The translations under genes were made by a program, and so were the position numbers. Shown here in pieces: positions 1 through 64,000 of a DNA stretch of 64,000 bases (positions within the stretch are counted from its first letter, which is position 1; every line of letters begins with the position of its first letter). The stretch covers positions 1 to 64,000 of the forward strand of contig CAJTIT010000008.1 in the NCBI GenBank assembly GCA_910576345.1, written 5' to 3'. This DNA is from Erysipelotrichales bacterium (GTDB lineage: Bacteria; Bacillota_I; Bacilli_A; Erysipelotrichales; Erysipelotrichaceae). The notes under the pieces were generated by a model. That model searched no databases. It worked only from the letters and a program-made list of their open reading frames with translations, and was not told the origin of the DNA.

Positions 1-186
1 TTTTTGACTTATCTACATATACATTATAACTGAAAAACTAAAATCCACAAGACTTTTTTCTTGATATATCCTAATCCTGTCTATCTGCTTTCTTTTTGTA
101 ACAGTAAATTCTACTTATTTTTATGTGCTTTTTGTAGTGGAATTTAACTTTTCACTTCAGGGGATTGTGATTACAGTCTCGTCCAA

Positions 187-216
187 TAGAAAAGCCAGTG
201 CTGTTAAACACTGACT
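187..216 (-). terminator. Intrinsic terminator of the protease/cohesin operon
   Basis: On the minus strand an 8-bp stem (AGTCAGTG pairing with CACTGGCT, one G-U pair) with an 8-nt loop is followed by TTTT. It lies 14 bases past the stop of the cohesin-like gene, so it should end the two-gene transcript. Confidence 0.75.
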
Positions 217-229
217 TCATTTGATACTT

Positions 230-1027
230 TTATTTTGTTTCTGTATTTTCTTTTTGCTTATACACCATGTATCCGACACCGCCAATAAATGCGACGACGA
301 TGATTCCAAGGATGGAATACACAAGTGTGTTATTTTGGGATCCGGCAAAACCATAAGCTCCCGTTTCACTGTTATATTGGATCGGTTTTTTGCCAAATGC
401 ATTTGAGATAGCATCCGTTTTTTCCTTAGAGGTATCCGCAAGCGCACTGTCTTTCACATTTGTGCCACCATTCCCATCAATGCCATCATTGATTGAACCG
501 TTATTAACATCAGGATTGCTTGGCTGATTATCATCCGGTTGATTGGCATCTTCCAATTCGAATGTAAAATCATTGGTTTTGTCATTTACAATTTCTTTGG
601 CACTTCTTGTTTCGTAATCCATATTGGTAACCGACATCTGATTCATTTCTACATTGAAATTTGCTTCAGGAGCCTGTGATGTTACCTTAATTACACCAAT
701 CGTAATATTTCCATCTTTATCGGCAAGATTCTTTGTTACATCACCTGTTGCGATAAAGAAGCGAATCGTTTTGGTTGCTTCATCATACGTATACTCTTTC
801 ACATATTCAGGAGCCAAAGATTCATCCCATTCAATCGTATCCAACGTTACTTCACCGCTCAGTTTCATTGTCGTATCCAAAGCGCCTACATAACCATCGT
901 CTGCTTTTATCGTTAATTTTACTGCGCCGTTCCCGCTACTTGTACGATAGAGGGTAGCCGCAGAAGCACCCATTGTACAAGCAAAGAATACTCCTACAGC
1001 AATCAAAGCCACTAATAACTTTTTCAT
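230..1027 (-). CDS. Membrane-anchored cohesin-like surface protein
   Basis: Predicted 265-residue secreted protein. A signal peptide covers about residues 1-24 and ends near ASA. A beta-rich domain (about 25-155) resembles cohesin-type modules. Next comes an Asn/Asp/Pro-rich linker (about 155-200), then a C-terminal TM helix (about 235-257) with a short Lys-rich tail, so the domain is displayed on the outer face of the membrane. No LPXTG motif is visible. It starts two bases after the stop of the M60 protease gene, with a GGGTGAG ribosome site inside the end of that gene, so the two are cotranscribed. Because the protease carries a dockerin-like module, this protein is a reasonable candidate for its cell-surface receptor. 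The cohesin assignment rests on general pattern and context only and needs a profile search; an unrelated Ig-like fold is the alternative. Confidence 0.6.
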   Translation of the reverse strand: MKKLLVALIAVGVFFACTMGASAATLYRTSSGNGAVKLTIKADDGYVGALDTTMKLSGEVTLDTIEWDESLAPEYVKEYTYDEATKTIRFFIATGDVTKNLADKDGNITIGVIKVTSQAPEANFNVEMNQMSVTNMDYETRSAKEIVNDKTNDFTFELEDANQPDDNQPSNPDVNNGSINDGIDGNGGTNVKDSALADTSKEKTDAISNAFGKKPIQYNSETGAYGFAGSQNNTLVYSILGIIVVAFIGGVGYMVYKQKENTETK

Positions 1028-1029
1028 AT

Positions 1030-4000
1030 TTACTCACCCTTTGTACTATCAACTATATCCATACCTGGCAATGCATCATATGCCGGTAGATTGCTTACAG
1101 ACAGAGAAGTACTTGTCAGTCGCTGACCTTCGTTTGTTTCAGCATCATTGACACGATACAATTCTGCTCGCACACTCTTACCTTGCATGCTTGCGTATTG
1201 TTCAGGAGTGACCACATAGAACCAAATACCGCTTGCGATTTCAGCAACGCCTCCTTCGCTGTTCAACTGTGCAAACAAGAAGTTTTCACCTTCATAGAAT
1301 ACATCACTGTCGTTTGCGTCAACAAGCAACATTACATTGAATGCAGGATGTCCACGGTAATCACCTTTGAACACAACGGAACCTGCCGGTATTGTTTGTT
1401 CTTCATTGTTAGAATCCATATATTTATATGGCGCATTCAGTTTTCCAATCGTACTGTTGGACATATCAACATTGTCTCCAGGAGGAGCGATAACATCGAT
1501 TTCTGCTCCACTGATTCCATCATTTCCGACTGCTTCTATTTTTACATAGCTCATATCTGCATATGTCCACAGTTGATTGCCGCCGGTTGTACCTTCTTTA
1601 TCGAAGTATACGATATCCGTGTAATCATTGGATCCGTTGGTTAAGAAGTTTCCACTCTTCGCCAGTGTCCAAGATGATCCATCTTGACTTACATAGATAT
1701 TGTATTTGGTGATCGTGTTATCCATAACTGTACTTCCATTCATGGCAGCACGATATTTCACACCTACGATATCCATTTTCGTATTCATATTGATGATCAC
1801 ATATGGGTTCGTCTTATCTTTTGCATTTTCTCTAGTGACACCGTTGAAAGCTGTATCAGTATCACCGTCAATCAGATTGTTTACCTGTAATGTGCTTGCA
1901 TCAAAATCTGGATTTTCATGATCGATTGTTTCATTTTCTGCGAGGAAATTAGATGTGATTGTAAAGTTGTCTTTATTGACACTTCCATCATGAGAAAGTT
2001 TTACTTCATCCAATTTTACTGTCGCAGTCGCATTCAAATATTTGTCATAAGCTGTTACTTCGTATACCAACGCACGGTTGTTCATGGAACCAATTGCATC
2101 AACGAATTCATTTTCCATCGTAAATCCGATAACTTCTCCATTGCGCTTGATTTCATATCCTAAGATTGCATCCGCATTCGCGTTTCCATTCACTCCCAAT
2201 GTGATTGTGAAACGTTTTGTTTGATTGTCAGCACTAGACAATACTGCATTTACGGTCGTACCTTCGGACATTCTTGCGCCATTTTTCAAACGATAGCGTC
2301 TTGCATCATCGTTCAAGTACCAAATCTTACGTTCTTCTTTGGCAAGGCCTTTTTCTTTCAAGGTTGCTTTTACTTGATCGGTAATCACGATACCCCATTT
2401 TTCAAAGTGCTCGCTCAAATCTTTTTCTGCTGCCATTGACGCATAAACAACGAGCATTTCATCAGAAGAATATCCTGCAAAGTTTTCCCTTCTCATCAAT
2501 CGGTTCATCTTCGCATAAATAGAATTTGTATCTGTCGCTGTTGCAGTATCGTCATATGCCAAGTGCAGCTGCCAATACATTGCCAATGTTGTAAATACAT
2601 CTGTACTTTTACCGATTGTATTGGAAGTTACTTTTTTATAAATCTTAGATTCATATCTTGGTTCGATTCGAGCCGCAGCTTTATCATCACATGTTTGCGC
2701 CAACAATGCAAAGATATTATTAGTTACTTCGGCATATGCTGTTTTTCCTTGATTGATCTGGTGACCAATTTCATGACTAATTCCCCAACCGAAGAATCCG
2801 GTTGTTTTCAATTCGCCATCTTCTATCGTGTTTGGTCTACCTTGCATGAGTCCTGCGACAGAACCATGTCCTACTCCAACATGATCGCCACCGGCATACA
2901 TGAACGCACCGTCAAACATACGCATTGCACGAATATTCACTCTAGAAGCAGGTGTTAAATCTTTTGGATCGTCTGCATCCGGAGATAATCCTTTGTTGTT
3001 ATAGAACAGCGTCATCATTTCTTCAAACGCAACCAAAGAATTATATAGACGATCGACTTGAGCATCCAATGTACCGGCACCTGTCGCAATACCTGCATAT
3101 GCATTTGTTGCGCCAACTGAGAACAACGCATTTCTTGACATGATTTCTGTCGTATTCAAAACGCTTGTAGATGGATCAAAAGTCAGACCTTCATCCGTAT
3201 ACATTTGTTGCAAACTATCCTTGTATGTTGTTAACTCAGTAATATATGCACGAATCTTTGCTTTTATCTCAGCTTCATCCGTAATTCCTGTAATGTTCAA
3301 ATAAGGAATTTTCGTTCCGCCGCTGACACGAACTTTAATTTGTCCGCTCTCTTTTGCATTAGGATAACGTACATATACGGATCCACCATGTTCTATATCT
3401 AAAGAACCGATCTGTGGTGCAGTAAGAACGTTCAATCCTTTTTTCAAATTTGTCACACTTTGTTTCCATACATTGGCTTCTGCATAGAACTGCGTAAATA
3501 CAACTTGCGGCATCACTGTTCCGGTACTACCAACATATACGTTAATTGTTTCACCGGCTTTTACTGAAACTCCAAGAGGTTGTAGATCACTTAAACTTGA
3601 GAATCCCAAGTGACCATTTCTGGACGTCGTGATTTTCTGATCAACAACGATAACATCTTGAATTGCTGTATCATTTAAAATCTGTCTAGCGTATTCAATA
3701 TCTCTTAACATTGCGTCACGATATGGATGATACTCGTCACTTCTCGTATCTTTCGTATTCACGCGATCTTCCAACGCTTTAATGCTTGCCTCGTTAACAC
3801 CATCTTGCAATTCTACATGTAAATCATCTTTAAACAATGCAGAAACATCATCTTGTAATGAATTATATTCATAGAATTTGATTTCTCTAACTGCATTATC
3901 CCCGCCATTTACCGAATTTGCCAAACAAATTTGAATTTTGTTTGTATGAACAGGTTTGCTTAACTGCAGTTTATAATAAGGCTGTTTGTTTGGACTCATC

Positions 4001-6354
4001 AATTTCTGCAGACTTTCTGAAGAATAAGGTCCGCTGTATGGAGATACTGCCTGCATAGTTCCATTTTCATCCCAATAATAAACTTTTGCATACGTAAATC
4101 CTGCATTTCCTTCTTTTGGAACCAAGAACATGTAATCAATATCATAGAAATCATCGAATTCAATGATTGGACCAGCTTTACCTCCTGTGTTGAATCCACC
4201 AGTATCCCAAGTATCTGCCAACCAATAACTTTCATAATTGTTGTCGACCAGTGCAAATTCTCCGCCAACATTATTTCCGGCTTTCAATGTAACAGATTTG
4301 ATATGCTCTGTTTTTTCACCTTCTGTTGGCCAGTTGATCAAACCGTAATTATAGGTATCCGGCATAACATAATTCATTGTCGTTCCTTTTACATGAATGG
4401 ATGCTTTACCTTCACCAAGATCATTGTTTCCGGTCACGTATACTTCATATTCTTTTTCGACTTCCAAATCAGTCAAACGATATGAGGTTCCATCAATTTT
4501 TTCTATTTTAGTATATTGCTGATTTCCGACTTTTCGATAATAGATATTATAAGTCAGCGTATCTTTCATATCTTTCCAGCCGATATTGAATCCGGCGTAA
4601 ACAGGATTCAATGTCACCATATCCGGTGCTGGCGGCAGACGAGTTGGTTTAGGCTCAAATTTGATTGGATCGGAATATGGGCTTCTCCATTCTCCGTTAA
4701 CGGCTCTTACGCTTGCCTGATAAGTGGTGTAATTATCCAACCCGGCAAATTCATAAGTCGTATAGGTCGTTTGAAGAATTTCATTTTCAATGATCTGTCC
4801 ATCTTTTGAGAACGTCTGCAACAAAATCTCAAACCCTGTAACATTTGGCATATCATTGTATGTCAATGTTGCAGATTCATTTCCTTCTACTACGTTCAAA
4901 TTCTTAGGCACTTCAATTACAGGCACCGGTACTTCTTCATATACGTTATTCAAGAATTCCACTTCTGCAATTTCTGCCAAGTTCTTTCCGGCAGATTTTA
5001 CGATTTTGATTGTTACTTTCTTTACGGCAATCTGTCCGCCAAGATCAATCACGATCGTATCCTCACTGGCTTTGTCTGTGAAGTAGTGAATGGATTTTGC
5101 ACGGCTCAAGCCGGCTTGCACCTGCGTTACTTTTCCATTTTCGTCTTCAACTTCCACAATCATTTCTTCTGGCTGATTGTCTAAACCTGTTTCTACACGA
5201 ATCTGACTCATGGTAAATGCTTTTTCCATGCTCATTGTCAATATTGCAGGATTTGTCTGTGAAATGTCTTCGCTTTCCTTTGCAGGTTTGATACCGACTT
5301 TTCCTTCTTCCTTGAACAGATTTACCGCATCTCCATCTAAGATTGCTTCCACTTTCATGGCTGCGCTGTCAATCATGGAACTTGTGTCATACATACTCAC
5401 ATCTTGTTTTGCACCATTTAAAGTCGTTGCAATGATTGCCACATCCGCAATGTCGATTTTACCATCACGGTTCAAATCGAATTTGGCAAGACTTGCGGCA
5501 TCACTTTTATCGACGTTTGCAATCAGTTGATCAACGTCTGCACCATTTACCGTGCCGTCCATGTTCACATCTCCGACTTCAAACAACCCTTTCTCGTTTG
5601 AAATCGCTACACGTTTTGCGTAGTCATCCAGCTCGATATTGTCAACCGTATATGTTTTATACGCATTACCGGATAATACCGCGCCGTATGTTCCTTTCTT
5701 CAGATTGTAAAGTGTAACTGCATAGTATCGTACTTTTCCACCGTCTACACCATTAAGCACTTCACCTGTCTGATCCATTTTTCGTATGGATACTTCGCCT
5801 GTTTGATCACCAAGCTTATAATCCATTCGCTTCATTTCTGTGATACCGTTAAAGTCAATTTTCTGTGTATTTCCTTTATCGTCGTTCACTTCCAAAGCGA
5901 TGTTTGGATTGGCAATGTTGCTGATCGGTAAAATAAACTTAACATCAATTTCTAAATTACCGGTTGCTTCAAGGCCGTCCAACAGATAAGTATCGGGTGT
6001 CAATTCATCTTGGCTATTTTTGCCCTCAGGTTGTGTCCCCTGTCCATCGACATTTTGAGGTTCATCAACAGTATTGGCACCATTTGAGTTTTCTTCTGTT
6101 GGAGTGGACACAGGCTGATCTACAGCATCTTTGTCCGGTTGTGAGGTTTCATCTTCTTGTGTTCCCTCAGTGTTTGTTGTTTTCAAATTCCCTCCATCAT
6201 TTTCATTATTTGGAGTTTCTTCGTTTTCCATTGTTTCATCATTGCCTTGTGCAGACATAGTTCCGCCAAAAGATCCCATCGCCATAAAAATCGATGATAT
6301 TGCGAAACTGATTACGAATGTGAAGGCAAGAAACAATTTCAACCAACGTTTCAT
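1030..6354 (-). CDS. Secreted M60-family (enhancin/mucinase-type) metalloprotease with dockerin-like, FN3 and discoidin modules
   Basis: About 1774 residues. N-terminal signal peptide (1-35) then a Thr/Glu/Asn-rich low-complexity stretch (about 35-120). A dockerin-like pair of EF-type loops sits near residues 260-315 (DVNMDGTVNGADV, then DLNRDGKIDIADV). Discoidin-type beta regions follow (about 330-460 and 690-850), with two fibronectin-III-like domains (about 475-660) between them. The zinc protease core shows HEIGH near residue 1193, the HExxH signature of M60-like peptidases, which cleave mucin-type glycoproteins. A discoidin/CBM32-like domain lies at about 1490-1640. The start is the ATG at 6354: AAAGGAG lies 9 bases upstream, while the in-frame TTG six bases earlier is too close to it. 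First gene of the operon; the downstream gene encodes a possible cohesin partner. Likely acts on host mucus (family knowledge). Substrate is unknown. Confidence 0.9.
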   Translation of the reverse strand: MKRWLKLFLAFTFVISFAISSIFMAMGSFGGTMSAQGNDETMENEETPNNENDGGNLKTTNTEGTQEDETSQPDKDAVDQPVSTPTEENSNGANTVDEPQNVDGQGTQPEGKNSQDELTPDTYLLDGLEATGNLEIDVKFILPISNIANPNIALEVNDDKGNTQKIDFNGITEMKRMDYKLGDQTGEVSIRKMDQTGEVLNGVDGGKVRYYAVTLYNLKKGTYGAVLSGNAYKTYTVDNIELDDYAKRVAISNEKGLFEVGDVNMDGTVNGADVDQLIANVDKSDAASLAKFDLNRDGKIDIADVAIIATTLNGAKQDVSMYDTSSMIDSAAMKVEAILDGDAVNLFKEEGKVGIKPAKESEDISQTNPAILTMSMEKAFTMSQIRVETGLDNQPEEMIVEVEDENGKVTQVQAGLSRAKSIHYFTDKASEDTIVIDLGGQIAVKKVTIKIVKSAGKNLAEIAEVEFLNNVYEEVPVPVIEVPKNLNVVEGNESATLTYNDMPNVTGFEILLQTFSKDGQIIENEILQTTYTTYEFAGLDNYTTYQASVRAVNGEWRSPYSDPIKFEPKPTRLPPAPDMVTLNPVYAGFNIGWKDMKDTLTYNIYYRKVGNQQYTKIEKIDGTSYRLTDLEVEKEYEVYVTGNNDLGEGKASIHVKGTTMNYVMPDTYNYGLINWPTEGEKTEHIKSVTLKAGNNVGGEFALVDNNYESYWLADTWDTGGFNTGGKAGPIIEFDDFYDIDYMFLVPKEGNAGFTYAKVYYWDENGTMQAVSPYSGPYSSESLQKLMSPNKQPYYKLQLSKPVHTNKIQICLANSVNGGDNAVREIKFYEYNSLQDDVSALFKDDLHVELQDGVNEASIKALEDRVNTKDTRSDEYHPYRDAMLRDIEYARQILNDTAIQDVIVVDQKITTSRNGHLGFSSLSDLQPLGVSVKAGETINVYVGSTGTVMPQVVFTQFYAEANVWKQSVTNLKKGLNVLTAPQIGSLDIEHGGSVYVRYPNAKESGQIKVRVSGGTKIPYLNITGITDEAEIKAKIRAYITELTTYKDSLQQMYTDEGLTFDPSTSVLNTTEIMSRNALFSVGATNAYAGIATGAGTLDAQVDRLYNSLVAFEEMMTLFYNNKGLSPDADDPKDLTPASRVNIRAMRMFDGAFMYAGGDHVGVGHGSVAGLMQGRPNTIEDGELKTTGFFGWGISHEIGHQINQGKTAYAEVTNNIFALLAQTCDDKAAARIEPRYESKIYKKVTSNTIGKSTDVFTTLAMYWQLHLAYDDTATATDTNSIYAKMNRLMRRENFAGYSSDEMLVVYASMAAEKDLSEHFEKWGIVITDQVKATLKEKGLAKEERKIWYLNDDARRYRLKNGARMSEGTTVNAVLSSADNQTKRFTITLGVNGNANADAILGYEIKRNGEVIGFTMENEFVDAIGSMNNRALVYEVTAYDKYLNATATVKLDEVKLSHDGSVNKDNFTITSNFLAENETIDHENPDFDASTLQVNNLIDGDTDTAFNGVTRENAKDKTNPYVIINMNTKMDIVGVKYRAAMNGSTVMDNTITKYNIYVSQDGSSWTLAKSGNFLTNGSNDYTDIVYFDKEGTTGGNQLWTYADMSYVKIEAVGNDGISGAEIDVIAPPGDNVDMSNSTIGKLNAPYKYMDSNNEEQTIPAGSVVFKGDYRGHPAFNVMLLVDANDSDVFYEGENFLFAQLNSEGGVAEIASGIWFYVVTPEQYASMQGKSVRAELYRVNDAETNEGQRLTSTSLSVSNLPAYDALPGMDIVDSTKGE

Positions 6355-6385
6355 AGTCAATTACTCCTTTCATGGTCTCATTCTT

Positions 6386-6415
6386 ATTATAATACTTCGT
6401 CTTTTTTCAAGTCAA
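6386..6415 (-). promoter_or_regulatory. Sigma-A type promoter of the M60 protease operon
   Basis: Minus strand TTGACT (6415-6410), an 18-bp spacer and TATAAT (6391-6386). It lies 32 bases upstream of the chosen ATG. The region from 6416 to 6641 beyond it shows no gene or further clear signal. Confidence 0.75.
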
Positions 6416-6641
6416 TATTTTTTTAATAAAAAAATCCCTTTTGAGCCCATAGCCACGGTCTTAATCACACTTTTGTTTTTTTCTTTTTTTTAGAAAATGT
6501 CATACTCTTTACAGAAAATGCGGACATGTAGTTTTGGATGCTCTAAATTTCTTGATTTTTATACTAATTTTCGTAAAAATTCATATTTTACACACCGGAT
6601 TGGAAAGGTTGAAACTATGATTGATTGTAATCATCTCCATC

Positions 6642-6682
6642 AAAAAAAGCAAAGGGATTCATAATTGAAAATCTCTTTGCTT
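6642..6682 (-). terminator. Intrinsic terminator of the ABC exporter operon
   Basis: A 13-bp stem with one mismatch (AAGCAAAGAGATT against AATCCCTTTGCTT, minus strand) followed by seven T. The upstream arm overlaps the last codons of the permease gene. Confidence 0.8.
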
Positions 6683-7477
6683 GTAAAGCATAATCCCAAT
6701 ACACCATAAAACAATCAAACAAATAAAAAAGCCACTGAACCATAAGCGAGTTGTCATTGTCCATTTTATCGCATTCTCATAGGAAAATAATGTAAACGGA
6801 CTAAACCACGACAGCCAAGTTCCGCCTGTTCCTAACAATTTGGATAGATAACCCAAAACATAAGACACCATCATTATAAAAATGCCGATCGTAACAGTGC
6901 CTTTGCGTTTGGAAACAGCCGCTATTTGAAAGGACAAGGTTAAAAACAATAATGGCGTCATTGAGGATATGAGGATAATTTTTATATAATCTGCAAATAC
7001 AAACGTCGCTTCATTGCTAAACAAACCGCTACATATACCAGCTGTCGCTGCCGAAAAAATCACAAGCAAACAGGATAATAACGCTGTCACATATTTGGCA
7101 ATGTAGATTTCACTTCGACTGATACATGTAGCATACAAGAATTCCATCGTTTGATCACGTTCTTCTTCCGCTAGAATACGCGTAGCAAAAGATATGGAGA
7201 ATACGCTGATCGCAATCAATATCATACCGTAAATCATACCAAAATAAGTAATATAGTTCCCCATGTTTGAGAATTCCCCCATGCCGATCAACTCAAGCAG
7301 TTCTTTGGGCATGGTTTCCATTTCCATTTGTGCCATATCTTTGATGGATGGAAAAAGTATCGTGTAAAGCAGAACAATACCAAAGATTGCCGCACACCAT
7401 CCGACAATTTCTTTTTTTCTTATCTGAAACGTAAAAGCGATCAATGTTTTGATCTTGCTTAGTTCTACTTGTCTCAC
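6659..7477 (-). CDS. ABC-2 type exporter permease
   Basis: 272 residues with six predicted membrane segments (about 30-50, 75-100, 120-145, 155-180, 190-210, 245-265) and the short cytoplasmic loops typical of ABC-2 type permeases. These form the membrane channel of small-molecule or peptide exporters. The gene starts with GTG overlapping the TGA of the ATPase gene by 4 bp, with GGAGG 10 bases upstream, so the two are translationally coupled and should form one transporter. The exported substrate cannot be told; bacteriocin or antibiotic export/immunity is common for this class. Confidence 0.85.
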   Translation of the reverse strand: MRQVELSKIKTLIAFTFQIRKKEIVGWCAAIFGIVLLYTILFPSIKDMAQMEMETMPKELLELIGMGEFSNMGNYITYFGMIYGMILIAISVFSISFATRILAEEERDQTMEFLYATCISRSEIYIAKYVTALLSCLLVIFSAATAGICSGLFSNEATFVFADYIKIILISSMTPLLFLTLSFQIAAVSKRKGTVTIGIFIMMVSYVLGYLSKLLGTGGTWLSWFSPFTLFSYENAIKWTMTTRLWFSGFFICLIVLWCIGIMLYKQRDFQL

Positions 7478-8307
7478 TCCTCATCACCTCCAAAATATTT
7501 GATGAATTCGTCTTCTATGGATTTCTGTTTGATTTCCAGCTGTTTCAATGACTTTGTTGAGAGTTCTTTCATCAATTCAGATAATTCACCTTGATGCGTA
7601 AATGTTTTGTGTATTCCTTCCTTGGTTTGATATGAGACAATATGCGCTTGCCGATTTTTGTACTGATGCAAGTCAATATCTTCTGCCAGCGTGCCGTCTT
7701 TGATGATAAGGGCTCGGTCGCAGTATTTTTCCACATTGCTTAAATTGTGACTGGATAAGAAAATGGTTTTTCCTTCTGCTTTATATTTTGACAAAAGATC
7801 GAAAAAGCGATTCTGCATATAGGGATCTAAGCCATTGGTTGGTTCATCAAGAATAAATACTTGCTTTTCTTTGGTCAGTGATTGCGCAATGGAAAGTTTC
7901 TTTTTGTTTCCAAGACTGAGTTCGGATATGCTTTTATGGACATCCAGTTCAAAATGCGCCGCTAATTCCAAATAGGATTCGATTGGTTCATGCGAGATTC
8001 TGGAACAAAACCTCAATACATCGATTACTTTGATTTTTTCATAAAAACAACTGTCGGAACTCATGTATCCTAGCTGTGTTCTGATTTCTTTGGCATGGGT
8101 TTGGCTGTCTTTTCCGCAGATTTTGATTGTACCTTCACTTGGTTTGATCATATTCATCATGGCACGAATCGTCGTTGTTTTGCCTGCGCCATTTTTACCG
8201 ACAAAGCCGGTGATACTTCCTTTCTGAATGGTAAATGATATATTATTAACCGCTTTGTATCTATGATATGTTTTTGTAAGATGTGATACTTCAATTATGT
8301 TATCCAT
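7474..8307 (-). CDS. ABC transporter ATP-binding protein
   Basis: 277 residues. Walker A GKNGAGKTT (about 37-45), signature region LSLGNKKKLS (about 130-140), Walker B VFILDEP with the following NGLDP (about 150-163) and the switch His in SSHNL (about 186-190). It powers the permease encoded directly downstream. The signature has LSLGN in place of LSGGQ, common in the BcrA-like exporter ATPases. ATG 8307 is preceded by AAGGAGG. The pair forms an operon ending at the terminator at 6642. No dedicated regulator is adjacent; upstream DNA is mobile-element debris. Confidence 0.9.
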   Translation of the reverse strand: MDNIIEVSHLTKTYHRYKAVNNISFTIQKGSITGFVGKNGAGKTTTIRAMMNMIKPSEGTIKICGKDSQTHAKEIRTQLGYMSSDSCFYEKIKVIDVLRFCSRISHEPIESYLELAAHFELDVHKSISELSLGNKKKLSIAQSLTKEKQVFILDEPTNGLDPYMQNRFFDLLSKYKAEGKTIFLSSHNLSNVEKYCDRALIIKDGTLAEDIDLHQYKNRQAHIVSYQTKEGIHKTFTHQGELSELMKELSTKSLKQLEIKQKSIEDEFIKYFGGDEE

Positions 8308-8383
8308 TGATTTTCCTCCTTGTTATACATTAGAAAAAGCAATAACACTTTCCATAAATTATTTGCGCCACAGTTTTATTCAG

Positions 8384-8518
8384 TCACGGGTGCACTTCTT
8401 GTAGCTGCCGCCTGTTCCTGCCACGTCATGCGTTGTTAGCCGCAAATCTTATGACGGTCTTGCAAAAGCCGTGGAACGTATACATGATATGTTCTTTGTA
8501 TGCTTCTGTGTAAGGCAT
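8384..8518 (-). pseudogene. Broken ICE-type sigma-70-like small protein
   Basis: Minus-strand reading from ATG 8518 gives MPYTEAYKEHIMYTFHGF and then CKTVIRFAANNA before a TGA. The same frame continues past it with an Arg-rich stretch to a second TGA at 8384. This N-terminus is the one found on the small sigma-like proteins carried by Tn916/Tn1549-type elements, where a Trp follows the Asn-Ala, so the TGA most likely replaces TGG. The rest of the protein is missing. Below the length of an obvious gene; a remnant only. Confidence 0.6.
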
Positions 8519-8557
8519 AAAAAATTTCTTCCTTTCCTTCCAAAAGGGAAATAATGT

Positions 8558-8793
8558 TTATAGGTGACATCTTGACGGATATGACAAAAATTCAACCATC
8601 TGTTCACTGATTACTTGGCATTGCAGTGAACTTCTTTTCCTCGCAGTCCCCATTGCCTGCCTTAACAGCTTTTCTGTTTCGCTCTTGCTTTCCGTATCCG
8701 TAAACTCTTTCTGTACCAAGTTGCCGCTTGCGTCCTCCACATAGAAGCGGTAGTTTCATTTCTTCTTTTTTTCCTTACAGAACCTTTTGCCAT
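8558..8793 (-). pseudogene. N-terminal remnant of a tyrosine-recombinase integrase
   Basis: From ATG 8793 the minus strand reads MAKGSVRKK, then breaks frame. A one-base-shifted frame gives NYRFYVEDASGNLVQKEF followed by TESKSETEKLLRQAM, the characteristic start of conjugative-element integrases (the arm-binding domain). A TGA stands where the family has Trp in the KWYYRFY block, and a second frameshift follows: another frame gives DCEEKKF. The catalytic domain is absent. This marks an old element boundary; the fragment at 16431 is the catalytic end of a recombinase but need not be from the same gene. Confidence 0.7.
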
Positions 8794-8990
8794 AATCCGC
8801 TCTCCTTTCGAAAACGGGAAATCAAAATTGATGAAATGCTTACATGTAAGTATATCATACTTTCGGTTGCCTAACTATACCGATTCGGATTCTTCTCTGG
8901 ATACCATTGTTGATTTACAATAGATATGTTACAAAAAGCAAGAGATACGTTATACTTAAATTACCACATAAAAGAAAGGAGACCTCTTGA

Positions 8991-9376
8991 ATGTATAGTA
9001 TAGCTCAAGACATGCGATTTTGTCTATCTGTTGTGAAATCTTATTATCGTATCGGTGCTACGAAAACTGCCATTTGCTATAAAACCACCAGACAATTTAA
9101 ACAGTCTACTTATTCTTCTACACGCTTTCTTGAGAATTGCATTCGATTCTTTCCTTGCCGGATACAATGCATCCTGCTACTCCAAGACTTAATGGAAAGG
9201 TAGAAAGAAGTCATAGAGAAGATCAGAAAAGATTGTATAACAAGACAACTTTTTATTCTCTTGATGATGCTCATAAACAACTCAAAAAATATCTTAAAAA
9301 ATCGAATCGTCGTCCTATGCATCCTCTTGGTTTTTTATCTCCCATACAAGTTGTTTACAACTTACTTAATGTGTAA
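8991..9376 (+). pseudogene. Internally deleted IS transposase (IS481/IS3-like integrase core)
   Basis: The start (8991-9100) encodes an HTH-like N-terminus with YYRIGATKTAICYKTTRQF. The rest of the HTH and most of the DDE core are missing. From about 9165 another frame gives TPRLNGKVERSHREDQKRLY, the last Glu-containing block of a retroviral-type (rve) transposase, and runs to a natural stop at 9376. A strong AGGAGA ribosome site precedes 8991. It is thus a decayed insertion sequence with an internal deletion of several hundred bases. Family-level placement is from motif memory. Confidence 0.7.
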
Positions 9377-9486
9377 CCTATCATTGTCAAACCTACACAT
9401 AGTTATAATATATGTTCATATTTATCTACTTGATACAGTTCAATCAAGCGTCTATACTATATACAGTACGCAATAAGAGGTCAAAA

Positions 9487-9660
9487 ATGTTTGAATATAT
9501 AACAGCACAGCAAGCCGCAGAAAAATGGAACGTATCGCTTAGATGAGTGCATCGGTTATGCAAAGAAAATCGTATTGAGGGAGCAATGAACATCAACCGT
9601 GTTTGGCTTATACCGATTACTGCCAAGAAGCCTATTGACAGAAAAAAGAAGAGATCCTAA
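9487..9660 (+). pseudogene. Broken small HTH/excisionase-like protein
   Basis: 58-codon frame. It begins MFEYITAQQAAEKWNVSLR, meets an in-frame TGA at codon 20, and continues VHRLCKENRIEGAMNINRVW to a C-terminus ending PIDRKKKRS and TAA. The pattern is that of MerR-type helix-turn-helix proteins of mobile elements (EKWxVSxRxVxxLCxxxRIxGA). The stop replaces one codon inside the recognition region. The 120 bases after it hold only a Lys-rich 32-residue reading frame (9681-9779) with no recognisable product. Confidence 0.6.
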
Positions 9661-9800
9661 GTGAGTATCAAAGTTTCAAAATGAATAAGGCAAACATCGA
9701 TAGGAAAGTTCAAAGTAGAGAACAAAAAGAAGACGAAAAGAACGACAATACGTTATGCGACAAGAAAAGAAAAAACTAAACATAGAGGGAGGTAACATCT

Positions 9801-10562
9801 ATGAATAAAATATATTGGGACAAAGATAAAATCTCAATCATAACAGACCAAATTGCCTCTGTCCCACATAAGCATTGGACAATGCAGTTATTTTTAAGCA
9901 TAAAAAAAAATATAGAGATAGGTGTAGAAGATAATAAAATTTCATGTAGATGTATTGTTATAAACCGTAACATATTACATAGTTTTTCAACAGGCAACAA
10001 CATGTATTTTACTATGATAATTGAGCCAACTTCAAGTTTAGCCATGGAATTGGCAGAACGAATGGGAGGAAAGAAGTATTATATTTTTAATAATCAAGAT
10101 ATTGAATACATCCAAAATTTATTATTTTGCCTTATTGATAGCGATGGACGGAGAGAATATAGAGAGTTTATGATACAACTATATAAGTTCTTAGGGGTAA
10201 AGGAGCAAGCTAAAATATATGATGATAGAGTTAAGAATTTGTTATACGAAATAGAACGGCGCAATTGCGATACACATTCGATTGCTTCTTTTGCTGATAA
10301 AGTGGCGTTGTCAGAAAGCCGACTGTCGCACTTATTTAAGGAACAGGTCGGAATGCCCTTAAAAAGCTATATTCAGTTTCATCGCATGAAAAGAGCCTTT
10401 TTAGCATTATTGAATGGTAAAAGTATTACGGAATCGGCAATGACATTTGGTTTTGATACACCCTCACATTTTGCAACGGTTACAAAAAAGATGATGGGAA
10501 TGTCTGCGAGTATTTCTGTGAAGAATAGCGTTTTTTTGAAAGTTACAGAAGAAGCGGACTGA
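9801..10562 (+). CDS. AraC-family transcriptional regulator
   Basis: 253 residues. The C-terminal part (about 155-245) holds two helix-turn-helices of the AraC/XylS type: IASFADKVALSESRLSHLFK with LKSYIQFHRMKRA, then ESAMTFGFDTPSHFATVTKK. The N-terminal 150 residues are a sensor region without a recognised ligand. The start is supported by GGGAGG 8 bases upstream. The next frame begins 33 bases downstream with AGGAGG, so the regulator likely led an operon of a transglutaminase-like protein and neighbours, now broken. It seems intact among decayed neighbours. Confidence 0.85.
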   Translation: MNKIYWDKDKISIITDQIASVPHKHWTMQLFLSIKKNIEIGVEDNKISCRCIVINRNILHSFSTGNNMYFTMIIEPTSSLAMELAERMGGKKYYIFNNQDIEYIQNLLFCLIDSDGRREYREFMIQLYKFLGVKEQAKIYDDRVKNLLYEIERRNCDTHSIASFADKVALSESRLSHLFKEQVGMPLKSYIQFHRMKRAFLALLNGKSITESAMTFGFDTPSHFATVTKKMMGMSASISVKNSVFLKVTEEAD

Positions 10563-10595
10563 TATAATTAAACCAAACAGATAGGAGGTTTAATT

Positions 10596-11336
10596 ATGGA
10601 TATGCAATTTCTTGAAGAAACCAATATGCTGAATTATCAGTCCGTTGGCATACAGAAACTCATCAACGAAAAGCGATGGGGAGAGTTGAGTGAATATGAA
10701 TAAATCAAAGCTGTTTATGGATTTGTGCAAAATGAAATACCTTTGGGCTATAACCGTAACGATACATTAACTGCAGAACAGGTATTAACGGACGGATACG
10801 GACAGTGCAATACGAGAGCAACACTGTTAATGGCATTGCTAAGAGGTGTAAATATTCCGTGCCGTATACATGGCTTTGAAGTATCAAAAGATTTTCAGCA
10901 TGGAGCAACCACAGGTATCATTGCGGCGCTTGCACCTGATAAAATTGTATATATTTGGGCAGAAGTTTATTATAAAGGTCAATGGCTTGCTTTAGAAGGA
11001 GTTATTACAGACAATCAATATCTTGAAGCCGTTAAAGCAAAATACTCTCATGTTCAAGACGAATTTATGAAATTTGCCATTGCGACAAAAGACTTTCAAA
11101 AAATTTCCGTTGATTGGAATGAAAACAACACTTATATTCAGAGTGCTGCTATTGTGTCCGATTTGGGCGTTTCCCCAAATCCCGATAAGTTTTTTGAACA
11201 TTATACACAACATTGGTGTAAAATGAAAGACTTTATGTATGTTCATTTCGGAAGAAAAATTACGAATTACAATGTTGGTAAAATGAGGAAATGCCATATA
11301 AAATCAACGGATACATTGTCCTGTCTGCAAAAATAA
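10596..11336 (+). pseudogene. Transglutaminase-like protein with premature stop
   Basis: ATG 10596 with AGGAGG upstream; after 35 codons (ending LSEYE) an in-frame TAA at 10701 interrupts the gene. The reading frame then stays open to 11336. The body matches the transglutaminase/arylamine fold: GYGQCNTRATLLMALLR holds the catalytic Cys. The later block IWAEVYYKGQWLALEG corresponds to the His region, but the expected His before the Trp is not seen. The Asp is likely in the block after it. The 3' end also shifts out of frame into a KTR-type remnant. Cytoplasmic, function unknown even in intact homologues. The stop could be tested by resequencing. Confidence 0.7.
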
Positions 11337-11400
11337 GACAAGATTACAGAATCTTTGTCGTATCTTTTGATAAAGTTTTTGAATATGGGAGGGACAAACA
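11285..11400 (+). pseudogene. Remnant of a cysteine-rich KTR protein
   Basis: In a frame different from the preceding gene, RIHCPVCKNKTRLQN can be read near 11300-11350. This is the CPxCxxKTR knuckle of the small cysteine-rich KTR family, of which an intact copy lies at 32355-32528. The second Cys pair is not readable without further frame changes. Confidence 0.5.
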
Positions 11401-11412
11401 TCCATAAAGAGA

Positions 11413-11839
11413 ATGCAGGCGATAAAAGAAATGCTTTTATTCATTCAGTGTGCAGTGTATTGTTACCTTTTTACATTCTTAATTCTACTGGCACAATATA
11501 AAGAACATATCAATATAATTATATCTTATCCGCCTAAGATTAGACAAAGAGTGGAAGAAGTACCACAACACAAAGGAATGATTAAGCAAAGAAAAAAGCT
11601 CATGCAGTCAAAAAAAATATTCGGGTTAATATTTTTTGTTGTGAATATCTATGGTTTGATTGTTTTAGATTGCGGGTTTTCTGTCATAGTAAGAAGTTGA
11701 GAATATCTGGACAGAAGATATGGAAACAGAATATAAAGATTATATGTTCCATGCGAGAGGTACTTATATTTGAATTGTTTTAGGGTTGGTAACAGCATTG
11801 TTATCGGGATGCATAATACATTTTAGTTTTGCAGTATAA
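11413..11839 (+). pseudogene. Broken two-to-three-helix membrane protein
   Basis: The first frame (11413-11700) gives a hydrophobic segment (residues 8-27), a basic loop with PPKIRQRVEEVPQ and a second hydrophobic segment near 70-92. After a frame change the sequence continues EDMETEYKDYMFHARG, a TGA, and IVLGLVTALLSGCIIHF to TAA at 11839. The third frame piece supplies the missing last helix, so this is one gene with a frameshift and a nonsense codon. I do not recognise the family; it sits in a cargo operon of an old element. Confidence 0.55.
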
Positions 11840-11906
11840 AATTACCATTTGTCAGGATGTTGCATAAAGTGAAAAATCTGAATTTCATAAGGAGAGGATT
11901 AGGATA

Positions 11907-12578
11907 ATGGTTAAAGAAGTAAAATGGACAAAATATTTATGGCTGAGTTTACTTTCATTTGGAGCATTTATGCTTGAATATCTGTCAATATTTGCATTTG
12001 AAGTTATAATTCTGCATGTAGACATACAGAATTATACAATGCAGCAAAGAAGTATTCATTGTATGATAATGGCTATTATGTGGGCGTTTTTCATTGGTAT
12101 TCTCCTGCTTTTTTCAAGGAAGCATTATCATTTTCCGGAAAGGGGAAGCAAAAGGGATAAGATTTCCTTTAAAAGTTGGATCGTAACGCTTGCTTGTTTC
12201 ATTGGCTGCAAAATTATGACTTTCATTGATTGGCATACGTTAAAGATTATCGGAGAAACACAGGGTAAAACTGTATTCCAATTTTGCGCGCAATATTTAT
12301 ACTATATATTTGAAGTGCTGCTTGTTCTTCTAATCATAATATACGGGCAAAAAGCGATTGAAGCTCTGTTGAAAAAAGAAAGTTCAATTCCTTTTGGCGG
12401 TATTATATTGGCTATGACATGGGGAGCGTTTCATTTTGTATCAAGAGGGGTAGGTCTTGAAATATGGAATGGAATATCTACTATGATGTTTTCTGTTCTT
12501 AGCGGTATAATGTATCTAAGATTAAATAGGAAATGCTTGTATAGCTATCTTTTTATTGCTTTAGGTTATTTATTATAA
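11907..12578 (+). CDS. Membrane protein, possible CPBP-type protease relative
   Basis: 223 residues with about six hydrophobic segments (near 12-32, 50-70, 90-110, 125-150, 165-185, 190-222). The stretch MTWGAFHFVSRG (about 171-182) resembles the second CPBP/Abi motif (WGxxH). The first motif (EExxxR) is not seen, although KKESS lies where it might be. It may therefore be a catalytically dead or divergent member. GGAGAGG upstream supports the start. It is followed 32 bases later by the Lnt-like gene on the same strand, suggesting one transcript. Confidence 0.55.
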   Translation: MVKEVKWTKYLWLSLLSFGAFMLEYLSIFAFEVIILHVDIQNYTMQQRSIHCMIMAIMWAFFIGILLLFSRKHYHFPERGSKRDKISFKSWIVTLACFIGCKIMTFIDWHTLKIIGETQGKTVFQFCAQYLYYIFEVLLVLLIIIYGQKAIEALLKKESSIPFGGIILAMTWGAFHFVSRGVGLEIWNGISTMMFSVLSGIMYLRLNRKCLYSYLFIALGYLL

Positions 12579-12610
12579 CCCTCATTTATCGAGGAACAGG
12601 AGTGTGAAGT

Positions 12611-14095
12611 ATGAAAAATTATTCAGAAAATAAATCTTTTGCGTTTTTTATAATATTAAGCTTTTTAGTTTATATAATGTCCAATGGAGAATGGTGTATC
12701 CCGATTTTTGCGTGGATTTATCCAATTTTGTTTTTGTGTATGATTTATCTTAATCGTACTCGAAAAGTCTACCTTATAATTAGTTCAATATATGCCATTG
12801 GTTTTATTGTTCAGTTTTGGAGAGCCATTGGAATGGATATAAAGATATGTATACTGGTATCAATTTTATTATCTTTTCTGAAAGTTTTACCATATATCTA
12901 CTGGTCGAAATCAAAAATGAGATTTCAAGATACTGTTTTTTTTGCAAGTCTAATGGTATCAATAGAGTATATCATTTATCTGATATACCCTATATTGGGA
13001 GGGTTGTCTGACGCTTATACACAATACCAAAATCTATACCTGTTACAAATTGTAACGGTAACAGGAATTTACGGAATCACCTTTTTCATGTATTGGACGG
13101 CGGCAATGGTTATTTGGATTTGGAACAATAAAAGCAAAAAGGAATACATCAGAAAATATATCATCGTTTACGGTTCTGTAATTGGATTGGTATTTGTCTA
13201 TGGAGTTGTTATGTTTCATTTTGTAGGAAATTCAGATAAAAGTGTCAGGATCGCCGGAGTAACCGTTCCGATTTCAGAGCTGTTAAATAATGATGAAGAT
13301 GTATATTCTACATTTTATACCAATACATTTACTGATGAAAATATTACAAATGCAAGGAGTAAACTATCATCAGTAGCTGATGAACTTTTCCTAAAAACAG
13401 AGTTGGAAGCACAAGCAGGTGCAAAGATTGTTTTTTGGTCTGAACTGAATGGAGCGGTTCTAAAACAAGATGAAGAAATGCTTCTGCAACGAGCGTCGGA
13501 TATGGCAAAACAAGAAGAAATCTATTTGATTGTTTCATTACTGGTGAAAACCCCTTACGAGGACTTAAAGGAAAATAAAACGGTAGCATTTAATCCACAA
13601 GGAGAACTTATATCAGAATATTTTAAGCATGGACGTTCAATCGGAGAATTGTGCCAAAAAGGAGATGGAATACTAAAAAGTTTTGATACGGAATATGGTA
13701 GAATTGCGCCGTTTATATGTTCTGATATGGCATTTTTGTCTAAAATACAGCAGGCAGGTAAAGATAACGTAGATATACTAATTGTTCCGGCTTCGGATTG
13801 GAAAGAAATGACATTGTTAGCTTCAAAAACAGCGATTGTGCGCGGGGTTGAAAATGGAAGCAATATAATCAGACATACTAATAACGGAATGTCGATTGTT
13901 TCAGATTTTAGAGGTAGTGTGCTGGCACAGACCGATTACTTTCAGTCTGATACAAAGACATTATCTGCACAGGTTATCACGAAAGGGCGATTTACTCTTT
14001 ATTCGTATATGGGAAATCTATTTGTATATCTGTGTAATTTATATTTGTTAGAAAGTTTCATGTTTCCAAAAATTAAACGACTAATTAAGAAGTAG
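12611..14095 (+). CDS. Apolipoprotein N-acyltransferase-like protein (membrane region plus carbon-nitrogen hydrolase domain)
   Basis: 494 residues. N-terminal half (about 10-205) has six hydrophobic helices; C-terminal half (about 215-465) is a nitrilase/CN-hydrolase domain, and a last helix follows (about 465-485). The expected catalytic triad is visible: Glu in IVFWSELNG, Lys in YFKHGRS and Cys in FICSDMA. This layout is that of Lnt, which N-acylates lipoproteins at the outer membrane leaflet. Canonical Lnt is typical of Gram-negatives and actinobacteria, so an Lnt-like protein in a mobile cargo region of a Bacillota is noteworthy. Acceptor and donor are unknown. AGGAG precedes the ATG. Confidence 0.8.
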   Translation: MKNYSENKSFAFFIILSFLVYIMSNGEWCIPIFAWIYPILFLCMIYLNRTRKVYLIISSIYAIGFIVQFWRAIGMDIKICILVSILLSFLKVLPYIYWSKSKMRFQDTVFFASLMVSIEYIIYLIYPILGGLSDAYTQYQNLYLLQIVTVTGIYGITFFMYWTAAMVIWIWNNKSKKEYIRKYIIVYGSVIGLVFVYGVVMFHFVGNSDKSVRIAGVTVPISELLNNDEDVYSTFYTNTFTDENITNARSKLSSVADELFLKTELEAQAGAKIVFWSELNGAVLKQDEEMLLQRASDMAKQEEIYLIVSLLVKTPYEDLKENKTVAFNPQGELISEYFKHGRSIGELCQKGDGILKSFDTEYGRIAPFICSDMAFLSKIQQAGKDNVDILIVPASDWKEMTLLASKTAIVRGVENGSNIIRHTNNGMSIVSDFRGSVLAQTDYFQSDTKTLSAQVITKGRFTLYSYMGNLFVYLCNLYLLESFMFPKIKRLIKK

Positions 14096-14133
14096 TTAAA
14101 TTCCCGTTTATCGTTCTAATAAAAACTTAAAAC

Positions 14134-14170
14134 AAGGCGGCGGAGCAGATGTTGACAATCCCGCCGCCTT
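14134..14170. terminator. Strong GC-rich hairpin between convergent genes
   Basis: A perfect 10-bp inverted repeat (AAGGCGGCGG / CCGCCGCCTT) with a 17-nt loop lies just beyond the Lnt-like gene and before the convergent FMN-binding operon. The T-tract is weak (minus strand TTGTTTT), so terminator function is likely but not certain. Confidence 0.5.
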
Positions 14171-14175
14171 ACCTG

Positions 14176-14290
14176 TTATCGCTCCATATCTCGATTTCTG
14201 TGGGGCTGTTGTTCCTGCTGTTCCTGCCGCAAGATACTGTAAACGCTCTTTTTGATTTTCTATGTTTCTTTCACTTCCTCTTTCAATGCA
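14176..14290 (-). pseudogene. C-terminal scrap of a mobile-element protein
   Basis: The minus strand reads SVYSILRQEQQEQQPHRNRD then MER and a stop at 14176, with a TAG a few codons upstream. Gln/Arg-rich tails like this end relaxase or antirestriction-type proteins of Tn1549-like elements. Too short to name. Confidence 0.25.
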
Positions 14291-14341
14291 AGATTATGCA
14301 CCTCATAGAACGATGGATGGTTTACAGTTACTTTTGAAATG

Positions 14342-14746
14342 TTATCGCCCATTTTTTAGGGCATTTTCAACAGCCTTTTTGATAACGGTGCTTGAATTTG
14401 TTGCGCCCGATATTGCGTCTACGTTTATTTTCTGTTCATCAACTATTTTGTTAGTTATGGCTTCTGCGGCTTTTCCACGTTCATGCCTATGCTTCAAAAT
14501 GTTAATATTTGTGATTTCTCCATTTTGCACGGTAACTTCCACTTTGGCATATATAAAATTCACATCATATTCACCAATATAAACTCCATCGTAAATATCC
14601 GAAATATTTATTTCTTCAAATGTGGTTTCCTTTACTGCCTGTTTATAATCTGCAACACTTTTAAGATAAAGGATTCCCCAAACTAAGCCAATAAGTACAA
14701 GGAGCATAACAGCAAATAAAACTACTTTCTTTTTAGACATTCTCAT
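14342..14746 (-). CDS. FMN-binding domain protein, membrane anchored
   Basis: 134 residues. One N-terminal TM helix (about 8-27) followed by an extracytoplasmic FMN-binding domain with the DAISGATNSS block (about 110-119). That block has the D-x-x-S/T-G-A-T signature in which ApbE can covalently attach FMN, as in RnfG/NqrC and extracellular electron-transfer proteins. The start is chosen at ATG 14746 because it overlaps the stop of the upstream flavoprotein as ATGA; ATG 14755 is possible but poorly spaced from AAAGGTG. Third gene of a tetR-led operon; may accept electrons from the neighbouring flavoprotein (inference). Confidence 0.8.
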   Translation of the reverse strand: MRMSKKKVVLFAVMLLVLIGLVWGILYLKSVADYKQAVKETTFEEINISDIYDGVYIGEYDVNFIYAKVEVTVQNGEITNINILKHRHERGKAAEAITNKIVDEQKINVDAISGATNSSTVIKKAVENALKNGR

Positions 14747-15312
14747 TTCATACACCTTTCAATTTTTTTGATTGTTTGTTTTGGTAACTCTTTTTTACTC
14801 GCTGTACCCGCACATACAATTTTGCCTATCGGTTTCATTCCCGCTGTCTTAAAGAACTCGTCCATACAGCGGATTGCCCTTCTGCTTTGTCCCAATATCC
14901 ACGAAAAAGGAAAAGGCGTGTTGCAGGAAGTTAAAAGCATATATTTCTTGCCCTTTAAACGTGGCTTAGGAAAAGTGCTTGTTTCCTCCATAGCCGTTCC
15001 CAATAATCGGTCAAATAGATTTTTAACAGGAGCAGGCACATTTGCCCAATAGACAGGAGTTGCAAGCAAAACCGTTTGGCATTTCTGTAAACACATTACA
15101 ATTTCCTGTATATCGTCCTTTTGGATACAAGTGTGCGTATTCATGCAAGCCCTACAACCCATACAGTAAGAAAGATTTTTTTCGTATAGGTCAATCTTCG
15201 TTACGGTAAAGCCCATTTCTTCGGCTCTATGAATTGCATAATTTAGCATAGTTGCGGTCGTTCCGTTTGTATGAGGGCTTCCCAAAATAGCTAGCAATCG
15301 TTTTTCATTCAT
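14743..15312 (-). CDS. Flavodoxin-like / NADPH-dependent FMN reductase family protein with Cys cluster
   Basis: 189 residues. ILGSPHTNGTTATM (about 8-21) is the phosphate-binding loop of the FMN reductase/iron-sulfur flavoprotein family. The segment CMGCRACMNTHTC (about 46-58) offers four Cys suited to an Fe-S cluster. A further flavin-contact loop is LATPVYWANVPAPVKN. The start is the ATG at 15312, 7 bases after AAGGAGG, which itself lies in the end of tetR. Cytoplasmic redox protein using FMN; the physiological electron acceptor is unknown. The adjacent FMN-binding gene suggests the two act together. Confidence 0.85.
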   Translation of the reverse strand: MNEKRLLAILGSPHTNGTTATMLNYAIHRAEEMGFTVTKIDLYEKNLSYCMGCRACMNTHTCIQKDDIQEIVMCLQKCQTVLLATPVYWANVPAPVKNLFDRLLGTAMEETSTFPKPRLKGKKYMLLTSCNTPFPFSWILGQSRRAIRCMDEFFKTAGMKPIGKIVCAGTASKKELPKQTIKKIERCMK

Positions 15313-15314
15313 AC

Positions 15315-15953
15315 TCATTCCTCCTTGTCTGCAATAGAGCAATACAGCATATGAAAGCCATACTCTAAGAACTGAATTTTTGATAATCCCATTACCTTTT
15401 TTATATATTCTTCTTTATTTGCTGCAAACTGAATAAGTCCAGACAGCATACCCCAAAAATTAAAAATAGTAGGCATGATTTTCAGATTACCTCGTAAATC
15501 GCCTTTATCTATGCCAAAGATTAAAAATTCCTTTATCTTTTCGTTTATTTCTTCCCCTATTTGATAAGTTTCTTTTTCTTCAGGAAGATAGTCATGGCTC
15601 TCAAAATCAATATTAATTTTATCTAATACCATTTTAAAGTAGAATGGAAATTCTTCTTGGTACTGAACTAACCCACGGCAAATGAACTTGTACTGTTCTT
15701 TTGTGGTTTCTTGTTGTTCCAGTGCAGAAACAATGTAACCGTAAAGTTTTTTCATGCTATTCAGCACTAAGATACCAACAATTTCCTCTTTGTTCTCAAA
15801 ATACACATATAAAGTCGCTTTGCTATATCCGGCTGCTTTTGCTATATCGTCCATAGATGTTGCTGCAATGCCTTTATTCATGAACAATACTGACGCAGCG
15901 GAAGCAATTTTTTCTCGATGTACACCTCTGGGCTCTTTTTTTCTTCGTGCCAT
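15315..15953 (-). CDS. TetR-family repressor of its own redox operon
   Basis: 212 residues. The N-terminal HTH (about 15-60) reads IASAASVLFMNKGIAATSMD, then DIAKAAGYSKATLYVYFENK, classic TetR. The C-terminal part is the variable ligand/dimer domain. The ATG at 15953 is preferred over upstream in-frame codons because TAGGAGGAAGG lies directly before it; the upstream in-frame codons lie inside the operator. It precedes the flavoprotein and FMN-binding genes with coupled starts. The 37-bp palindrome over the promoter shows it is probably autoregulated. The inducer is not deducible. Confidence 0.9.
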   Translation of the reverse strand: MARRKKEPRGVHREKIASAASVLFMNKGIAATSMDDIAKAAGYSKATLYVYFENKEEIVGILVLNSMKKLYGYIVSALEQQETTKEQYKFICRGLVQYQEEFPFYFKMVLDKINIDFESHDYLPEEKETYQIGEEINEKIKEFLIFGIDKGDLRGNLKIMPTIFNFWGMLSGLIQFAANKEEYIKKVMGLSKIQFLEYGFHMLYCSIADKEE

Positions 15954-15959
15954 TGCCTT

Positions 15960-16014
15960 CCTCCTATAATTAAACTCATAGTTCAATTATAGGAGGTTTT
16001 AGGAACAATGTCAA
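15960..16014 (-). promoter_or_regulatory. Consensus promoter overlapped by a TetR operator palindrome
   Basis: Minus strand TTGACA (16014-16009), exactly 17 bp, TATAAT (15991-15986). Positions 15960-15996 form a 37-bp inverted repeat with 17-bp arms (CCTCCTATAATTAAACT and its complement with one mismatch) that covers the -10 box and the ribosome site of tetR. Confidence 0.9.
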
Positions 16015-16430
16015 CTTTTATCCGGGAAAAAGCATTTTAAAAAATGTATGTATGTATGAATAAGTGAGTGAGAGGAATTCCATAATCTGTTATGCACATT
16101 TCCACAATACTTGTCTTTTGGTCTTTAGCGTTTTTGGTTTGAAACAGTGTAATACCGTTGGTCTATCTCTTGTTTTTGTCTGCTCGCTTCTTTACTGTAT
16201 ATGAGCTTTAGGATTGGAAATGTCATTATTGCCATCATCGTATATCTTATTCAAAACTAAATAACATATGACCAAGAAAAAAACGGTGATTGCTCAATCA
16301 AATGATCACCAATTATTTTTTCCATCCAAATCATATGGTACCAACGTTCCCACCATACAGTGATTTAAGCTCATCGTTATGGGCTTTTTTTCATTTTTTG
16401 TTACTCATCCTTTACGCAAGTGCCTGTTTT

Positions 16431-16721
16431 TTAGAAATATTCTCTGTCTCTCTTTTTGAAACACTTCAAATTCTTTATTCTTTTTTCACGTTCCAAATCA
16501 CGAATATTGACAAACTGTCCGTAAACTCGTTCAACCATATCCGTACTCTTATGACCCAAAAACAGTGCCACATCCTCTATTTTCATTCCCCGCTTCAAAA
16601 GATTGACGGTTGCCGAGTGACGCATGCCATGTAATGTGATATTTCGCTTATACCCATGAATAACTTCACAGTTATCCTCTATACCTGTTATCCAATATGT
16701 AATAATAGAGAACTGCTCTTT
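16431..16721 (-). pseudogene. C-terminal catalytic fragment of a tyrosine recombinase
   Basis: Open from a stop at 16722-16724 down to 16431, without its own start. It shows the catalytic block HGMRHSATVNLLKRG, the GHKS box and the nucleophile Tyr in VERVYGQF, ending in a Lys/Arg-rich tail. The N-terminal and core-binding domains are missing. It is the rest of an integrase that once inserted here. No attachment site could be recognised beside it. Confidence 0.75.
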
Positions 16722-16770
16722 TTATTTGTTTTGTTATAGCGTATAATTATGGTATAAGAGGGTGTTTAGG

Positions 16771-17684
16771 ATGATAAAAGAGTTGTTGAAAAACAGAAAA
16801 GTACAATTAGGGATTACCGGTGTTGTTCTTGTAGCTGCTATAGGTGGTGGCTATGCTATTTATGAATCAAACAAAGTGAACATTGACTACACACTAAACA
16901 GTCATGTTGTAGAATACGGCGAGGATCAAATTAAAATTGATTGGTTGAAGCAAAGTACAACAAATGGCAATAAGGTAACAGTCGCAAAATTTGATACAAA
17001 AAAATTGGTGAAACAGACGTAGTATTTACCGTCTGTCTTGATGACACTTGCAAAGAGTTTTCGCAAAAGCTGGAGATCAAGGACACAAAAAGTCCTGTGA
17101 TTGAGTTGAAAAAAGAAAAGATTGAAATTACAGAGGGAGATAAGTTTGATCCTGTAAGTAATATTGCAAGTGTAAAAGATGTGATTGACGGCGAAATCAA
17201 AAAAAGCGATGATAAGAAACTAACAAAAAACGGCTATCTGATTGACAGCAATGTTGATACAAAGAAAGCAGGAGGTTACAAAGTGAAAATCATTGCTTAT
17301 GACGTAAACGGAAACAAAACGGAAAAAGAATATGCTGTTACGGTTAAGGAAAAACCAGAGGAACCAAAGCCGAGCCAAAACCAGACACAACAGCAGTCAC
17401 CACAGACAAACTATACACCGCCCACTACTTCACAAAATCAAGGAAGTACAAAACCGACTACAAACAATAAACCGTCTAACAATCAGCAAACACAAACTTG
17501 TGTAGCAAACGGACGATGGCGTTCGACTGGTAATAGTGGAGTGGCTTTTTACACAATAGAGGAAGCTGATGCATGGGCAGAAGCAAATATTGATTGGGAT
17601 AAATATTGTTATTCAGTAATCACTGTACATGACATCTGTGGTAATCAAGGCTGGTCTATAAGTTTTACAGCATATGATGACTAA
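16771..17684 (+). pseudogene. Membrane-anchored Ig-like domain protein split by a frameshift
   Basis: The first frame from ATG 16771 encodes a short cytoplasmic tail, a TM helix (about 12-30) and an extracytoplasmic beta domain up to FDTKK. It then stops at 17020. Dropping one base in frame at the A7 tract near 16997-17003 restores a continuous reading (IGETDVVFTVCLDDTC and onwards) into the second frame. There, an Ig-like/DUF5011-type domain (VIELKKEKIEITEG ... KEYAVTVKEK), a Pro/Thr/Gln-rich linker and a C-terminal domain with several Cys lead to TGA/TAA at 17684. Full length would be about 303 residues. The slip in a homopolymer could be decay, phase variation or a base-calling error. Confidence 0.7.
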
Positions 17685-17769
17685 TAAATATACTTTATTA
17701 TTAGTCTATTATACTCTACAACTATATAAGATGAAAAGTATAAGCTAGCTATATATCAATAATTCAAAA

Positions 17770-17796
17770 GGAACTCTACATAGGGTTTCTTTTTTA
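17770..17796 (+). terminator. Intrinsic terminator after the Ig-like gene
   Basis: A 7-bp stem (GGAACTC with GGGTTTC, two G-U pairs) and a 6-nt loop, followed by six T. Confidence 0.6.
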
Positions 17797-17853
17797 TATA
17801 GATTAAGACTAAGGAGGAATGAACATTGAAAAAACTAAAAAAACATATTGAAC

Positions 17854-17884
17854 AAGGTAAGTAATTCATTTCTTACCTTTTTTC
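17854..17884 (+). terminator. Terminator overlapping a 12-codon frame
   Basis: Stem AAGGTAAG / CTTACCTT with a 10-nt loop and six T. Its left arm contains the end of a tiny frame starting at TTG 17826 behind AAGGAGGA (reads MKKLKKHIEQGK). This may be a truncated gene start or a leader; no downstream gene is left to regulate. Confidence 0.5.
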
Positions 17885-17967
17885 TTTGTGCGACAAGCTT
17901 ATTCACTAATGACCCAACTATAAAAGCATGATTTAAACGAAACATTTCTATAACCAAATAGAAAAAA

Positions 17968-17996
17968 TTGATTTTTTTCAAAAAAATGCTTATAAT
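17968..17996 (+). promoter_or_regulatory. Promoter for a short transcript
   Basis: TTGATT, 17 bp, TATAAT. Transcription would start near 18003 and run into the terminator at 18028-18058, giving an RNA of only about 55 bases with no gene. See the toxin-like frame on the opposite strand. Confidence 0.5.
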
Positions 17997-18027
17997 AAGG
18001 ATGGTGAAATGGTAAGTAGGCCAACAG

Positions 18028-18058
18028 AAAAGGAGTGAACGGCAATTCACTCCTTTTT
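18028..18058. terminator. Bidirectional terminator between short convergent transcripts
   Basis: 11-bp perfect stem (AAAGGAGTGAA / TTCACTCCTTT) with a 6-nt loop; T-tracts on both strands. It would stop the plus-strand short RNA and a minus-strand transcript arriving from 18190. Confidence 0.75.
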
Positions 18059-18079
18059 ATCGTAAATTATAGGCGATGC

Positions 18080-18190
18080 TTACACTACTTTCTGAGTTCT
18101 CTTATGTAGAAAATCAATGTAACTAATGCAACTACTTCCAATAACATTAGCAAAGTTGGTAAGTACGCCCAAGAATTTACGTTCTGCCAT
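18080..18190 (-). CDS. Candidate type I toxin-like small peptide locus (uncertain frame)
   Basis: Two overlapping minus-strand frames are open. From ATG 18190 a 36-residue peptide (MAERKFLGVLTNFANVIGSS...) ends at 18080. In another frame, a hydrophobic stretch with a charged tail (MLLEVVALVTLIFYIRELRK) ends at 18085 and is open upstream to about 18200 without a normal start codon. The second looks like the small membrane toxins of type I systems. 5' and 3' parts of such an mRNA can pair (CGTAAAT near the start with ATTTACG after the stop). A convergent short RNA and a shared terminator add to the picture. Coding remains unproven; it may be a relic. Confidence 0.3.
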   Translation of the reverse strand: MAERKFLGVLTNFANVIGSSCISYIDFLHKRTQKVV

Positions 18191-18380
18191 GTTATACCTA
18201 CTTATCGGTGGTTTTCAAACGAGGTGGCATAAGCCTTATCTCCAATGGCTCCTATATTATACTTCATCCTGCATATTTTTTCAGTGCTTCATATTATGAA
18301 AACAATTAAATAAGAAATGCCAATTCATAAATGTTTAGCACTGAATTTACATTTTTATAAATTATACGCAAAACTTACAT

Positions 18381-18933
18381 TTATACATCCGATACAATCA
18401 ATGATATAATTTCATCACATAGGAACAAAAAGTATATAACTCTCACAATAAAACATACAAAAGCATAAAACAAGTGAAATAACCAATGTCCAAATTTATA
18501 ACCGCATTGATGAATTTTGCCTACTTTGACAAATCCCATATGTGAATGAAATTCTGCACTGCTTTTATTCAGACACTTATCTTCATGCGGTGGATAAGCA
18601 ATACAAGCATATAGATTTAAAATTCCCATTTCTTGTAATTTTACCTCAAGTGTTTCATATAGTTTTCTTCCTAAACCGCATTTTTGTGAAACATGACCAA
18701 TCATAAGCATGACGCTCTTTTAAATGTATGGCATAGGCAAATCCTTGTATCACACCATCTTTTTCAATAACAAGATAGGGATATTCTTTTTTTCATATAC
18801 GATATTAAAATTCATGTGATGTCGCTACATTTGTTTCAAACGTAACGGCAGTATATTTTACATAATACACATATATTTCCAAAATACGCTTTGTGTCTTC
18901 TATGCGTGCATTTCGAATGATCGCAATAGACAT
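18381..18933 (-). pseudogene. GNAT acetyltransferase (phosphinothricin-acetyltransferase-like), degraded
   Basis: ATG 18933 with AAGGAGA upstream gives MSIAIIRNARIEDTKRILEI, followed by YVYYVKYTAVTFE. TAA and TGA codons then interrupt it. The same frame continues with YPYLVIEKDGVIQGFAYA, and an internal deletion joins it to a shifted frame with CGLGRKLYETLE, the acetyl-CoA loop (QxxGxG/A-like). The C-terminal MGFVKVGKIHQCGYKFGHW matches the end of this family. The tail to 18381 is out of frame. It lies between the mobile region and prfB. Confidence 0.8.
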
Positions 18934-18969
18934 ATGGCATCTCCTTAAACGATGATAAAAAGCATGATA

Positions 18970-20071
18970 CTATGAAACCTGCATTTTTAAATATGCAAAA
19001 ATAAAATCGTCTAAATCTCCATCCATAACATTTTGAATCTGACTTGTTTCTTGTCCGGTTCTAACATCTTTTACCAAAGAGTACGGATGAAATACGTAAG
19101 ATCGAATTTGTGAACCCCATTCAATGAGTTTTTGTTCCCCTTTGATTTCTGCGAGTTTTGCCTCTTGTTCTTCGATCATCTTTTGATAGAGTCTGGACTT
19201 TAAAATGCGCAGTGCTTCCTCTCTGTTTTCATGTTGGGATCGGCCGTTTTGGCAGGTAGCGACAAGTCCGGTTGGTTTATGTACCATACGAACGGCAGAA
19301 TCGGTCTTATTGATATGTTGACCACCGGCACCGGATGCACGTTTTGTTTCAACGATTAAATCTTCCGGTTTAATATCAATTTCAATTTCGTCATGAAATT
19401 GAGGCATGACATCTAAAGATGCAAAAGACGTGTGACGTCTGGCATTGGAATCAAAAGGGGAAATACGCACCAACCGATGAACGCCTTTCTCTGCTTTGAG
19501 ATATCCGTATGCCTTATCGCCTTCTACTAAGAATGTTACAGATTTGATCCCTGCTTCATCTCCCGGTTGATAATCCAATGTTGTAATTTTGAAACCTTTT
19601 TTTCCTGCCCAGCGGGAATACATGCGATACAGCATCTCTGCCCAGTCACAAGATTCTGTTCCGCCTGCGCCTGGATGAATTTCTAAGATGGCATTGGATT
19701 GATCATATTCGTGTGATAAAAGCACTTTGATTTCAAATTCATCAAATGTTTTGCTAAATTCCATATATTCTTCTTCGCATAACAAAAATAAGTCTTCATC
19801 CATTTCTTGTTTTAATAAATCACAAGTTTCCAACAAAGAATCCAATGATGTTTTTAACGTTTCATAACTGTCGGTGATTTCTTTTAATGCATTCAGTTTT
19901 CTTATGACGTTCTGCGCTTGATTGGCATCACCCCAGAAATTGTCCTGCATTGTTTTTTGTGTGAGTTCTTCAATCTTGTATTTTTTTTCCGTTAAGTCAA
20001 AGTGACTCACCCAAAGAAGCAAGCTTCTTTGAGTGAGTATCCAATCCTTGTTTTATTTCATAGAGTTCCAT
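18970..20071 (-). CDS. prfB: Peptide chain release factor 2 (with programmed +1 frameshift)
   Basis: Translation begins at ATG 20071, which shares one base with the stop of secA. The first 24 codons ([10 protein letters not shown]...LGESL) reach an in-frame TGA at 19999-19997. A +1 slip at CTT TGA C continues as [12 protein letters not shown] to the natural end, giving about 366 residues. Domain 2 has the SPF stop-codon recognition tripeptide (RISPFDS), and domain 3 the GGQ in [17 protein letters not shown]2 terminates at UGA/UAA and tunes its own synthesis by this frameshift. Cytoplasmic, ribosome-associated. Its presence argues that UGA is a stop in this genome. Confidence 0.97.
19996..20012 (-). 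promoter_or_regulatory. RF2 autoregulatory +1 frameshift site
   Basis: CTT TGA C slippery codon (20002-19996) preceded by a Shine-Dalgarno-like GGGTGAG (20012-20006) in the coding sequence, three bases before CTT. Same architecture as the classical prfB shift site. Confidence 0.9.
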
Positions 20072-22425
20072 TATTGTTGTTCCTCTTCTTCTTTCTTTTG
20101 AACCTGCACTTTTAATGCGAAGAATACCACTTCACGCGCAATGCGCTGCATCATTTCTTCAAACATTTCATAACCTTCGGATACATAAGCTTGTAATGGG
20201 TTGTTTTGTGCATAAGAACGCAAGTGAATACCACTGCGCAGTTTATCCATCATATCGATATGCTCAATCCAGTTGCGATCCATATTACGCAATACAATCG
20301 TTTTTTCAAAAGGCAGGAATTGTTCCTTTACCGGTTCAATTTTATCTTCATACATTTTGAAAATCTTATCTGCACAATAACGAATCGCCTGTTCTTGGTT
20401 CATACCTTTCAGTTCATCTGGCAGGATCGCATTTTCTTCCATCCCGATCATGACCAAACCTTGTATCACGCTGTCTGCCTGTATTGTATCGTCATGATGC
20501 GCATGATCTACATTCGCTGAGACAATGTCATTGACGACACGATCCACCATATCTTTGACAATCGTATGCACGTCGTCATTTTCTAAGACAAAGTTTCGCT
20601 GTTCATACATAATTTCACGCTGTTTTCTCAACACATCATCATAATCCAGCAGTTGTTTACGCACATCGAAGTTATAACCTTCTACACGCTTTTGTGCTTG
20701 TGAAATGGATTTGGTGACAATTTTAGATTCTACTTGTTGATCTTTGATGGACGCAAACAAACTTTCCAGTTTCTCTCCGCCGAAACGAATCATCAGTGTA
20801 TCCTGAAGGGAAACATAGAAACGAGAAAATCCCGGATCACCTTGTCGACCGCTTCGTCCACGCAGCTGATTGTCAATACGTCTGGATTCATGTCGTTCAC
20901 TGCCCAATACCGCAAGACCGCCCAAAGCACGGGATTCATCGGTCAGTTTGATATCGGTACCACGTCCTGCCATATTGGTCGCGATCGTAACAGATTTTAC
21001 ATGACCGGCTTTTGCGATAATCTCTGCTTCTCTGGCATGGTTTTTCGCATTCAGCACTTCATGAGGGATTTTGCGTCTTTGCAACATTTCTGACAACAGT
21101 TCACTGGTTTCTACAGCCACGGTACCTACCAATACAGGCTGACCGCGCTCATACAACTGTGCCACTTCGTCACAAAGCGCTTTGAATTTTAAGTCTTTGG
21201 AACCCCAAATCGCATCCGGATGATCAATTCTTGCGACCGGACGATTGGTAGGAATCACAATGACACGCATGTTGTAAATTTCCAAGAATTCTTCTTCTTC
21301 GGTTTTGGCAGTACCGGTCATACCTGCCAGTTTTTCATATAGACGGAAGAAATTTTGGTAGGTAATCGTTGCGAGGGTGCTTGTTTCTTCTTTGATTTTC
21401 ACACCTTCCTTTGCTTCGATAGCTTGATGCAATCCATCGGAATAGGCACGTCCGGGCATGGTGCGTCCTGTGAATTGATCCACAATAACGATTTCATCCT
21501 CCTGCACGACATATTCCACATCTTTCATCATGATGTAATTCGCTTTTAACGCCTGCTGGATATGATGTACCAACTGTGTATGTTCAATATCATATAAGTT
21601 CTTGATTTTGAATTTTCGTTCTGCGACACTGACGCCTTTTTCCGTTAATTGAATTTGTCTTGTTTTTTCATCGATTTCATAATCTTCTTCATGCAGTTTT
21701 TTTACAAACTGGTCTGCTTGAAGATATAAATTAGCCGTCTGCTTCTTTCCACCGGAAATAATCAAAGGCGTTCTGGATTCATCAATTAAGATGGAATCGA
21801 CCTCATCTACAACAGCCATATATAATGGTCTTTGTACACGGTCTTTTACATCCGTGACCATATTGTCACGCAGATAATCAAATCCTAGTTCAGAGTTCGT
21901 TGTGTAAGTAATATCACATGCATATGCCTGACGTTTGCGAATAGAATCCATTGCGCGCATGTTTACACCTACACTCAGTCCTAGGAAACGATAAATTTCC
22001 CCCATCCATTCGGCATCACGTCCTGCCAAATATTCATTGACGGTAATAACATGGATACCTTTGCCCGCCAATGCATTCAAATACACGCACATAACGGCGG
22101 TCAACGTCTTACCTTCACCGGTTTTCATTTCCGCAATATCGCCTTCATGCATCGCTGCCGCACCCATGATCTGTACAAGATATGGATATTCACCGATAAC
22201 GCGTCCGGCAGCTTCACGAGCAACAGCGAACGCTTCAATTTTTAAATCATCCAAAGTTTCACCGTTTGCATATCGTTCTTTGAATTCATCTGTTTTTGCT
22301 TTGAGTTCATCGTCACTTAATGCTTTCATGGATGACGATAATGCATCTACATCATTTGCGATTTTTTCTAATCTGTTTAAAATTTTCTTTTCACCACTGA
22401 ACAGTCGTTCAATAAAATTTGCCAT
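20071..22425 (-). CDS. secA: Preprotein translocase ATPase SecA
   Basis: 784 residues. The motor domain has Walker A MKTGEGKTLT (about 101-110) and the DEAD-type box VVDEVDSILIDESRTPLI (about 207-224). NBD2 carries NMAGRGTDIKL and QLRGRSGRQGDPG. The C-terminus ends in KKEEEEQQ without the Cys-rich zinc tail found in many SecA proteins, as is common in small Firmicute versions. It drives export of signal-peptide proteins through SecYEG; this window alone holds several likely clients. ATG 22425 follows GGAGG. It forms an operon with prfB (stop and start overlap as TAATG), the usual Firmicutes arrangement. Confidence 0.98.
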   Translation of the reverse strand: MANFIERLFSGEKKILNRLEKIANDVDALSSSMKALSDDELKAKTDEFKERYANGETLDDLKIEAFAVAREAAGRVIGEYPYLVQIMGAAAMHEGDIAEMKTGEGKTLTAVMCVYLNALAGKGIHVITVNEYLAGRDAEWMGEIYRFLGLSVGVNMRAMDSIRKRQAYACDITYTTNSELGFDYLRDNMVTDVKDRVQRPLYMAVVDEVDSILIDESRTPLIISGGKKQTANLYLQADQFVKKLHEEDYEIDEKTRQIQLTEKGVSVAERKFKIKNLYDIEHTQLVHHIQQALKANYIMMKDVEYVVQEDEIVIVDQFTGRTMPGRAYSDGLHQAIEAKEGVKIKEETSTLATITYQNFFRLYEKLAGMTGTAKTEEEEFLEIYNMRVIVIPTNRPVARIDHPDAIWGSKDLKFKALCDEVAQLYERGQPVLVGTVAVETSELLSEMLQRRKIPHEVLNAKNHAREAEIIAKAGHVKSVTIATNMAGRGTDIKLTDESRALGGLAVLGSERHESRRIDNQLRGRSGRQGDPGFSRFYVSLQDTLMIRFGGEKLESLFASIKDQQVESKIVTKSISQAQKRVEGYNFDVRKQLLDYDDVLRKQREIMYEQRNFVLENDDVHTIVKDMVDRVVNDIVSANVDHAHHDDTIQADSVIQGLVMIGMEENAILPDELKGMNQEQAIRYCADKIFKMYEDKIEPVKEQFLPFEKTIVLRNMDRNWIEHIDMMDKLRSGIHLRSYAQNNPLQAYVSEGYEMFEEMMQRIAREVVFFALKVQVQKKEEEEQQ

Positions 22426-22785
22426 TCAAGTAATCCTCCAATCGATTATTGTATTTCATTTTGTGTTTCATACGATATCTATTTTAACATATTATCCTAT
22501 ATCTTGCGATAGAAAATACCTATGAATATAAGGAAATGAGTGATTAAGGTTACTATTCACAGATGACAAAAAAAAGAGCGAACAATTATAAATCAGATTC
22601 AGAAAAAGCAATATTGTCTTTATTTATACTTGTAAGGATATCTTATGATTATGGACATCGTTCTTATCGTATGTTCCAATCTTTAACATGACGTTAAATA
22701 TGATAAAATCAGATAGCATGCATTCATTCTCTGTATCTAATTTTCAAAGTGATTGTTAAAAATTCAAAATATATATGAACGCCAA
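22426..22785. other. Intergenic region upstream of secA, no gene seen
   Basis: AT-rich; must hold the secA promoter on the minus strand, but no convincing -35/-10 pair could be chosen (a TTAAAAT near 22480 is a weak -10 candidate). No ORF or RNA gene recognised. Confidence 0.5.
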
Positions 22786-22813
22786 AGAAAAAGAACAGTT
22801 TTGCCTGTCCTTT
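22786..22813 (-). terminator. Terminator of a lost minus-strand gene
   Basis: Minus strand AAAGGACAG / CTGTTCTTT stem with one mismatch and a T-rich tail, located 44 bases after the stop of the remnant at 22857. Confidence 0.5.
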
Positions 22814-22856
22814 CATTTAACCAATCGCATATGTTTATGAATTATTCCACAATCGT

Positions 22857-23030
22857 TTATTTCAGTTTTTGAATTTCTTTTATGGAAAGATCTGTCGTAT
22901 TCGTAATATCCTCCGATGACAGAACATCTGTTAAAACCAAAGATTTGGCGTTTGAAATTTTTGTTTCTTCACGTCCTATTTTAAATCCTTCTTTAAGTCC
23001 AAGCAAATGGTTTTCTGTAGCGACATCTCA
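22857..23030 (-). pseudogene. C-terminal remnant of an Rpn/PD-(D/E)XK nuclease-transposase family protein
   Basis: The open minus-strand frame reads ATENHLLGLKEGFKIGREET and ends ITNTTDLSIKEIQKLK with a TAA at 22857. The repeated Gly-Lys helix followed by a short HTH-like 'LSxxEIQKLK' end is the usual C-terminus of Rpn-family recombination-promoting nucleases. Nothing of the nuclease domain is left upstream: stops interrupt the frame at once. The remaining bases to 23340 show nothing else. Confidence 0.4.
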
Positions 23031-23340
23031 TATCATGAATAAGTTTATCAAATTGTATTTGATACAGGTAGAAGTAAACACAAACCATTACAATCTTAAC
23101 AATGACTTTAAAAAAACGATCATACAAGATAACATGTATTCGTCCTAACTGATGATTTTTTTAAGACTTTACACATGAAAAATACAGAAACATTATATTA
23201 CAATTTCGTAAAAGTTTAATATGATTCTAAAAAAGAAATGTATACAGGAGATACGATGACTACACACAACTTATTGCTAAAAAAATTTCATTGTTAAGGT
23301 ACATGGGTTAAAAAAATTACCAATCTTTATAACAATTCTT

Positions 23341-23727
23341 TCATACGATGGGTTCATTTGTATCTTGATGGCGAACAATACCTTGTTCATCCACATAAAT
23401 ACGTTCGAGGGAAACGCCCTTTTTTTTCGCCTGTTGTATTTGTCGGGTGACCATATCATCTGTAGATGCATCCTTATGTTTTCCACGGATGTAATCTTTT
23501 AAAGACTTGAGCCAACTCAATATGCTGATCGCAACACAGACATAGAGTCCATATAGAACAAGCTGCTCATTTTCCGTAGTCCAGCTTGTGAAAAAGGTAC
23601 TGATGATCGCAATAAGCAGATAGAAAAAAGGTAGTGTTAATCTTAATTTTCCTGCAATTTTTTTAAAAATGGATATGAGAAACATTATCAATAATGAACA
23701 TAACAATAAAAATGTAAGTAATGTCAT
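23341..23727 (-). CDS. Small membrane protein of unknown function
   Basis: 128 residues. Three hydrophobic segments (about 3-20, 28-47, 57-74), then a basic/polar cytoplasmic tail (about 75-128) rich in Lys and Gln, ending DTNEPIV. Not recognised. AGGAGG with a 7-base spacing supports ATG 23727. The mobile-element recombinase remnant ends only about 12 bases upstream of it, so its original promoter was probably displaced by the insertion. Confidence 0.65.
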   Translation of the reverse strand: MTLLTFLLLCSLLIMFLISIFKKIAGKLRLTLPFFYLLIAIISTFFTSWTTENEQLVLYGLYVCVAISILSWLKSLKDYIRGKHKDASTDDMVTRQIQQAKKKGVSLERIYVDEQGIVRHQDTNEPIV

Positions 23728-23738
23728 AAATAAACCTC

Positions 23739-24985
23739 CTATAATGACAACAGTATATCAAGGAAGTCGCAAGGGCGCAATGAAAAATCAAAAGAAATCA
23801 TCTTGTACATCTTCCTATCCAACATCAGTCGGTCATTTTTTGTGGACAGTTCAATACATACCTTCCTTTTTCGCTCCCTGCTCCTGCGGTCTGTTTCTAT
23901 TCTTTGAGCCTTTCTTACTTTTTCCCTGCACTTTGGACAAAACTTCGATACTCCAGAGCCGGGGACATATTCAACGCCGCACACCGTACAGTGTTTAGCG
24001 GCTAATGCCGTCCACCGCTTTGTGGGTGTGATATGTAATTCACCGACAAAGCCGATGAATTTATAATAAATCTTGATTTCCTGTCTTATCGTTCCGTCTG
24101 CCATTTTCTCACGCTCCGAAACAAGTATCTTGTCTATCAGTGCATTTACAACGGTTGCGTCCAGTTCCTTTAAACCTTGATAGTTGCGGATAAGGGAGAG
24201 GAAATCACGGATTCCCTGTGATTTCTCATAGCTTTCATTGAGCGTTTCTGTTACCTCTTTCAATTTCGCTTCAATTTCAAGCTGTTCTTTCTGGTATTTC
24301 CCCGACATCATCTCAAAATTCCGCTCGGTGATACGCTCCATGACCTTATCTTCGTAGAGAGCGTAAAACAGCCTGTCAAGCTCTGCAAGGCGTTTGTTCA
24401 GCTTCTTCCGTTCTTTCTCCATCGCCTTTGCCTTGCTCTGGTCTGTTTCCGTGAGCCGCTTTTCAATCGCCCTCACCGCCCGCTCGTCATTTACCGCCAT
24501 ATCCGCAAAATGGTTGATGTCGGCAAGCACGGCGTTGAATAAATCTCTTGCTTCTACGTTGTGTGAAGTACACACGTTCTTTCCGTTTTTGGCATAATTA
24601 TTACATGAATACTGTACGCAGTGATAACGTCGGGGCGTTTTCTCCTGTTTGCACTCATTGTCCGCAGAGCAAAGCCGCTGTCTGCACACTTAATAACGCC
24701 TGCAAATATATTCTCAAATCCCCCTGCGTTCCGCTCCCGTCTGCGGCTTGTCATAAGCTGTTGGACGATATCAAATTCTTCTTGTGTGACTATGCCCTCA
24801 TGGGTGTTGGGTATCACTTCCCAATCTTCGGGCAGCTTAGAGGGGCGTTTCTTACTTTTCATACTGACAGCAACACGCTTATAACCGACAAGGTTTCCCG
24901 CATAGATGGGGCTTCTTAAAATGTTCCTTACGCTGTTCTCACACCAGATATAACGACTATCCACATTATCACCAATGTGTCTTTC
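23739..24985 (-). pseudogene. Large serine recombinase lacking its catalytic domain
   Basis: From about 24985 the minus strand encodes the recombinase (PF07508-type) domain (NSVRNILRSPIYAGNLVGYK ... PEDWEVIPNTHEGIV) and the start of the zinc ribbon (KCADSGFALRTMSANRRK). A one-base frame change near 24625 moves it to the frame with RRYHCVQYSCNNYAKNGKNV, a long coiled coil (about 130 residues) and a C-terminal domain with CxxC pairs (CTVCG, CPKC). The resolvase N-terminus with the catalytic Ser is deleted, and the 5' side is fused to a sigma-like gene. The last about 30 residues to 23739 probably read through the element end. TnpX/TndX type. Confidence 0.85.
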
Positions 24986-24989
24986 AAAT

Positions 24990-25200
24990 GCTGTTTCTCC
25001 CCACTCTCCATTTCCTCAAGGTATTCCCCGAAGTCGCTCGCCCATCGGTAAAACCGCCTGTTGGAATTAAAATCTGCCCTATCGTCTGTGCGGATTTGTT
25101 CAATGACCGTTTCATTAACGCCGCACTCTCGCAAAACCTTTTCCTCAGCTTCTTTCCAGATGCGCCATTTCCTATCCTCTCGTCCGTGGTTGTATGCCAT
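24990..25200 (-). pseudogene. Truncated sigma-like HTH protein of a conjugative element
   Basis: ATG 25200 with TTGGAGGA upstream starts MAYNHGREDRKWRIWKEAEE, followed by KVLRECGVNETVIEQIR and DRADFNSNRRFYRW. This is the N-terminal half of the small sigma/HTH protein that sits next to the recombinase in Tn1549-like elements. At about 25000-24985 it is fused to the recombinase remnant by a deletion; the frame runs on out of phase to 24928. A matching start (MAYNNGR) occurs in inverted orientation near 45016. Confidence 0.7.
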
Positions 25201-25306
25201 GCTTTTTCCTCCAATCGGGATTTTATAAATTCAAGATTGAGAGAGCTTAGGAATCGCCCCCTCATTTTCCCAAAGGAAAAAACAAGGGAGCTGAACGCTA
25301 TAAAAT

Positions 25307-25816
25307 TTAGTTCTCGATTATCGTTCTCAGCTTCGCAAGGATTTTGGCTTTGCGTTTGTTTACAACACTCTGCGTCATGCCTAACCGCAATCCGACTTCC
25401 CTCTCGGAAAGTTCCTCAAAGAAGATTGCCTTTACCAATGCCTGCTCACCATCTGACAATAAGGAAAGGGCAGCTTTCAGCCTGTCCATCATCACTGCAT
25501 GGACAACTGTTTCCACAACGTCCACTGCTTCATCAGCAATGAAGTCAATCACATTTCCCTCACCGTCTGTAAAACCCTCCAGTGACAGCAGTCTGTGATT
25601 TGTGTCCAGCTTTTTCAGATAACGCCACCGTTCTTTATCCTTATAGAAATCTGCGTACTGTTTCCGCATGACTTCAAGCAGGCAGCCCTGCACGGGGATA
25701 AACAGCTTGTCCATATAGCTTTGGTCGGTTTGCCTACGGCGGCAGAAATCCTTATAAGACAGTTCCACATAGCTGCTACTTTCTTTGATATATACTTTTC
25801 TTGGTGCGTATTTCAC
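25307..25816 (-). CDS. Sigma-70-like regulator of a Tn1549-type element
   Basis: 169 residues, GTG start 25816 with TTGGAGG 9 bases upstream; the open frame further upstream belongs to repeated noncoding DNA. N-terminus KYAPRKVYIKESSSYVELSY. The C-terminal 60 residues hold a sigma region-4-like HTH: LKAALSLLSDGEQALVKAIF, then ELSEREVGLRLGMTQSVVNK and RKAKILAKLR. Such proteins are encoded just before the recombination module in conjugative transposons and probably control it. It is intact, but its neighbours are broken. A 5' copy truncated by IS110 lies at 31766-31852. Confidence 0.8.
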   Translation of the reverse strand: MKYAPRKVYIKESSSYVELSYKDFCRRRQTDQSYMDKLFIPVQGCLLEVMRKQYADFYKDKERWRYLKKLDTNHRLLSLEGFTDGEGNVIDFIADEAVDVVETVVHAVMMDRLKAALSLLSDGEQALVKAIFFEELSEREVGLRLGMTQSVVNKRKAKILAKLRTIIEN

Positions 25817-26250
25817 CGTATTTTCCTCCAATCTGAATTTTTGAAAATGTAAAATCCAGATTGGAAAGGCGGCGAACGACAGCCAACAGCAGAAACAACC
25901 CTGCGGCACATTCCGATAAAAAACGACAAAAGAAAAACCGCAAAGGCTCTGTGACCTTTACGGTTATAAGTGATATAATTTCTGTTAAGTAGATATTCTA
26001 CTTCTGGTTTCATGGTGAGAAGTAGCGTGACATAGACGGAAACTTTTTTAACTGGCTTCCTGCTAATCCCCGATATGCTATGTATGGATAAACTCTACGT
26101 TGCATGAGCAGATAGGTTACTGCCCGAAAAAAGGACATAAAAAAATCCCTCCAAACTTCAAAAACAAAGTTAGAGGGTAATTAAGGTACAGCAATACAGC
26201 CCATCGAACATCGTTTTTTTTATTCAATGGACGTATTTGTCTTCTCACAA
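25731..26250. repeat. Direct repeat, copy 1 (element leader region)
   Basis: About 520 bp from the first codons of the sigma-like gene through its upstream region, closely matching 31764-32285 in the same orientation. Shared landmarks are the block at 25905-25970 (CGGCACATTCCGATAAAAAA...), the block with GGTGAGAAGTAGCGT, and GAAAAAAGGACATAAAAA near 26127. It is noncoding and likely carries promoter and control elements of the transposon. Confidence 0.8.
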
Positions 26251-26255
26251 TCTAT

Positions 26256-27089
26256 CTATTGATTATTTAATTTTTCCTTAACAAGTTTTTCATGGTAAAA
26301 GTAATTGACATAATTTAATCCCAGTTCATCACAATACGTGTTGAGCAAATCAGCCAACGTATTCCAATATGCACTATCTTTATTTAAATAAATTGCTTCA
26401 TATTTTTCTTTTAAGTCTGGATAGCGTGTATTGATATAAGAGAGGATACTGCTTTTGTATGCCCCTCTAAGATTCAGATTCTCAAACCAATATTCACATA
26501 CATTCTCTTTCGTACCATCAATGATGTCTTTCCATTCTGTGATATACGGAAAAATAGGAGACATAAACAAAACCGTATGGATACCCACATTATGTAATTT
26601 CTCTATCGCATGAAGCCTGTCCTTTATGGAACTGCCTTTATCCATATCCGCCCTAAAATTGTCATCTAAAGTGTTGATTGAAAATGCCACTTTGAGATTG
26701 GACAGCCTTTTCAATAATTCTATATCCCGTAAAATAAGCGTTGATTTTGTTGAAATTGTAAGTTGGCAATCTGCATTCACAAGCTGTTCTAATATCTTTC
26801 TTGTGATGCCGTATTTCTCCTCATAAGAATTATAACAGTCTGTTACAGACGACATAAAAACAGATTTTCCCTTTAATCTCTTTAGGTTAATAGGCTTTTC
26901 ACACTGCTTAATGTCTATAAATTTCCCCCATTCTTCCTTATGCCCTGTAAATCTTTTCATAAATCTTGCATAGCAGTATTTACAAGCATGGGTACAGCCG
27001 ACATAGGGATTTATCACATAATCACTTGCTGGCAAATTTGATTTCGTCAGATAATCTCTCGTATTTATTGTTTGCTCTATAATATCCAT
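26256..27089 (-). CDS. Radical SAM protein of the spore photoproduct lyase-like (Rv2578c) group
   Basis: 277 residues. The CTHACKYCYAR block (about 32-42) is the CX3CX2C cluster that binds the [4Fe-4S]-SAM centre. The preceding NPYVGC is typical of the SPL-like subgroup that acts on nucleic acids or is of unknown role. A TIM-barrel-like body follows (KSVFMSSVTDCYNSYEEKYG, STKSTLILRDIELL). The start codon directly follows the stop of the upstream XRE gene, and GGAGGTG lies within that gene's end, so both are one unit. Intact copy inside a mobile region; part of a second such gene remains at 39500-39799. Substrate unknown. Confidence 0.85.
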   Translation of the reverse strand: MDIIEQTINTRDYLTKSNLPASDYVINPYVGCTHACKYCYARFMKRFTGHKEEWGKFIDIKQCEKPINLKRLKGKSVFMSSVTDCYNSYEEKYGITRKILEQLVNADCQLTISTKSTLILRDIELLKRLSNLKVAFSINTLDDNFRADMDKGSSIKDRLHAIEKLHNVGIHTVLFMSPIFPYITEWKDIIDGTKENVCEYWFENLNLRGAYKSSILSYINTRYPDLKEKYEAIYLNKDSAYWNTLADLLNTYCDELGLNYVNYFYHEKLVKEKLNNQ

Positions 27090-27764
27090 CTATTGAATTA
27101 CACCTCCATGAAAATAACATTCATAAATTTTTTCATCCAAATAAAAAATATCTTCGTACCCTTGAAACCAAACAAATTCACCATCTACTTTACAATGATA
27201 ATGGTAATCGCCTTTTGTATACATTTGTGGTCCCCGATAAGGAAATCTTTCCGTAACCTGCAACAAAACTTCTTTCAAAAAACCATTGTTAAAATTATCC
27301 CCTATAACCCGACCAGTATAATTCATGCACCAAATAGGATTATCATAGTACCATACCGCTTCTTCACCAGTAAATTTTTCGCCACCTAAATATGTATCAT
27401 AATATTTATACTCATTTTCTGCATAACAAAAATCACTGGATTTCATTCTGGAAGATTGTACTTTATTTTCATTGACTGGATATGTATTCTTTTTTGCCGA
27501 AACCAAAAAGGAAACAACTTTATTGAGGTCAATGTCCGCACTCTTGCATAATAAAATGTTGCACTCATCATCATCTTTCACTATTCTGTCAATGGTTACG
27601 CCATATAATTCGCTTAATAATATCAAGCCATTCAATTCTGGAATTGCCTGTCCGTTTTCCCATTTGCTTACAGTCTGCCTTGCTATCCCAATCTTATCTG
27701 CCAGTTGCTCTTGGGAATAACCATTCTTCTTCCTTAGCATTTGTAATTTTTCTTCTAAATTCAT
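27090..27764 (-). CDS. XRE-family regulator with C-terminal DUF5680-like domain
   Basis: 224 residues. HTH (about 2-62): LEEKLQMLRKKNGYSQEQLA, then DKIGIARQTVSKWENGQAIP. The C-terminal region (about 80-224), with Tyr/Trp-rich strands (YDTYLGGEKFTGEEAVWYYD ... FPYRGPQMYTKGDYHYHC), matches the DUF5680 type by memory. ATG 27764 has AGAGGTG 7 bases upstream; the GTG nine bases earlier lies within that ribosome site. The radical SAM gene follows immediately, so this protein may be its regulator and sense a small molecule through the C-terminal domain (inference). Confidence 0.8.
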   Translation of the reverse strand: MNLEEKLQMLRKKNGYSQEQLADKIGIARQTVSKWENGQAIPELNGLILLSELYGVTIDRIVKDDDECNILLCKSADIDLNKVVSFLVSAKKNTYPVNENKVQSSRMKSSDFCYAENEYKYYDTYLGGEKFTGEEAVWYYDNPIWCMNYTGRVIGDNFNNGFLKEVLLQVTERFPYRGPQMYTKGDYHYHCKVDGEFVWFQGYEDIFYLDEKIYECYFHGGVIQ

Positions 27765-27939
27765 ATATATCACCTCTAAAATAACATTATATATGTTTTT
27801 CTATGGAAAGCCACCACGGGAAGAAGGCAATTATTCCACCCTTAATATGCAAGAGTGAATTTTCTGCTGAATCTTGTCTTTCATTTAACCTACTTGACGT
27901 TGTTTTCCTAACATCATCTTACTAATATAATCAACGAAT

Positions 27940-28677
27940 CTATTTGGTAGGATGTAAGATGACATAACGAGTCTTATTGTAAATTCCTGCCACGACTATC
28001 GTTTTTCTTTTCATAACAGCTTTATAAGCTATATCAGCAACCCGTTCTGGCGACATAACAAATAACTTAAATAATAAAGTATCTTCCATGCTTGCTTTAG
28101 TGGCAAATTCTGTTTTTGTAGAGCCTGGGCATAAAGTTGTAATTGTTACGCCAGTGCCTTTGAGTTCTGCATTAATTCCTTTTGATGCAGACAAAATATA
28201 TGATTTCGTTGCTGCATAAACAGCATCATAGGGACATGATATGTAAGAGCCTGTTGAGCCTACATTTAAAATCTGTCCCTGCTTGTTACCCAACATTAAT
28301 GGCAGAAACAATTTCATCATATCTGTCACAAAAAACATATGTAAGTACATCATATCATGCTCTTTTTCCCTGCTTGTTTTAATAAAACTTCCAAACTCAT
28401 TAAAACCCGCATTATTAACAAGCACATCAATTTTCAAATCCAATTCCTGCACTCTACGGAATACATATTCAGCGGCTTCTGGCTTTTCTAGTCCATAAAC
28501 AATGAAAACTGATTTTATGCGGAAAGTCTGCGACAGATGATTTGATAATTCTTTCAATTTATCCTTATTTTTTGCTACCAAAATCAAGTTGTAACCTTGC
28601 TGTGCAAATTTGACAGACAGAGCCTTTCCTATTCCGCTTGTACAGCCTGTTATCAAAGCTATTTTATTATTTTTCAT
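27940..28677 (-). CDS. Short-chain dehydrogenase/reductase
   Basis: 245 residues. Rossmann nucleotide loop TGCTSGIG (about 9-16, TGxxxGxG), NNAG (about 87-90), catalytic Ser in NVGSTGS and YAATK (YxxxK) near 153-157. All SDR catalytic residues are thus present, for an NAD(P)-dependent alcohol/ketone reduction of unknown substrate. The chosen ATG 28677 follows GGAGGGATTGCAT; the longer frame upstream is inside merR. It overlaps the end of merR by 11 bp, so it is coupled to that regulator. Confidence 0.85.
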   Translation of the reverse strand: MKNNKIALITGCTSGIGKALSVKFAQQGYNLILVAKNKDKLKELSNHLSQTFRIKSVFIVYGLEKPEAAEYVFRRVQELDLKIDVLVNNAGFNEFGSFIKTSREKEHDMMYLHMFFVTDMMKLFLPLMLGNKQGQILNVGSTGSYISCPYDAVYAATKSYILSASKGINAELKGTGVTITTLCPGSTKTEFATKASMEDTLLFKLFVMSPERVADIAYKAVMKRKTIVVAGIYNKTRYVILHPTK

Positions 28678-29119
28678 ATGCAATCCCTCCGAGAAGTTCT
28701 TTGAAATGTTCCCATTCCATGAGATAATCCATACACTTTTGAGATTCAGTATTTTTATCATTTAAAACTTCGTCATAAAATTCAATCTTCTTTTTTATCA
28801 GCAATAATAAATCTTGGTATGCCTTTATCTTCCCTATAATAAAAGCTTCATGCTCAACTAAAATATTTTTTCGCTCTGGTATAGAGTTTTCCCCACCATG
28901 TTTAAGTAGAGAAATATATTGTTTTATTTTGCACATCGGCATATCTGTATCCCGTAAACAACGGATTAAAAATATCCATTCAATATCCGATTCAGAATAA
29001 ATCCGTCTGTTCATTTCATCCCGTTCAATTTGGGGTAACAGACCTTCCCTCTCATAATAAAATAATGTGTCTTTCGTAATCCCTAGTTTTTGCGCTACCT
29101 CATTTGTTGTATAGTTCAT
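28667..29119 (-). CDS. MerR-family regulator
   Basis: 150 residues. N-terminal MerR wing-helix MNYTTNEVAQKLGITKDTLF, then YYEREGLLPQIERDE..RRIYSESDIEWI. A coiled-coil dimer region follows (about 75-130). No Cys-rich metal site, so it is of the drug/stress-sensing subgroup (TipAL/YfmP-like). It heads a unit with the overlapping SDR gene. The upstream promoter has a 19-bp spacer, which MerR proteins activate by twisting, so self-activation together with the SDR is likely. Confidence 0.9.
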   Translation of the reverse strand: MNYTTNEVAQKLGITKDTLFYYEREGLLPQIERDEMNRRIYSESDIEWIFLIRCLRDTDMPMCKIKQYISLLKHGGENSIPERKNILVEHEAFIIGKIKAYQDLLLLIKKKIEFYDEVLNDKNTESQKCMDYLMEWEHFKELLGGIAYEK

Positions 29120-29138
29120 ATGGACACCTCCTCAAATA

Positions 29139-29169
29139 AAAATAAACTATGGTGTACGCTCCATGTCAA
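29139..29169 (-). promoter_or_regulatory. MerR-type promoter with 19-bp spacer
   Basis: Minus strand TTGACA (29169-29164), 19 bp containing the dyad ATGG..8..CCAT, and TATTTT (29144-29139). Ribosome site GGAGGTG follows before merR. Long spacer plus central dyad is the hallmark of MerR-controlled promoters. Confidence 0.75.
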
Positions 29170-29230
29170 TATATAAGTACAAATTTATCTGTTGGAAATT
29201 TAGACAGGCGGCATTTCAGCCGCCAACCTA

Positions 29231-29605
29231 TTATGTATAAATGATTTCCTCGTTTACAATCTCCCTCGCACAAGCCCTTATGTTACCTAGCCGTCCTGTC
29301 CATTCTAAGGCGTTTTCTTCCTTTAGCTGTTCCGTTATGCCCTGTGCCTGTTTCATGCCCTCTATGAGCCTTTCAAAACGTTCCTGCGCCTGCCTGTCAA
29401 TATCGGCAAGGTAAGCGTTGAGCCTGCCGCTTGTGAGAAGATTTGTGTATATAACCTTACAGTACTGCTTTAGGTAGTCCAGATGCTGCCGCCCGAATAA
29501 GCCAATCGGCTGTTCTTTTTCGGGCGGTAAGGCAAGGCAGGGGATAAAGTAATCCCCCTGTCGTTCAAATTCGCCGCAAATTTTTTCAAAGATTGTTTTC
29601 TCCAT
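29231..29605 (-). CDS. TnpV-like transposon-encoded protein
   Basis: 124 residues, no known enzymatic motif. MEKTIFEKICGEFERQGDYF start, LFGRQHLDYLKQYCK middle, and the GRLGNIRACAREIVNEEIIY end are typical of TnpV of Tn4451-like elements. ATG 29605 with GGAGGTAC upstream is preferred to the earlier in-frame codons. Lies 25 bases after the recombinase gene. Another intact copy is at 34285, a broken one at 44370 and a C-terminal scrap at 42069. Role in transposition is not established. Confidence 0.8.
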   Translation of the reverse strand: MEKTIFEKICGEFERQGDYFIPCLALPPEKEQPIGLFGRQHLDYLKQYCKVIYTNLLTSGRLNAYLADIDRQAQERFERLIEGMKQAQGITEQLKEENALEWTGRLGNIRACAREIVNEEIIYT

Positions 29606-29629
29606 TATGTGTACCTCCGCTATCATATT

Positions 29630-31291
29630 TTATTTTGCCATCACTGTTTTTCGCGGGCAGTCCCTTTTTTTGCGGGGCTTCCGAGTCATCTTCGTCTTGA
29701 CAGTCTGCTCCCCTATGTAACCGCCGAAGCGGTAACAGATTTTGACGGTCTGCTGCATCCCGTCCTCTGTTTCCGTTCGGTCAGACACCTCAATCCGCTC
29801 TACTAAAAGATTAAGGTTCTCGGCGGTCAGTTCCGTTATCCCCACATACCCTGCCATCAGTTCTGCCCACTGCACTGCATTATTCTTGCTGTCCTTAACT
29901 TCCTGCAACGCATCTTCAAGCGTTGCTATCTGCCCCAATAGTTTCCCCTGTTCGGTCTGGTACTTATCAATCAATCGGGTGAAATTTTCATTGGAAATAC
30001 GCCCTGCAAGGGAATCTTCATACAGACGGTCAAACAATCTAGTCACTTCATCATTCCTCGCCTGTTTCAGTTTCGTTTCATTGTTTTTACCCCTGTTCCC
30101 ATCCGCTCTGGCATTCATCTTCACCGCCAGAGCCACCGCTTTTTCCCTGTCTTCAAAGGCAAGGCGGGCATGGTGCTGAATATCGGCAAGCACGGCATTG
30201 TATAAATCCTCGTAGTAAATACGGTGGTCTGTGCAGGCTTTTGTGTTGTGGGCGTAGGTGGTGCAGACATAGATACGGTGCCTGTCCCTGCCCCAGTACC
30301 GCAGGGCAAGGGCTTTCCCGCAAGCGCCGCACTTCACAAGCCCAGAGAAAACCGACACAAAATTATTTGTCGTGTCACGCTTCCTGCTCAGGATTTTTGC
30401 GTTCGCCCCGTCAAAGATTTCCTGCGAAACCAATGGCTCGTGGGTATTGTCTGTCCGTATCCATTCTTCCTCTGGCAGCTTCTTATATTTGCCGAGTTTA
30501 AAAATGGCTTCCGTCTTGCACATCACGGAATGACCGAGATACACGGGGTTTCCTATCATGTTTCGTATGATGGTGTGCGACCATTCATACTGGTTCTGGG
30601 GGTTTTTGAACCGTTCGGGGTAATGCTTCTCCCCACGGGTATGCTGCCACCATGAGGGGCAGGGCACTTTTTCATCCCGAAAAATACTTGCTATCTTGTG
30701 CGCCCCCATGCCCGCATTTGCAAGCTCAAAAATCCGTCTTACAATCCATGCCGTCTCTCCATCGACTACCAGCTTATTATGGTTGTCAGACGATTTGCGG
30801 TATCCGAACGGCGCATAGGAGCAGCGGTAAAGCCCCGCTTTCGCCCTCGCCCGAATGGAAGAACGGATTTTCCGTGAATTGTCCCTGCTGTAAAATTCAT
30901 TCATCACGTTCTTCAGTGCGGCAATGTCGTTGTTTTTGTTGGCGGTGTCCACGCAGTCATTGACGGCGATGTACCTCATGTTTTTCATTGGGAAATAAAT
31001 CTCCGTGAAATGCCCGACCTTTAAATGGTCACGCCCCAGACGTGACAAGTCCTTTGTGATTACCACGTCAATCTTCCCCGCATCAATGTCATCCAGCATA
31101 CGGTTAAAATCTGGCCTGTCGAAATTCAAGCCGCTCCAACCGTCATCCACATAGGTTTCAACGACTAAAAACCCATGCTCCCTTGCATACTGTGCCAGCA
31201 TCGCTTTTTGCGTTTTTATGCTCTCGCTGTCCCCCTGCGCCATGTCATCTTTTGACAGCCTACAGTACAAGGCGGTTCTTAAAATACCCAT
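29630..31291 (-). CDS. Intact large serine recombinase (TnpX/TndX type)
   Basis: 553 residues. Resolvase domain (about 5-150) with catalytic Ser in YCRLSKDD (about residue 14) and the RLGRDH arginines. Recombinase domain (about 165-270), zinc ribbon (CGACGKALALRY ... KAC, about 318-352), coiled coil (about 380-470) and a C-terminal domain ending in a Lys/Arg-rich tail. It would cut and join DNA at a pair of att sites to move its element. Codon use is GC-richer than the chromosomal genes, a sign of transfer. Its own end sites are not evident to me; a palindrome lies about 25 bases upstream of the start (31315-31344). The TnpV gene follows. Confidence 0.92.
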   Translation of the reverse strand: MGILRTALYCRLSKDDMAQGDSESIKTQKAMLAQYAREHGFLVVETYVDDGWSGLNFDRPDFNRMLDDIDAGKIDVVITKDLSRLGRDHLKVGHFTEIYFPMKNMRYIAVNDCVDTANKNNDIAALKNVMNEFYSRDNSRKIRSSIRARAKAGLYRCSYAPFGYRKSSDNHNKLVVDGETAWIVRRIFELANAGMGAHKIASIFRDEKVPCPSWWQHTRGEKHYPERFKNPQNQYEWSHTIIRNMIGNPVYLGHSVMCKTEAIFKLGKYKKLPEEEWIRTDNTHEPLVSQEIFDGANAKILSRKRDTTNNFVSVFSGLVKCGACGKALALRYWGRDRHRIYVCTTYAHNTKACTDHRIYYEDLYNAVLADIQHHARLAFEDREKAVALAVKMNARADGNRGKNNETKLKQARNDEVTRLFDRLYEDSLAGRISNENFTRLIDKYQTEQGKLLGQIATLEDALQEVKDSKNNAVQWAELMAGYVGITELTAENLNLLVERIEVSDRTETEDGMQQTVKICYRFGGYIGEQTVKTKMTRKPRKKRDCPRKTVMAK

Positions 31292-31557
31292 TCAACCCAT
31301 CCCCTAGTATAATGTAATTGACTTATCCAATGAGTCAAATTACATATATCTCTTTCTAGCTGATTTTGTTAGAATAGAAAAGTGAATGTGTACTTTATCA
31401 TCCCCTTGTAGCTTGACTACCTAAGAAAGTCTATTACCACAACACTTAACCGTAATTGTGATAAGTTGGATAAGTCTTTAGAACTTGTATTTCTCACTAG
31501 GATCTTTGGTTTCTTGTTTGTGGAGCTCACTTCACATGTTAGAAAAGTCGTGTCTCT

Positions 31558-31765
31558 ATGTTCTTTATTGGTATTGATGTCGGTAAATTCAATCATTGCT
31601 GCTCTGTGATTAACTCCGATGGTGAGTGCCTTTTGGATCCCTTCTTCTTTGATAATAATCATGATGGCTTTGATCTTCTTTTACATAACATCAAACAGTT
31701 TCGCTCCTCTCGTCATATCTCCGGCTTGGAATCCACCGGTCATTATGGCGATAATCTTCTTCGGC
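31558..31765 (+). pseudogene. Truncated IS110-family transposase (N-terminus)
   Basis: MFFIGIDVGKFNHCCSVINS, followed by FFFDNNHDGFDLLLHNIKQF and GLESTGHYGDNLL. These are the first DEDD catalytic block of IS110/IS1111 transposases (GIDVGK with the Asp) and the Glu-containing ESTG block. The frame then runs into the sigma-like repeat at about 31765. The C-terminal catalytic Ser domain is missing. Upstream, 31374-31557 probably is the IS110 5' region, which has no gene. Confidence 0.8.
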
Positions 31766-32285
31766 TTGCCTGCGGCGGCAGAAGTCCGTATAGGATAATT
31801 CCACATAGACATTGTTTTCTTTGATATATACTTTTCTTGGTGCATACTTCACCGTAAGTACCTCCCATCTGAATTTTTGAAATGCTAAAATCCAGATGGA
31901 GAGGGCGGGGAGCGGCAATGAATACCAGAAACAGCCCTGCGGCACATTCCGATAAAAAACGACAAAAGAAAAACCGCAAAGGTTCTGTGACCTCTACGGT
32001 TATAGGAGATACATATTCTGTTAAGCAGAGATTCTACTTCTGGTTTCATGGTGAGAAGTAGCGTTGCATGGGCAGGGATTTTTTTAACTGGCTTCTTGCC
32101 AATCCCCGATATGCTATGTATAAGTCAATTCTGCGTTGCATGAGCAGATAAATTACTGCCCGAAAAAAGGACATAAAAATCCCTCCAAACTTTAAAACAG
32201 GTCTGGAGAGTGTCTGTTAAGTCTTTTCGGGCATAGCAATACCGCCCACCAAAACACCGTTTTTTTATATGGTGGGCGTTTGCTT
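31764..32285. repeat. Direct repeat, copy 2 (element leader region)
   Basis: Same orientation and order of blocks as 25731-26250. It ends in a perfect 9-bp inverted repeat (CGCCCACCA / TGGTGGGCG) around 32248-32282. The two copies are 6.0 kb apart and could recombine. Confidence 0.8.
31766..31852 (-). pseudogene. 5' fragment of the sigma-70-like gene
   Basis: From GTG 31852 (GGAGG upstream), KYAPRKVYIKENNVYVELSY and DFCRRRQAEED are the same as the start of the intact gene at 25307-25816, cut by the IS110 fragment at 31765. Confidence 0.75.
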
Positions 32286-32354
32286 TAAAACCGTATGAAA
32301 TAAAATAGAGCCGACAAACTATGATTTTATTTCACAAGTTCATCGGCTCCGCAT

Positions 32355-32528
32355 CTATGTGTCTGGCTCTGTGATGACTGCTATTTGTAAATTTTCTGCT
32401 TTAATCAATGTTTCCTGTTTACATTTCGGGCAGTAGAGGGGATAATTCTTCAAAATCGTATCTTCTCTAATTCTGTCACGGGTTTTACTGCCACAGACAG
32501 GACATAGTATCCATTCTGTCTTACACAT
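32355..32528 (-). CDS. Cysteine-rich KTR-domain protein
   Basis: 57 residues, intact. Two zinc knuckles: LCPVCGSKTRDRIRED (about 8-23) and YCPKCKQETLI (about 32-42), then IAVITEPDT. Four Cys in two CPxC pairs suit one structural zinc; the 'KTR' after the first pair names the family. Such proteins are frequent in conjugative transposons beside regulators; their job is unknown. Begins 9 bases after the end of the CPBP gene on the same strand, with AGGTGA in front of the ATG, so likely cotranscribed with tetR and CPBP. Fragments of relatives remain near 11300 and 42143. Confidence 0.85.
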   Translation of the reverse strand: MCKTEWILCPVCGSKTRDRIREDTILKNYPLYCPKCKQETLIKAENLQIAVITEPDT

Positions 32529-32537
32529 AAAATCACC

Positions 32538-33455
32538 TCAACTATTCATCTTATGACTAGGCAGCTTAAATAAAAGTAGAATTGCACCTATCAACAGCAC
32601 ACTCATACCAATAATGCCAGATGGGTTTGGACCGAGCAGAACGCTTTGCGTGGACAGTGATATAAAAATCGGTGTTTCCCCAATAATATTTACTGCTCCA
32701 TGAATTATGGACGCATACATACAGTTATTAGTTTTTAATGTTACAAAAGACATATATATGCCAATTGTCATGCAGAATAATATCATCATAGCAATACCAC
32801 TGTATGGTGCGCCTACATAATTCAAGCCATAATTCATTCCAGAATATATAAGCGGTGCATGAGCCATCCCCCATAATGCCCCGATTAATAACACTGCCTG
32901 TCTTGTAGTCATTTTTTTGCAAAGAAGCGGCAATAAATATCCCTGCCACCCTATATCCTCGCCTAATGCAATAAACCACGATGGAACACAAAATGCTGAA
33001 ATAATACAAACTACCATTCCCATGATTAACAAAGACGGTACTGTAAAGTTAATTTCCGATGGAGCACCAAAACTACCAAAAGTCTGGATTATGTAATTTC
33101 CGCTATAATCTAAATCATTTGGGAATATTAAATAGAATGAAACAGCTCCCACAAAAACTAAAACAGCAGGCACAAACATAGCAACCAGGGCAAATTTTTT
33201 GTTTTTCCACACTCTGGGGTCATATGCTATGGAAGACTTATCGCCTGTGATTTTCCTTGTGAAAAATACTGATAAAGCCGGCGTTCCCATAAAAATAATG
33301 GGAAAGCCCAAAAAAGAATAAATAACATTACCCGCACTATCAGATAAAAGAATCGCAATTAGCCACAAGCCATAATACACACCAAAAACGATTGCTAAAT
33401 AAACAAAAATTCTTTTGGTTTCAATTTGATGAAAATTAAATTTATCTGTTTTCAT
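32538..33455 (-). CDS. CPBP-family intramembrane metalloprotease
   Basis: 305 residues, about eight TM helices. CPBP motifs: GEDIGWQGYLLP (about 166-177, the Glu/Asp-rich motif 1), WGMAHAPLIY (about 195-204, motif 2 His) and SIIHGAVN (about 251-258, motif 3). These residues bind the zinc of CAAX-type/abortive-infection proteases in the membrane. Bacterial members often protect against own bacteriocins or process peptides. Start overlaps the stop of tetR by 4 bp (ATGA), so it is the controlled partner of that regulator. Confidence 0.9.
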   Translation of the reverse strand: MKTDKFNFHQIETKRIFVYLAIVFGVYYGLWLIAILLSDSAGNVIYSFLGFPIIFMGTPALSVFFTRKITGDKSSIAYDPRVWKNKKFALVAMFVPAVLVFVGAVSFYLIFPNDLDYSGNYIIQTFGSFGAPSEINFTVPSLLIMGMVVCIISAFCVPSWFIALGEDIGWQGYLLPLLCKKMTTRQAVLLIGALWGMAHAPLIYSGMNYGLNYVGAPYSGIAMMILFCMTIGIYMSFVTLKTNNCMYASIIHGAVNIIGETPIFISLSTQSVLLGPNPSGIIGMSVLLIGAILLLFKLPSHKMNS

Positions 33456-34039
33456 ATATTTCTCCCTTGTTCATCTTTATTTGCCTGTGATAAAAAAGCA
33501 CTGGCGGTTTGCTTGACCATCGCTGCTACTTCCTCTTTTGAAGATGTTACAATTCCAGAAGCAATAAATGAAGCAAGTCCATGTGTATAAATCATCATAT
33601 CCCTATAAAATACGCTTACTTTTTCTGTTGGGATTTTTAGTTGTGAAGCAATTTGCTCTATCATTAAACTGTTCTCATCTGCAGTAGTAAACACATCTAA
33701 ATTTCCTGCACTAAAACCACTGTCGCCACTCATATAAAGGTAACTAAATAACCGAGGCTGCTCGAAAGCTATTTTAATATAGGACATTCCGACATTTGCA
33801 AATGCTTCTATTCCATTTACGCGTGACCGCATTTTTTCATTGGCATAATTCAAGGCATATTCAGCTAATGCCTTGCGAAGACCCTCCATATTTCCGAAAT
33901 GCCATACTAAGGGTTGTGTAGAGCAACCAATTTCTTTTGATAATGTCTTGATATTGATAGCTGAATACCCATCACGAATAAGCATTTTCAATGCTGCTTC
34001 CAAAATGACTTCCTTTGAAATCTGCGTTTTCCTTGCCAT
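33452..34039 (-). CDS. TetR-family regulator of the CPBP operon
   Basis: 195 residues. HTH (about 8-50) ILEAALKMLIRDGYSAINIK, then TLSKEIGCSTQPLVWHFGN. The start ATG 34039 follows AGAGGTGG; the longer reading (MIMEI) begins within the likely operator. C-terminal ligand-binding domain unassigned. Controls its own promoter and the coupled CPBP protease gene through the palindrome at 34059-34086 (inference). Confidence 0.88.
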   Translation of the reverse strand: MARKTQISKEVILEAALKMLIRDGYSAINIKTLSKEIGCSTQPLVWHFGNMEGLRKALAEYALNYANEKMRSRVNGIEAFANVGMSYIKIAFEQPRLFSYLYMSGDSGFSAGNLDVFTTADENSLMIEQIASQLKIPTEKVSVFYRDMMIYTHGLASFIASGIVTSSKEEVAAMVKQTASAFLSQANKDEQGRNI

Positions 34040-34058
34040 ATTACCACCTCTAATTTCC

Positions 34059-34114
34059 ATAATCATATTTATATAAATATAATTATATTATAGCTTTATC
34101 CAGCGTTTTGTCAA
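34059..34114 (-). promoter_or_regulatory. Promoter and operator of tetR-CPBP
   Basis: TTGACA (34114-34109), 16 bp, TATAAT (34092-34087), then a 28-bp palindrome (ATAATTATATTTAT and its complement with one mismatch, 34059-34086) between -10 and the ribosome site. Confidence 0.85.
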
Positions 34115-34228
34115 TCCCTCTGGATATAAGTTTACAAATTTTTTGTATACAAAATTACCATCCGAAAATAATAGGTAACGCTTTTCTCTACTATATCGCC
34201 TTTATCCCCAACGGTTATAAGGCAAAGA

Positions 34229-34258
34229 TAAAAAGGGTAAGGTTATTTGACCTTACCC
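34229..34258 (-). terminator. Terminator of tnpV
   Basis: Minus strand GGGTAAGGT / ACCTTACCC stem with a 6-nt loop followed by TTTTT, 26 bases after the stop. Confidence 0.85.
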
Positions 34259-34284
34259 TCCAATTTGGGCTTGTTATGTGTTAC

Positions 34285-34659
34285 CTATGTGTATATGATT
34301 TCCCTCTCTACAATCTCCCTCGCACAAGCCCTTATGTTATTGAGCCGTCCTGTCCATTCTAAGCCATTTTCTTCCTTTAAGCGTTCCGTTATGCCCTGTT
34401 CCTGTTTCATATCCTCTATGAGCCTTTCAAAGCGTTCCTGTGCCTGCCTGTCGATTTCGGCAAGGTATGTATTCAGCCTGCCGCTTGTGAGAAGGTTGGT
34501 GTATGTAACCCTGCGGTACTGCTTCAGATAGTCCAGATGCCGCTGTCCCCATGTGCCTATTGGCTGTTCTTCTTCGGCGGGTAAAGCTATACATGGAATT
34601 AAATAGTCACCTTGCCTTTCGTATTTGCCGCCCAGTTCCTCAAAAATCGTCTTTGCCAT
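34285..34659 (-). CDS. TnpV-like protein, second intact copy
   Basis: 124 residues, aligned end to end with the copy at 29231-29605 (e.g. TWGQRHLDYLKQYRRVTYTN, GRLNNIRACAREIVEREIIY). ATG 34659 is preceded by a GGGGGTAACAG region with a weak ribosome site. It is likely the outermost gene of the element; beyond it, at about 34680-34740, chromosomal sequence with the DUF4230 gene begins. Confidence 0.8.
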   Translation of the reverse strand: MAKTIFEELGGKYERQGDYLIPCIALPAEEEQPIGTWGQRHLDYLKQYRRVTYTNLLTSGRLNTYLAEIDRQAQERFERLIEDMKQEQGITERLKEENGLEWTGRLNNIRACAREIVEREIIYT

Positions 34660-34788
34660 TGTCTGTTACCCCCACATTCTTTTTTTATTTTGAATGACCG
34701 CAAAATCCGTCCTACATCCGTCGGTTGTAGGATTTATTTTTTCATAATATATGGTATAATTTTACTAACTAAGCAAGGGAGGCAGCGT

Positions 34789-35520
34789 ATGAAAGTTCTG
34801 GATACTTTAGGAAAAGTAAAAAAAGCCATAGGTGGAATTGTTGCGATCGTAATCACCATCGCCGTTATTTTTACTGCGGGCGTTATGTATGCAGGAAGAA
34901 ATGCCGATCCGGTTGTAACATCAACCGCGTTGACCCAACAGCTTCAAGAAGTCAGTGAACTGGCAGTTATGGAGTATAATTACACCAAAGTCGGTAAATT
35001 TGAGAATTCACTAACCTTCAACGGCTGGAACATTCCGTTGACTAAGAAAAGCTTTCTTTTAACGTATGCAGGGGAATTAAAAGCGGGTGTGCGTATGGAT
35101 CAGGCAGAAGTAGAAGTGCAGGGAAAAAATATCACCGTTTTATTGCCACCGGTAGAAATATTAAGCAATATCATCGATGAAAACAGTATTGAAGTTTATG
35201 ATGAAACAAAGAATATTTTTAATCCGATCAGTGTGGAAGATTATACATACTTTGCGACAGAACAGAAAGAGCGTGTCGCTGATGAAGCAATCGAAAATGG
35301 TTTATTAAGTGAAGCTGCCACAAAAACACAATCAACCATACGAAAATATTTTAATATGATCCCGGAAATCAAAGAAGATTATAATATAGAAATAAAATTC
35401 AAAGAGATCACAGAAGACGATCAAAACAATGAAACTACAACACCAAACAGTAGTGAATCAAAAGAACCAGAACAAAACGAGGAAAACAAACAGGAAAAAA
35501 AAGAATCCATTCTTCAATGA
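34789..35520 (+). CDS. DUF4230 membrane-anchored protein
   Basis: 243 residues. A TM helix (about 15-35) with short cytoplasmic N-terminus; outside is the DUF4230 domain (about 45-200; LTFNGWNIPLTKKSFLLTYA, GELKAGVRMD, ITVLLPPVEIL). The tail is Asn/Glu/Lys-rich. Function unknown; widespread in Gram-positives. GGGAGG 6 bases before ATG 34789. Upstream are a hairpin (34707-34737, AATCC...GGATT) and TATAAT at 34756 as a likely -10. Downstream glycosyltransferases point to a surface role. Confidence 0.85.
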   Translation: MKVLDTLGKVKKAIGGIVAIVITIAVIFTAGVMYAGRNADPVVTSTALTQQLQEVSELAVMEYNYTKVGKFENSLTFNGWNIPLTKKSFLLTYAGELKAGVRMDQAEVEVQGKNITVLLPPVEILSNIIDENSIEVYDETKNIFNPISVEDYTYFATEQKERVADEAIENGLLSEAATKTQSTIRKYFNMIPEIKEDYNIEIKFKEITEDDQNNETTTPNSSESKEPEQNEENKQEKKESILQ

Positions 35521-35521
35521 A

Positions 35522-35550
35522 AAAGCAGTGATAAAGCTGTTTTTTTAACA
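35522..35550 (+). terminator. Terminator after the DUF4230 gene
   Basis: AAAAGCAG / CTGTTTTT stem with an 8-nt loop and a T7 run starting right after the stop codon. Confidence 0.75.
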
Positions 35551-35653
35551 AATTTCTTTAAGAAGAAGATATTGAAACCCGTATGATTTTGGTAGAAATT
35601 GAGTGAATGAAGAATTTGTGGTAAACTAATACTACAAAGAAAGCAGGTATAGG

Positions 35654-36577
35654 ATGAATCGAATCTTGGTATTGATGTCTACGTATCAAGGAGAACGTTA
35701 TCTGAAAGAACAGCTGGAAAGCATCTTGCATCAAAGCGAACCAGCCGATATTTTGATCAGAGATGATGGCTCCAATGATCAAACAAGGTCCATTTTAAAT
35801 GAATATGCACATACATATCCCCAAATCAGAGTTATTTATGGAGACAACATTGGAGTTGTGAATAGTTTTTTTGCTTTATTAAAAGACGCAAAAGGATACG
35901 ACTTTTATGCGTTCAGTGATCAAGATGATGTGTGGATGGAGGACAAACTTTCTTGTGCCATCGCTAAGTTGAAAGACTTGGATTCGACCAAACCTGCATT
36001 ATATGCATCCTGTTCTTTACTGGTCGACGATCAGTTAAACGGCATCTCAACGACGCAGATCAATCGAAGAGGACTGACTTTCTATAATGTATTGATACAA
36101 AATTTAATGCCCGGTCATGCACAAGTATTCAATCAAGCAATGTTAGATTTCATACAAGCGCATCCGGTGGATACAAGCAAAGTCGTTGTACATGATTTCT
36201 GGCTGGCACTATTAGGCATTACGTTTGGCAACGTGGTCTTTGACAACACCTATCATACGTATTATCGTCAACACGGAAACAATGAAATCGGTTATGGACA
36301 CGGCGCATTTGGATGGCTGATCGAACGTCTGCGTCGGGTGTATCATGCAAAGGCAAAAGAAATCACCGTACAGAATCAACTGTTTTACGATACGTTTTAT
36401 GAGAAGTTAACGACAGCGCAAAGACAGGAACTAAAAAAACTTTTGGGATCACAGAAAAACTGTTTCCTACGATTTCGCTATTTGATGCATGCGAAAGTCT
36501 ACCGACAAAAAAAAAGAGAGACTTTTTTATTCTATCTTCTTTATTTTTTAGGCGGATATAAAGTAAATAAGGAGTGA
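35654..36577 (+). CDS. GT2 glycosyltransferase (rhamnosyltransferase-like)
   Basis: 307 residues. GT-A fold start VLMSTYQGERYLKEQLESIL; nucleotide-sugar sites DDGSND and the DxD-like DQDDVW (about 92-97). C-terminal part is basic, likely at the membrane face. Transfers a sugar from a nucleotide donor onto a cell-surface polysaccharide; donor and acceptor are not deducible. Stop overlaps the ribosome site of the next glycosyltransferase, so they are cotranslated. Weak GGTATAGG ribosome site before ATG 35654. Confidence 0.85.
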   Translation: MNRILVLMSTYQGERYLKEQLESILHQSEPADILIRDDGSNDQTRSILNEYAHTYPQIRVIYGDNIGVVNSFFALLKDAKGYDFYAFSDQDDVWMEDKLSCAIAKLKDLDSTKPALYASCSLLVDDQLNGISTTQINRRGLTFYNVLIQNLMPGHAQVFNQAMLDFIQAHPVDTSKVVVHDFWLALLGITFGNVVFDNTYHTYYRQHGNNEIGYGHGAFGWLIERLRRVYHAKAKEITVQNQLFYDTFYEKLTTAQRQELKKLLGSQKNCFLRFRYLMHAKVYRQKKRETFLFYLLYFLGGYKVNKE

Positions 36578-36582
36578 AAGCC

Positions 36583-37518
36583 ATGGACAAAACAATCAGT
36601 GTCGCAATGGCCGTATATCAAGGTGCACCCTTCCTTACCAAACAAATGGAATCTTTGATCAATCAAACACGGCTTCCCAATGAAATCATCATCGTCGACG
36701 ATGTTTCCGACGATGAGACGTTCACGATCGCCAAGCAATATGAAACATGCACAAACATAAACGTGAAAGTGCTGAAACAAACAAAACGTGTCGGTTATAT
36801 TCAAAACTTCAAAACCGCTTTGTCGCATACAAGCGGTGATTATATCTTCCTATGCGACCAAGATGATATTTGGGAACACAATAAAATAGAAACAATGATG
36901 TCGCTATTTCAAAAGCATCCGGAAATCACCTGCATCAATACATCGGCACAATACATCGACGCTTTTGATCGAGCGATATATTGTGAAACAAACACACACA
37001 AAGGCGTGATAGATTTGAATGAAATCTTCTATCACAATATTTCCATGGGATGTACGATGGCTTTTACAAAAAATATATGCGAACATTATTTGAAAAAAAG
37101 CTGTTTTGAAGCGCCACATGATTGGGAACTCAATTTGATTGCGGCATTACAAGGCACCTTGTACTATTTACCAATACCTCTTGTCAAATATCGTCTTCAC
37201 GAACATAACACAACAGGCAATGACGCCTTACAAAAAAGCAATCACGTATTCAATGATACAAGAGAAAAAAATGCCCGAACAATGTTGCAATTCATTGAAG
37301 GATGTGGTGCATACCAACAAGATATGCATCCATTACAAACGAAACAACAAAAACAATTATGCAGATTTTATGAGAAACGTTTTGAATTGTTGCATAATAA
37401 AAAAAAGCGGAACTGGTTTTATTTGATCACACATATAACCACCTATCGTAAAATCGTATCCACAAAAGGAATGTTGGCAGATTTGTTATATGCGTTTAAG
37501 TCAAAACAAGCGAAGTAA
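36583..37518 (+). CDS. GT2 glycosyltransferase, second of the pair
   Basis: 311 residues. SVAMAVYQGAPFLTKQMESL with IVDDVSDD and the DxD-type DQDDIWE (about 91-97). Paralogue of the preceding enzyme, so the pair may add successive residues to one polymer. ATG 36583 is chosen: AAGGAG 8 bases upstream. The in-frame GTG at 36574 falls on that site. Lies between the first glycosyltransferase and the LCP ligase. Confidence 0.85.
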   Translation: MDKTISVAMAVYQGAPFLTKQMESLINQTRLPNEIIIVDDVSDDETFTIAKQYETCTNINVKVLKQTKRVGYIQNFKTALSHTSGDYIFLCDQDDIWEHNKIETMMSLFQKHPEITCINTSAQYIDAFDRAIYCETNTHKGVIDLNEIFYHNISMGCTMAFTKNICEHYLKKSCFEAPHDWELNLIAALQGTLYYLPIPLVKYRLHEHNTTGNDALQKSNHVFNDTREKNARTMLQFIEGCGAYQQDMHPLQTKQQKQLCRFYEKRFELLHNKKKRNWFYLITHITTYRKIVSTKGMLADLLYAFKSKQAK

Positions 37519-37620
37519 TATATTACAGCGTAGAAAAAGTCAACAGAAATAAATTTGAAATCAGAAAGGCATACGAGTATAATGTAAGCGTTATGTGTTT
37601 AAAATGCCTGGGAGTATGAT

Positions 37621-39273
37621 ATGGAACAAGAAAATAGACATGTGAAACCTTCCGTTTTAAAACAGCGAGAGGTTTTCCGTGAAGAAAATCATGCGGCAAT
37701 CAATGAAGAACATCGCAGAATGATTGAGATCAATCGGGAGAAGATGAATATGAAAGAAAATCAATTAGTAGTAAAAAATCAAAAAAGGAACAAAAAGCCT
37801 AATAAAAACAAGCCGTTCCATTTTGGTAAAAACATGTGGAAAGATATTCGCATATATTTTGTATCGATCATGTTTTTGGTCATGTTGTGGTTCATGTATT
37901 TGATTTGGGATTTCAATGTGGTGCCATTCAAGTATTTATTACCAATCGATCTTGTTTTGATTCTGATCGGCTGCGGTCTTGTCTGGGTACAGTTCAGCAA
38001 AAAAATCAATATGTTTAATCGAATATTGGGAAAATTGATGATAGTGATCATCAGTGTTGTTCTTTGTGTTGGCTGCGTCTTTATTTTACAGGCAGATGAA
38101 GCAATCACAAAAATCACGATCAAACCTGGCGATAAAGAATATGAAATTATCTCCGTTGTGGTTTTAAAAGAAAATAAAGCGGAAAAATTAGATGATGTAA
38201 AAGACGGTGTATTCGCAATTCCGGATAAGATCGATCAAGAACATACCAAAACAGCAATCAAAGAAATCAACAAAGAATTAAACAGTGAAGTAATAACAAA
38301 ATCGTATGCAAACACAAACGATCAGGCAAAAGCTTTGATGGAAAAAGAAGCAGATGCGATGATTTTGAATGAATCTTATCGTAGTTTATTGGATGAAAAA
38401 TATCCTTCCTTTGAAAAAGACACAAAAATCATTCATACCGTAAAGATTGAAAAAGAAGTGAAAAAGATCGGAAATAAAGTGGATGTAAACAGCACGCCAT
38501 ATCATGTATACATCAGCGGCATTGACACTTACGGACCCATTGCGACCAATTCACGCTCGGATGTGAATATGATTGCTTCCATTAATCCAACCACGCATCA
38601 AATATTGTTGACAAGCATTCCACGTGATTATTACATTGCGCAGACATGTCAAGGCAACCAGAAAGACAAACTGACACACAGCGGTATTTTTGGTATCGGA
38701 TGTACGGTAGAAAGTATGGAACAATTTACCGGATTGAAGATCAATTACTATGTGCGTGTGAATTTCTCTTCTTTGGAAAGCATTGTCGATGCGATTGGCG
38801 GTATTGATATTTATAATCAATTCGCATTCTATTCCGGTGTGGATGGTGAACTCATTCCGGGTGGAAACATTCATGTATACGGAAATACAGCGTTAAAATT
38901 TGCCAGAGAGCGACATGCGTATGCGGAAGGCGATGTACAACGCGGAAGAAATCAAATGATCGTATTGGAAGCCATTGTACAGAAAGCAATTTCTCCGGCG
39001 ATCATCACCGGTTATTCCGGCATTATGAGCGCCGTCGGCAATAATTTCCAAACAAATATGAGTGAAGAAGAAATCTTGTCCATCATCAAGCGACAACTGG
39101 AAGAAGGCGGAGATTGGAACATTTCCCAACAAAATGTAATTGGATCCGGAGGAACAGACTGGACGCCGGCAAACGGTTTCAACGCTTATGTCATGTATCC
39201 GGACCTTACATCTGTGGATAACGCACTCACAAACATTCAAGCAGTCGTGGATGGAAAAAACATCCAGCCATAA
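37621..39273 (+). CDS. LCP (LytR-CpsA-Psr) family cell-wall polymer ligase
   Basis: 550 residues. Long basic cytoplasmic N-terminus (1-75), three TM helices (about 78-98, 103-124, 138-158), an accessory extracellular domain (about 165-290) and the LCP catalytic domain (about 295-450). Key LCP residues are in SRSDVNM (Arg-Asp), IPRDYYI (Arg) and RERHAYAEGDVQRGRNQ, which hold the pyrophosphate lipid. LCP enzymes transfer teichoic acid or polysaccharide from undecaprenyl pyrophosphate to peptidoglycan. With the two glycosyltransferases just upstream it forms a likely surface-polymer unit. Ribosome site GGGAG precedes the start. Confidence 0.92.
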   Translation: MEQENRHVKPSVLKQREVFREENHAAINEEHRRMIEINREKMNMKENQLVVKNQKRNKKPNKNKPFHFGKNMWKDIRIYFVSIMFLVMLWFMYLIWDFNVVPFKYLLPIDLVLILIGCGLVWVQFSKKINMFNRILGKLMIVIISVVLCVGCVFILQADEAITKITIKPGDKEYEIISVVVLKENKAEKLDDVKDGVFAIPDKIDQEHTKTAIKEINKELNSEVITKSYANTNDQAKALMEKEADAMILNESYRSLLDEKYPSFEKDTKIIHTVKIEKEVKKIGNKVDVNSTPYHVYISGIDTYGPIATNSRSDVNMIASINPTTHQILLTSIPRDYYIAQTCQGNQKDKLTHSGIFGIGCTVESMEQFTGLKINYYVRVNFSSLESIVDAIGGIDIYNQFAFYSGVDGELIPGGNIHVYGNTALKFARERHAYAEGDVQRGRNQMIVLEAIVQKAISPAIITGYSGIMSAVGNNFQTNMSEEEILSIIKRQLEEGGDWNISQQNVIGSGGTDWTPANGFNAYVMYPDLTSVDNALTNIQAVVDGKNIQP

Positions 39274-39364
39274 AAACATAGTTTTCACAAGAGAAAGAAC
39301 CGGCACTTGGTACCCTTCCACATAAGGAAGTGAAAGGTAAAAAGGGAACCTTGCATCAAATTAT

Positions 39365-39393
39365 GGTATAGTCTTTGTGGCTATGCCTTTTTT
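39365..39393 (+). terminator. Terminator of the glycosyltransferase/LCP unit
   Basis: GGTATAG / CTATGCC stem (one G-U) with a 9-nt loop and six T, 92 bases past the LCP stop. Mobile-element debris starts after it. Confidence 0.7.
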
Positions 39394-39499
39394 CTTTGTC
39401 TGAATGTTTCTGGTTTCTGCGTTCTTGGTATATTTCTTCATATACTTCAGCAGATGGGGCGTTGGTACTACCAAAACCATTATGGTAAAAATCAATAGG

Positions 39500-39799
39500 G
39501 TATACGGTCTTTGGGATACGTGTATCAAGACAAAGGTTTATGGCGTTATTTGCTTTGGAATGGAGTTGACTCTTCCAAAAGGAAATCGAGAGTATTTCTA
39601 TGAATGGTTAGACCGCTTATTTCCGGAATCGAAAGAAAAATATATTCGTACATACGGTAATCAGTATATAACAGAAAGCGGCAACAACAAAAATTTCATG
39701 CGGTTTTTTCACCGAAAATGCGAAGAAAATGGAATTTTGCATGACATTGAGCAAATATTTAACTATCACCTGCTTATGCAACGCTACTTCTCACCATGA
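39500..39799 (+). pseudogene. C-terminal fragment of a radical SAM (SPL-like) protein
   Basis: In frame to 39799: VYGVICFGMELTLPKGNREY, then LDRLFPESKEKYIRTYGNQY, then FHRKCEENGILHDIEQIF. This is the conserved end of Rv2578c-type radical SAM proteins. The CX3CX2C part is absent, so it is inactive. The ORF's first about 30 codons (39404-39500) are not family sequence. It runs into the inverted element repeat at 39774. Confidence 0.6.
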
Positions 39800-39882
39800 A
39801 GCCAAAAGTAGAATCTTCACTTAACAGAATTAATATCATATATAACCGAAAAGGGCACAGAACCTTTGCTGTCGCCAGATAA
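39774..39882. repeat. Inverted copy of the element leader block
   Basis: Reverse complement of part of the repeats at 25931-26050 and 31975-32080 (shared landmarks: GCTACTTCTCACCATGA, CTTAACAGAAT, CGGTTATA-type blocks), with scattered differences. Confidence 0.7.
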
Positions 39883-39963
39883 GGATACTTTTATGTAGGA
39901 TGCGGTGCAGCTTCCTTTAAAGGGCTGCGCCGTATCCGTTTGTTACGCCACAAATTTGAAGTC

Positions 39964-40110
39964 CTACGGGTTGTTCTGTATTTCTTCCATCGTGGCAAGG
40001 ATTTCTTTTTCGGTGGGAATATCTATCATGCCCACCGCTGTAAAGTAAATGTCCACTTTGACATGGCTGTGACCGCTGGATTTGTCACTGTAGTATGGCA
40101 AGGTACGGCT
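39964..40110 (-). pseudogene. C-terminal remnant of a DUF4368-type serine recombinase
   Basis: Minus strand reads GHSHVKVDIYFTAVGMIDIP, then TEKEILATMEEIQNNP, ending with TAG at 39964. This is the end signature (VDIYFTxVGxxxIPTEKEI) of large serine recombinases with a DUF4368 tail. Nothing else of the gene remains upstream. The stretch 40111-40288 shows no gene. Confidence 0.6.
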
Positions 40111-40288
40111 TTTTCAGTGAATCCATCATAGTTCTTTGCAGAATGCCCCTGAAGAAAACTTCTTCCGTAAACGCTGCTGTAAGTATCATCAGGTAAAAAA
40201 ATACTGGAAGTTTTATTAATATTTGGAGAATATTCGTTATATTAAAATAAAATTCCCCTAAATCAAAGACAAGGATAATAACACCTTG

Positions 40289-40642
40289 TTATACAGCACA
40301 AATCAACAGTATCCTTAGTACAGTTTTTCTGTCAAAATGTTTTAAGCCTGTTTCTTTCAGGGTTTGTATCACTTTCTCTTTTCTGAAAACAGCAATAATC
40401 AGGAGTGGAAAGAAAACCAGAAACAGCCAGTTTGATAATTCGCTTATTATATCGACCTGATAGGCACAGCTTATGTAAGACAGCATAAAATAGAATATAT
40501 ACCACGATAAGCCGAGGATGAGTTCTTTTTTATTTTTAGACAAATACTCTATTTCATCAGATTTCTGTTGTCCTGTTTCTGCCATTTTCTGTTTTCTGAA
40601 TACAATGGCAATCAACAAGATTAATATTATTTAAAAAAACAT
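40289..40642 (-). pseudogene. Membrane protein N-terminus with stop at codon 4 (CPBP-like)
   Basis: ATG 40642 with GGGAGG upstream gives M-F-F-stop(TAA)-I-I-L-I-L-L. Reading through the stop yields a protein with a first TM helix, a polar loop (KMAETGQQKSDEIEYLSKNK) and two more hydrophobic segments, ending LLICAV with a stop. The layout resembles the N-terminal half of a CPBP protease; the catalytic half is absent. Broken at both ends. Confidence 0.5.
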
Positions 40643-40748
40643 AAAAATTACCTCCCAAAACTCGTATCAGGAACTCTTTTCTCACTTATAAATACCGCAT
40701 TTGCAACGAGGGAAACGCTTTCATCAGCGTTTCCCTAAATGGAACATA

Positions 40749-41477
40749 TTACTTGGGGGCAGCTTCCTCGTTGAGGGGCTCATAGTTGCTGTCCATGTAG
40801 TTCTTTTTCCCGAAGGGAACGTAATTTTCATCCAGTAAAATCAAGTTCCCGTTTCTCAAATCAGGGAACTTTCGCGCAACCTCCTTGAGCACTTCCCATT
40901 CATCTTTTGTATTTTCTTTGTTGTCCTCCTCCACCTGTCTTAACGCTTCTTGAACAGACTGCTGATCAGCCGTTCCCCAATAGAGGGGATGGGGCTGGAA
41001 GGAAGAATGGTAATCGCCGCCCTCATAGCAGAAAAAACAGGAGCAGGGGATTTTTTCAAATAGAATCTTTTGCGCCCCGTCAAGCTCTTTCACCTCCAGA
41101 CAGTAGCACCCATTTACGGTTGCCGCGCCATCCCGCGCGGTCATGTTTGCGATTGCCATGATAGTAAGGGGTTCCGTTTTCACGATCATGCCGGGAACCA
41201 AAAGCCCCTCCTCGTACATTTCCCGTAAATACTCGTCAGAAAATTTTCCGACAGCCCGCCATAGGAAAAACAATGCAAGAAGGAAACAGATAACAGCAGG
41301 AATCCAGCTTTTAAACAAAGAAATTCCTGACATACATAGGAAGCACACGCAGATTATCGCGGAGCTTCTCCGCTTTTTTACGACGGCTTTTATTATTTCA
41401 TCCTTTTGCCGTATCCGGCCCACATCTGCATGGATGCCAGATTTTACACTTGCTTCAAATTGTGAATAATCGACCAT
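40749..41477 (-). CDS. Membrane protein of unknown family (DUF3239-like)
   Basis: 242 residues. Two TM helices (about 38-55 and 58-75) near the N-terminus, then a soluble domain with VPGMIVKTEPLTIMAIANMT, CYCLEVKELDG and a Cys-rich CSCFFC stretch. The C-terminal region is Glu-rich. Recalls DUF3239-type proteins; function unknown. GGAGGAAAAA before ATG 41477. Likely cotranscribed with the XRE regulator 33 bases upstream on the same strand. Intact within otherwise decayed cargo. Confidence 0.6.
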   Translation of the reverse strand: MVDYSQFEASVKSGIHADVGRIRQKDEIIKAVVKKRRSSAIICVCFLCMSGISLFKSWIPAVICFLLALFFLWRAVGKFSDEYLREMYEEGLLVPGMIVKTEPLTIMAIANMTARDGAATVNGCYCLEVKELDGAQKILFEKIPCSCFFCYEGGDYHSSFQPHPLYWGTADQQSVQEALRQVEEDNKENTKDEWEVLKEVARKFPDLRNGNLILLDENYVPFGKKNYMDSNYEPLNEEAAPK

Positions 41478-41510
41478 TTTTTCCTCCGTTTCTTACGTTT
41501 CCGTAGATTA

Positions 41511-41951
41511 CTAATATTTTTTATAGATATATTCAGTAAAAATCCGATAAAAACAATATACAATCCAGACCACCCAGGTTATTTCCCACTTGTGTGATAT
41601 TACAGAAATCATCAAATAAAGAACAGCAACAGTAATGGCAATCATCCAATTCGTTATTTTTTTCTTCTTGGTTATTTCATTTGCTGATACTTTTACAACA
41701 TCTGACAACAGACTTTCATATTCGTTATCAACGTTGTTTTCTGTTCTTTCGCCCTTGAATAATTCTGCTATGGAAATCCCCAGGGATGCAGCTAATGGTT
41801 CAATAAGAGATACATCCGGAAATCCGATACCCCGTTCCCATTTTGAAACGGTTGCACTTGATACTCCCAATTCATTCGCTAAATCCTGTTGCGTGCGATT
41901 TTGTTCTTTCCTGATAGCGGCAATCAGACTGCCTGTCTTTTGAGCGTTCAC
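41511..41951 (-). CDS. XRE-type membrane-tethered regulator
   Basis: 146 residues. HTH (about 5-60) GSLIAAIRKEQNRTQQDLAN, then ELGVSSATVSKWERGIGFPD. The C-terminus has two hydrophobic segments (about 98-115 and 118-138), so it is likely membrane bound. GTG start at 41951 with AAAGGAGG 8 bases upstream. First gene of a two-gene unit with the DUF3239-like gene. Such HTH-TM proteins control small stress or antimicrobial systems in Bacillota. Confidence 0.8.
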   Translation of the reverse strand: MNAQKTGSLIAAIRKEQNRTQQDLANELGVSSATVSKWERGIGFPDVSLIEPLAASLGISIAELFKGERTENNVDNEYESLLSDVVKVSANEITKKKKITNWMIAITVAVLYLMISVISHKWEITWVVWIVYCFYRIFTEYIYKKY

Positions 41952-42068
41952 TATTTTTACCTCCTTTCCGATTTTATAATATCCTTAATAATATCAAGAG
42001 AAATACCATATTACAAGAAACGCTCCGTTGAAATGTTAAACGCTGCATTGGATTTATGCAAAAATAAC

Positions 42069-42185
42069 TTACCCTTCTACAATCCCCCTTGCACAAGCAC
42101 GTATGATATTTCCTGTCCGTTCTGTATTAAAACAAAAATTTCTTATGCGTCTGGCTCTGTGATGATATGTTGTTCTGCTCGACAA
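42069..42185 (-). pseudogene. C-terminal scraps of TnpV and KTR proteins
   Basis: Minus strand reads TERTGNIIRACARGIVEG to a TAA at 42069 (TnpV end), and upstream of it IITEPDA to a TAA at 42143 (KTR protein end). Confidence 0.55.
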
Positions 42186-42194
42186 ATGGGAATT

Positions 42195-42576
42195 TCACTC
42201 TCTGATAAGAAAACCTTGTTCAGATTCGCAATCAACAAAACAGGTATCAAATGCTACAGCAAGTACATCATCCCAATTTTCAATAATATCATTCCCTTTA
42301 CATTTGATAATGTACTCGTTCATTGTCCCAAACGATATAATAGTCATGATTTTTTTCAATCATTGGTATATCTGAATGAAACCTTCTTTTTATTTCAATT
42401 CCACTTGCAATTTTTACGATTTGTCTGATTATAGCGTCATCGCTTATAATCTGATACGTTTCCAAATTATTCAGGCATTCTTGCAAAAGGATATTGTTTT
42501 TCCACTGGATTTTCTTGATATTATCTTCATTTGTGTACTTCAAAATTTTCAATTTTTTTCTTTGTTTATTGTTCAT
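42195..42576 (-). pseudogene. Frameshifted small cytoplasmic protein
   Basis: ATG 42576 starts MNNKQRKKLKILKYTNEDNI and runs to HDYYIVWDN. A frame change near 42310 is needed to go on with EYIIKCKGNDIIENWDDVLA, then FDTCFVDCESEQGFLIRE to a TGA at 42195. Together about 127 residues. Acidic C-terminus and short length recall immunity-type proteins, but I do not recognise the family. Confidence 0.5.
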
Positions 42577-42639
42577 TTTTTATTTCACCAATACCGATTT
42601 TGTACTTTCTGAACTTTCCCAACAAACTGGAAGTTGTCG

Positions 42640-42894
42640 CTATGAGATTTCCTTTTCATTATTTCTTGGTGGGCGAACATGACATAACATTTCTTTTTCA
42701 CAAGCACCAAATTGTAGGAAATTAAATTTTGCCTCTTTTAGAGTTATTCCATGATTAGAGTCACTTGGTTCGCTATCAGAAGTAATGAACGGGTCATTCT
42801 CCCAAAAGCAGACGGGGCAAATATACCCACAATCTTCGTTCGCTGGAACATTATAGGTAAAATATCCACAACAAGGACATTGATATTTTTTCAT
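42640..42894 (-). CDS. CPCC-family cysteine-rich protein
   Basis: 84 residues. MKKYQCPCCGYFTYN start, then YICPVCFWENDP: paired CPCC and CPVC knuckles for one zinc. The later NHGITLKEAKFNFLQFGACE and VRPPRNNE match the Cys_rich_CPCC family (PF14206 by memory). These are short single-domain proteins found in toxin-immunity neighbourhoods. The start is set where the family starts; the longer in-frame TTG at 42906 sits on the GGAGG itself. Intact. Confidence 0.8.
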   Translation of the reverse strand: MKKYQCPCCGYFTYNVPANEDCGYICPVCFWENDPFITSDSEPSDSNHGITLKEAKFNFLQFGACEKEMLCHVRPPRNNEKEIS

Positions 42895-43024
42895 TCTGTA
42901 TTTCAATCCTCCAAAATATTTCGATTCGTCTAATACTGAAATTCCTTTGGCTTATGCTTTAATACTGCTTTTATTTTGATATAGATATTATCTTCCATCA
43001 CCTAATCACCTCTTAAATCCCAAT

Positions 43025-43288
43025 TTACAATAATAGTTTATCTACCTGCCAGATTATTTCTTGCTCAGATATATCATATGGCATTGGGTCAATATCTTCA
43101 AAACAGTAATTTGAAGCATAAGAATGATTATCAGTCCACTCTAATACCCAAAAGTCTGTTAATGTAGATACTTTAAAAAATTTTCCGTTCATTGTCCAAC
43201 AAATACCTGACGGATATAATTCTAATTGCTTTGCACCAAGTTCACGGAACCTATTTTCAACAACTGCTTTTATATCTGCTTTTTTCAT
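43025..43288 (-). CDS. Small hypothetical protein
   Basis: 87 residues from ATG 43288 (GGAAGG 8 bases upstream). MKKADIKAVVENRFRELGAK, followed by MNGKFFKVSTLTDFWVLEWT and an acidic DIDPMPYDISEQE. No known motif seen. Cytoplasmic by composition. Lies between CPCC and a broken immunity-like gene, so it may be one of a row of orphan immunity genes (inference). An additional 22-codon frame (MEDNIYIKIK...) ends about 40 bases ahead of the CPCC gene and could be its lost 5' part. Confidence 0.5.
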   Translation of the reverse strand: MKKADIKAVVENRFRELGAKQLELYPSGICWTMNGKFFKVSTLTDFWVLEWTDNHSYASNYCFEDIDPMPYDISEQEIIWQVDKLLL

Positions 43289-43385
43289 AGTAAATACCTT
43301 CCGCAAATCCCGGTTTTTCGCTTCCTACATCTTCCCGCCAAACCGGAAGTTATCGCTTTCTGATAATCCAATCGTCATCTTGAGT

Positions 43386-43628
43386 TTACCTTACTGCAAA
43401 GTAACCGCAAGGCATATCCTTTAAGGTACTAACAGAGTTATCCAAATTAAAAACCCATTTTAAAGATACGAACTTTGCTTCATCTGTTTCGTGTGTTTCT
43501 CCGTATAGAAATTAACACATTCCTTCATCTTCATCATGTGATACATATAGAATAAGTGCCTGACGCTTCAATATATGACAACAGATAATCGTAGCAGTAT
43601 CGGGTGAATCATAAAAAGGAAATTCCAT
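43386..43628 (-). pseudogene. Small immunity-like protein with premature stop
   Basis: Reading from ATG 43628: MEFPFYDSPDTATIICCHIL, ILYVSHDEDEGMC then TAA, then LYGETHETDEAKFVSLKWVF and DMPCGYFAVR to TAA at 43386. The 'HDEDEGxxQF' block and the DMPCGYxA end resemble a common small protein family around polymorphic-toxin loci. The stop most likely replaces CAA. About 80 codons. Confidence 0.5.
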
Positions 43629-43696
43629 GTCTGTTACTCATTTCAAATCTTGATCTTCCAGTATGTCAAACTGGAAGTTGTTTCTTTGTACATTCG

Positions 43697-44226
43697 CTAT
43701 TTTATCATATTAGGAATGTATTTTGATGGTTTTGCAATATATAACAAATATATTCCGCATATCAGTTTAACCATCGCATCTGCAATGCAAATAACTGAAA
43801 CTGGTATACCCGGAAAAATATAGCCCATTGTTACGATAACCATACATACAATCCCCAACACTACCATACTCCAACCATGTACAAAAGAAATGTATTGATG
43901 TTGCCATCAGTACACCAAGCCATATCCACCTCCAATGCCATCCGGGGATAAACGGGCCAGCAATACAAAACATTAATATGAACAACGTAGCAATCGAAAA
44001 ATAAATCATCTTTATCTGCTTTTTAGAAATATCTCCTTGAGAAAGTTTTTCTCTCACTTTTTTGTTTACATTGACTCCAAAAAAGCAGACATAATAACCT
44101 ATCAGAAACACAAACGGATTAACAAAAAATTCACCGCCACAAATGACAGCTACTATTAGTACAATTCCAATAAGAATCAACCATAAACCACATTTTTTTG
44201 TGCTTAAATTCCAATATTTCTTTCAT
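43697..44226 (-). pseudogene. DUF6609-like membrane protein with two frameshifts
   Basis: ATG 44226 (AGGAGG upstream) starts MKEILEFKHKK and must change frame at an A7 tract. The next frame gives WLILIGIVLIVAVICGGEFF through IPGWHWRWIWLGVLMATSIH. A second change near 43890 leads to FVHGWSMVVLGIVCMVIVTM and IPVSVICIADAMVKLICGIY to TAG at 43697. Joined, these form an about 175-residue protein of five to six TM helices. Function unknown. Confidence 0.65.
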
Positions 44227-44369
44227 TTCGTTCCTCCTGTAAATTTCGATTTTCCAGTCTAACTTCTTTTTCCAATTATACATGAAAACATGGGATTTTT
44301 CAATTCTCAAACTGTCTTTGCTCAGGTTTGAATGGGACTGCCGCTTATTACGGAAACGCTGTCATTCAC

Positions 44370-44744
44370 CTATGAATAAATTATATCATTTTCAACAACT
44401 TCCCTTACACACGCCAAAATGTTATTCATCTTTTGAATCCATAAGGATTGGTTTTCGGATTTCAACTGTTCTGTCACGCCCTGCCTGTCGGAATATTTCG
44501 TTGCCATCCGAAAAAACATATCTACTGCCAGTGCGTCTACACTTGCAAGATATTCATTCAGCCTGCCGCTGGTAAAGAGGTTCATATATAAAACCTTATG
44601 GTTTTGTTTCAAATACTTTGCATGTCTCTGTCCCCATACGCCGATATGCTTTTCTTTTTCGGCAGGTAAGGCGAGCGCAGGCAAATAATAATCGCCAACC
44701 CTTGTATATGTCCCGCCCATCTATTCAAACAATGTCTTTTCCAT
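44370..44744 (-). pseudogene. TnpV-like protein with stop at codon 8
   Basis: ATG 44744: MEKTLFE, TAG, MGGTYTRVGDYYLPALALPA, then VWGQRHAKYLKQNHKVLYMN to ACVREVVENDIIYS. It aligns with the intact copies at 29231 and 34285 along the whole length. Translation could also restart at the ATG after the stop (44720), but no ribosome site is seen. Confidence 0.7.
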
Positions 44745-44917
44745 AGTATTAATCCTCCATAATTTTATTTTTGGGTTAGTTGTTGACTGCTTTGATATGC
44801 ACATTATCAACCGCTAAGTGCTGCTTTGAATTTTGCATTACTTTTCCGCATTGTGGCAAAAGAAATTACATTTTACGAATATGTGATTATATTTTCATAT
44901 AGAGTAAGCCTGCGTGA

Positions 44918-45052
44918 AAAGCATTCCTACTTTTACGCTGGCTTTTGGCTGTCGCTCTCCACCCTCTCCATCTGGATTTTATCATTTTCTAAAATTCAGA
45001 TTGGAGAAAAAAAGAATGGCATACAATAACGGGCGAAAGAGCACCTCCACAA
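44918..45052. repeat. Inverted fragment of the element leader with sigma-like gene start
   Basis: Reverse complement of part of the leader block (CTCTCCATCTGGATTTTA ... ATTCAGATTGGAG), followed by ATGGCATACAATAACGGGCG at 45016, the first codons (MAYNNGR) of the second sigma-like protein. Marks the right limit of mobile debris before the aro operon promoter. Confidence 0.65.
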
Positions 45053-45102
45053 CCATCGATTTTCAACCATTTTCAACACATGAAAAAATTTCATGTAAAC
45101 TC

Positions 45103-45131
45103 TTGCAAATACCATCTTTTTGTATTATCAT
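45103..45131 (+). promoter_or_regulatory. Promoter of the aromatic biosynthesis operon
   Basis: TTGCAA (45103-45108), 17 bp, TATCAT (45126-45131). It lies 24 bases ahead of the leader peptide start and about 118 bases before the attenuator-like terminator. Confidence 0.65.
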
Positions 45132-45155
45132 ATTACCATTCAAGAGGTGATATCC

Positions 45156-45236
45156 ATGCACAAACCAATGGTTGATTATTATTATGCATTACTCCGATTA
45201 GAACCCATCGATCGCATGGATATTTTCACTTTCTAA
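45156..45236 (+). CDS. Tyr/Phe-rich leader peptide of the aro operon
   Basis: 26 codons behind AAGAGGTG (5-base spacing). Residues: MHKPMVD, then three consecutive Tyr (8-10), ALLRLEPIDRMDI, then Phe-Thr-Phe and TAA. Consecutive Tyr codons plus two Phe codons are what a ribosome-mediated attenuator sensing charged tRNA-Tyr/tRNA-Phe needs. A terminator hairpin begins 13 bases after its stop, and the operon for chorismate and tyrosine synthesis follows at 45304. The peptide itself is expected to have no function of its own. Confidence 0.75.
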   Translation: MHKPMVDYYYALLRLEPIDRMDIFTF

Positions 45237-45248
45237 TTGGAACCAAAC

Positions 45249-45282
45249 AAAAGCATCGCAAATTCAATTCGGTGCTTTTTTT
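45249..45282 (+). terminator. Attenuator terminator before aroB
   Basis: 10-bp stem AAAAGCATCG / CGGTGCTTTT (one U-G) with an 11-nt loop, and T run to 45282. It lies between leader peptide and aroB, so it should stop transcription when leader translation is not stalled. The competing antiterminator stem was not resolved by eye. Confidence 0.8.
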
Positions 45283-45303
45283 ATAAAAGAGATGGAGGTA
45301 TTT

Positions 45304-46314
45304 ATGATACTACACATGGATTTAGGGAAGAATAGTTATGACATCCTCATCAAAAAAGGATGCCTTCATGAAATCAAAGATCATATCGATCTACAACGTA
45401 ACGTGTTGATTGTCAGTGATGATGGTGTGCCTAACATCTATATTGAAGCCGTTCAAGCACAGTGTCCAAATGCTTTTGTTCATATCGTCAAACAAGGTGA
45501 AGGCGCAAAATCACTGTCCGTCTATCAGGAAATCTTAGAAACATTGCTCGAACACAAATTTTCAAGAAAAGATTTGATCATTGCTTTAGGCGGTGGCGTG
45601 GTGGGCGATCTTGCCGGATTTGTCGCTTCCTGTTATATGCGCGGCATCGCATTTATACAAGTGCCTACAACGACTCTTTCCCAAATCGATTCTTCCATTG
45701 GAGGAAAAGTCGCCATCAATCTCCATGAAGTAAAAAATATCATCGGCGCATTTTACCAGCCAAAAATGGTATTCGTTGATCCGGAAACACTTTGTACGTT
45801 GAGCAAACGTCATTATATCAACGGACTTGTGGAAGCATTAAAAGCAGGACTGATTTATGATCAAGAATTGTTTCACTTATTCGAACAGGAAGATATTGAA
45901 GCAAATATAGAAACGATCATTACCAAAGCGCTGTTTGTGAAAAAAACAGTGGTCGAACAAGACGAAAAAGAACAAAATTTACGGAAGATTTTAAATTTTG
46001 GTCATACCGTAGGTCACGCAATAGAAACAAGCTATCATTTACAAGAATTCTATCATGGAGAATGCGTCGCCTTGGGCATTCTTCCATTTATAGCGGATGA
46101 AGACATACGAAACAGAGTGCGAAGCATTTATCAAAAGCTGGGACTTCGCGATCATGTGCCGGCAAACATTGATCAATGGATGGACATTATGCGCAATGAT
46201 AAAAAAGCAGACAAGGATACCATTGATACGATATGGGTGCCTGCCATTGGTCATGCGGAAATCAAATCCATGACATTTGATGAAATCAGAAACTTATTGG
46301 AGAATACCTTATGA
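45304..46314 (+). CDS. aroB: 3-dehydroquinate synthase
   Basis: 336 residues. Converts DAHP to 3-dehydroquinate, second step of the shikimate pathway, with NAD and a divalent metal. Signature GGGVVGDLAGFVASCYMRGI (about 94-113), PTTTLSQIDSSIGGK (about 118-132) and the metal-site His in GHTVGHAIE (about 236-244). ATG 45304 with GGAGG in front; the earlier in-frame ATG (45292) lies on that site. First gene of aroB-aroC-aroF-aroA-tyrA; end overlaps aroC by 4 bp. Expression likely follows the leader-peptide attenuator. Confidence 0.97.
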   Translation: MILHMDLGKNSYDILIKKGCLHEIKDHIDLQRNVLIVSDDGVPNIYIEAVQAQCPNAFVHIVKQGEGAKSLSVYQEILETLLEHKFSRKDLIIALGGGVVGDLAGFVASCYMRGIAFIQVPTTTLSQIDSSIGGKVAINLHEVKNIIGAFYQPKMVFVDPETLCTLSKRHYINGLVEALKAGLIYDQELFHLFEQEDIEANIETIITKALFVKKTVVEQDEKEQNLRKILNFGHTVGHAIETSYHLQEFYHGECVALGILPFIADEDIRNRVRSIYQKLGLRDHVPANIDQWMDIMRNDKKADKDTIDTIWVPAIGHAEIKSMTFDEIRNLLENTL

Positions 46315-47435
46315 AAAATACAATAGGAAATCATATCAGCTGTACGATATTTGGCGAAAGTCATGGTGATGTTATCGGCATCGTCATGGATGGTCTGCCG
46401 CCAGGTATCACCATCGACATAGAACATCTACAAGCACAAATGGAAAAGCGCAAAGCCAAAGGTCGCATTTCCACACAGCGTCATGAAGATGATAGCGTAC
46501 ATATAACAAGCGGATATTTTGAAGGCAAAACCACCGGTACACCCTTAACGATTCTGATTGAAAACAAGGCGCAGCACTCACAAGACTATACGAAAACAAA
46601 AAACAGGCTGCGTCCGTCTCATGCGGATTATACAGCGGATGAAAAATATCTTGGCTTTCAAGATTATCGCGGCGGCGGCCATTTCTCCGGACGCATTACG
46701 GCACCTCTCGTTGCGGCAGGTGCCATTGCCTTACAAATACTGAAAACATATGGCATTCTCATTGGCACCCATATGGAAAACTGTCACGGTATACAAGATG
46801 ATGCATTTACACAGGACATAAAAAAACTAGAAACACAAATCAAACAAATGAGCACACAAGATTTTCCTGTTTTAAACGAAGAAAAAGGAAAACAAATGCG
46901 TGAAGAAATTGAAAATGCGGCTAAACAAGGGGATAGTGTCGGAGGAATACTGGAAAGTGCCATTATCCATCTCCCTACCGGTATCGGAGAACCATTCTTT
47001 GACTCTGTGGAAAGCGTGCTCGCCCATTATTTATACAGCGTTCCGGCTGTCAAAGGCGTATCATTTGGATTGGGATTTCAAAACGCATTCCTTTATGGAA
47101 GTGAAGCGAATGATCCAATCATGATGAGTGAACAAGGAATCACTACCAAAACCAATCACAATGCCGGTATCAATGGTGGCATTACAAACGGTATGCCGGT
47201 GATCATTCACACATGTATCAAGCCAACGCCTTCCATATACAAAGAACAAGAGACAGTAGATAAGAAGACGAAGAAAAGTGTTACGTTACAAATTCAAGGT
47301 CGTCACGACCCTGCCATTTTGCATCGTGCAAGCGTTGTCGTCGACAGCGTTCTTGCGTTAGGCATTCTGGATTTGATGATAGAAAGATTAGGAACATTAT
47401 CGATACAAAATAAAAGAAAAGAGGAATCACGATGA
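46311..47435 (+). CDS. aroC: Chorismate synthase
   Basis: 374 residues. Last step to chorismate, FMN-dependent. GESHGDVIGIVMDGLPPGI (about 12-30), the RP-type KRKAKGRISTQRHEDD (about 43-58), RGGGHFSGRITAPLVAAGAI (about 118-137) and GGITNGMPVI (about 289-298) are the family blocks. It is coupled to both neighbours by ATGA overlaps. Second gene in the operon although it acts last, a common order in Bacillota. Confidence 0.97.
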   Translation: MKNTIGNHISCTIFGESHGDVIGIVMDGLPPGITIDIEHLQAQMEKRKAKGRISTQRHEDDSVHITSGYFEGKTTGTPLTILIENKAQHSQDYTKTKNRLRPSHADYTADEKYLGFQDYRGGGHFSGRITAPLVAAGAIALQILKTYGILIGTHMENCHGIQDDAFTQDIKKLETQIKQMSTQDFPVLNEEKGKQMREEIENAAKQGDSVGGILESAIIHLPTGIGEPFFDSVESVLAHYLYSVPAVKGVSFGLGFQNAFLYGSEANDPIMMSEQGITTKTNHNAGINGGITNGMPVIIHTCIKPTPSIYKEQETVDKKTKKSVTLQIQGRHDPAILHRASVVVDSVLALGILDLMIERLGTLSIQNKRKEESR

Positions 47436-48451
47436 TTATTACAATGAAAAAACAAACACCGAAAGAAGAAATCGATGCGTTGATGAGCCGATTGGACGCA
47501 AAAGGTTTGCGCATTCATTCCAGTATTGGCGAAAACTACAACGTGTTTGGCTTGGTAGGAGATACATCCGTCATCGACCCCAAACAAATTGAGGCAAATC
47601 CTTATGTGGAAAGCGTTGTTCGCGTCGCTGCGCCATATAAAAAAGCAAACCGTCTGTTTCATCCGGAAGACACGATTGTAAACATTGGCGGTATTCCAAT
47701 CGGTGGTAAAGAAGATCTTGTGGTCATTGGCGGTCCTTGTTCCATCGAAGGAAAAGAAAGCACCGTCGCTATCGCAAAAGCTGTCAAAGAAGCTGGCGGA
47801 TGCATGTTACGAGGCGGTGCATATAAACCAAGAACTTCTCCATATGCATTCCAAGGCATGGGAACCGAAGGCATCTTGGCAATGGTGGAAGCACGAAAAG
47901 AAACAGGTCTTCCCATCGTATCGGAACTCATGAGCACTGATAAATTAGATGAATTCGTAGAATACGTCGATTGTATTCAAATTGGCGCTAGAAACATGCA
48001 GAATTTCGATTTGTTGAAAGCCGTTGGCAAAGTCCAAACGCCTGTATTGTTAAAACGTGGCTTGGCCAATACCATTGAAGAATGGATCATGGCAGCGGAA
48101 TATATCATGTCAGAAGGCAATCAAAATGTCATCTTCTGCGAAAGAGGGATTCGCACCTTTGAAAAGTATACAAGAAACACGCTGGATTTAAGCGTCATTC
48201 CCATTATCAAAGAAAAAACACACTTGCCTATCATCATTGATCCAAGTCATGCGACCGGTGATTGGAAACTTGTGGAATCGATGTCACTTGCCGCAATCGC
48301 TGCCGGCGCCGATGGATTGATCATCGAAGTCCATGAAAATCCGGAATGTGCATGGTCTGATGGCGCACAGTCACTGAAGCCAAACCGTTTTGCGGAAGTC
48401 ATTGAAAAAGGACGCACCATTGCACAAGTCATTGGGAGGGGCATCGTATGA
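47432..48451 (+). CDS. aroF: DAHP synthase, type I-beta with N-terminal regulatory domain
   Basis: 339 residues. First step of the pathway (PEP + erythrose-4-phosphate to DAHP). A ferredoxin-like (FL) regulatory domain occupies about 1-75 (HSSIGENYNVFGLVGDTSVI), and the TIM-barrel holds VVIGGPCSIEGKE (about 91-103), GGAYKPRTSPYAFQGMG and IIDPSHATG (about 268-276). In Thermotoga and related enzymes the FL domain gives Tyr/Phe feedback inhibition, so the operon would be controlled both by attenuation and allostery (inference). The gene symbol follows common usage; aroG is also used. Confidence 0.92.
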   Translation: MIITMKKQTPKEEIDALMSRLDAKGLRIHSSIGENYNVFGLVGDTSVIDPKQIEANPYVESVVRVAAPYKKANRLFHPEDTIVNIGGIPIGGKEDLVVIGGPCSIEGKESTVAIAKAVKEAGGCMLRGGAYKPRTSPYAFQGMGTEGILAMVEARKETGLPIVSELMSTDKLDEFVEYVDCIQIGARNMQNFDLLKAVGKVQTPVLLKRGLANTIEEWIMAAEYIMSEGNQNVIFCERGIRTFEKYTRNTLDLSVIPIIKEKTHLPIIIDPSHATGDWKLVESMSLAAIAAGADGLIIEVHENPECAWSDGAQSLKPNRFAEVIEKGRTIAQVIGRGIV

Positions 48452-49734
48452 ACAAATTGATCACGCCTGGTATATGTAGTGGTCAAGTTCACATTCCGCC
48501 AAGCAAAAGCATGGCGCATCGCTCGATCATCTGTGCTGCGCTGGCAAAAGGAAAAAGTCGGATTGACAATATTGATTATTCCAAAGATATCGATACCACC
48601 ATTGAAGGCATGCGTGCATTGGGCGCAGAAATTACATTGCACGATGATTTCATTGAAATCGACGGCATTAAAGATTTCAAACATTTAAAAAGTACAGAAA
48701 TATTCTGTAATGAATCCGGATCGTCACTGCGATTTTTCCTGCCTATCTTTTCATTAAGTGAACAAACCATTACCTTTACCGGCGCAGGCAGACTTATGGA
48801 GCGTCCGCAGAATGTATATGAAGATCTGTTTCATGAACTTGGACTGACCTTTATACATACTGCAGAGTCAATCACAATCAAAGGCGCCATTCAAAGCGGT
48901 GACTATGTTCTGGATGGCAATGTTTCCAGTCAATTCATCAGCGGATTGTTATTTGCGCTTCCTTTATGTAAAGGCAATTCCACCATCACCATCAAAAAAC
49001 CGTTTGAATCAAAATCGTATGTCGATTTAACAATGCAGATGTTGGAATACTTTGGTGTTGAAACAGATTTCAGTGATGATCATACTATATATATCAAAGG
49101 CAACCAGTCGTATCATGCAGGATGTTATACTGTAGAAGGCGATTATTCACAATTTGCATTCTTTGCCGTATTGGCTGCGCTCAACCATGATCTTACCGTC
49201 ACCGGCGTATCAAAAGCAACACGTCAAGGAGATCAAGCCATCATCGACATATTAAAACAAGCCAATGTAGAAATCGAAGATGTGCATGATGGTTTTCTGA
49301 TACATAAAAGCGATGTGACAGGGTGTGAAATTGACTTGGCTGATTGTCCTGATTTGGGACCAATTCTTTGTGTTTTGGGCGCTTTCGCAAAAGGCAAGAC
49401 ACATATTCGTAATGCCGGCAGACTGCGTCTAAAAGAAAGTGATCGTATTTTGGCGATGGAAAGTGAATTGCGTAAGCTAGGTGTGGAAATAAGATCCTGC
49501 GAACAAGACATTACCATAACTGGCAAACATTTGGATCAGTGCCGCGGTGTGAAAGATCAAATTCTTGCATTTGACTCCCATAACGATCATCGCATTGCGA
49601 TGAGTATGTCCGTTGCCGCAACCCTTTGTCAAAGCCGTAGTTTTATCGTTCATGCCGAATCTGTAAACAAATCCTATCCGCAATTTTTCGATGATTTGCG
49701 CCGCATTGGAATCGAGGTATCAGATGTCTTATGA
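48448..49734 (+). CDS. aroA: 5-enolpyruvylshikimate-3-phosphate synthase
   Basis: 428 residues. Joins PEP and shikimate-3-phosphate. PPSKSMAHRSIICAALAKGK (about 16-35, the PSKS(x)xxR block with substrate Lys), NESGSSLRFFLP (about 90-101) and RLKESDRILAMESELRKLG (about 331-349), plus FDSHNDHRIAMSMSVAA (about 372-388). Both inverse-alpha/beta halves are complete. The segment NESGSSLRF in place of NAGTAMRP is that of class II enzymes, generally less glyphosate-sensitive. Overlaps aroF and tyrA by 4 bp each. Confidence 0.97.
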   Translation: MNKLITPGICSGQVHIPPSKSMAHRSIICAALAKGKSRIDNIDYSKDIDTTIEGMRALGAEITLHDDFIEIDGIKDFKHLKSTEIFCNESGSSLRFFLPIFSLSEQTITFTGAGRLMERPQNVYEDLFHELGLTFIHTAESITIKGAIQSGDYVLDGNVSSQFISGLLFALPLCKGNSTITIKKPFESKSYVDLTMQMLEYFGVETDFSDDHTIYIKGNQSYHAGCYTVEGDYSQFAFFAVLAALNHDLTVTGVSKATRQGDQAIIDILKQANVEIEDVHDGFLIHKSDVTGCEIDLADCPDLGPILCVLGAFAKGKTHIRNAGRLRLKESDRILAMESELRKLGVEIRSCEQDITITGKHLDQCRGVKDQILAFDSHNDHRIAMSMSVAATLCQSRSFIVHAESVNKSYPQFFDDLRRIGIEVSDVL

Positions 49735-50600
49735 AACCAACATTCAATAAGAACTTACGATTTTTAGTTGTCGGACTTGGTTTAATGGGTGGTAGTTATG
49801 CCTATGCGTTAAGCAAGCGTGGTTTTCAAGTATACGCTATTGATATTCAGCCAAAAACCATCGCTTATGCTAAAAAAAGCGGTTTGATAAAAGATGGCGC
49901 CGTTATGGATGTAGATCTTATTCGACAAGCTGACGTCATTCTATTTGGTTTGTATCCTAATGCAATGGTGGATTGGATCAAAACATATCAAGAGTACATG
50001 CGGCCAAATACACTGATTTCTGATGTCGCAGGTGTGAAACATCGCATTGTGGAAACCATCCAGTCATTCTTGCGTGATGATGTGGAATTCATCGCATCAC
50101 ATCCCATGGCTGGAAAAGAAGTCAGCGGTGTGGAACATGCTAATGACGAAATGTTTCAACAAGCAAATTTCATCATTACGCCTACAGAAAAAAACAGTGA
50201 AGCGGCCATTGCTTTTATGAAACAGTTTGCGAAGGAACTGGATTTTGCGAATATTTCTATTTTATCTTGTGAAAAACATGATGAAATGATCGGTTATGTA
50301 TCACAGCTTACGCATGTGATTGCCATCAGTTTGATGAATGCGAATGACGATCCGGATCTTGTTCATTATACCGGCGATAGTTTTCGCGATTTAACACGCA
50401 TCGCACGAATCAACGAAAACTTATGGACGGAACTGTTTTTCTTAAACAAGGAAAATCTAATGAAAGAAATCGATGATTTTACTGATGCACTTTTAAAACT
50501 GAAGCAAACGTTAAAGGAAGAAGACACAGATACATTAAAACAAATGATGATTCTTTCCACACAGCGAAGAAAACTGTTTGACAAACCTAAAAAAAGATAA
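49731..50600 (+). CDS. tyrA: Prephenate dehydrogenase
   Basis: 289 residues. Oxidises prephenate to 4-hydroxyphenylpyruvate for tyrosine synthesis. NAD-binding VVGLGLMGGSYAYALSKRGF (about 13-32), HPMAGKEVSGVEHA (about 123-136) with the catalytic His, and a helical dimer domain in the C-terminal half. No ACT domain. Last gene of the operon, which ends at the hairpin 50617-50643. A Tyr-specific enzyme at the end agrees with the three Tyr codons in the leader peptide. Confidence 0.95.
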   Translation: MKPTFNKNLRFLVVGLGLMGGSYAYALSKRGFQVYAIDIQPKTIAYAKKSGLIKDGAVMDVDLIRQADVILFGLYPNAMVDWIKTYQEYMRPNTLISDVAGVKHRIVETIQSFLRDDVEFIASHPMAGKEVSGVEHANDEMFQQANFIITPTEKNSEAAIAFMKQFAKELDFANISILSCEKHDEMIGYVSQLTHVIAISLMNANDDPDLVHYTGDSFRDLTRIARINENLWTELFFLNKENLMKEIDDFTDALLKLKQTLKEEDTDTLKQMMILSTQRRKLFDKPKKR

Positions 50601-50616
50601 AGAAGTCATTTATGTT

Positions 50617-50643
50617 GCAAAACAAAATGGCTTTTTGTTTTGC
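50617..50643 (+). terminator. Hairpin after tyrA
   Basis: Perfect 11-bp stem GCAAAACAAAA / TTTTGTTTTGC with a 5-nt loop, 17 bases after the stop. T-rich but no clean T-run follows, so termination is probable, not certain. Up to 50787 nothing else is seen. Confidence 0.6.
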
Positions 50644-50787
50644 ATACTTGGTTGTTTTCTTTGTTTTCATCTTCTTACAAACCTAGAATATGATGCTTTA
50701 TATGAAACTAAATTTAGAAAAATTGAGCAGCAAAATACTTTTTTTAGCTCAAAAACTTCGTGTCCTATACTTTTTATAATATAAAAT

Positions 50788-51096
50788 TTATGGTTTTGGA
50801 TTCTTTGGAAGAAATACATTGCATTTGGGACAATATAATTCATGTCCTGCAAGTGGTTCTCCACAGCTTGGACAACTCGATTTATACAACAATGCGTCTT
50901 CTTTTCGATTCAAGCGCTTTTTAGAATCTCCAAACACCACCTGATAAAGTGATATTAATGCATATAATCCACAAACAGCGGAAAAAGCGAAAAATACCAT
51001 TTCATTGGGAAGTGTTTTGGCCGCAAGAAAAAATACGCTGCAGGCAAGCGCACTCATCAAAAAACAAAGACTCCAGTGAAATCTGGTAAATCGCAT
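50788..51096 (-). CDS. Membrane protein with C-terminal zinc ribbon
   Basis: 102 residues. Two TM helices (about 8-26 and 32-52), a short basic linker (GDSKKRLNRKEDALLYK), then CPSCGEPLAGHELYCPKC, a four-Cys zinc ribbon facing the cytoplasm. ATG 51096 with AAAAGGAG 8 bases upstream; the longer in-frame part lies in intergenic DNA. Function unknown; such small zinc-ribbon membrane proteins are common next to translation genes in Firmicutes. Confidence 0.7.
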   Translation of the reverse strand: MRFTRFHWSLCFLMSALACSVFFLAAKTLPNEMVFFAFSAVCGLYALISLYQVVFGDSKKRLNRKEDALLYKSSCPSCGEPLAGHELYCPKCNVFLPKNPKP

Positions 51097-51223
51097 CTTT
51101 GATCGCTCCTTTTTATCAGCTCTATTGTTAGTATAGTTCAAGTGGATTGAAATAAAACACGAAATTTGACAAAACATATGACAAAGCGTCAAAAAAAGAA
51201 GTGGAATTTAATAAATCCTCTTC

Positions 51224-52078
51224 TTAACAATGGAAATATATAAACAGCATTCTTTCTTTCCCACTCATATCTTTTATAAACTCATAACGGGCATCAGGGA
51301 AATAAGATTGAACCAACGCTTCCAGTGGTTTTCTTTGATTCCATCCCATTTCAAATGCCATCATGGATCTATCTTTCAATACTTGTCTGCATTTTTCAAA
51401 AATAATGCGGTAAAATTTAAGACCGTCTTCTCCACCAAACAAAGCCACATGTGGTTCAAAATCAACAACACTTTTCTCCATTTTTTCTTCTTGAGGAATA
51501 TATGGTGGATTGGAAATCAGGATATCTAGCTGAAGATTGCGATCAATGATGGGTTCTAACATATCACCAACGATAAACGGAACCATGACTTCATTATTTA
51601 CGGCATTTTGATTGGCTACTTGAATAGCATCTGCGCTGATGTCCGTTCCTAATATCTGTAAATATGACGCTTCTTTTTTCAATGCGATGGCAATAGCGCC
51701 ACTACCTGTACCAATATCTGCCGCTGTGATAGTTTCTTGCTTGGAAAATAATTCATCACAAGCTGCCAGAATGTAGGCAACCAATTCTTCTGTTTCAGGA
51801 CGGGGAATGAGGACATGTGGATTGACGTTGAAACGATAGCCGTAAAACCATTCATAACCCAAAATATGTGACAATGGTTCTCCTTTACACATGCGCTTGA
51901 TACCTTCTTCGTATGTATGTCGAAGTGGTTCTTCTATTTCCTGATCCATTTCCATATATAGATTATGTGCTTCCATGTTTGTGAGTTCCAAAAGATACAG
52001 AAAAGGCGCTTGATCACCAAGATCTTTTTCCAGCATTTGTTTCTGTGCTTGTTTTAAAACTTCTTTATAGGTAGCCAT
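51224..52078 (-). CDS. prmC: Release factor glutamine methyltransferase
   Basis: 284 residues. Methylates the GGQ glutamine of RF1 and RF2 using SAM. Helical N-domain (about 1-85), then the SAM-binding ADIGTGSGAIAIALKKEA (about 118-135) and the NPPY motif in ISNPPYIPQEEKMEKSVVDF. The start shares one base with the prfA stop (TAATG), so it is coupled to its substrate's gene, the usual order. Both of its substrates (RF1, RF2) are encoded in this window. Confidence 0.96.
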   Translation of the reverse strand: MATYKEVLKQAQKQMLEKDLGDQAPFLYLLELTNMEAHNLYMEMDQEIEEPLRHTYEEGIKRMCKGEPLSHILGYEWFYGYRFNVNPHVLIPRPETEELVAYILAACDELFSKQETITAADIGTGSGAIAIALKKEASYLQILGTDISADAIQVANQNAVNNEVMVPFIVGDMLEPIIDRNLQLDILISNPPYIPQEEKMEKSVVDFEPHVALFGGEDGLKFYRIIFEKCRQVLKDRSMMAFEMGWNQRKPLEALVQSYFPDARYEFIKDMSGKERMLFIYFHC

Positions 52079-53154
52079 TATGCTTTCTCTCCAGCTAATT
52101 TTGCTTGTTGGTCAGCACTTTGAAGCGCTTGAAACAAATCATCCAAACGCCCTTCCATAATGCGATCCAATTGATTGACATTGTAGCCGATGCGATGATC
52201 CGTCACACGATTTTGCGGATAGTTGTACGTTCTGATTTTTTCTGCGCGGTCTCCGGTTCCTATTTTAGAGCGACGTTTTGCTCCTTCTGCTTCTTCCAGT
52301 TTTCGCTGATGTTCTTCATATACACGAGAGCGAATCGTCATCATCGCTGTTGCACGGTTTTCATGTTGAGAGCGTCCATCCTGACATTTGACCACAATTC
52401 CTGTGGGTTTATGTACGATGCGTACCGCTGAATCAGTACGATTGACGTGCTGACCACCGGCACCGGATGCACGCATTGTTTCGATTTCCAAATCATTTAT
52501 ATCGATATCAAAATCCTCTGGTTCAATTTCCGGTGAAACCAAAACAGTCGCTGTGGATGTATGGATTCTACCTTGACTTTCTGTTTTTGGGACGCGCTGT
52601 ACACGGTGTGAACCACTTTCAAACTTGAATGCACCATATGCGCCGTCTCCTTTGATCATGAAACTGACAAGTGAAAATCCACCGGCTTCACAATCATCCA
52701 TTTCAATCGTTTCCACTTTTAAACCATGACTTTCTGCATATTTTGTATACATGCGATAGAGATCGCCTGCAAAAATATTACCTTCATCACCGCCTGCGGC
52801 TCCACGAATTTCCACAATCGCATTGTGTGCATCATTGGGATCTTTGGGTATCAACAATAATTCCAATTTTTCTAAAAGACGTGGTATTTTTTCTTCTCCG
52901 GCGGCTATTTCCAGTTCTGCCATTTCTTTGATTTCTTTATCGTCTTCTTGCAATAATGCTTTCGCTTCTTCTATGTTTTGAAGCACTTGCTTATATTCGC
53001 TGTAGGTTTCGACGACCTGTGACAAATCTGCCTGTTCCCTTCCCAGTTTAGCAAGTTGTTTTGGATCCGACATCACTTCAGTGGTCATCATCAGTTCTGT
53101 TATTTCATGATAGCGGTTGACCATTCCTTCTAAACGCTCAATTACTACACTCAT
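52078..53154 (-). CDS. prfA: Peptide chain release factor 1
   Basis: 358 residues. Ends translation at UAA/UAG. GGQ in [17 protein letters not shown] (about 226-242). The stop-codon tripeptide region reads VPKTESQGRIHTS (PxT, here PKT). A coiled-coil domain 1 (about 1-110) precedes. Followed by prmC with overlapping stop/start. GAGGAATG upstream of ATG 53154. Distinct from prfB in lacking the frameshift and the SPF motif. Confidence 0.96.
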   Translation of the reverse strand: MSVVIERLEGMVNRYHEITELMMTTEVMSDPKQLAKLGREQADLSQVVETYSEYKQVLQNIEEAKALLQEDDKEIKEMAELEIAAGEEKIPRLLEKLELLLIPKDPNDAHNAIVEIRGAAGGDEGNIFAGDLYRMYTKYAESHGLKVETIEMDDCEAGGFSLVSFMIKGDGAYGAFKFESGSHRVQRVPKTESQGRIHTSTATVLVSPEIEPEDFDIDINDLEIETMRASGAGGQHVNRTDSAVRIVHKPTGIVVKCQDGRSQHENRATAMMTIRSRVYEEHQRKLEEAEGAKRRSKIGTGDRAEKIRTYNYPQNRVTDHRIGYNVNQLDRIMEGRLDDLFQALQSADQQAKLAGEKA

Positions 53155-53470
53155 GGATCATTCCTCACTTTCTGTCGCAATTTCTTCGTTAAAATCACAT
53201 GTCTATACTATACCATTAAGCGGTATTTCTCACAAGGAAAATCCGTATTCTTCTTTAAAAAAACACGAGATTTTTTAGACGTATTTTATTTCTTGATATT
53301 GAAAATGTTCCTTTGTCATGTAGTTATGATTCTGACAGAATGCCTTCTTCATAATTGGCTATAATTTAGAGGAATCTTATTGGGTACGCAATTACACAAT
53401 GCCCATCAATAGATTATCGTATAGCGTTTTAAAAAATTATTTTTAAGTCGATAGCAAAACTGCTATTTAC
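53155..53470. other. Intergenic DNA, no gene seen
   Basis: AT-rich, without a convincing ORF on either strand. The prfA promoter must lie in its left part, but I could not fix it. Confidence 0.5.
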
Positions 53471-53513
53471 AAAAAAACCGTATCTATATGATCACATCAT
53501 AATACGGTTTTTC
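53471..53513 (-). terminator. Terminator of the first surface-protein gene
   Basis: Minus strand AACCGTAT / ATACGGTT stem with T7 (the right arm is flanked by T5 on the plus strand too, so it can act both ways), about 50 bases past the stop. Confidence 0.8.
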
Positions 53514-53561
53514 TCTGTTTTTTCTTAATTTGATTGTTTTCTTTATATTTTGCATCAACAT

Positions 53562-56500
53562 TTATCGATCATATCGTTTCATAACACGTGAAATCAATAA
53601 TATGCATCCTGTTCCTATAAATAAAACCCACCATATTGACCATTCATTTGTATCTCCTGTATTGGCACCACCGATATTGGCATTTAGATCTCTTGTAAGA
53701 TTTCCATATTTATCAAACCAATCAGGGTCAATATTGCGATCGGGGATTCCATCTCCGTCGTCGTCAATATTGCGATCAGGATTGCCGTCCCCATCATCAT
53801 CGATATTCAATATTGGAGTAAAGCCTTCTCCTGTATCATATGCAAATCCATTGTAGTTACAGTTTTTGTTTGGTATCCAGCGTTTTACAACTGCGATGTT
53901 GATATTTGCTTTTCCGTCGCCATCCGTATCTACATTGATGTCCGGTTTTCCATCGCCTTTGGTATCAATGTTGATGTCCGGTATATTGTCAAAGTTTGTA
54001 TCGATGTTTAAATCTGCGATGCAATCATGGTCAATATCTAGATTCAAGTCCGGAAGTCCATCTCCATCGGTATCAATGTTGATGTCTTTTCCATCCAATT
54101 CGCATACTTTTTTATCATCCTTAACATTTCCATCCGGATCATATTCCGTGCCATCCGGTAAGGTGACGGATCCATCCGGATTGATAATGGCGCCATCCGG
54201 TGTTTCTATTTCTGTACCATTTGGAAATTCTACTTTTCCTCCATCCGGTACTTCTACACTTCCATCTGGTTTCTTTGTCGGTTGATCGCCTTTGTCATTT
54301 GGCTTTCCACATACTTCATCGCCTGTCTCTACTTTCCCATCCGGTCCAACCACACACATGTTGTCTTTGTTGTTCGGTTGTGCAGTATTGCTTATCGCGA
54401 ACTTACCTAATTCATCCGTAATGAATGTAACATAGTTTCCTTCTTTTTCTGCCTTGATCTCTGTAACTTTGCCATTTTCATCGATTTGATAAATGATTGG
54501 ATCTTCACTGTCTGTATATGGCAGATATACTTTAATACTTCCATCCGGTTCTACTTTCGTATTGCCTTTCTGTAAGTACACATCATATACTGCGTTTGCG
54601 TTTTTTGGTAAAAGCGGTAATGGCTGATCGGTTATATCATCCACGATCAATTCTACATTTGGATCAAATGTGGTGCCATTTTGTCCTTCTACCTTTGATG
54701 TTTTGTCATCCGTTTCTATGACTTTCTTTCTCTCTGATTCCCATTTATCTAATGCATCTTTGATCCAGTCTTCATATTCTTTTTTCTCATCATCTATTAG
54801 TTTATCCTTCACATCTTCATATTCATCTTTTACTTGATCAATGATGTCTTTGGATTCATCCGATCCATCAATATCATCAATATTGGGTAATGGTACGATT
54901 TCAAATGAAATATTTGCCTGATTTCCTGCATTGTCAATCGCATTGACTTCGTATTTTCCTACACCATCTATTCGTTCATCAACGTCTTCTTGAATTGTTC
55001 CTGCTTGTGCTCCGTCTTTCAAGTATTCCGCATACGATAATCCACTTCCTGCATCTTTCACATGAATAAACCTAGGTAGATAGTAATATTTATAGACGCT
55101 CTTGTCTTTTACTCCGGTAATATCCGGTGCTTTTCGATCAATCATCAGTGTTTCACCGGAACTTACATCACTACAGTTTCCTGCTTTGTCACATGCTTTG
55201 GCTGTTATACCGATTTCTACATCATCTTGATAAGTGACTTTACCGGTTGTACTTGTTTTTGTATTACTGGATCCTTTTGTATCGGTTTCAATATACGTGT
55301 AATTATCAATTCCACTTGTGCCATCGCTACTTGACATGATTACTTCGGCACCTGTATTCATCCAGTTTCCAAAACTCAAGAAGTTAATCAGTCTTGCCAT
55401 TCTTGATGTATTGATTTGATTCATGGAAAGCGTAGGTACTGTTGGTGGTGTTTGATCGATCTTCACTTGATAATTGATGCCTTTTGCGATAATACCAGTG
55501 GTAGAATTCTTCAAGTAGAAGGTAATTGAATAATCTCCATCGGTATGATACGTGATCGGCGTTGTTTGGAAATTGATTCCATCAGAACTGATTTGATCAT
55601 ATCCATCTTTATTGGTGGTTGATATTTGAATATCGCTGATATACCAATTATTCTTTCCTTTGGTTCCTTCAATTTTATAATATCCGCTTCCATTGTTTGG
55701 TAATGACGGATTTACTTCTGCTTGTACTTGAAATAAATATCTGGCTTCATTACCATATTCATCTGTAATATGCATAGAATAATTTCCAGACTGTAACGGC
55801 TCTTCATGATATTCTGAGGATGTACCGTCATGATTGGAAACTGTAGCCGCGTATTGATTCCATCCAATTTCATCATCCGGAACCGTTAAAGAAACGCGAT
55901 CATTAATCATTAGTTGATTTGTTCCGGTAGCACTATACCCTTGTAAAACCGGTGCTTTTTTTAATGAATCAATTCTGAATTCTACACCGTCTTCTATATG
56001 ACCATCATAGTATAACCAATAGCATACATATTTTCTTGTGTCTTCAGCAAGGATTTTTTTCCTATCTCCTGAATTTATTTCTGTTTCTATCCCATCCTTT
56101 AAATACCAATTGTTACTAGGATTCAACGTATTATTCAGCTCTTTTAATTTTAACGAATTTGTGTTCGTGCTGTTTCCACCTTGAAATGTAACGGTAACAT
56201 CTTGATTCGTTTTTAAACCTGAATCATAATTACCTTGATTTGTTGTCGCAGTCATAATAGGTGGAGTTAAAGTTGCTGTTACATTGATCTGTATGTCCAC
56301 ACTTTCTTCTTCGTAAAGCTCATTTCCTGGTTTTTTAATTCTTATGATTGCTGATCCAATCTTTTGCGAAAGTTGAAAAGTTCCTGTCTCACCTTTTGGC
56401 GGCCGTTTTGATATAATTCTTTTTGGATCACTAACAATTGTATAAACAAATTCACTATTTGGTATGGTTGCCGCACCGCCATCCGGATATAAAGTAACAT

Positions 56501-57638
56501 TTGTTTGATTTTCATCTACATTAAACAAAGAACAATCATTTGATGCATTTGTTTTATCTTCTAAAGAACCATAAACTTTAATTGGTTCTTGTGTGCCTTT
56601 TTTTATTTTAACATGAATAATCTCTGTTTCTTTTACACGATTTGGATCTTTTGTAAAGTCTGATGAATCTAAATAAAGTGAAGTTAAAATACTCTCATCT
56701 ACTACTTTTACTTTAAAGTAATAATCGCCATTTACTAAATCATTTATAGCATTTACTTCTGCTGTTCCTTTTGCATTGTCCACATTATCTAACTGAAAAT
56801 ATGCGCTTGGTGTATTACTATTCCCATTTCCGTTCTCATCTGTATCATAAATATAGAAGTGATAAGGACCATCTCCTTTATCAGTTGTAACATGAATGGT
56901 ATCAATGGAATGTTGCGGATATTCTTTTTCAATATATGTTTGATCTGCTGTTACTGAAGCGATTGTTTCCAAGTTTTTTCTTGGAAGATTAATTTCCATA
57001 AAATACATGACATATCCATAAGCAAAACCTTGGCCTGGTCTGTATACCAGATGTGTATAATCCATGTATTGTTGTTTTGAAGATTGACTCAACAACTCTT
57101 GACTTGGATCACGCATATAAATCACACGCGATATTTCATTTTCATAATATTCTTCAATAAAAAATTCTGATGGATACCAAAAATTATCCATTACATCAAA
57201 AGCAGAAAAATCTGTTTCATTATTCGTTAAAAAATCGTATTCATCTAATGTTAAATATCTTAATGATATGCCAGGATTTTTAGTAATGACATATGCACCA
57301 ATGGTATCGTGCATAGCAATATTCGTTGGTGTTTGAATGCTTACACTAAACCTCCACGCTGGATCTGTAATTGCATGTTCATAAGTAGGCTGCAGATAAG
57401 GATCGTAGGTTACAATAAACCCTTTGCCTGTATCTTGGTCTGCATAGATAATCCTCCACTGCCAGTTTCCCATCACGAAATAATCTCTATCAGTTTCTTT
57501 AAACTTTTCTCCTACACCGTAATAATCTGAAGTATCAATTGAGTCTGCATTAAGCTCATGATTATAATTATAAAAAGCATAGCCTATTGTAATTGTCCCC
57601 ATCAATGTAAATAGTACCACTATCAATTTTTTCAGCAT
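53562..57638 (-). CDS. Giant surface protein A (unique N-domain, shared C-half with Asp-rich repeats)
   Basis: 1358 residues. Signal/anchor helix (about 3-22), then a unique Tyr/Trp-rich N-domain (about 25-250) and several Ig-like beta domains (about 260-650). From about residue 640 on it is nearly the same as protein B: NNGSGYYKIEGTKGKNNWY, Ig-like domains (about 725-910), a charged helix (DIIDQVKDEYEDVKDKLID, about 924-971) and PDGS-type short repeats (about 1120-1170). Next are calcium-type repeats DTDGDGLPDLN...DDDGDGIPDRN (about 1183-1301, thrombospondin-3-like) and a final TM helix (about 1333-1351) with KRYDR tail preceded by GANTGD. Exported, membrane- or wall-anchored; probable adhesin. 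ATG 57638 follows GGAAAG. Confidence 0.85.
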   Translation of the reverse strand: MLKKLIVVLFTLMGTITIGYAFYNYNHELNADSIDTSDYYGVGEKFKETDRDYFVMGNWQWRIIYADQDTGKGFIVTYDPYLQPTYEHAITDPAWRFSVSIQTPTNIAMHDTIGAYVITKNPGISLRYLTLDEYDFLTNNETDFSAFDVMDNFWYPSEFFIEEYYENEISRVIYMRDPSQELLSQSSKQQYMDYTHLVYRPGQGFAYGYVMYFMEINLPRKNLETIASVTADQTYIEKEYPQHSIDTIHVTTDKGDGPYHFYIYDTDENGNGNSNTPSAYFQLDNVDNAKGTAEVNAINDLVNGDYYFKVKVVDESILTSLYLDSSDFTKDPNRVKETEIIHVKIKKGTQEPIKVYGSLEDKTNASNDCSLFNVDENQTNVTLYPDGGAATIPNSEFVYTIVSDPKRIISKRPPKGETGTFQLSQKIGSAIIRIKKPGNELYEEESVDIQINVTATLTPPIMTATTNQGNYDSGLKTNQDVTVTFQGGNSTNTNSLKLKELNNTLNPSNNWYLKDGIETEINSGDRKKILAEDTRKYVCYWLYYDGHIEDGVEFRIDSLKKAPVLQGYSATGTNQLMINDRVSLTVPDDEIGWNQYAATVSNHDGTSSEYHEEPLQSGNYSMHITDEYGNEARYLFQVQAEVNPSLPNNGSGYYKIEGTKGKNNWYISDIQISTTNKDGYDQISSDGINFQTTPITYHTDGDYSITFYLKNSTTGIIAKGINYQVKIDQTPPTVPTLSMNQINTSRMARLINFLSFGNWMNTGAEVIMSSSDGTSGIDNYTYIETDTKGSSNTKTSTTGKVTYQDDVEIGITAKACDKAGNCSDVSSGETLMIDRKAPDITGVKDKSVYKYYYLPRFIHVKDAGSGLSYAEYLKDGAQAGTIQEDVDERIDGVGKYEVNAIDNAGNQANISFEIVPLPNIDDIDGSDESKDIIDQVKDEYEDVKDKLIDDEKKEYEDWIKDALDKWESERKKVIETDDKTSKVEGQNGTTFDPNVELIVDDITDQPLPLLPKNANAVYDVYLQKGNTKVEPDGSIKVYLPYTDSEDPIIYQIDENGKVTEIKAEKEGNYVTFITDELGKFAISNTAQPNNKDNMCVVGPDGKVETGDEVCGKPNDKGDQPTKKPDGSVEVPDGGKVEFPNGTEIETPDGAIINPDGSVTLPDGTEYDPDGNVKDDKKVCELDGKDINIDTDGDGLPDLNLDIDHDCIADLNIDTNFDNIPDINIDTKGDGKPDINVDTDGDGKANINIAVVKRWIPNKNCNYNGFAYDTGEGFTPILNIDDDGDGNPDRNIDDDGDGIPDRNIDPDWFDKYGNLTRDLNANIGGANTGDTNEWSIWWVLFIGTGCILLISRVMKRYDR
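53640..55700. repeat. Shared C-terminal coding block, copy A
   Basis: About 2.06 kb, matching 57875-59940 in direct orientation with only scattered base differences; the last about 850 bp are almost the same. Confidence 0.9.
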
Positions 57639-57723
57639 AACTATCTTTCCTTTCTTCTGGCCTCTACAAATGTAGACATTAAAAGACTAAGGAATTTATT
57701 ATTGAAATATATGTTTCTGAATA

Positions 57724-57759
57724 AAAAAACAGGCATTTTTATCTTAAAAATACCTGTTC
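57724..57759 (-). terminator. Terminator between the two surface-protein genes
   Basis: Minus strand AACAGGTATTTTT / AAAATGCCTGTT with a T7 run, between stop of B (57788) and start of A. A therefore needs a promoter of its own in 57639-57723, which I could not define. Confidence 0.75.
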
Positions 57760-57787
57760 AGAAATGTCTACTATATTAGACTCATTT

Positions 57788-60700
57788 TTATTGAAATGTA
57801 TCTTTCTGTTTATGCTTTAATGTTTGTGAATAAATCAATATAATTCCTGTACAAATGAACATCATCCACCACATTGACCATTCATTTGTATCTCCTGTAT
57901 TGGCACCACCAATATTGGCATTTGGATCTCTTGTAAGATTTCCATATTTATCAAACCAATCAGGGTCAACATTGCGATCAGGGATTCCATCTCCGTCGTC
58001 GTCAATATTGCGATCAGGATTGCCGTCCCCATCATCATCGATATTCAATATCGGAGTAAAGCCTTCTCCTGTATCATATGCAAATCCATTGTAGTTACAG
58101 TTTTTGTTTGGTATCCAGCGTTTTACAACTGCGATGTTGATATTTGCTTTTCCATCGCCATCCGTATCTACATTGATGTCCGGTTTTCCATCGCCTTTGG
58201 TGTCAATATTGATATCTGGTATATTATCGAAATTCGTATCGATGTTTAAATCTGCGATGCAATCATGGTCAATATCTAGATTCAAGTCTGGAAGTCCATC
58301 TCCATCGGTATCAATGTTGATGTCTTTTCCATCCAATTCGCATACTTTTTTATCATCCTTAATATTTCCATCCGGATCATATTCTGTGCCATCCGGTAAT
58401 GTGACGGATCCATCCGGATTGATAATGGCGCCATCCGGTGTTTCTATTTCTGTACCATTTGGAAATTCTACTTTTCCTCCATCCGGTACTTCTACACTGC
58501 CATCCGGTTTCTTTGTCGGTTGGTCACCTTTGTCATTTGGTTTTCCACATACTTCATCGCCTGTATTCCCTGCTCCGTCTGGTCCTACTACACACATATT
58601 GTCTTTGTTGTTCGGTTGTGCCGTATTGCTTATCGCAAATTTCCCAAGTTCATCCGTTATGAATGTGACATAGTTTCCTTCTTTTTCTGCCTTGATTTCT
58701 GTGACTTTGCCATTTTCATCGATTTGATAAATGATTGGATCTTCGTTGTCTGTATATGGCAGATATACTTTAATACTTCCATCTGGTTCTACTTTGGTAT
58801 TGCCTTTTTGTAAGTACACATCATATACAACATTTGCATTCTTTGGTAATGGTGGTAATGGCTGATCGGTTATATCATCCACGATCAGTTCCAAATTAGG
58901 ATCAAATGTAGTGCCATCTTGTCCTTCTACTTTTGATGTTTTGTCATCCGTTTCTATGACTTTCTTTCGTTCTGATTCCCATTTGTCTTCCGCATCTTTG
59001 ATCCAGTCTTCATATTCTTTTCTTTCTTCATCTGTCAAATGATCCTTGACTTCTTCGTATTCATCTTTCACTTGATCAATGATGTCTTTGGATTCATCAC
59101 TTCCATCAATATCATCAATATTGGGTAATGGTACGATTTCAAAAGATAAAGTAGATTCATTTCCTGCATTGTCAATCGCATTGACTTCGTATTTTCCTAC
59201 ACCATCTATTCGTTCATTGACATCTTCTTGAATCGTTCCTGCCTGTGTGCCATCTTTCTTGTATTCTGCATACGATAATCCACTGCCACTATCTTTGACT
59301 TTCACAAATCTTGGTAGATAATAGTATTTATACACACTTTGATCTTTTACTCCGGTAATATCCGGTCCTTTTCGATCAATCATCAAGGTTTCACTCGCAC
59401 TTAAATCGCTACAATTTCCTGCTTTGTCACATGCTTTGGCAGTTATACCAATTTCTACATCATCTTGATAAGTGACTTTACCGGTTGTACTTGTTTTGGT
59501 ATTGCTTGTTCCTTTGGTATCTGTTTCTACATAACTATAGTTGTCAATTCCACTTGTGCCATCGGTACTTGACATAATTACTTCTGCGCCTGTATTCATC
59601 CAGTTGCCAAAACTCAAGAAGTTGATCAGTCTTGCCATTCTTGATGTATTCAGTTGATTCATCGTCAAGGTTGGTACTGTTGGTGGTGTTTGATCTATCT
59701 TCACTTGATAATTGATTCCTTTTGCGATAATGCCTGTGGTAGAATTCTTCAAATAGAATGTAATTGGGTAATCGCCATCTGTTTGATAAATCAATGGTGT
59801 TGTCCCAAAGGTAATACCATCCGAACTGATAAGATCATATCCATCCTTATTCAAAGTTGATATCTTGATATCACTCACATACCAATTGTTCTTACCTTTG
59901 GTTCCTTCAATCTTATAATATCCACTTCCATTGTTTGGCAGGGTCGTATCATTGATCACTAAGGTTCCTTCTTGATATTCAAAATCATAATTTGGATTTG
60001 TTAATCCTGTCACTTGGATACCATCTGTATATCTTCCTGCTTGTTGTGTTAGCGGATATTTGCTTGTGATGATTGGCGTCCCTAAATTATCTCCGGCGAT
60101 TGGCTGTGGATTATAAGTAACTCCATTATCTTTGAATGCTTCTCCTACTTTTCTTGTCACATCTTTTGGTTTTACTACTGTCTTTCTTTGTTTTACTGTG
60201 ATTACTTTGGAATCAGAAGAAGATTGATAATTCGTATCTGCTGCTTTGGTTACTTTGAGTGTAAAGGTTCCAACTCCTGTGACACGAATAGAGCCATTGT
60301 TTAAGCTAGCGCCTGTACCAGAATCATTTTCAATTGTCCAAGTAACATTTCCACTTCCTGTTCCACCAGTAGAGGTTGGAGTATACGTATTTCCATACAT
60401 CATAGAATCTCCACTGCTAATCTTAATTGGATTTGTTTGCGTTGGTAATTGAGAAAGTGTGATTTGTTTCGTCACTGTTTTTGAATTGTAGTTATTATTC
60501 CCAGCAACTGTCGCTTCCAAAGTAAAGGTTCCAGCACTCAACATCTTGAATTTGTTTGTATTTGAAATTTGAGCAACAGTATGTCCATTTATAATAGAAT
60601 AAGTTTCATTTTCCCCGCTTTCATTTCCGGAAGTTGTAATAGCAATTTCTTGATTGGATAGGAAATTATAATTAGCGTTGTTTGTTATTTGATAGTTATC

Positions 60701-62719
60701 TTGATTTGCTTTACCTACAACAATTTGAACTGTTTTTGTAAAATCCATTTGATTGGCATCTTTACCAGAAACAGTGATATTGTAAGTTCCTGCATCTAAA
60801 TCGCTTCCTTTTACTTTTAAAGTCCCTGTTGTATCGATACTGAAATGTGATTCATCACCACTGGTACCTAATTGAATCGATGCGATAGTAGATGTTGGTT
60901 CTCCTACCGGATATTGTAGTGAAAAGTTACCTATGATTCCATTTACTTTTGTGTAAGAATCTTTATAAACAAGATCTATACTTGATGGTGTAAATACAGC
61001 GGTTGGTTCTGGGTTATCTGTGACTTCAAACTGATAATCTTGTGTATTTCCATAAGAGTCTTTTACAAGAAATGTATATCTGCCTACATCTAATGTTTCG
61101 CCATTATAATCTTTTGTATTTCCAAATGAATCAGTGATAGTAGCCGTATATTTATTCCAATTGCTTTGTTCTGTAGGAACACTTAAATCAATTATATCGG
61201 TTGATTTTATCTTATTGCTGGATGTAATAGAGTATTTTTGAAGTTTTGGCTTTGCTTTATATAAATCCACTATGAATTCCTCATTCGTTATCTCGTTAGC
61301 AATGATATACTTGCGATAAACTCTTTCATTTTCTTTCACATCAATATCAATACTGTTGCTTTTGAAATCAGTACAAACAGTCGCTGTGCTACCTAGTGGA
61401 TTTTCAACTTCGCATGTTGCTGGTGATTGGGATGTAGATATTATATTTAAGGTAACTGAGTCATTATATTTTTCACTGCTTTTATATTGGGTACTGTCTT
61501 GTTTGAAACCAGTAACAACCAATGGCAATTTAATGTCTTCTTTATTTCTTCCATTCCATATCTCTCCTTTATGATTAAGGATATAGGGAATCTGTCCTTC
61601 ATAAAGCATTTTTACTGCTTTTGTTTCGTCTGTACCATCATAACTCTCAAATGTTACATTTTTTAATTCAGATTTTATATCACTAATTTCTCCCTGATAT
61701 GCCAAACCATCTATTAAAATTCCTGTTCTAAGGGTTGCCTTTGTGGATTTACTTACAAAAAAAGTCGGAGAGGACACATTATTTGGATTTACACCATTTT
61801 TAAATCCTGAATAATGAACTGTTATACCTCCTCTATATTTTTCCCCTATTGCATATAAAATTACATTATCCTCTTCAATTGTAGTAATTCCTAATATTGG
61901 AATATCGTTTTGTGAAATACCACCTATTATATCGACCGCATTTTCAAAAAAACCATTTATGTCAGATAGAGAATTATAAATTTGAACAGGCTCTGTAACT
62001 TCATTCATTTCTGTTCTTCCATCGTATACATAGCCACCCCATCCCCATACTGTTCCGTCATTTTTTAATGCATAAACTGTATTTGGATACACAAAAACTA
62101 TTTTTTTTACATTATCAATAGGAAGTCTAATAAAAGTACTTGAAGATGTCGTCGTGCCATTCCCAAACTGGCCATGTTCATTATCACCACTTGCATATAA
62201 ACTTCCGTCATTCGTCAGTAAAAAGCTTACACGATACCCTAGTTCTACTGCCTTGATATTCGCAATACTCGGATTTATAAGTTTAGCATCTGCATATTTT
62301 ATACCAGAATTATCACCATCTCCAAACTTCCCATCACTTGTTCCAGCGATATAAAACTGATCATCCTCTCTTAGTGCCATATATTCATCAGAACATTCAC
62401 TATACTGTATAGAAGATACATACTTTACATTCTCTAATACTTTGCCATTCACATCTCTTGCTAATGACCATTGAGGTGAACCATAACTTCCATCCGTAGC
62501 CCCCCTATAAAATAAGTTCTTATTTTCTGTAACCGCATAAAAACGATAAGCACTAGCTTCGCTATATGCACTATCTACGGCAGGAAATTCAATATCAACC
62601 ACTTTCTCACCCTCATACACCTCAGCCGCTCTCATATATTTAGACGCAGAATTCATAACAGGAACACCAATAAACAATGTAATTAAAAAGCATATAATAA
62701 CACTTATTGTCTTCTTCAT
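57788..62719 (-). CDS. Giant surface protein B (RCC1-like N-domain, Ig-like repeats, shared C-half)
   Basis: 1643 residues. Signal peptide (about 1-22: KKTISVIICFLITLFIGVPV). An RCC1-like beta-propeller region (about 45-240) has repeats such as LFYRGATDGSYGS, FYIAGTSDGKFGDGDNSG, LYASGDNEHGQFGNGTTTSS and VWGWGGYVYDG. Long Ig-like/MBG-like stretches follow (about 420-920). From about residue 925 the sequence is the shared C-half of protein A: charged helix (about 1203-1250), PDGS repeats, DxDGDGxPDxN repeats (about 1463-1583), GANTGD and a last TM helix with a KHKQK tail. ATG 62719 (AAAGGG 10 bases upstream) preferred to 62728. Likely adhesin; RCC1 folds bind proteins. Confidence 0.85.
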   Translation of the reverse strand: MKKTISVIICFLITLFIGVPVMNSASKYMRAAEVYEGEKVVDIEFPAVDSAYSEASAYRFYAVTENKNLFYRGATDGSYGSPQWSLARDVNGKVLENVKYVSSIQYSECSDEYMALREDDQFYIAGTSDGKFGDGDNSGIKYADAKLINPSIANIKAVELGYRVSFLLTNDGSLYASGDNEHGQFGNGTTTSSSTFIRLPIDNVKKIVFVYPNTVYALKNDGTVWGWGGYVYDGRTEMNEVTEPVQIYNSLSDINGFFENAVDIIGGISQNDIPILGITTIEEDNVILYAIGEKYRGGITVHYSGFKNGVNPNNVSSPTFFVSKSTKATLRTGILIDGLAYQGEISDIKSELKNVTFESYDGTDETKAVKMLYEGQIPYILNHKGEIWNGRNKEDIKLPLVVTGFKQDSTQYKSSEKYNDSVTLNIISTSQSPATCEVENPLGSTATVCTDFKSNSIDIDVKENERVYRKYIIANEITNEEFIVDLYKAKPKLQKYSITSSNKIKSTDIIDLSVPTEQSNWNKYTATITDSFGNTKDYNGETLDVGRYTFLVKDSYGNTQDYQFEVTDNPEPTAVFTPSSIDLVYKDSYTKVNGIIGNFSLQYPVGEPTSTIASIQLGTSGDESHFSIDTTGTLKVKGSDLDAGTYNITVSGKDANQMDFTKTVQIVVGKANQDNYQITNNANYNFLSNQEIAITTSGNESGENETYSIINGHTVAQISNTNKFKMLSAGTFTLEATVAGNNNYNSKTVTKQITLSQLPTQTNPIKISSGDSMMYGNTYTPTSTGGTGSGNVTWTIENDSGTGASLNNGSIRVTGVGTFTLKVTKAADTNYQSSSDSKVITVKQRKTVVKPKDVTRKVGEAFKDNGVTYNPQPIAGDNLGTPIITSKYPLTQQAGRYTDGIQVTGLTNPNYDFEYQEGTLVINDTTLPNNGSGYYKIEGTKGKNNWYVSDIKISTLNKDGYDLISSDGITFGTTPLIYQTDGDYPITFYLKNSTTGIIAKGINYQVKIDQTPPTVPTLTMNQLNTSRMARLINFLSFGNWMNTGAEVIMSSTDGTSGIDNYSYVETDTKGTSNTKTSTTGKVTYQDDVEIGITAKACDKAGNCSDLSASETLMIDRKGPDITGVKDQSVYKYYYLPRFVKVKDSGSGLSYAEYKKDGTQAGTIQEDVNERIDGVGKYEVNAIDNAGNESTLSFEIVPLPNIDDIDGSDESKDIIDQVKDEYEEVKDHLTDEERKEYEDWIKDAEDKWESERKKVIETDDKTSKVEGQDGTTFDPNLELIVDDITDQPLPPLPKNANVVYDVYLQKGNTKVEPDGSIKVYLPYTDNEDPIIYQIDENGKVTEIKAEKEGNYVTFITDELGKFAISNTAQPNNKDNMCVVGPDGAGNTGDEVCGKPNDKGDQPTKKPDGSVEVPDGGKVEFPNGTEIETPDGAIINPDGSVTLPDGTEYDPDGNIKDDKKVCELDGKDINIDTDGDGLPDLNLDIDHDCIADLNIDTNFDNIPDINIDTKGDGKPDINVDTDGDGKANINIAVVKRWIPNKNCNYNGFAYDTGEGFTPILNIDDDGDGNPDRNIDDDGDGIPDRNVDPDWFDKYGNLTRDPNANIGGANTGDTNEWSMWWMMFICTGIILIYSQTLKHKQKDTFQ
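57875..59940. repeat. Shared C-terminal coding block, copy B
   Basis: Direct copy of 53640-55700. The two blocks are about 4.2 kb apart start to start. Confidence 0.9.
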
Positions 62720-62990
62720 ATATTCCATCCCTTTCTCATGACTGATTCATCACTTTATTATGGATATAAAAGAAAGAATATCAATCAGTAAACACATTCT
62801 TTCATTTATTCGAGCAGACAATCATACCCGAAATGCATACTATGGACAGAAAACAAAATCAAAAAGTTTCAAACTTTTAAAAAAATCGATATTTTTTATT
62901 TTTATAAAAATTTACAATAAAAAGTAAATTTTTTCCATATAATCAGAATAATAGAAAACTATGTAAAATTTTTAAATCAGAAAAGGAATT

Positions 62991-63023
62991 AAAAAGTATG
63001 AACTCTTATCAACTCATACTTTT
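62991..63023 (-). terminator. Terminator of the ECF sigma gene
   Basis: Minus strand AAAAGTATGA / TCATACTTTT stem with a 12-nt loop and T5, overlapping the last codon. The 62729-62990 stretch beyond it has no gene; it is very AT-rich and must hold the promoter of protein B. Confidence 0.75.
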
Positions 63024-64000
63024 ATTCCAATGAAAGAAAATTGTTCTCCCAACCTTTTTCTTTCAACATCCAATAAAACTGATCATCTGCCTGTTTCAAT
63101 GCTTCATAAATCACTTTGATTTTTTCTTTTTCTTGTTTACTTCTTTTTTGCATATCTTCTAATGTCATGCCCCAATTCAAACATACATAATATGCTTCCC
63201 TAGATGAAGTTATAGAAATATCATCATACATATAACTGCCAAATGGTCGAAAGCTGCCAATACTTTCTTGTGCTTGTCCATTTAACGGATTACTTTTTGT
63301 TTCCTCTTGCATACTTTCTTCTTGTTTTGTGCGCTCATAATCCTGAACAGCCATCACGGTTCCGGAAACTGCCAAAACACTCAAAGACACTATACAAACC
63401 ACATTTACGGTTTGTCCCAACATAAAATTGTGCACCTTCTGTTTTGCCATGGAAAAGATTTTCGCAAAAGAGAAAATGGCAAGACCCGGAAACAAAGCAT
63501 CCGCATTGAATGAAATTTGTCGATGTTCCACTTGCTCAAATTTTGCGATTCGCACTTTCAATTCTTCTTTTGCGCGGCGACATCTAGTTTTCACTGTGCC
63601 TAGAGGAAGTTCCAATTCTTTTGCGATTTCTTCCAATTTCATCTGACGAAAATATGCCAAAACAATGACTTCCCTGTATTTATCATCCATTTGTAATAAA
63701 ATCTTTTGTAATACCTCTTGTTCACTAACATAATTGTTTTCTTCTTTTGGTAACATATAGCGACGTTTTTCTTCATAACTGCGCACAGTTTCCAGCTTGG
63801 AAGGATCCACTGCGTTTTCATTACGGTTACGATAAAATAAATTAACGCATTTTGAATGAATGATTCGACACAGCCAACTGTAGAAATGCTGCGGATTTTG
63901 CAGCGTGTGAATCGATTTATGCACTTGCAGAAATGTATCCTGCACAACATCCTGCGCATCCGCATGATCATTGGTATAACGATAAGCAATGGCAGTAGCC
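63022..64000 (-). CDS. ECF sigma factor with membrane-spanning C-terminal extension (partial, 5' end outside window)
   Basis: At least 325 residues; open to the window edge. Region 2 reads ATAIAYRYTNDHADAQDVVQ, then DTFLQVHKS. Region 4 (ILLQMDDKYREVIVLAYFRQ, then LEEIAKELELPLGTVKTRCR) is typical ECF. About 40 residues further come a TM helix (TVNVVCIVSLSVLAVSGTVM) and a Gln/Glu-rich outside part ending near GWENNFLSLE. Most ECF factors end after region 4, so the TM tail is odd. It could tether the factor to the membrane and sense an outside signal. No anti-sigma gene follows; the next gene downstream is surface protein B, a possible target. Confidence 0.85.
   Translation of the reverse strand, partial: ATAIAYRYTNDHADAQDVVQDTFLQVHKSIHTLQNPQHFYSWLCRIIHSKCVNLFYRNRNENAVDPSKLETVRSYEEKRRYMLPKEENNYVSEQEVLQKILLQMDDKYREVIVLAYFRQMKLEEIAKELELPLGTVKTRCRRAKEELKVRIAKFEQVEHRQISFNADALFPGLAIFSFAKIFSMAKQKVHNFMLGQTVNVVCIVSLSVLAVSGTVMAVQDYERTKQEESMQEETKSNPLNGQAQESIGSFRPFGSYMYDDISITSSREAYYVCLNWGMTLEDMQKRSKQEKEKIKVIYEALKQADDQFYWMLKEKGWENNFLSLE

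Follow-up and report, generated by a model that had tools for sequence, protein, structure and literature searches.

The DNA analysed here (hereafter the window) is a stretch of 64,000 nucleotides from an Erysipelotrichales bacterium, and two adjacent genes on its minus strand encode a large metalloprotease, P0002, and a small partner protein, P0001. The features of this locus are as follows.

185-216, minus: possible terminator hairpin with a T-rich run, 3' of P0001 (read by eye)
230-1027, minus: partner gene P0001, 265 aa, ATG at 1027
263-328, minus: C-terminal membrane helix of P0001, residues 234-255 (hydropathy 2.24)
329-535, minus: Asp/Asn/Gly-rich linker of P0001 (from the sequence; its length varies among species)
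536-958, minus: predicted cohesin-fold domain of P0001, residues 24-164 (AlphaFold2, Foldseek)
1030-6354, minus: protease gene P0002 (M60 metalloprotease), reading frame open from TTG 6360
1591-1887, minus: F5/8 type C (CBM32-like) domain of P0002 (Pfam PF00754, 40.6 bits)
2392-2928, minus: peptidase M60 catalytic domain of P0002 (Pfam PF13402, 57 bits)
4657-4908, minus: fibronectin type III domain of P0002, the better of two stretches (Pfam PF00041)
5416-5574, minus: dockerin of P0002, residues 263-315 (Pfam Dockerin_1, 26.4 bits, cut-off 22.9)
5593-5964, minus: predicted X-module-like beta domain of P0002, about residues 133-256 (AlphaFold2 and Foldseek, sequence profile)
6244-6354, minus: signal peptide region of P0002 (hydropathy, N-terminal peak 2.29)
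6386-6415, minus: candidate promoter of the two-gene operon (TTGACT, 18 nt, TATAAT; 11/12 in a consensus scan)

The ATG at 6354 is the likely start of P0002 and agrees with the start of the sister proteins; residues are numbered here from the TTG at 6360. The protease comprises, in order, a signal peptide, an Ig-like domain, a dockerin, two fibronectin type III stretches, the M60 domain and the F5/8 domain, and its only membrane segment is the signal peptide (hydropathy maximum elsewhere, 1.30). The HEXXH motif of M60 peptidases is present as HEIGH (residues 1196-1200, positions 2761-2775). P0001 consists of a signal peptide, a beta domain of approximately 140 residues, the linker, and a membrane helix that is followed by a short lysine-bearing tail (to 233). 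The first-pass annotation had read at this locus a large M60 protease with two dockerin-type EF loops and, two bases downstream, a gene for a small anchored protein, and all of these readings hold: the ATG of P0001 lies two bases past the stop codon of P0002, and both loops are present within the single dockerin. NTGD-like motifs precede the helix in some relatives of P0001. A sortase (LPXTG) anchor for P0001 was rejected, as the motif is absent and the anchor model stays below its cut-off.

The candidate promoter lies directly upstream of P0002 and is the top site of the region, in a consensus scan whose total number of matches is not above that of shuffled sequences. The minus-strand hairpin at 185-216 is absent from the scan list, in which the same inverted repeat appears on the plus strand only.

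In PDB sequence searches, the catalytic domain gave its best matches with M60 glycopeptidase structures (e.g., 5kdj, E 5e-39), among them entries named ZmpC and ZmpA glycopeptidase. The latter belong to a group that has been described as mucinases (PMC9325726). From this similarity to solved M60 glycopeptidases, we infer that the catalytic domain of P0002 probably cleaves O-glycosylated (mucin-type) proteins.

Predicted folds of the two proteins

The Dockerin_1 module of P0002 (residues 263-315) contains both EF loops, DVNMDGTVNGAD and DLNRDGKIDIAD, and both are complete. With two F-hand calcium loops and a score above the cut-off, it is a type I dockerin (PF00404); a reading of the loops as two dockerins was rejected, since one module holds them both. 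Dockerin_1 was also matched in all 14 of the P0002 homologues that were scanned. As a separate observation, the dockerins of G007 and G008 (loci L041 and L042) are devoid of the first calcium loop, with the second loop and the partner gene kept, and they possibly mark an intermediate stage in the loss of the dockerin or a mode of binding through a single loop.

Residues 119-336 of P0002 were modelled with AlphaFold2 from 14 homologues (pLDDT 78.7). The best 10 Foldseek matches of this segment are either type II X-dockerin chains themselves or scaffoldins that include such a chain, and the dockerin of Clostridium perfringens 2ozn is also among its fold matches. Independently, a sequence profile built from this alignment gave 4wi0_B and 4u3s_B as best matches (E 6e-10), spanning both the X-module and the dockerin. 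Several homologues show PEGA or CarboxypepD_reg matches at the X-module-like domain, in agreement with a published description in which the X-module resembles an Ig-like module found in carboxypeptidase D (PMC5141474). Predicted fold and sequence profile thus both place an X-module next to the dockerin and support the reading of this segment as an X-module/dockerin dyad.

The beta domain of P0001 gave no cohesin call by sequence in Pfam, NCBIfam or a PDB sequence search. The Pfam cohesin model PF00963 matched neither P0001 nor any of the 18 family members scanned, and hhalign of the beta-domain profile against cohesins from elsewhere in the phylum reached a probability of only 10.6%. The AlphaFold2 model of the domain, built from an alignment of 18 relatives (identity down to 11-20%), has a pLDDT of 88.7 and a pTM of 0.82, and it is the only confident one of five (88.7 versus 72-76). 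When this model was compared with the PDB by Foldseek, 49 of the top 50 matches were cohesins (probability 1.00, E from 1e-5), the nearest being C. perfringens 2jh2, with moderate TM-scores against cohesins of about 0.5-0.63. Structure prediction establishes a cohesin jelly-roll fold for this domain, and P0001 is accordingly placed, by its predicted fold, as a cohesin beyond the reach of the PF00963 profile. The cohesin-like domain proposed in the first-pass annotation therefore stands by predicted fold and finds no match in searches with cohesin-family HMMs or in a PDB sequence search; membership of a different family, which that annotation had named as one outcome that would overturn it, is not what the fold indicates.

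Jelly-roll topology is common to cohesins and some carbohydrate-binding modules. The beta domain could thus be a module that binds carbohydrate or mucin and happens to be shaped like a cohesin, in a co-expressed adhesin that makes no contact with P0002, and the silence of sequence methods on a cohesin is in keeping with this. We nevertheless consider such an adhesin quite unlikely, as the top 50 PDB fold matches that include the 49 cohesins include no carbohydrate-binding module, and as the partner gene lies beside dockerin-bearing M60 genes and is absent at other M60 loci.

Eight PDB complexes are common to the two fold searches (4u3s, 4wi0, 2b59, 4fl4, 5g5d, 3kcp, 5k39, and 5m0y), and in these the P0001 domain resembles the cohesin chain and the P0002 segment resembles the X-dockerin chain. 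By analogy, and hence indirectly, the shared complexes favour an interface between P0001 and P0002.

Conservation, co-inheritance and anchoring of the pair

Within the order, 20 M60 genes occur in 19 of 316 genomes; all belong to the P0002 subfamily, and the genomes and loci with M60 genes are the same ones that match P0002. The downstream side is readable at 19 loci, and at each of these the gene that follows on the same strand encodes a secreted beta-domain protein; the twentieth locus (G204) is interrupted by contig ends and was left out of this count. At L043, protease and partner are separated by a short protease remnant that is out of frame. When 247 genomes of the class were searched with the beta-domain profile, two further clear cases emerged, G384 and G616, which belong to the same family outside the order and in which the beta-domain gene directly follows a dockerin-bearing M60 gene. 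The pair is therefore found at 21 of 21 loci (19 in the order and two outside). At 17 M60 loci elsewhere in the phylum, neither the X-dockerin segment nor the partner was matched by profile, although the loci share descent and 21 versus 0 does not count independent events. Since the adjacency recurs at every readable locus in the order and at two outside it, it is more than chance. Two scans of genome contigs returned sister species only, and weak profile matches in the order were mostly unrelated proteins, with L027 as a true divergent partner. At L043 (G087) and L050 (G311, contig C221), the partner gene is intact but the protease gene is split into two or three open frames, which reflects either assembly error or decay.

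It is conceivable, though unlikely, that the dockerin of P0002 binds another cohesin, such as the module of a GH31 protein, and that P0001 has a different role. The same genome does encode a GH31 protein (P0005) with a sub-threshold cohesin (19.4 bits) that adjoins a dockerin, and in C. perfringens pairwise enzyme complexes are formed via single cohesins (PMC12997984). However, this alternative leaves the strict adjacency, the co-inheritance and the cohesin fold of P0001 unexplained, and the profile of the P0001 domain matches nothing in the genome other than P0001 itself.

The gene trees bear on co-inheritance. In both, the sequences of the window and of four sister species cluster with those of G384 and G616 (support 97/97 for the partner and 100 for the protease), and G084 and G087, which belong to the same genus as the window, are placed among the remaining members of the order. 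Monophyly of the genus is rejected by the protease tree (p 9e-44) and is disfavoured by the partner tree without formal rejection (p 0.066). Since both trees join the lineage of the window to G384 and G616, the simplest reading seems to be that the two genes were exchanged as a unit.

By hydropathy, none of the 21 dockerin-bearing M60 proteases has a C-terminal membrane helix. Such a helix with a positive tail is found in 17 of the 21 partners, P0001 included, so that the cohesin, called by fold, sits on a cell-anchored protein in these cases. Of the proteins at the 17 remaining M60 loci, at least nine have an anchor of their own (at least five a C-terminal helix and four a lipobox). Given anchors in other M60 proteins and none in those that bear dockerins, anchoring in cis and anchoring via a dockerin look like alternatives. 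Anchoring through a partner is not universal, as four partners of one clade (G307, G311 twice, and G313) have no helix.

The helix-free clade, whose partners carry InlB-type repeats, is compatible with a further explanation, in which P0001 serves specifically to chaperone, inhibit or activate P0002 and surface retention is incidental. We regard this as very improbable: the 17 helix-bearing partners stand against proteases that have no such helix, and the presumed binding segment is a dockerin widely separated in the sequence from the catalytic domain.

Probable surface display and known cohesin/dockerin systems

We consider it probable that P0002 is held on the cell by P0001 through an X-dockerin/cohesin contact, as a one-to-one surface-display unit. 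In this mechanism, P0002 would be secreted without a built-in anchor, and the X-module/dockerin dyad near its N-terminus would bind the cohesin-fold domain of P0001, presumably in a calcium-dependent manner. The membrane-anchored P0001 would then hold the protease at the cell surface on a flexible linker. The attachment would work like a type II cohesin/X-dockerin contact with one enzyme, one anchor and no scaffoldin, and cleavage of mucin-type proteins by P0002 would release peptides and glycans at the cell. The term mini-mucinosome, used in the first-pass annotation, is too strong a name for one enzyme and one anchor with a putative mucin activity.

Type II cohesin/X-dockerin contacts are known from Clostridium thermocellum ScaA/CipB and Acetivibrio cellulolyticus ScaA (2b59, 5g5d, 4u3s, and 4wi0; PMC5141474). 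As in those cellulosome complexes, the X-module/dockerin is on the soluble side, the cohesin fold is cell-bound and the role is one of attachment. However, the dyad there lies at the end of a scaffoldin, whereas here it lies near the N-terminus of an enzyme, and the cohesin of P0001 is single, encoded next door, held by a membrane helix and outside the cohesin HMM. The single non-cellulosomal cohesins and dockerins of the C. perfringens glycosidases NagJ/NagH (2ozn, 2jh2) offer another parallel and occur in mucin-active enzymes, although they join enzyme to enzyme, whereas the present two-gene operon would join an enzyme to a non-catalytic anchor. The Limousia mucinolysome shares the mucin context, dockerin-bearing peptidases and an anchored cohesin protein, which in Limousia is wall-anchored (PMC12997984). 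Limousia has multi-cohesin scaffoldins and many dockerin enzymes, whereas the genome of the window, a draft of 185 contigs that is 99.9% complete, yielded three dockerin proteins and no multi-cohesin scaffoldin, its one sub-threshold cohesin being that of the GH31 protein.

M60 proteases are among the main candidates for cleaving the protein core of gut mucus. P0002 resembles the surveyed M60-like/PF13402 peptidases, such as C. perfringens ZmpA/B/C, in its HEXXH domain, its CBM32-type and fibronectin type III modules and its origin in host-associated bacteria (PMC3267712). In that survey, dockerins were recorded in 2 of 415 proteins and cohesins were unmentioned, the legend of a figure notes Clostridium and Bacillus proteins with no evident anchor, and the cell attachment of Gram-positive M60 proteases has been an open point (PMC3267712). 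Compared with those peptidases, P0001 would offer an anchor in trans for one subfamily, and the pair gives a testable answer to the question of attachment there. Searches confined to the open literature, and so excluding subscription papers, returned no account of such a protease/anchor pair. The cohesin/dockerin principle is known; what appears to be new, on the predicted folds, is a one-to-one anchor pair that combines an X-dockerin with an HMM-invisible cohesin and reduces the principle to a single enzyme with a single anchor. The pair points to a divergent family of cohesins overlooked by profiles, so that cohesins are probably undercounted in gut genomes, and the modules of P0001 and P0002 could serve as an orthogonal binding pair.

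Other loci of the wider pattern and the window

It is an evenly balanced question whether gut Bacillota generally display secreted enzymes in this way, by means of a cohesin family missed by HMMs and scaffoldin-free operons of one enzyme and one anchor. The M60 pair would be one case, and another, in the same genomes, would be a wall-hydrolase-like dockerin protein followed by a membrane-anchored cohesin of its own type. A pair in G384 supports such a wider pattern: at L090:3249-6792 (contig C13), an SH3 protein with a C-terminal dockerin is followed by a membrane protein whose N-terminal domain is a Pfam cohesin (31 bits). A related locus in the genome of the window, L018:6458-9866 (contig C13), encodes a secreted glucosaminidase with a strong C-terminal dockerin (60 bits), followed by a second secreted product in which a cadherin-like domain is combined with a membrane helix at the C-terminus. 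It is possible that these two genes form a second pair.

The GH31 protein of the same genome (L017:8072-14980, contig C3) is 2302 aa long, with a weak dockerin directly before the sub-threshold cohesin; it also has several FIVAR domains and, at the C-terminus, a sorting signal of the PNTGD type. Finally, we note three short related frames in the window (29231-29626, 34285-34659, and 44370-44720) that, by their letters only, resemble TnpV-type transposon proteins. The first of these is adjoined by a recombinase-like frame (29630-31291), and the TnpV-like frames are likely the remains of mobile elements.

Follow-up and report, generated by a model that had tools for sequence, protein, structure and literature searches.

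The trp, his and pheA attenuators of enterobacteria combine an ORF rich in the amino acid made by the pathway with tandem hairpins, the second of which is the terminator, and T-box leaders sense uncharged tRNA directly. The descriptions closest to the system considered here come from four reports. One of them covers the his attenuator mechanism of enterobacteria as well as candidate His attenuators in six Erysipelotrichales species, the Bacillus cereus group and Peptostreptococcaceae (PMC9413887), and another describes a His leader in bacilli (PMC2965389). For the ilv-leu operon of S. aureus, a leucine-rich attenuator peptide that is backed by mutants and promoter activity has been reported (PMC5794164). 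Finally, a report on Acholeplasma lists uORFC-13-1 before aroF, a candidate Phe uORF with promoter, ribosome site and terminator that is represented by 24 sequences (PMC8632094).

We considered how a leader in front of an aroB operon of the Erysipelotrichaceae compares with these systems. The leader lies in a stretch of 64,000 nucleotides, referred to here as the window, from a genome of 2.83 Mb (G000). Like the trp, his and pheA leaders, it has a short, amino-acid-rich ORF and tandem hairpins, the second being the terminator, directly before an operon. Unlike them, leaders of the window's type (type I below) normally have the leader stop codon before the first hairpin and are without a covarying segment that pairs with a terminator arm, and both the sequences and the genes are different. 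With the His attenuators of the same order it shares tandem regulatory codons directly before the attenuator and terminator hairpins (PMC9413887), but theirs are His codons in front of his genes (PMC9413887, PMC2965389). The S. aureus ilv-leu leader is also a case of leader-peptide attenuation in Bacillota, but it has Leu and Ile codons and precedes a branched-chain operon (PMC5794164). We set uORFC-13-1 apart by its description, which involves aroF only and at least one Phe, whereas the leaders described here carry Tyr/Phe runs, belong to another family and precede aroB, aroE, aroF and transporter genes. A literature search that covered few subscription journals and no supplements did not turn up any account of a leader regulon for Tyr/Phe in Erysipelotrichaceae. 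As far as the literature was searched, this is a conserved leader-peptide attenuator of a known general kind that is new for the pathway and the family. The view in the original prediction that a peptide attenuator would be unusual in Bacillota holds, and it is tempered by the precedents of the His and Leu leaders and the Phe uORF before aroF.

The elements that led to the original prediction, namely a promoter, a ribosome site, a 26-codon ORF with three consecutive Tyr codons and two Phe codons, and an intrinsic terminator, are all present in the sequence and stand in this order before a five-gene aromatic operon ending in tyrA, whose gene identities are now given by Pfam and NCBIfam (Table 1). 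The locus thus has the arrangement that defines a leader-peptide attenuator, an ORF with a ribosome site and predicted translation between promoter and terminator, before an operon. The promoter-like site alone proves little, as a scan of 701 bases on both strands returned 10 such sites where 2.9 are expected. The terminator hairpin was overlooked by a simple terminator scan and was found by folding; the region 45240-45295 folds at -10.1 kcal/mol, a value equalled by 7 of 200 shuffles. The upstream hairpin V:X, with 11 pairs and -13 kcal/mol in the window, is equalled by 1 of 200. The start of aroB is probably at 45304, with GGAGG at 45294-45298, rather than at the mechanically assigned 45292. 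We consider it highly likely that the leader is a Tyr-sensing (in relatives, Tyr/Phe-sensing) leader-peptide attenuator of the aroB operon, and progress of the ribosome on the leader ORF very probably reports the supply of Tyr and Phe.

Table 1. Features of the aroB leader and operon in the window, and of the second leader in the same genome
Feature	Position	Strand	Basis or remark
Promoter-like site TTGCAA-17-TATCAT	45103..45131 (TTGCAA 45103-45108, TATCAT 45126-45131)	+	9/12 consensus matches
Ribosome site AAGAGGTG of leader ORF	45142-45149	+	
Segment U, leader ribosome site and start codon, complementary to W	45146..45160	+	covariation, duplex energy
Leader ORF, 26 codons, MHKPMVDYYYALLRLEPIDRMDIFTF	45156..45236	+	relatives have aromatic mini-ORFs in this position
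Three tandem Tyr codons (TAT TAT TAT), presumed stall site	45177..45185	+	Tyr/Phe run here in relatives
Whole element, match to covariance model R2	45177..45284	+	91.6 bits, E 2.2e-11 (R2 was built from 12 sequences, the window among them)
Segment V, 5' arm of hairpin V:X, 11 pairs with X	45193..45203	+	folding, covariation
Segment W, inner stretch CGCATGGATATTTTCACTT, alternative partner of U	45213..45231	+	
Two Phe codons of leader ORF	45225-45227, 45231-45233	+	
Segment X, 3' arm of V:X, holds leader stop TAA (45234-45236)	45231..45241	+	folding, covariation
Intrinsic terminator, hairpin 45249-45279 and U-tract	45249..45282	+	folding; arms covary in 31 type I leaders
aroB, 3-dehydroquinate synthase, first operon gene	45304..46314	+	Pfam, NCBIfam (TIGR01357)
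aroC, chorismate synthase	46311..47435	+	Pfam, NCBIfam
aroF, DAHP synthase with ferredoxin-like domain	47432..48451	+	Pfam, NCBIfam
aroA, EPSP synthase	48448..49734	+	Pfam, NCBIfam
tyrA, prephenate dehydrogenase	49731..50600	+	PF02153, PF20463; NCBIfam matches under cut-offs
L340 leader	upstream of G000:C6:73115-73624	minus	aroE copy in own genome

The attenuator reading draws its support from conserved Tyr/Phe runs, the terminator, covarying helices and copies of the element at other shikimate genes. The upstream regions of aroB homologues were searched for mini-ORFs of 7-32 codons that start 110-260 bases before the gene and contain at least four Tyr/Phe within seven residues, at least two of them Tyr. 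Such an ORF precedes aroB in 74 of 130 Erysipelotrichaceae regions (73 of 129 genomes, the 130 regions including one contig twice, as L032 and L109; seven of the 137 family genomes with an aroB match were not included, and L101 has too short an upstream region). Under the same criterion, dinucleotide shuffles gave a mean of 6.85 and a maximum of 10 over 20 rounds, the reverse strand gave 4, and the sister family of the order gave 1 of 26. When a ribosome site is required as well, 35 of 158 regions from both families and one outsider qualify, compared with a shuffle mean of 2.75 and a maximum of 6. The remaining 56 of the 130 family regions have no such ORF by this criterion, and the window (leader L002) is among them, its own ORF falling below the threshold with 3 aromatic residues in 7.

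Comparison of leaders from relatives shows that the Tyr/Phe run is kept while the rest of the mini-peptide differs. Examples of the peptides are MRKNAYFYYYE, MHNKGYYYYR, MHTSKFYYFYYE, MKTVKYYYYYYFR, MNQTACTYFYFYYR and MKTQMFFFYYFR; the aromatic run near the stop is constant, peptide length and the other residues are variable, and beyond the genus little else is common to them. Both Tyr codons are used in the family leaders (TAT 143, TAC 88). Taken together, the retained run, the variable remainder and the use of both codons fit a codon-reading device rather than a functional peptide. A promoter-like pair with at least 8 of 12 consensus matches precedes the start codon in 70 of 72 leaders, window included, in a lenient search run without a shuffled control. 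In 12 leaders the start codon lies 6 bases 3' of the -10-like box (seen by eye in, e.g., L149, L164, L165 and L184), a spacing that suggests that some leader mRNAs are probably leaderless.

From 77 leader candidates, 36 were placed in one alignment (A1), corresponding to a sister group of leaders that we call type II, and 24 in another (A2), corresponding to type I. Left out of both were the outliers L023, L026, L102, L104 and L105, the duplicates L109, L172, L181, L194 and L198, the doubtful ORFs L064, L092, L096, L136, L185 and L204, and L010, which has no terminator by the scripted search. In type I leaders, the start of V:X coincides with the leader stop or lies immediately 3' of it; within V:X sits a short inner hairpin with a U-rich tract, and the terminator comes next. 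V lies directly 3' of the leader stop in all type I leaders except L011 and the window, where it lies inside the ORF. The V:X partners of the same leader pair at -13.8 kcal/mol, compared with -7.7 kcal/mol (sd 0.87) when partners are exchanged, and 0 of 10000 exchanges reach the former value. This permutation used 20 of the 24 A2 sequences, near-duplicates having been dropped, and retained L011 although it was misplaced (rank 21 of 23); L011 was omitted from later tests. Partner exchange on 31 type I leaders, including those before aroE and aroF (31 of 37, again with near-duplicates dropped), gave 0 of 5000. In a third alignment of 12 sequences that includes the window (A3), 98.8% of V:X cells are paired, and both sides have changed in 5 of 7 pairs. 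When the A3 structure is taken as a whole, its percentage paired and its covariation score are reached by 0 of 500 shuffles, its number of pairs changed on both sides by 19 of 500, and its number of pair types by 393 of 500. RNAalifold applied to A2 finds the terminator only.

The original prediction had left the antiterminator helix to folding. Such a helix appears in the sister-group copies (below), but among leaders of the window's type covariation was absent from every tested pairing of V, W, X or the 3' end of X with an arm of the terminator, the lowest count being 467 of 5000 for V with the 5' arm. When truncated transcripts of the window were folded, only weak antiterminator pairings were found, the best at -4.6 to -5.2 kcal/mol with V masked. 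We also folded transcripts with the ribosome as a mask. The terminator probability is 1.00 in all four ribosome states in the window and mostly 0.8-1.0 in other type I leaders, with exceptions in L164 (0.02 at the last Tyr, 0.06 at the stop) and, without a ribosome, in L016, L131, L149 and L168 (about 0), L146 (0.24) and L165 (0.57). Between a ribosome at the last Tyr codon and one at the stop, the terminator probability shifts by at least 0.1 in 0 of 24 type I leaders, and the weak pairings between the terminator arm and upstream sequence are more probable with the ribosome at the stop in 12 of 24 leaders and more probable at the last-Tyr stall in 1 of 24. The masked folding and the lack of a covarying partner for either arm argue against a classical antiterminator in type I.

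In the window's group a second helix competes with V:X. Segment U, which contains the leader ribosome site and start codon, forms a duplex with W (GGUGAUAUCCAUGCA with CGCAUGGAUAUUUUCACUU) that at -18.4 kcal/mol in the window is the strongest of 14 tested, and U:W and V:X are mutually exclusive. Partner exchange of U and W gave 0 of 20000 both for 14 type I aroB leaders and for the 11 that remain without near-duplicates. Taken singly, the true partner ranks first to third in 8 of the 14 (L002-L008 and L097; six of these are from one genus, which means fewer events than sequences) and does not in L009, L010, L012, L015, L098 and L099. The idea that U:W is general to all type I leaders was rejected, given these six single failures among the aroB leaders and a count of 2701 of 20000 for the aroE/aroF set.

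In masked folding of the window transcript up to the terminator, a ribosome at the first Tyr codon gives V:X a probability of 0.89 and U:W one of 0; the values are 0.01 and 0.73, respectively, when no ribosome is present, and both are 0 when the ribosome is at the stop. Among the 11 leaders examined, L003, L004, L005, L006 and L008 go from V:X at 0.69-0.96 at the first Tyr to U:W at 0.73-0.83 at the stop, L009 and L097 switch likewise but more weakly, and no such switch is seen in L012, L015 and L098. With the ribosome at the last Tyr, U:W rather than V:X is favoured in the window and in L003, L004, L005, L006 and L008, and without a ribosome L003, L009, L012, L015 and L098 favour V:X. These folding series mark V:X as the early-stall structure of the window's group and predict that in the window V:X and U:W are alternative helices switched by ribosome position.

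The sister-group, type II leaders present a different architecture. The 36 leaders of A1 show X paired with V (V:X), with W (W:X) or with the terminator, besides the terminator hairpin and an inner hairpin by which W is locked. In this type the ORF ends in V, whose usual sequence, UUU AGA UAR, accounts for the recurring Phe-Arg-stop. Since one member and the consensus served as the source of the structures, and since the sequences are related, the shuffle counts that follow are not probabilities: V:X plus terminator have 91.8% of cells paired and 11 of 17 pairs changed on both sides, values reached by 0 of 500 shuffles (55 of 500 reach the number of pair types); the inner hairpin plus X:terminator have 90.7% paired and 7 of 14 pairs changed on both sides, with 0 of 500 on every measure; and W:X has 84.1% paired and 5 of 10 pairs changed on both sides, with 1 to 3 of 500. 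Unaided, RNAalifold finds only the terminator in these leaders as well. When the ribosome mask, with a footprint of 13 bases from the A site, is placed at the last Tyr rather than at the stop, upstream pairing of the terminator arm rises by at least 0.1 in 26 of 36 type II leaders and falls in 0, and the terminator probability falls in 15 of 36 and rises in 0. The model that this suggests is one in which V (the final codons of the leader), W and the terminator are alternative partners of X, and a ribosome stalled on the last Tyr codon would free X, by which the terminator would be opened.

For the window's type, we propose a mechanism built on elements read directly from the sequence, namely the ORF with its aromatic run, the covarying V:X and terminator, U:W in the window's group, the identity of the operon and the sister copies. 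Transcription would start directly after 45131, and a ribosome would load on the mini-ORF. With Tyr-tRNA scarce, this ribosome would stall at the Tyr codons; a stall at the first of them would cover U, keep W from U and so allow V:X to form. A ribosome that reaches the stop codon would instead cover V in relatives, or W and X in the window, and V:X would be blocked. Because V:X is the early-stall structure, we infer that it favours read-through and that its absence lets the terminator act. A more specific version, which we advance tentatively and regard as rather unlikely, is that type I is an attenuator without a classical antiterminator in which V:X, formed behind RNA polymerase, itself lowers termination, and U:W is a competing, self-silencing OFF state. 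If this were true, the family would have two switching circuits, types I and II, for one regulon. With two covarying aroB architectures in one family, one with a classical antiterminator and one with none visible, the action of a leader hairpin on an adjacent terminator is directly testable.

The window copy has peculiarities that bear on whether the element still responds there. In comparison with its genus (L003-L007), the window is without a stop codon before V and has a shorter Tyr/Phe run, and its ORF continues across V and W and ends at a TAA within X. The two Phe codons sit in this part of the ORF, which is absent from near relatives, and are thus probably not regulatory here. The extended ORF, when near relatives stop before V, and the presence of only 3 aromatic residues in 7 would be expected if the family element were real but had decayed in the window's species to an unresponsive form with fixed read-through of the operon. 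Such decay is the main rival to a working attenuator, but we find it improbable, because V:X is intact, with all 11 pairs and compensating differences from relatives, U:W is the strongest of those tested, and the terminator is also intact. Moreover, with the stop inside X, a finishing ribosome would sit on both W and X, which could keep the switch working, and the masked folding in which V:X goes from 0.89 at the first Tyr to 0 at the stop is in line with this.

Three other explanations appear less probable still. In the minimum free energy fold, the region of the aroB ribosome site (45289-45307) is paired with 45215-45235, as would be expected if W or X hid that site unless the leader is translated; but this fold has an ensemble frequency of 0.0004, the centroid lacks the pairing, the scheme needs transcripts that have passed the terminator, and the covarying partner of W is the leader's own ribosome site, all of which make translational control very improbable. 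It is harder still to credit that the mini-ORF encodes a functional small protein with the terminator being its own: the ribosome site is good and the ORF has 26 codons, yet peptides beyond the genus vary in length and sequence with the aromatic run as their common part, and a search of the window's own genome with the peptide matched only itself. Least credible of all is control of the operon by a T-box or another known riboswitch, with the ORF present by chance. T-boxes are common in this genome, with 19 matches of which 11 exceed the family cut-off, but no Rfam family reaches its gathering score in the whole window, including T-box RF00230, or in leader L002 or the aroE leader L340; the T-box specifically named as the alternative in the original prediction is thus absent at this score.

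The element is not confined to aroB. The window's own genome contains a second aromatic leader, MTIHSAIPFYFIFQ (L340), in which a V:X hairpin and a terminator precede aroE. The covariance model R2 was built from A3, and 29 of 272 family genomes contain a match to it at E <= 0.05. Outside aroB, its matches include aromatic leaders before aroE-like genes in L304, L308, L313, L322-L324, L326-L329 and L331, and before aroF-like genes in L307, L309, L310, L312 and L315, where the names rest on Pfam for two aroE-like proteins and one aroF-like protein and on similarity judged by eye for the others. In L325, also an R2 match before an aroE-like gene, the contig begins within the leader. No aromatic leader accompanies the matches L316, L330, L332 and L333, which were regarded as chance.

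A second model, R1, was built from A1; at E <= 0.01 it has matches in 69 of 315 genomes of the order. Its matches are mostly its own aroB leaders, and the weaker ones include chance matches and lysine riboswitches. Off aroB, R1 finds an aromatic leader before an aroF-tyrA pair in L236 (genes named by eye) and leaders with FFFFF, YYYY or YYYFYY before TrpX-like substrate-binding/ABC transporter genes in L239, L240, L245, L260 and L261, which belong to genera g77 and g47. The TrpX-like designation is based on PF04392 for L239, L240 and a fragment in L245, and on NF041285 matches under cut-off for L239 and L240. Matches L319, L321, L243, L247, L248, L250, L252, L254-L257 and L259 have no aromatic leader and were set aside as chance. 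Those in L237 (2315-2481) and L244 (1656-1821), before amino acid ABC transporter genes, are lysine riboswitches, and L238, L249, L251 and L258, which look similar to L237/L244, were dropped with them by resemblance. For L246 and L253, R1 matches before an aroC-like gene in two g32 genomes, no convincing leader ORF was found.

These copies extend leader-peptide attenuation, which has been described mainly in proteobacteria, to a regulon for aromatic amino acids (the aroB operon, aroE, aroF and TrpX-like uptake) in a family of Bacillota. The pheA gene of the window's genome has no aromatic leader by the criterion used. In the same genome tyrS is preceded by a T-box over the cut-off, and pheS by one below it. 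The T-box serves the same physiological task at tyrS and has no counterpart at the aroB locus, and the genome keeps it beside leader-peptide control.

At the level of the class, 7 of 395 genomes have an R1 match, and 3 of the 7 lie outside the family (L318, L319 and L321); L319 and L321 have neither an aromatic nor a His leader. In L318, from another family, a mini-ORF with WHHHF lies about 600 bases before a PF13393 gene, together with an R1 match. The mini-ORF and the R1 match fall at 1501-1616 and 1703-1984, with group II intron domains (Rfam) between them. L318 is perhaps a His leader.
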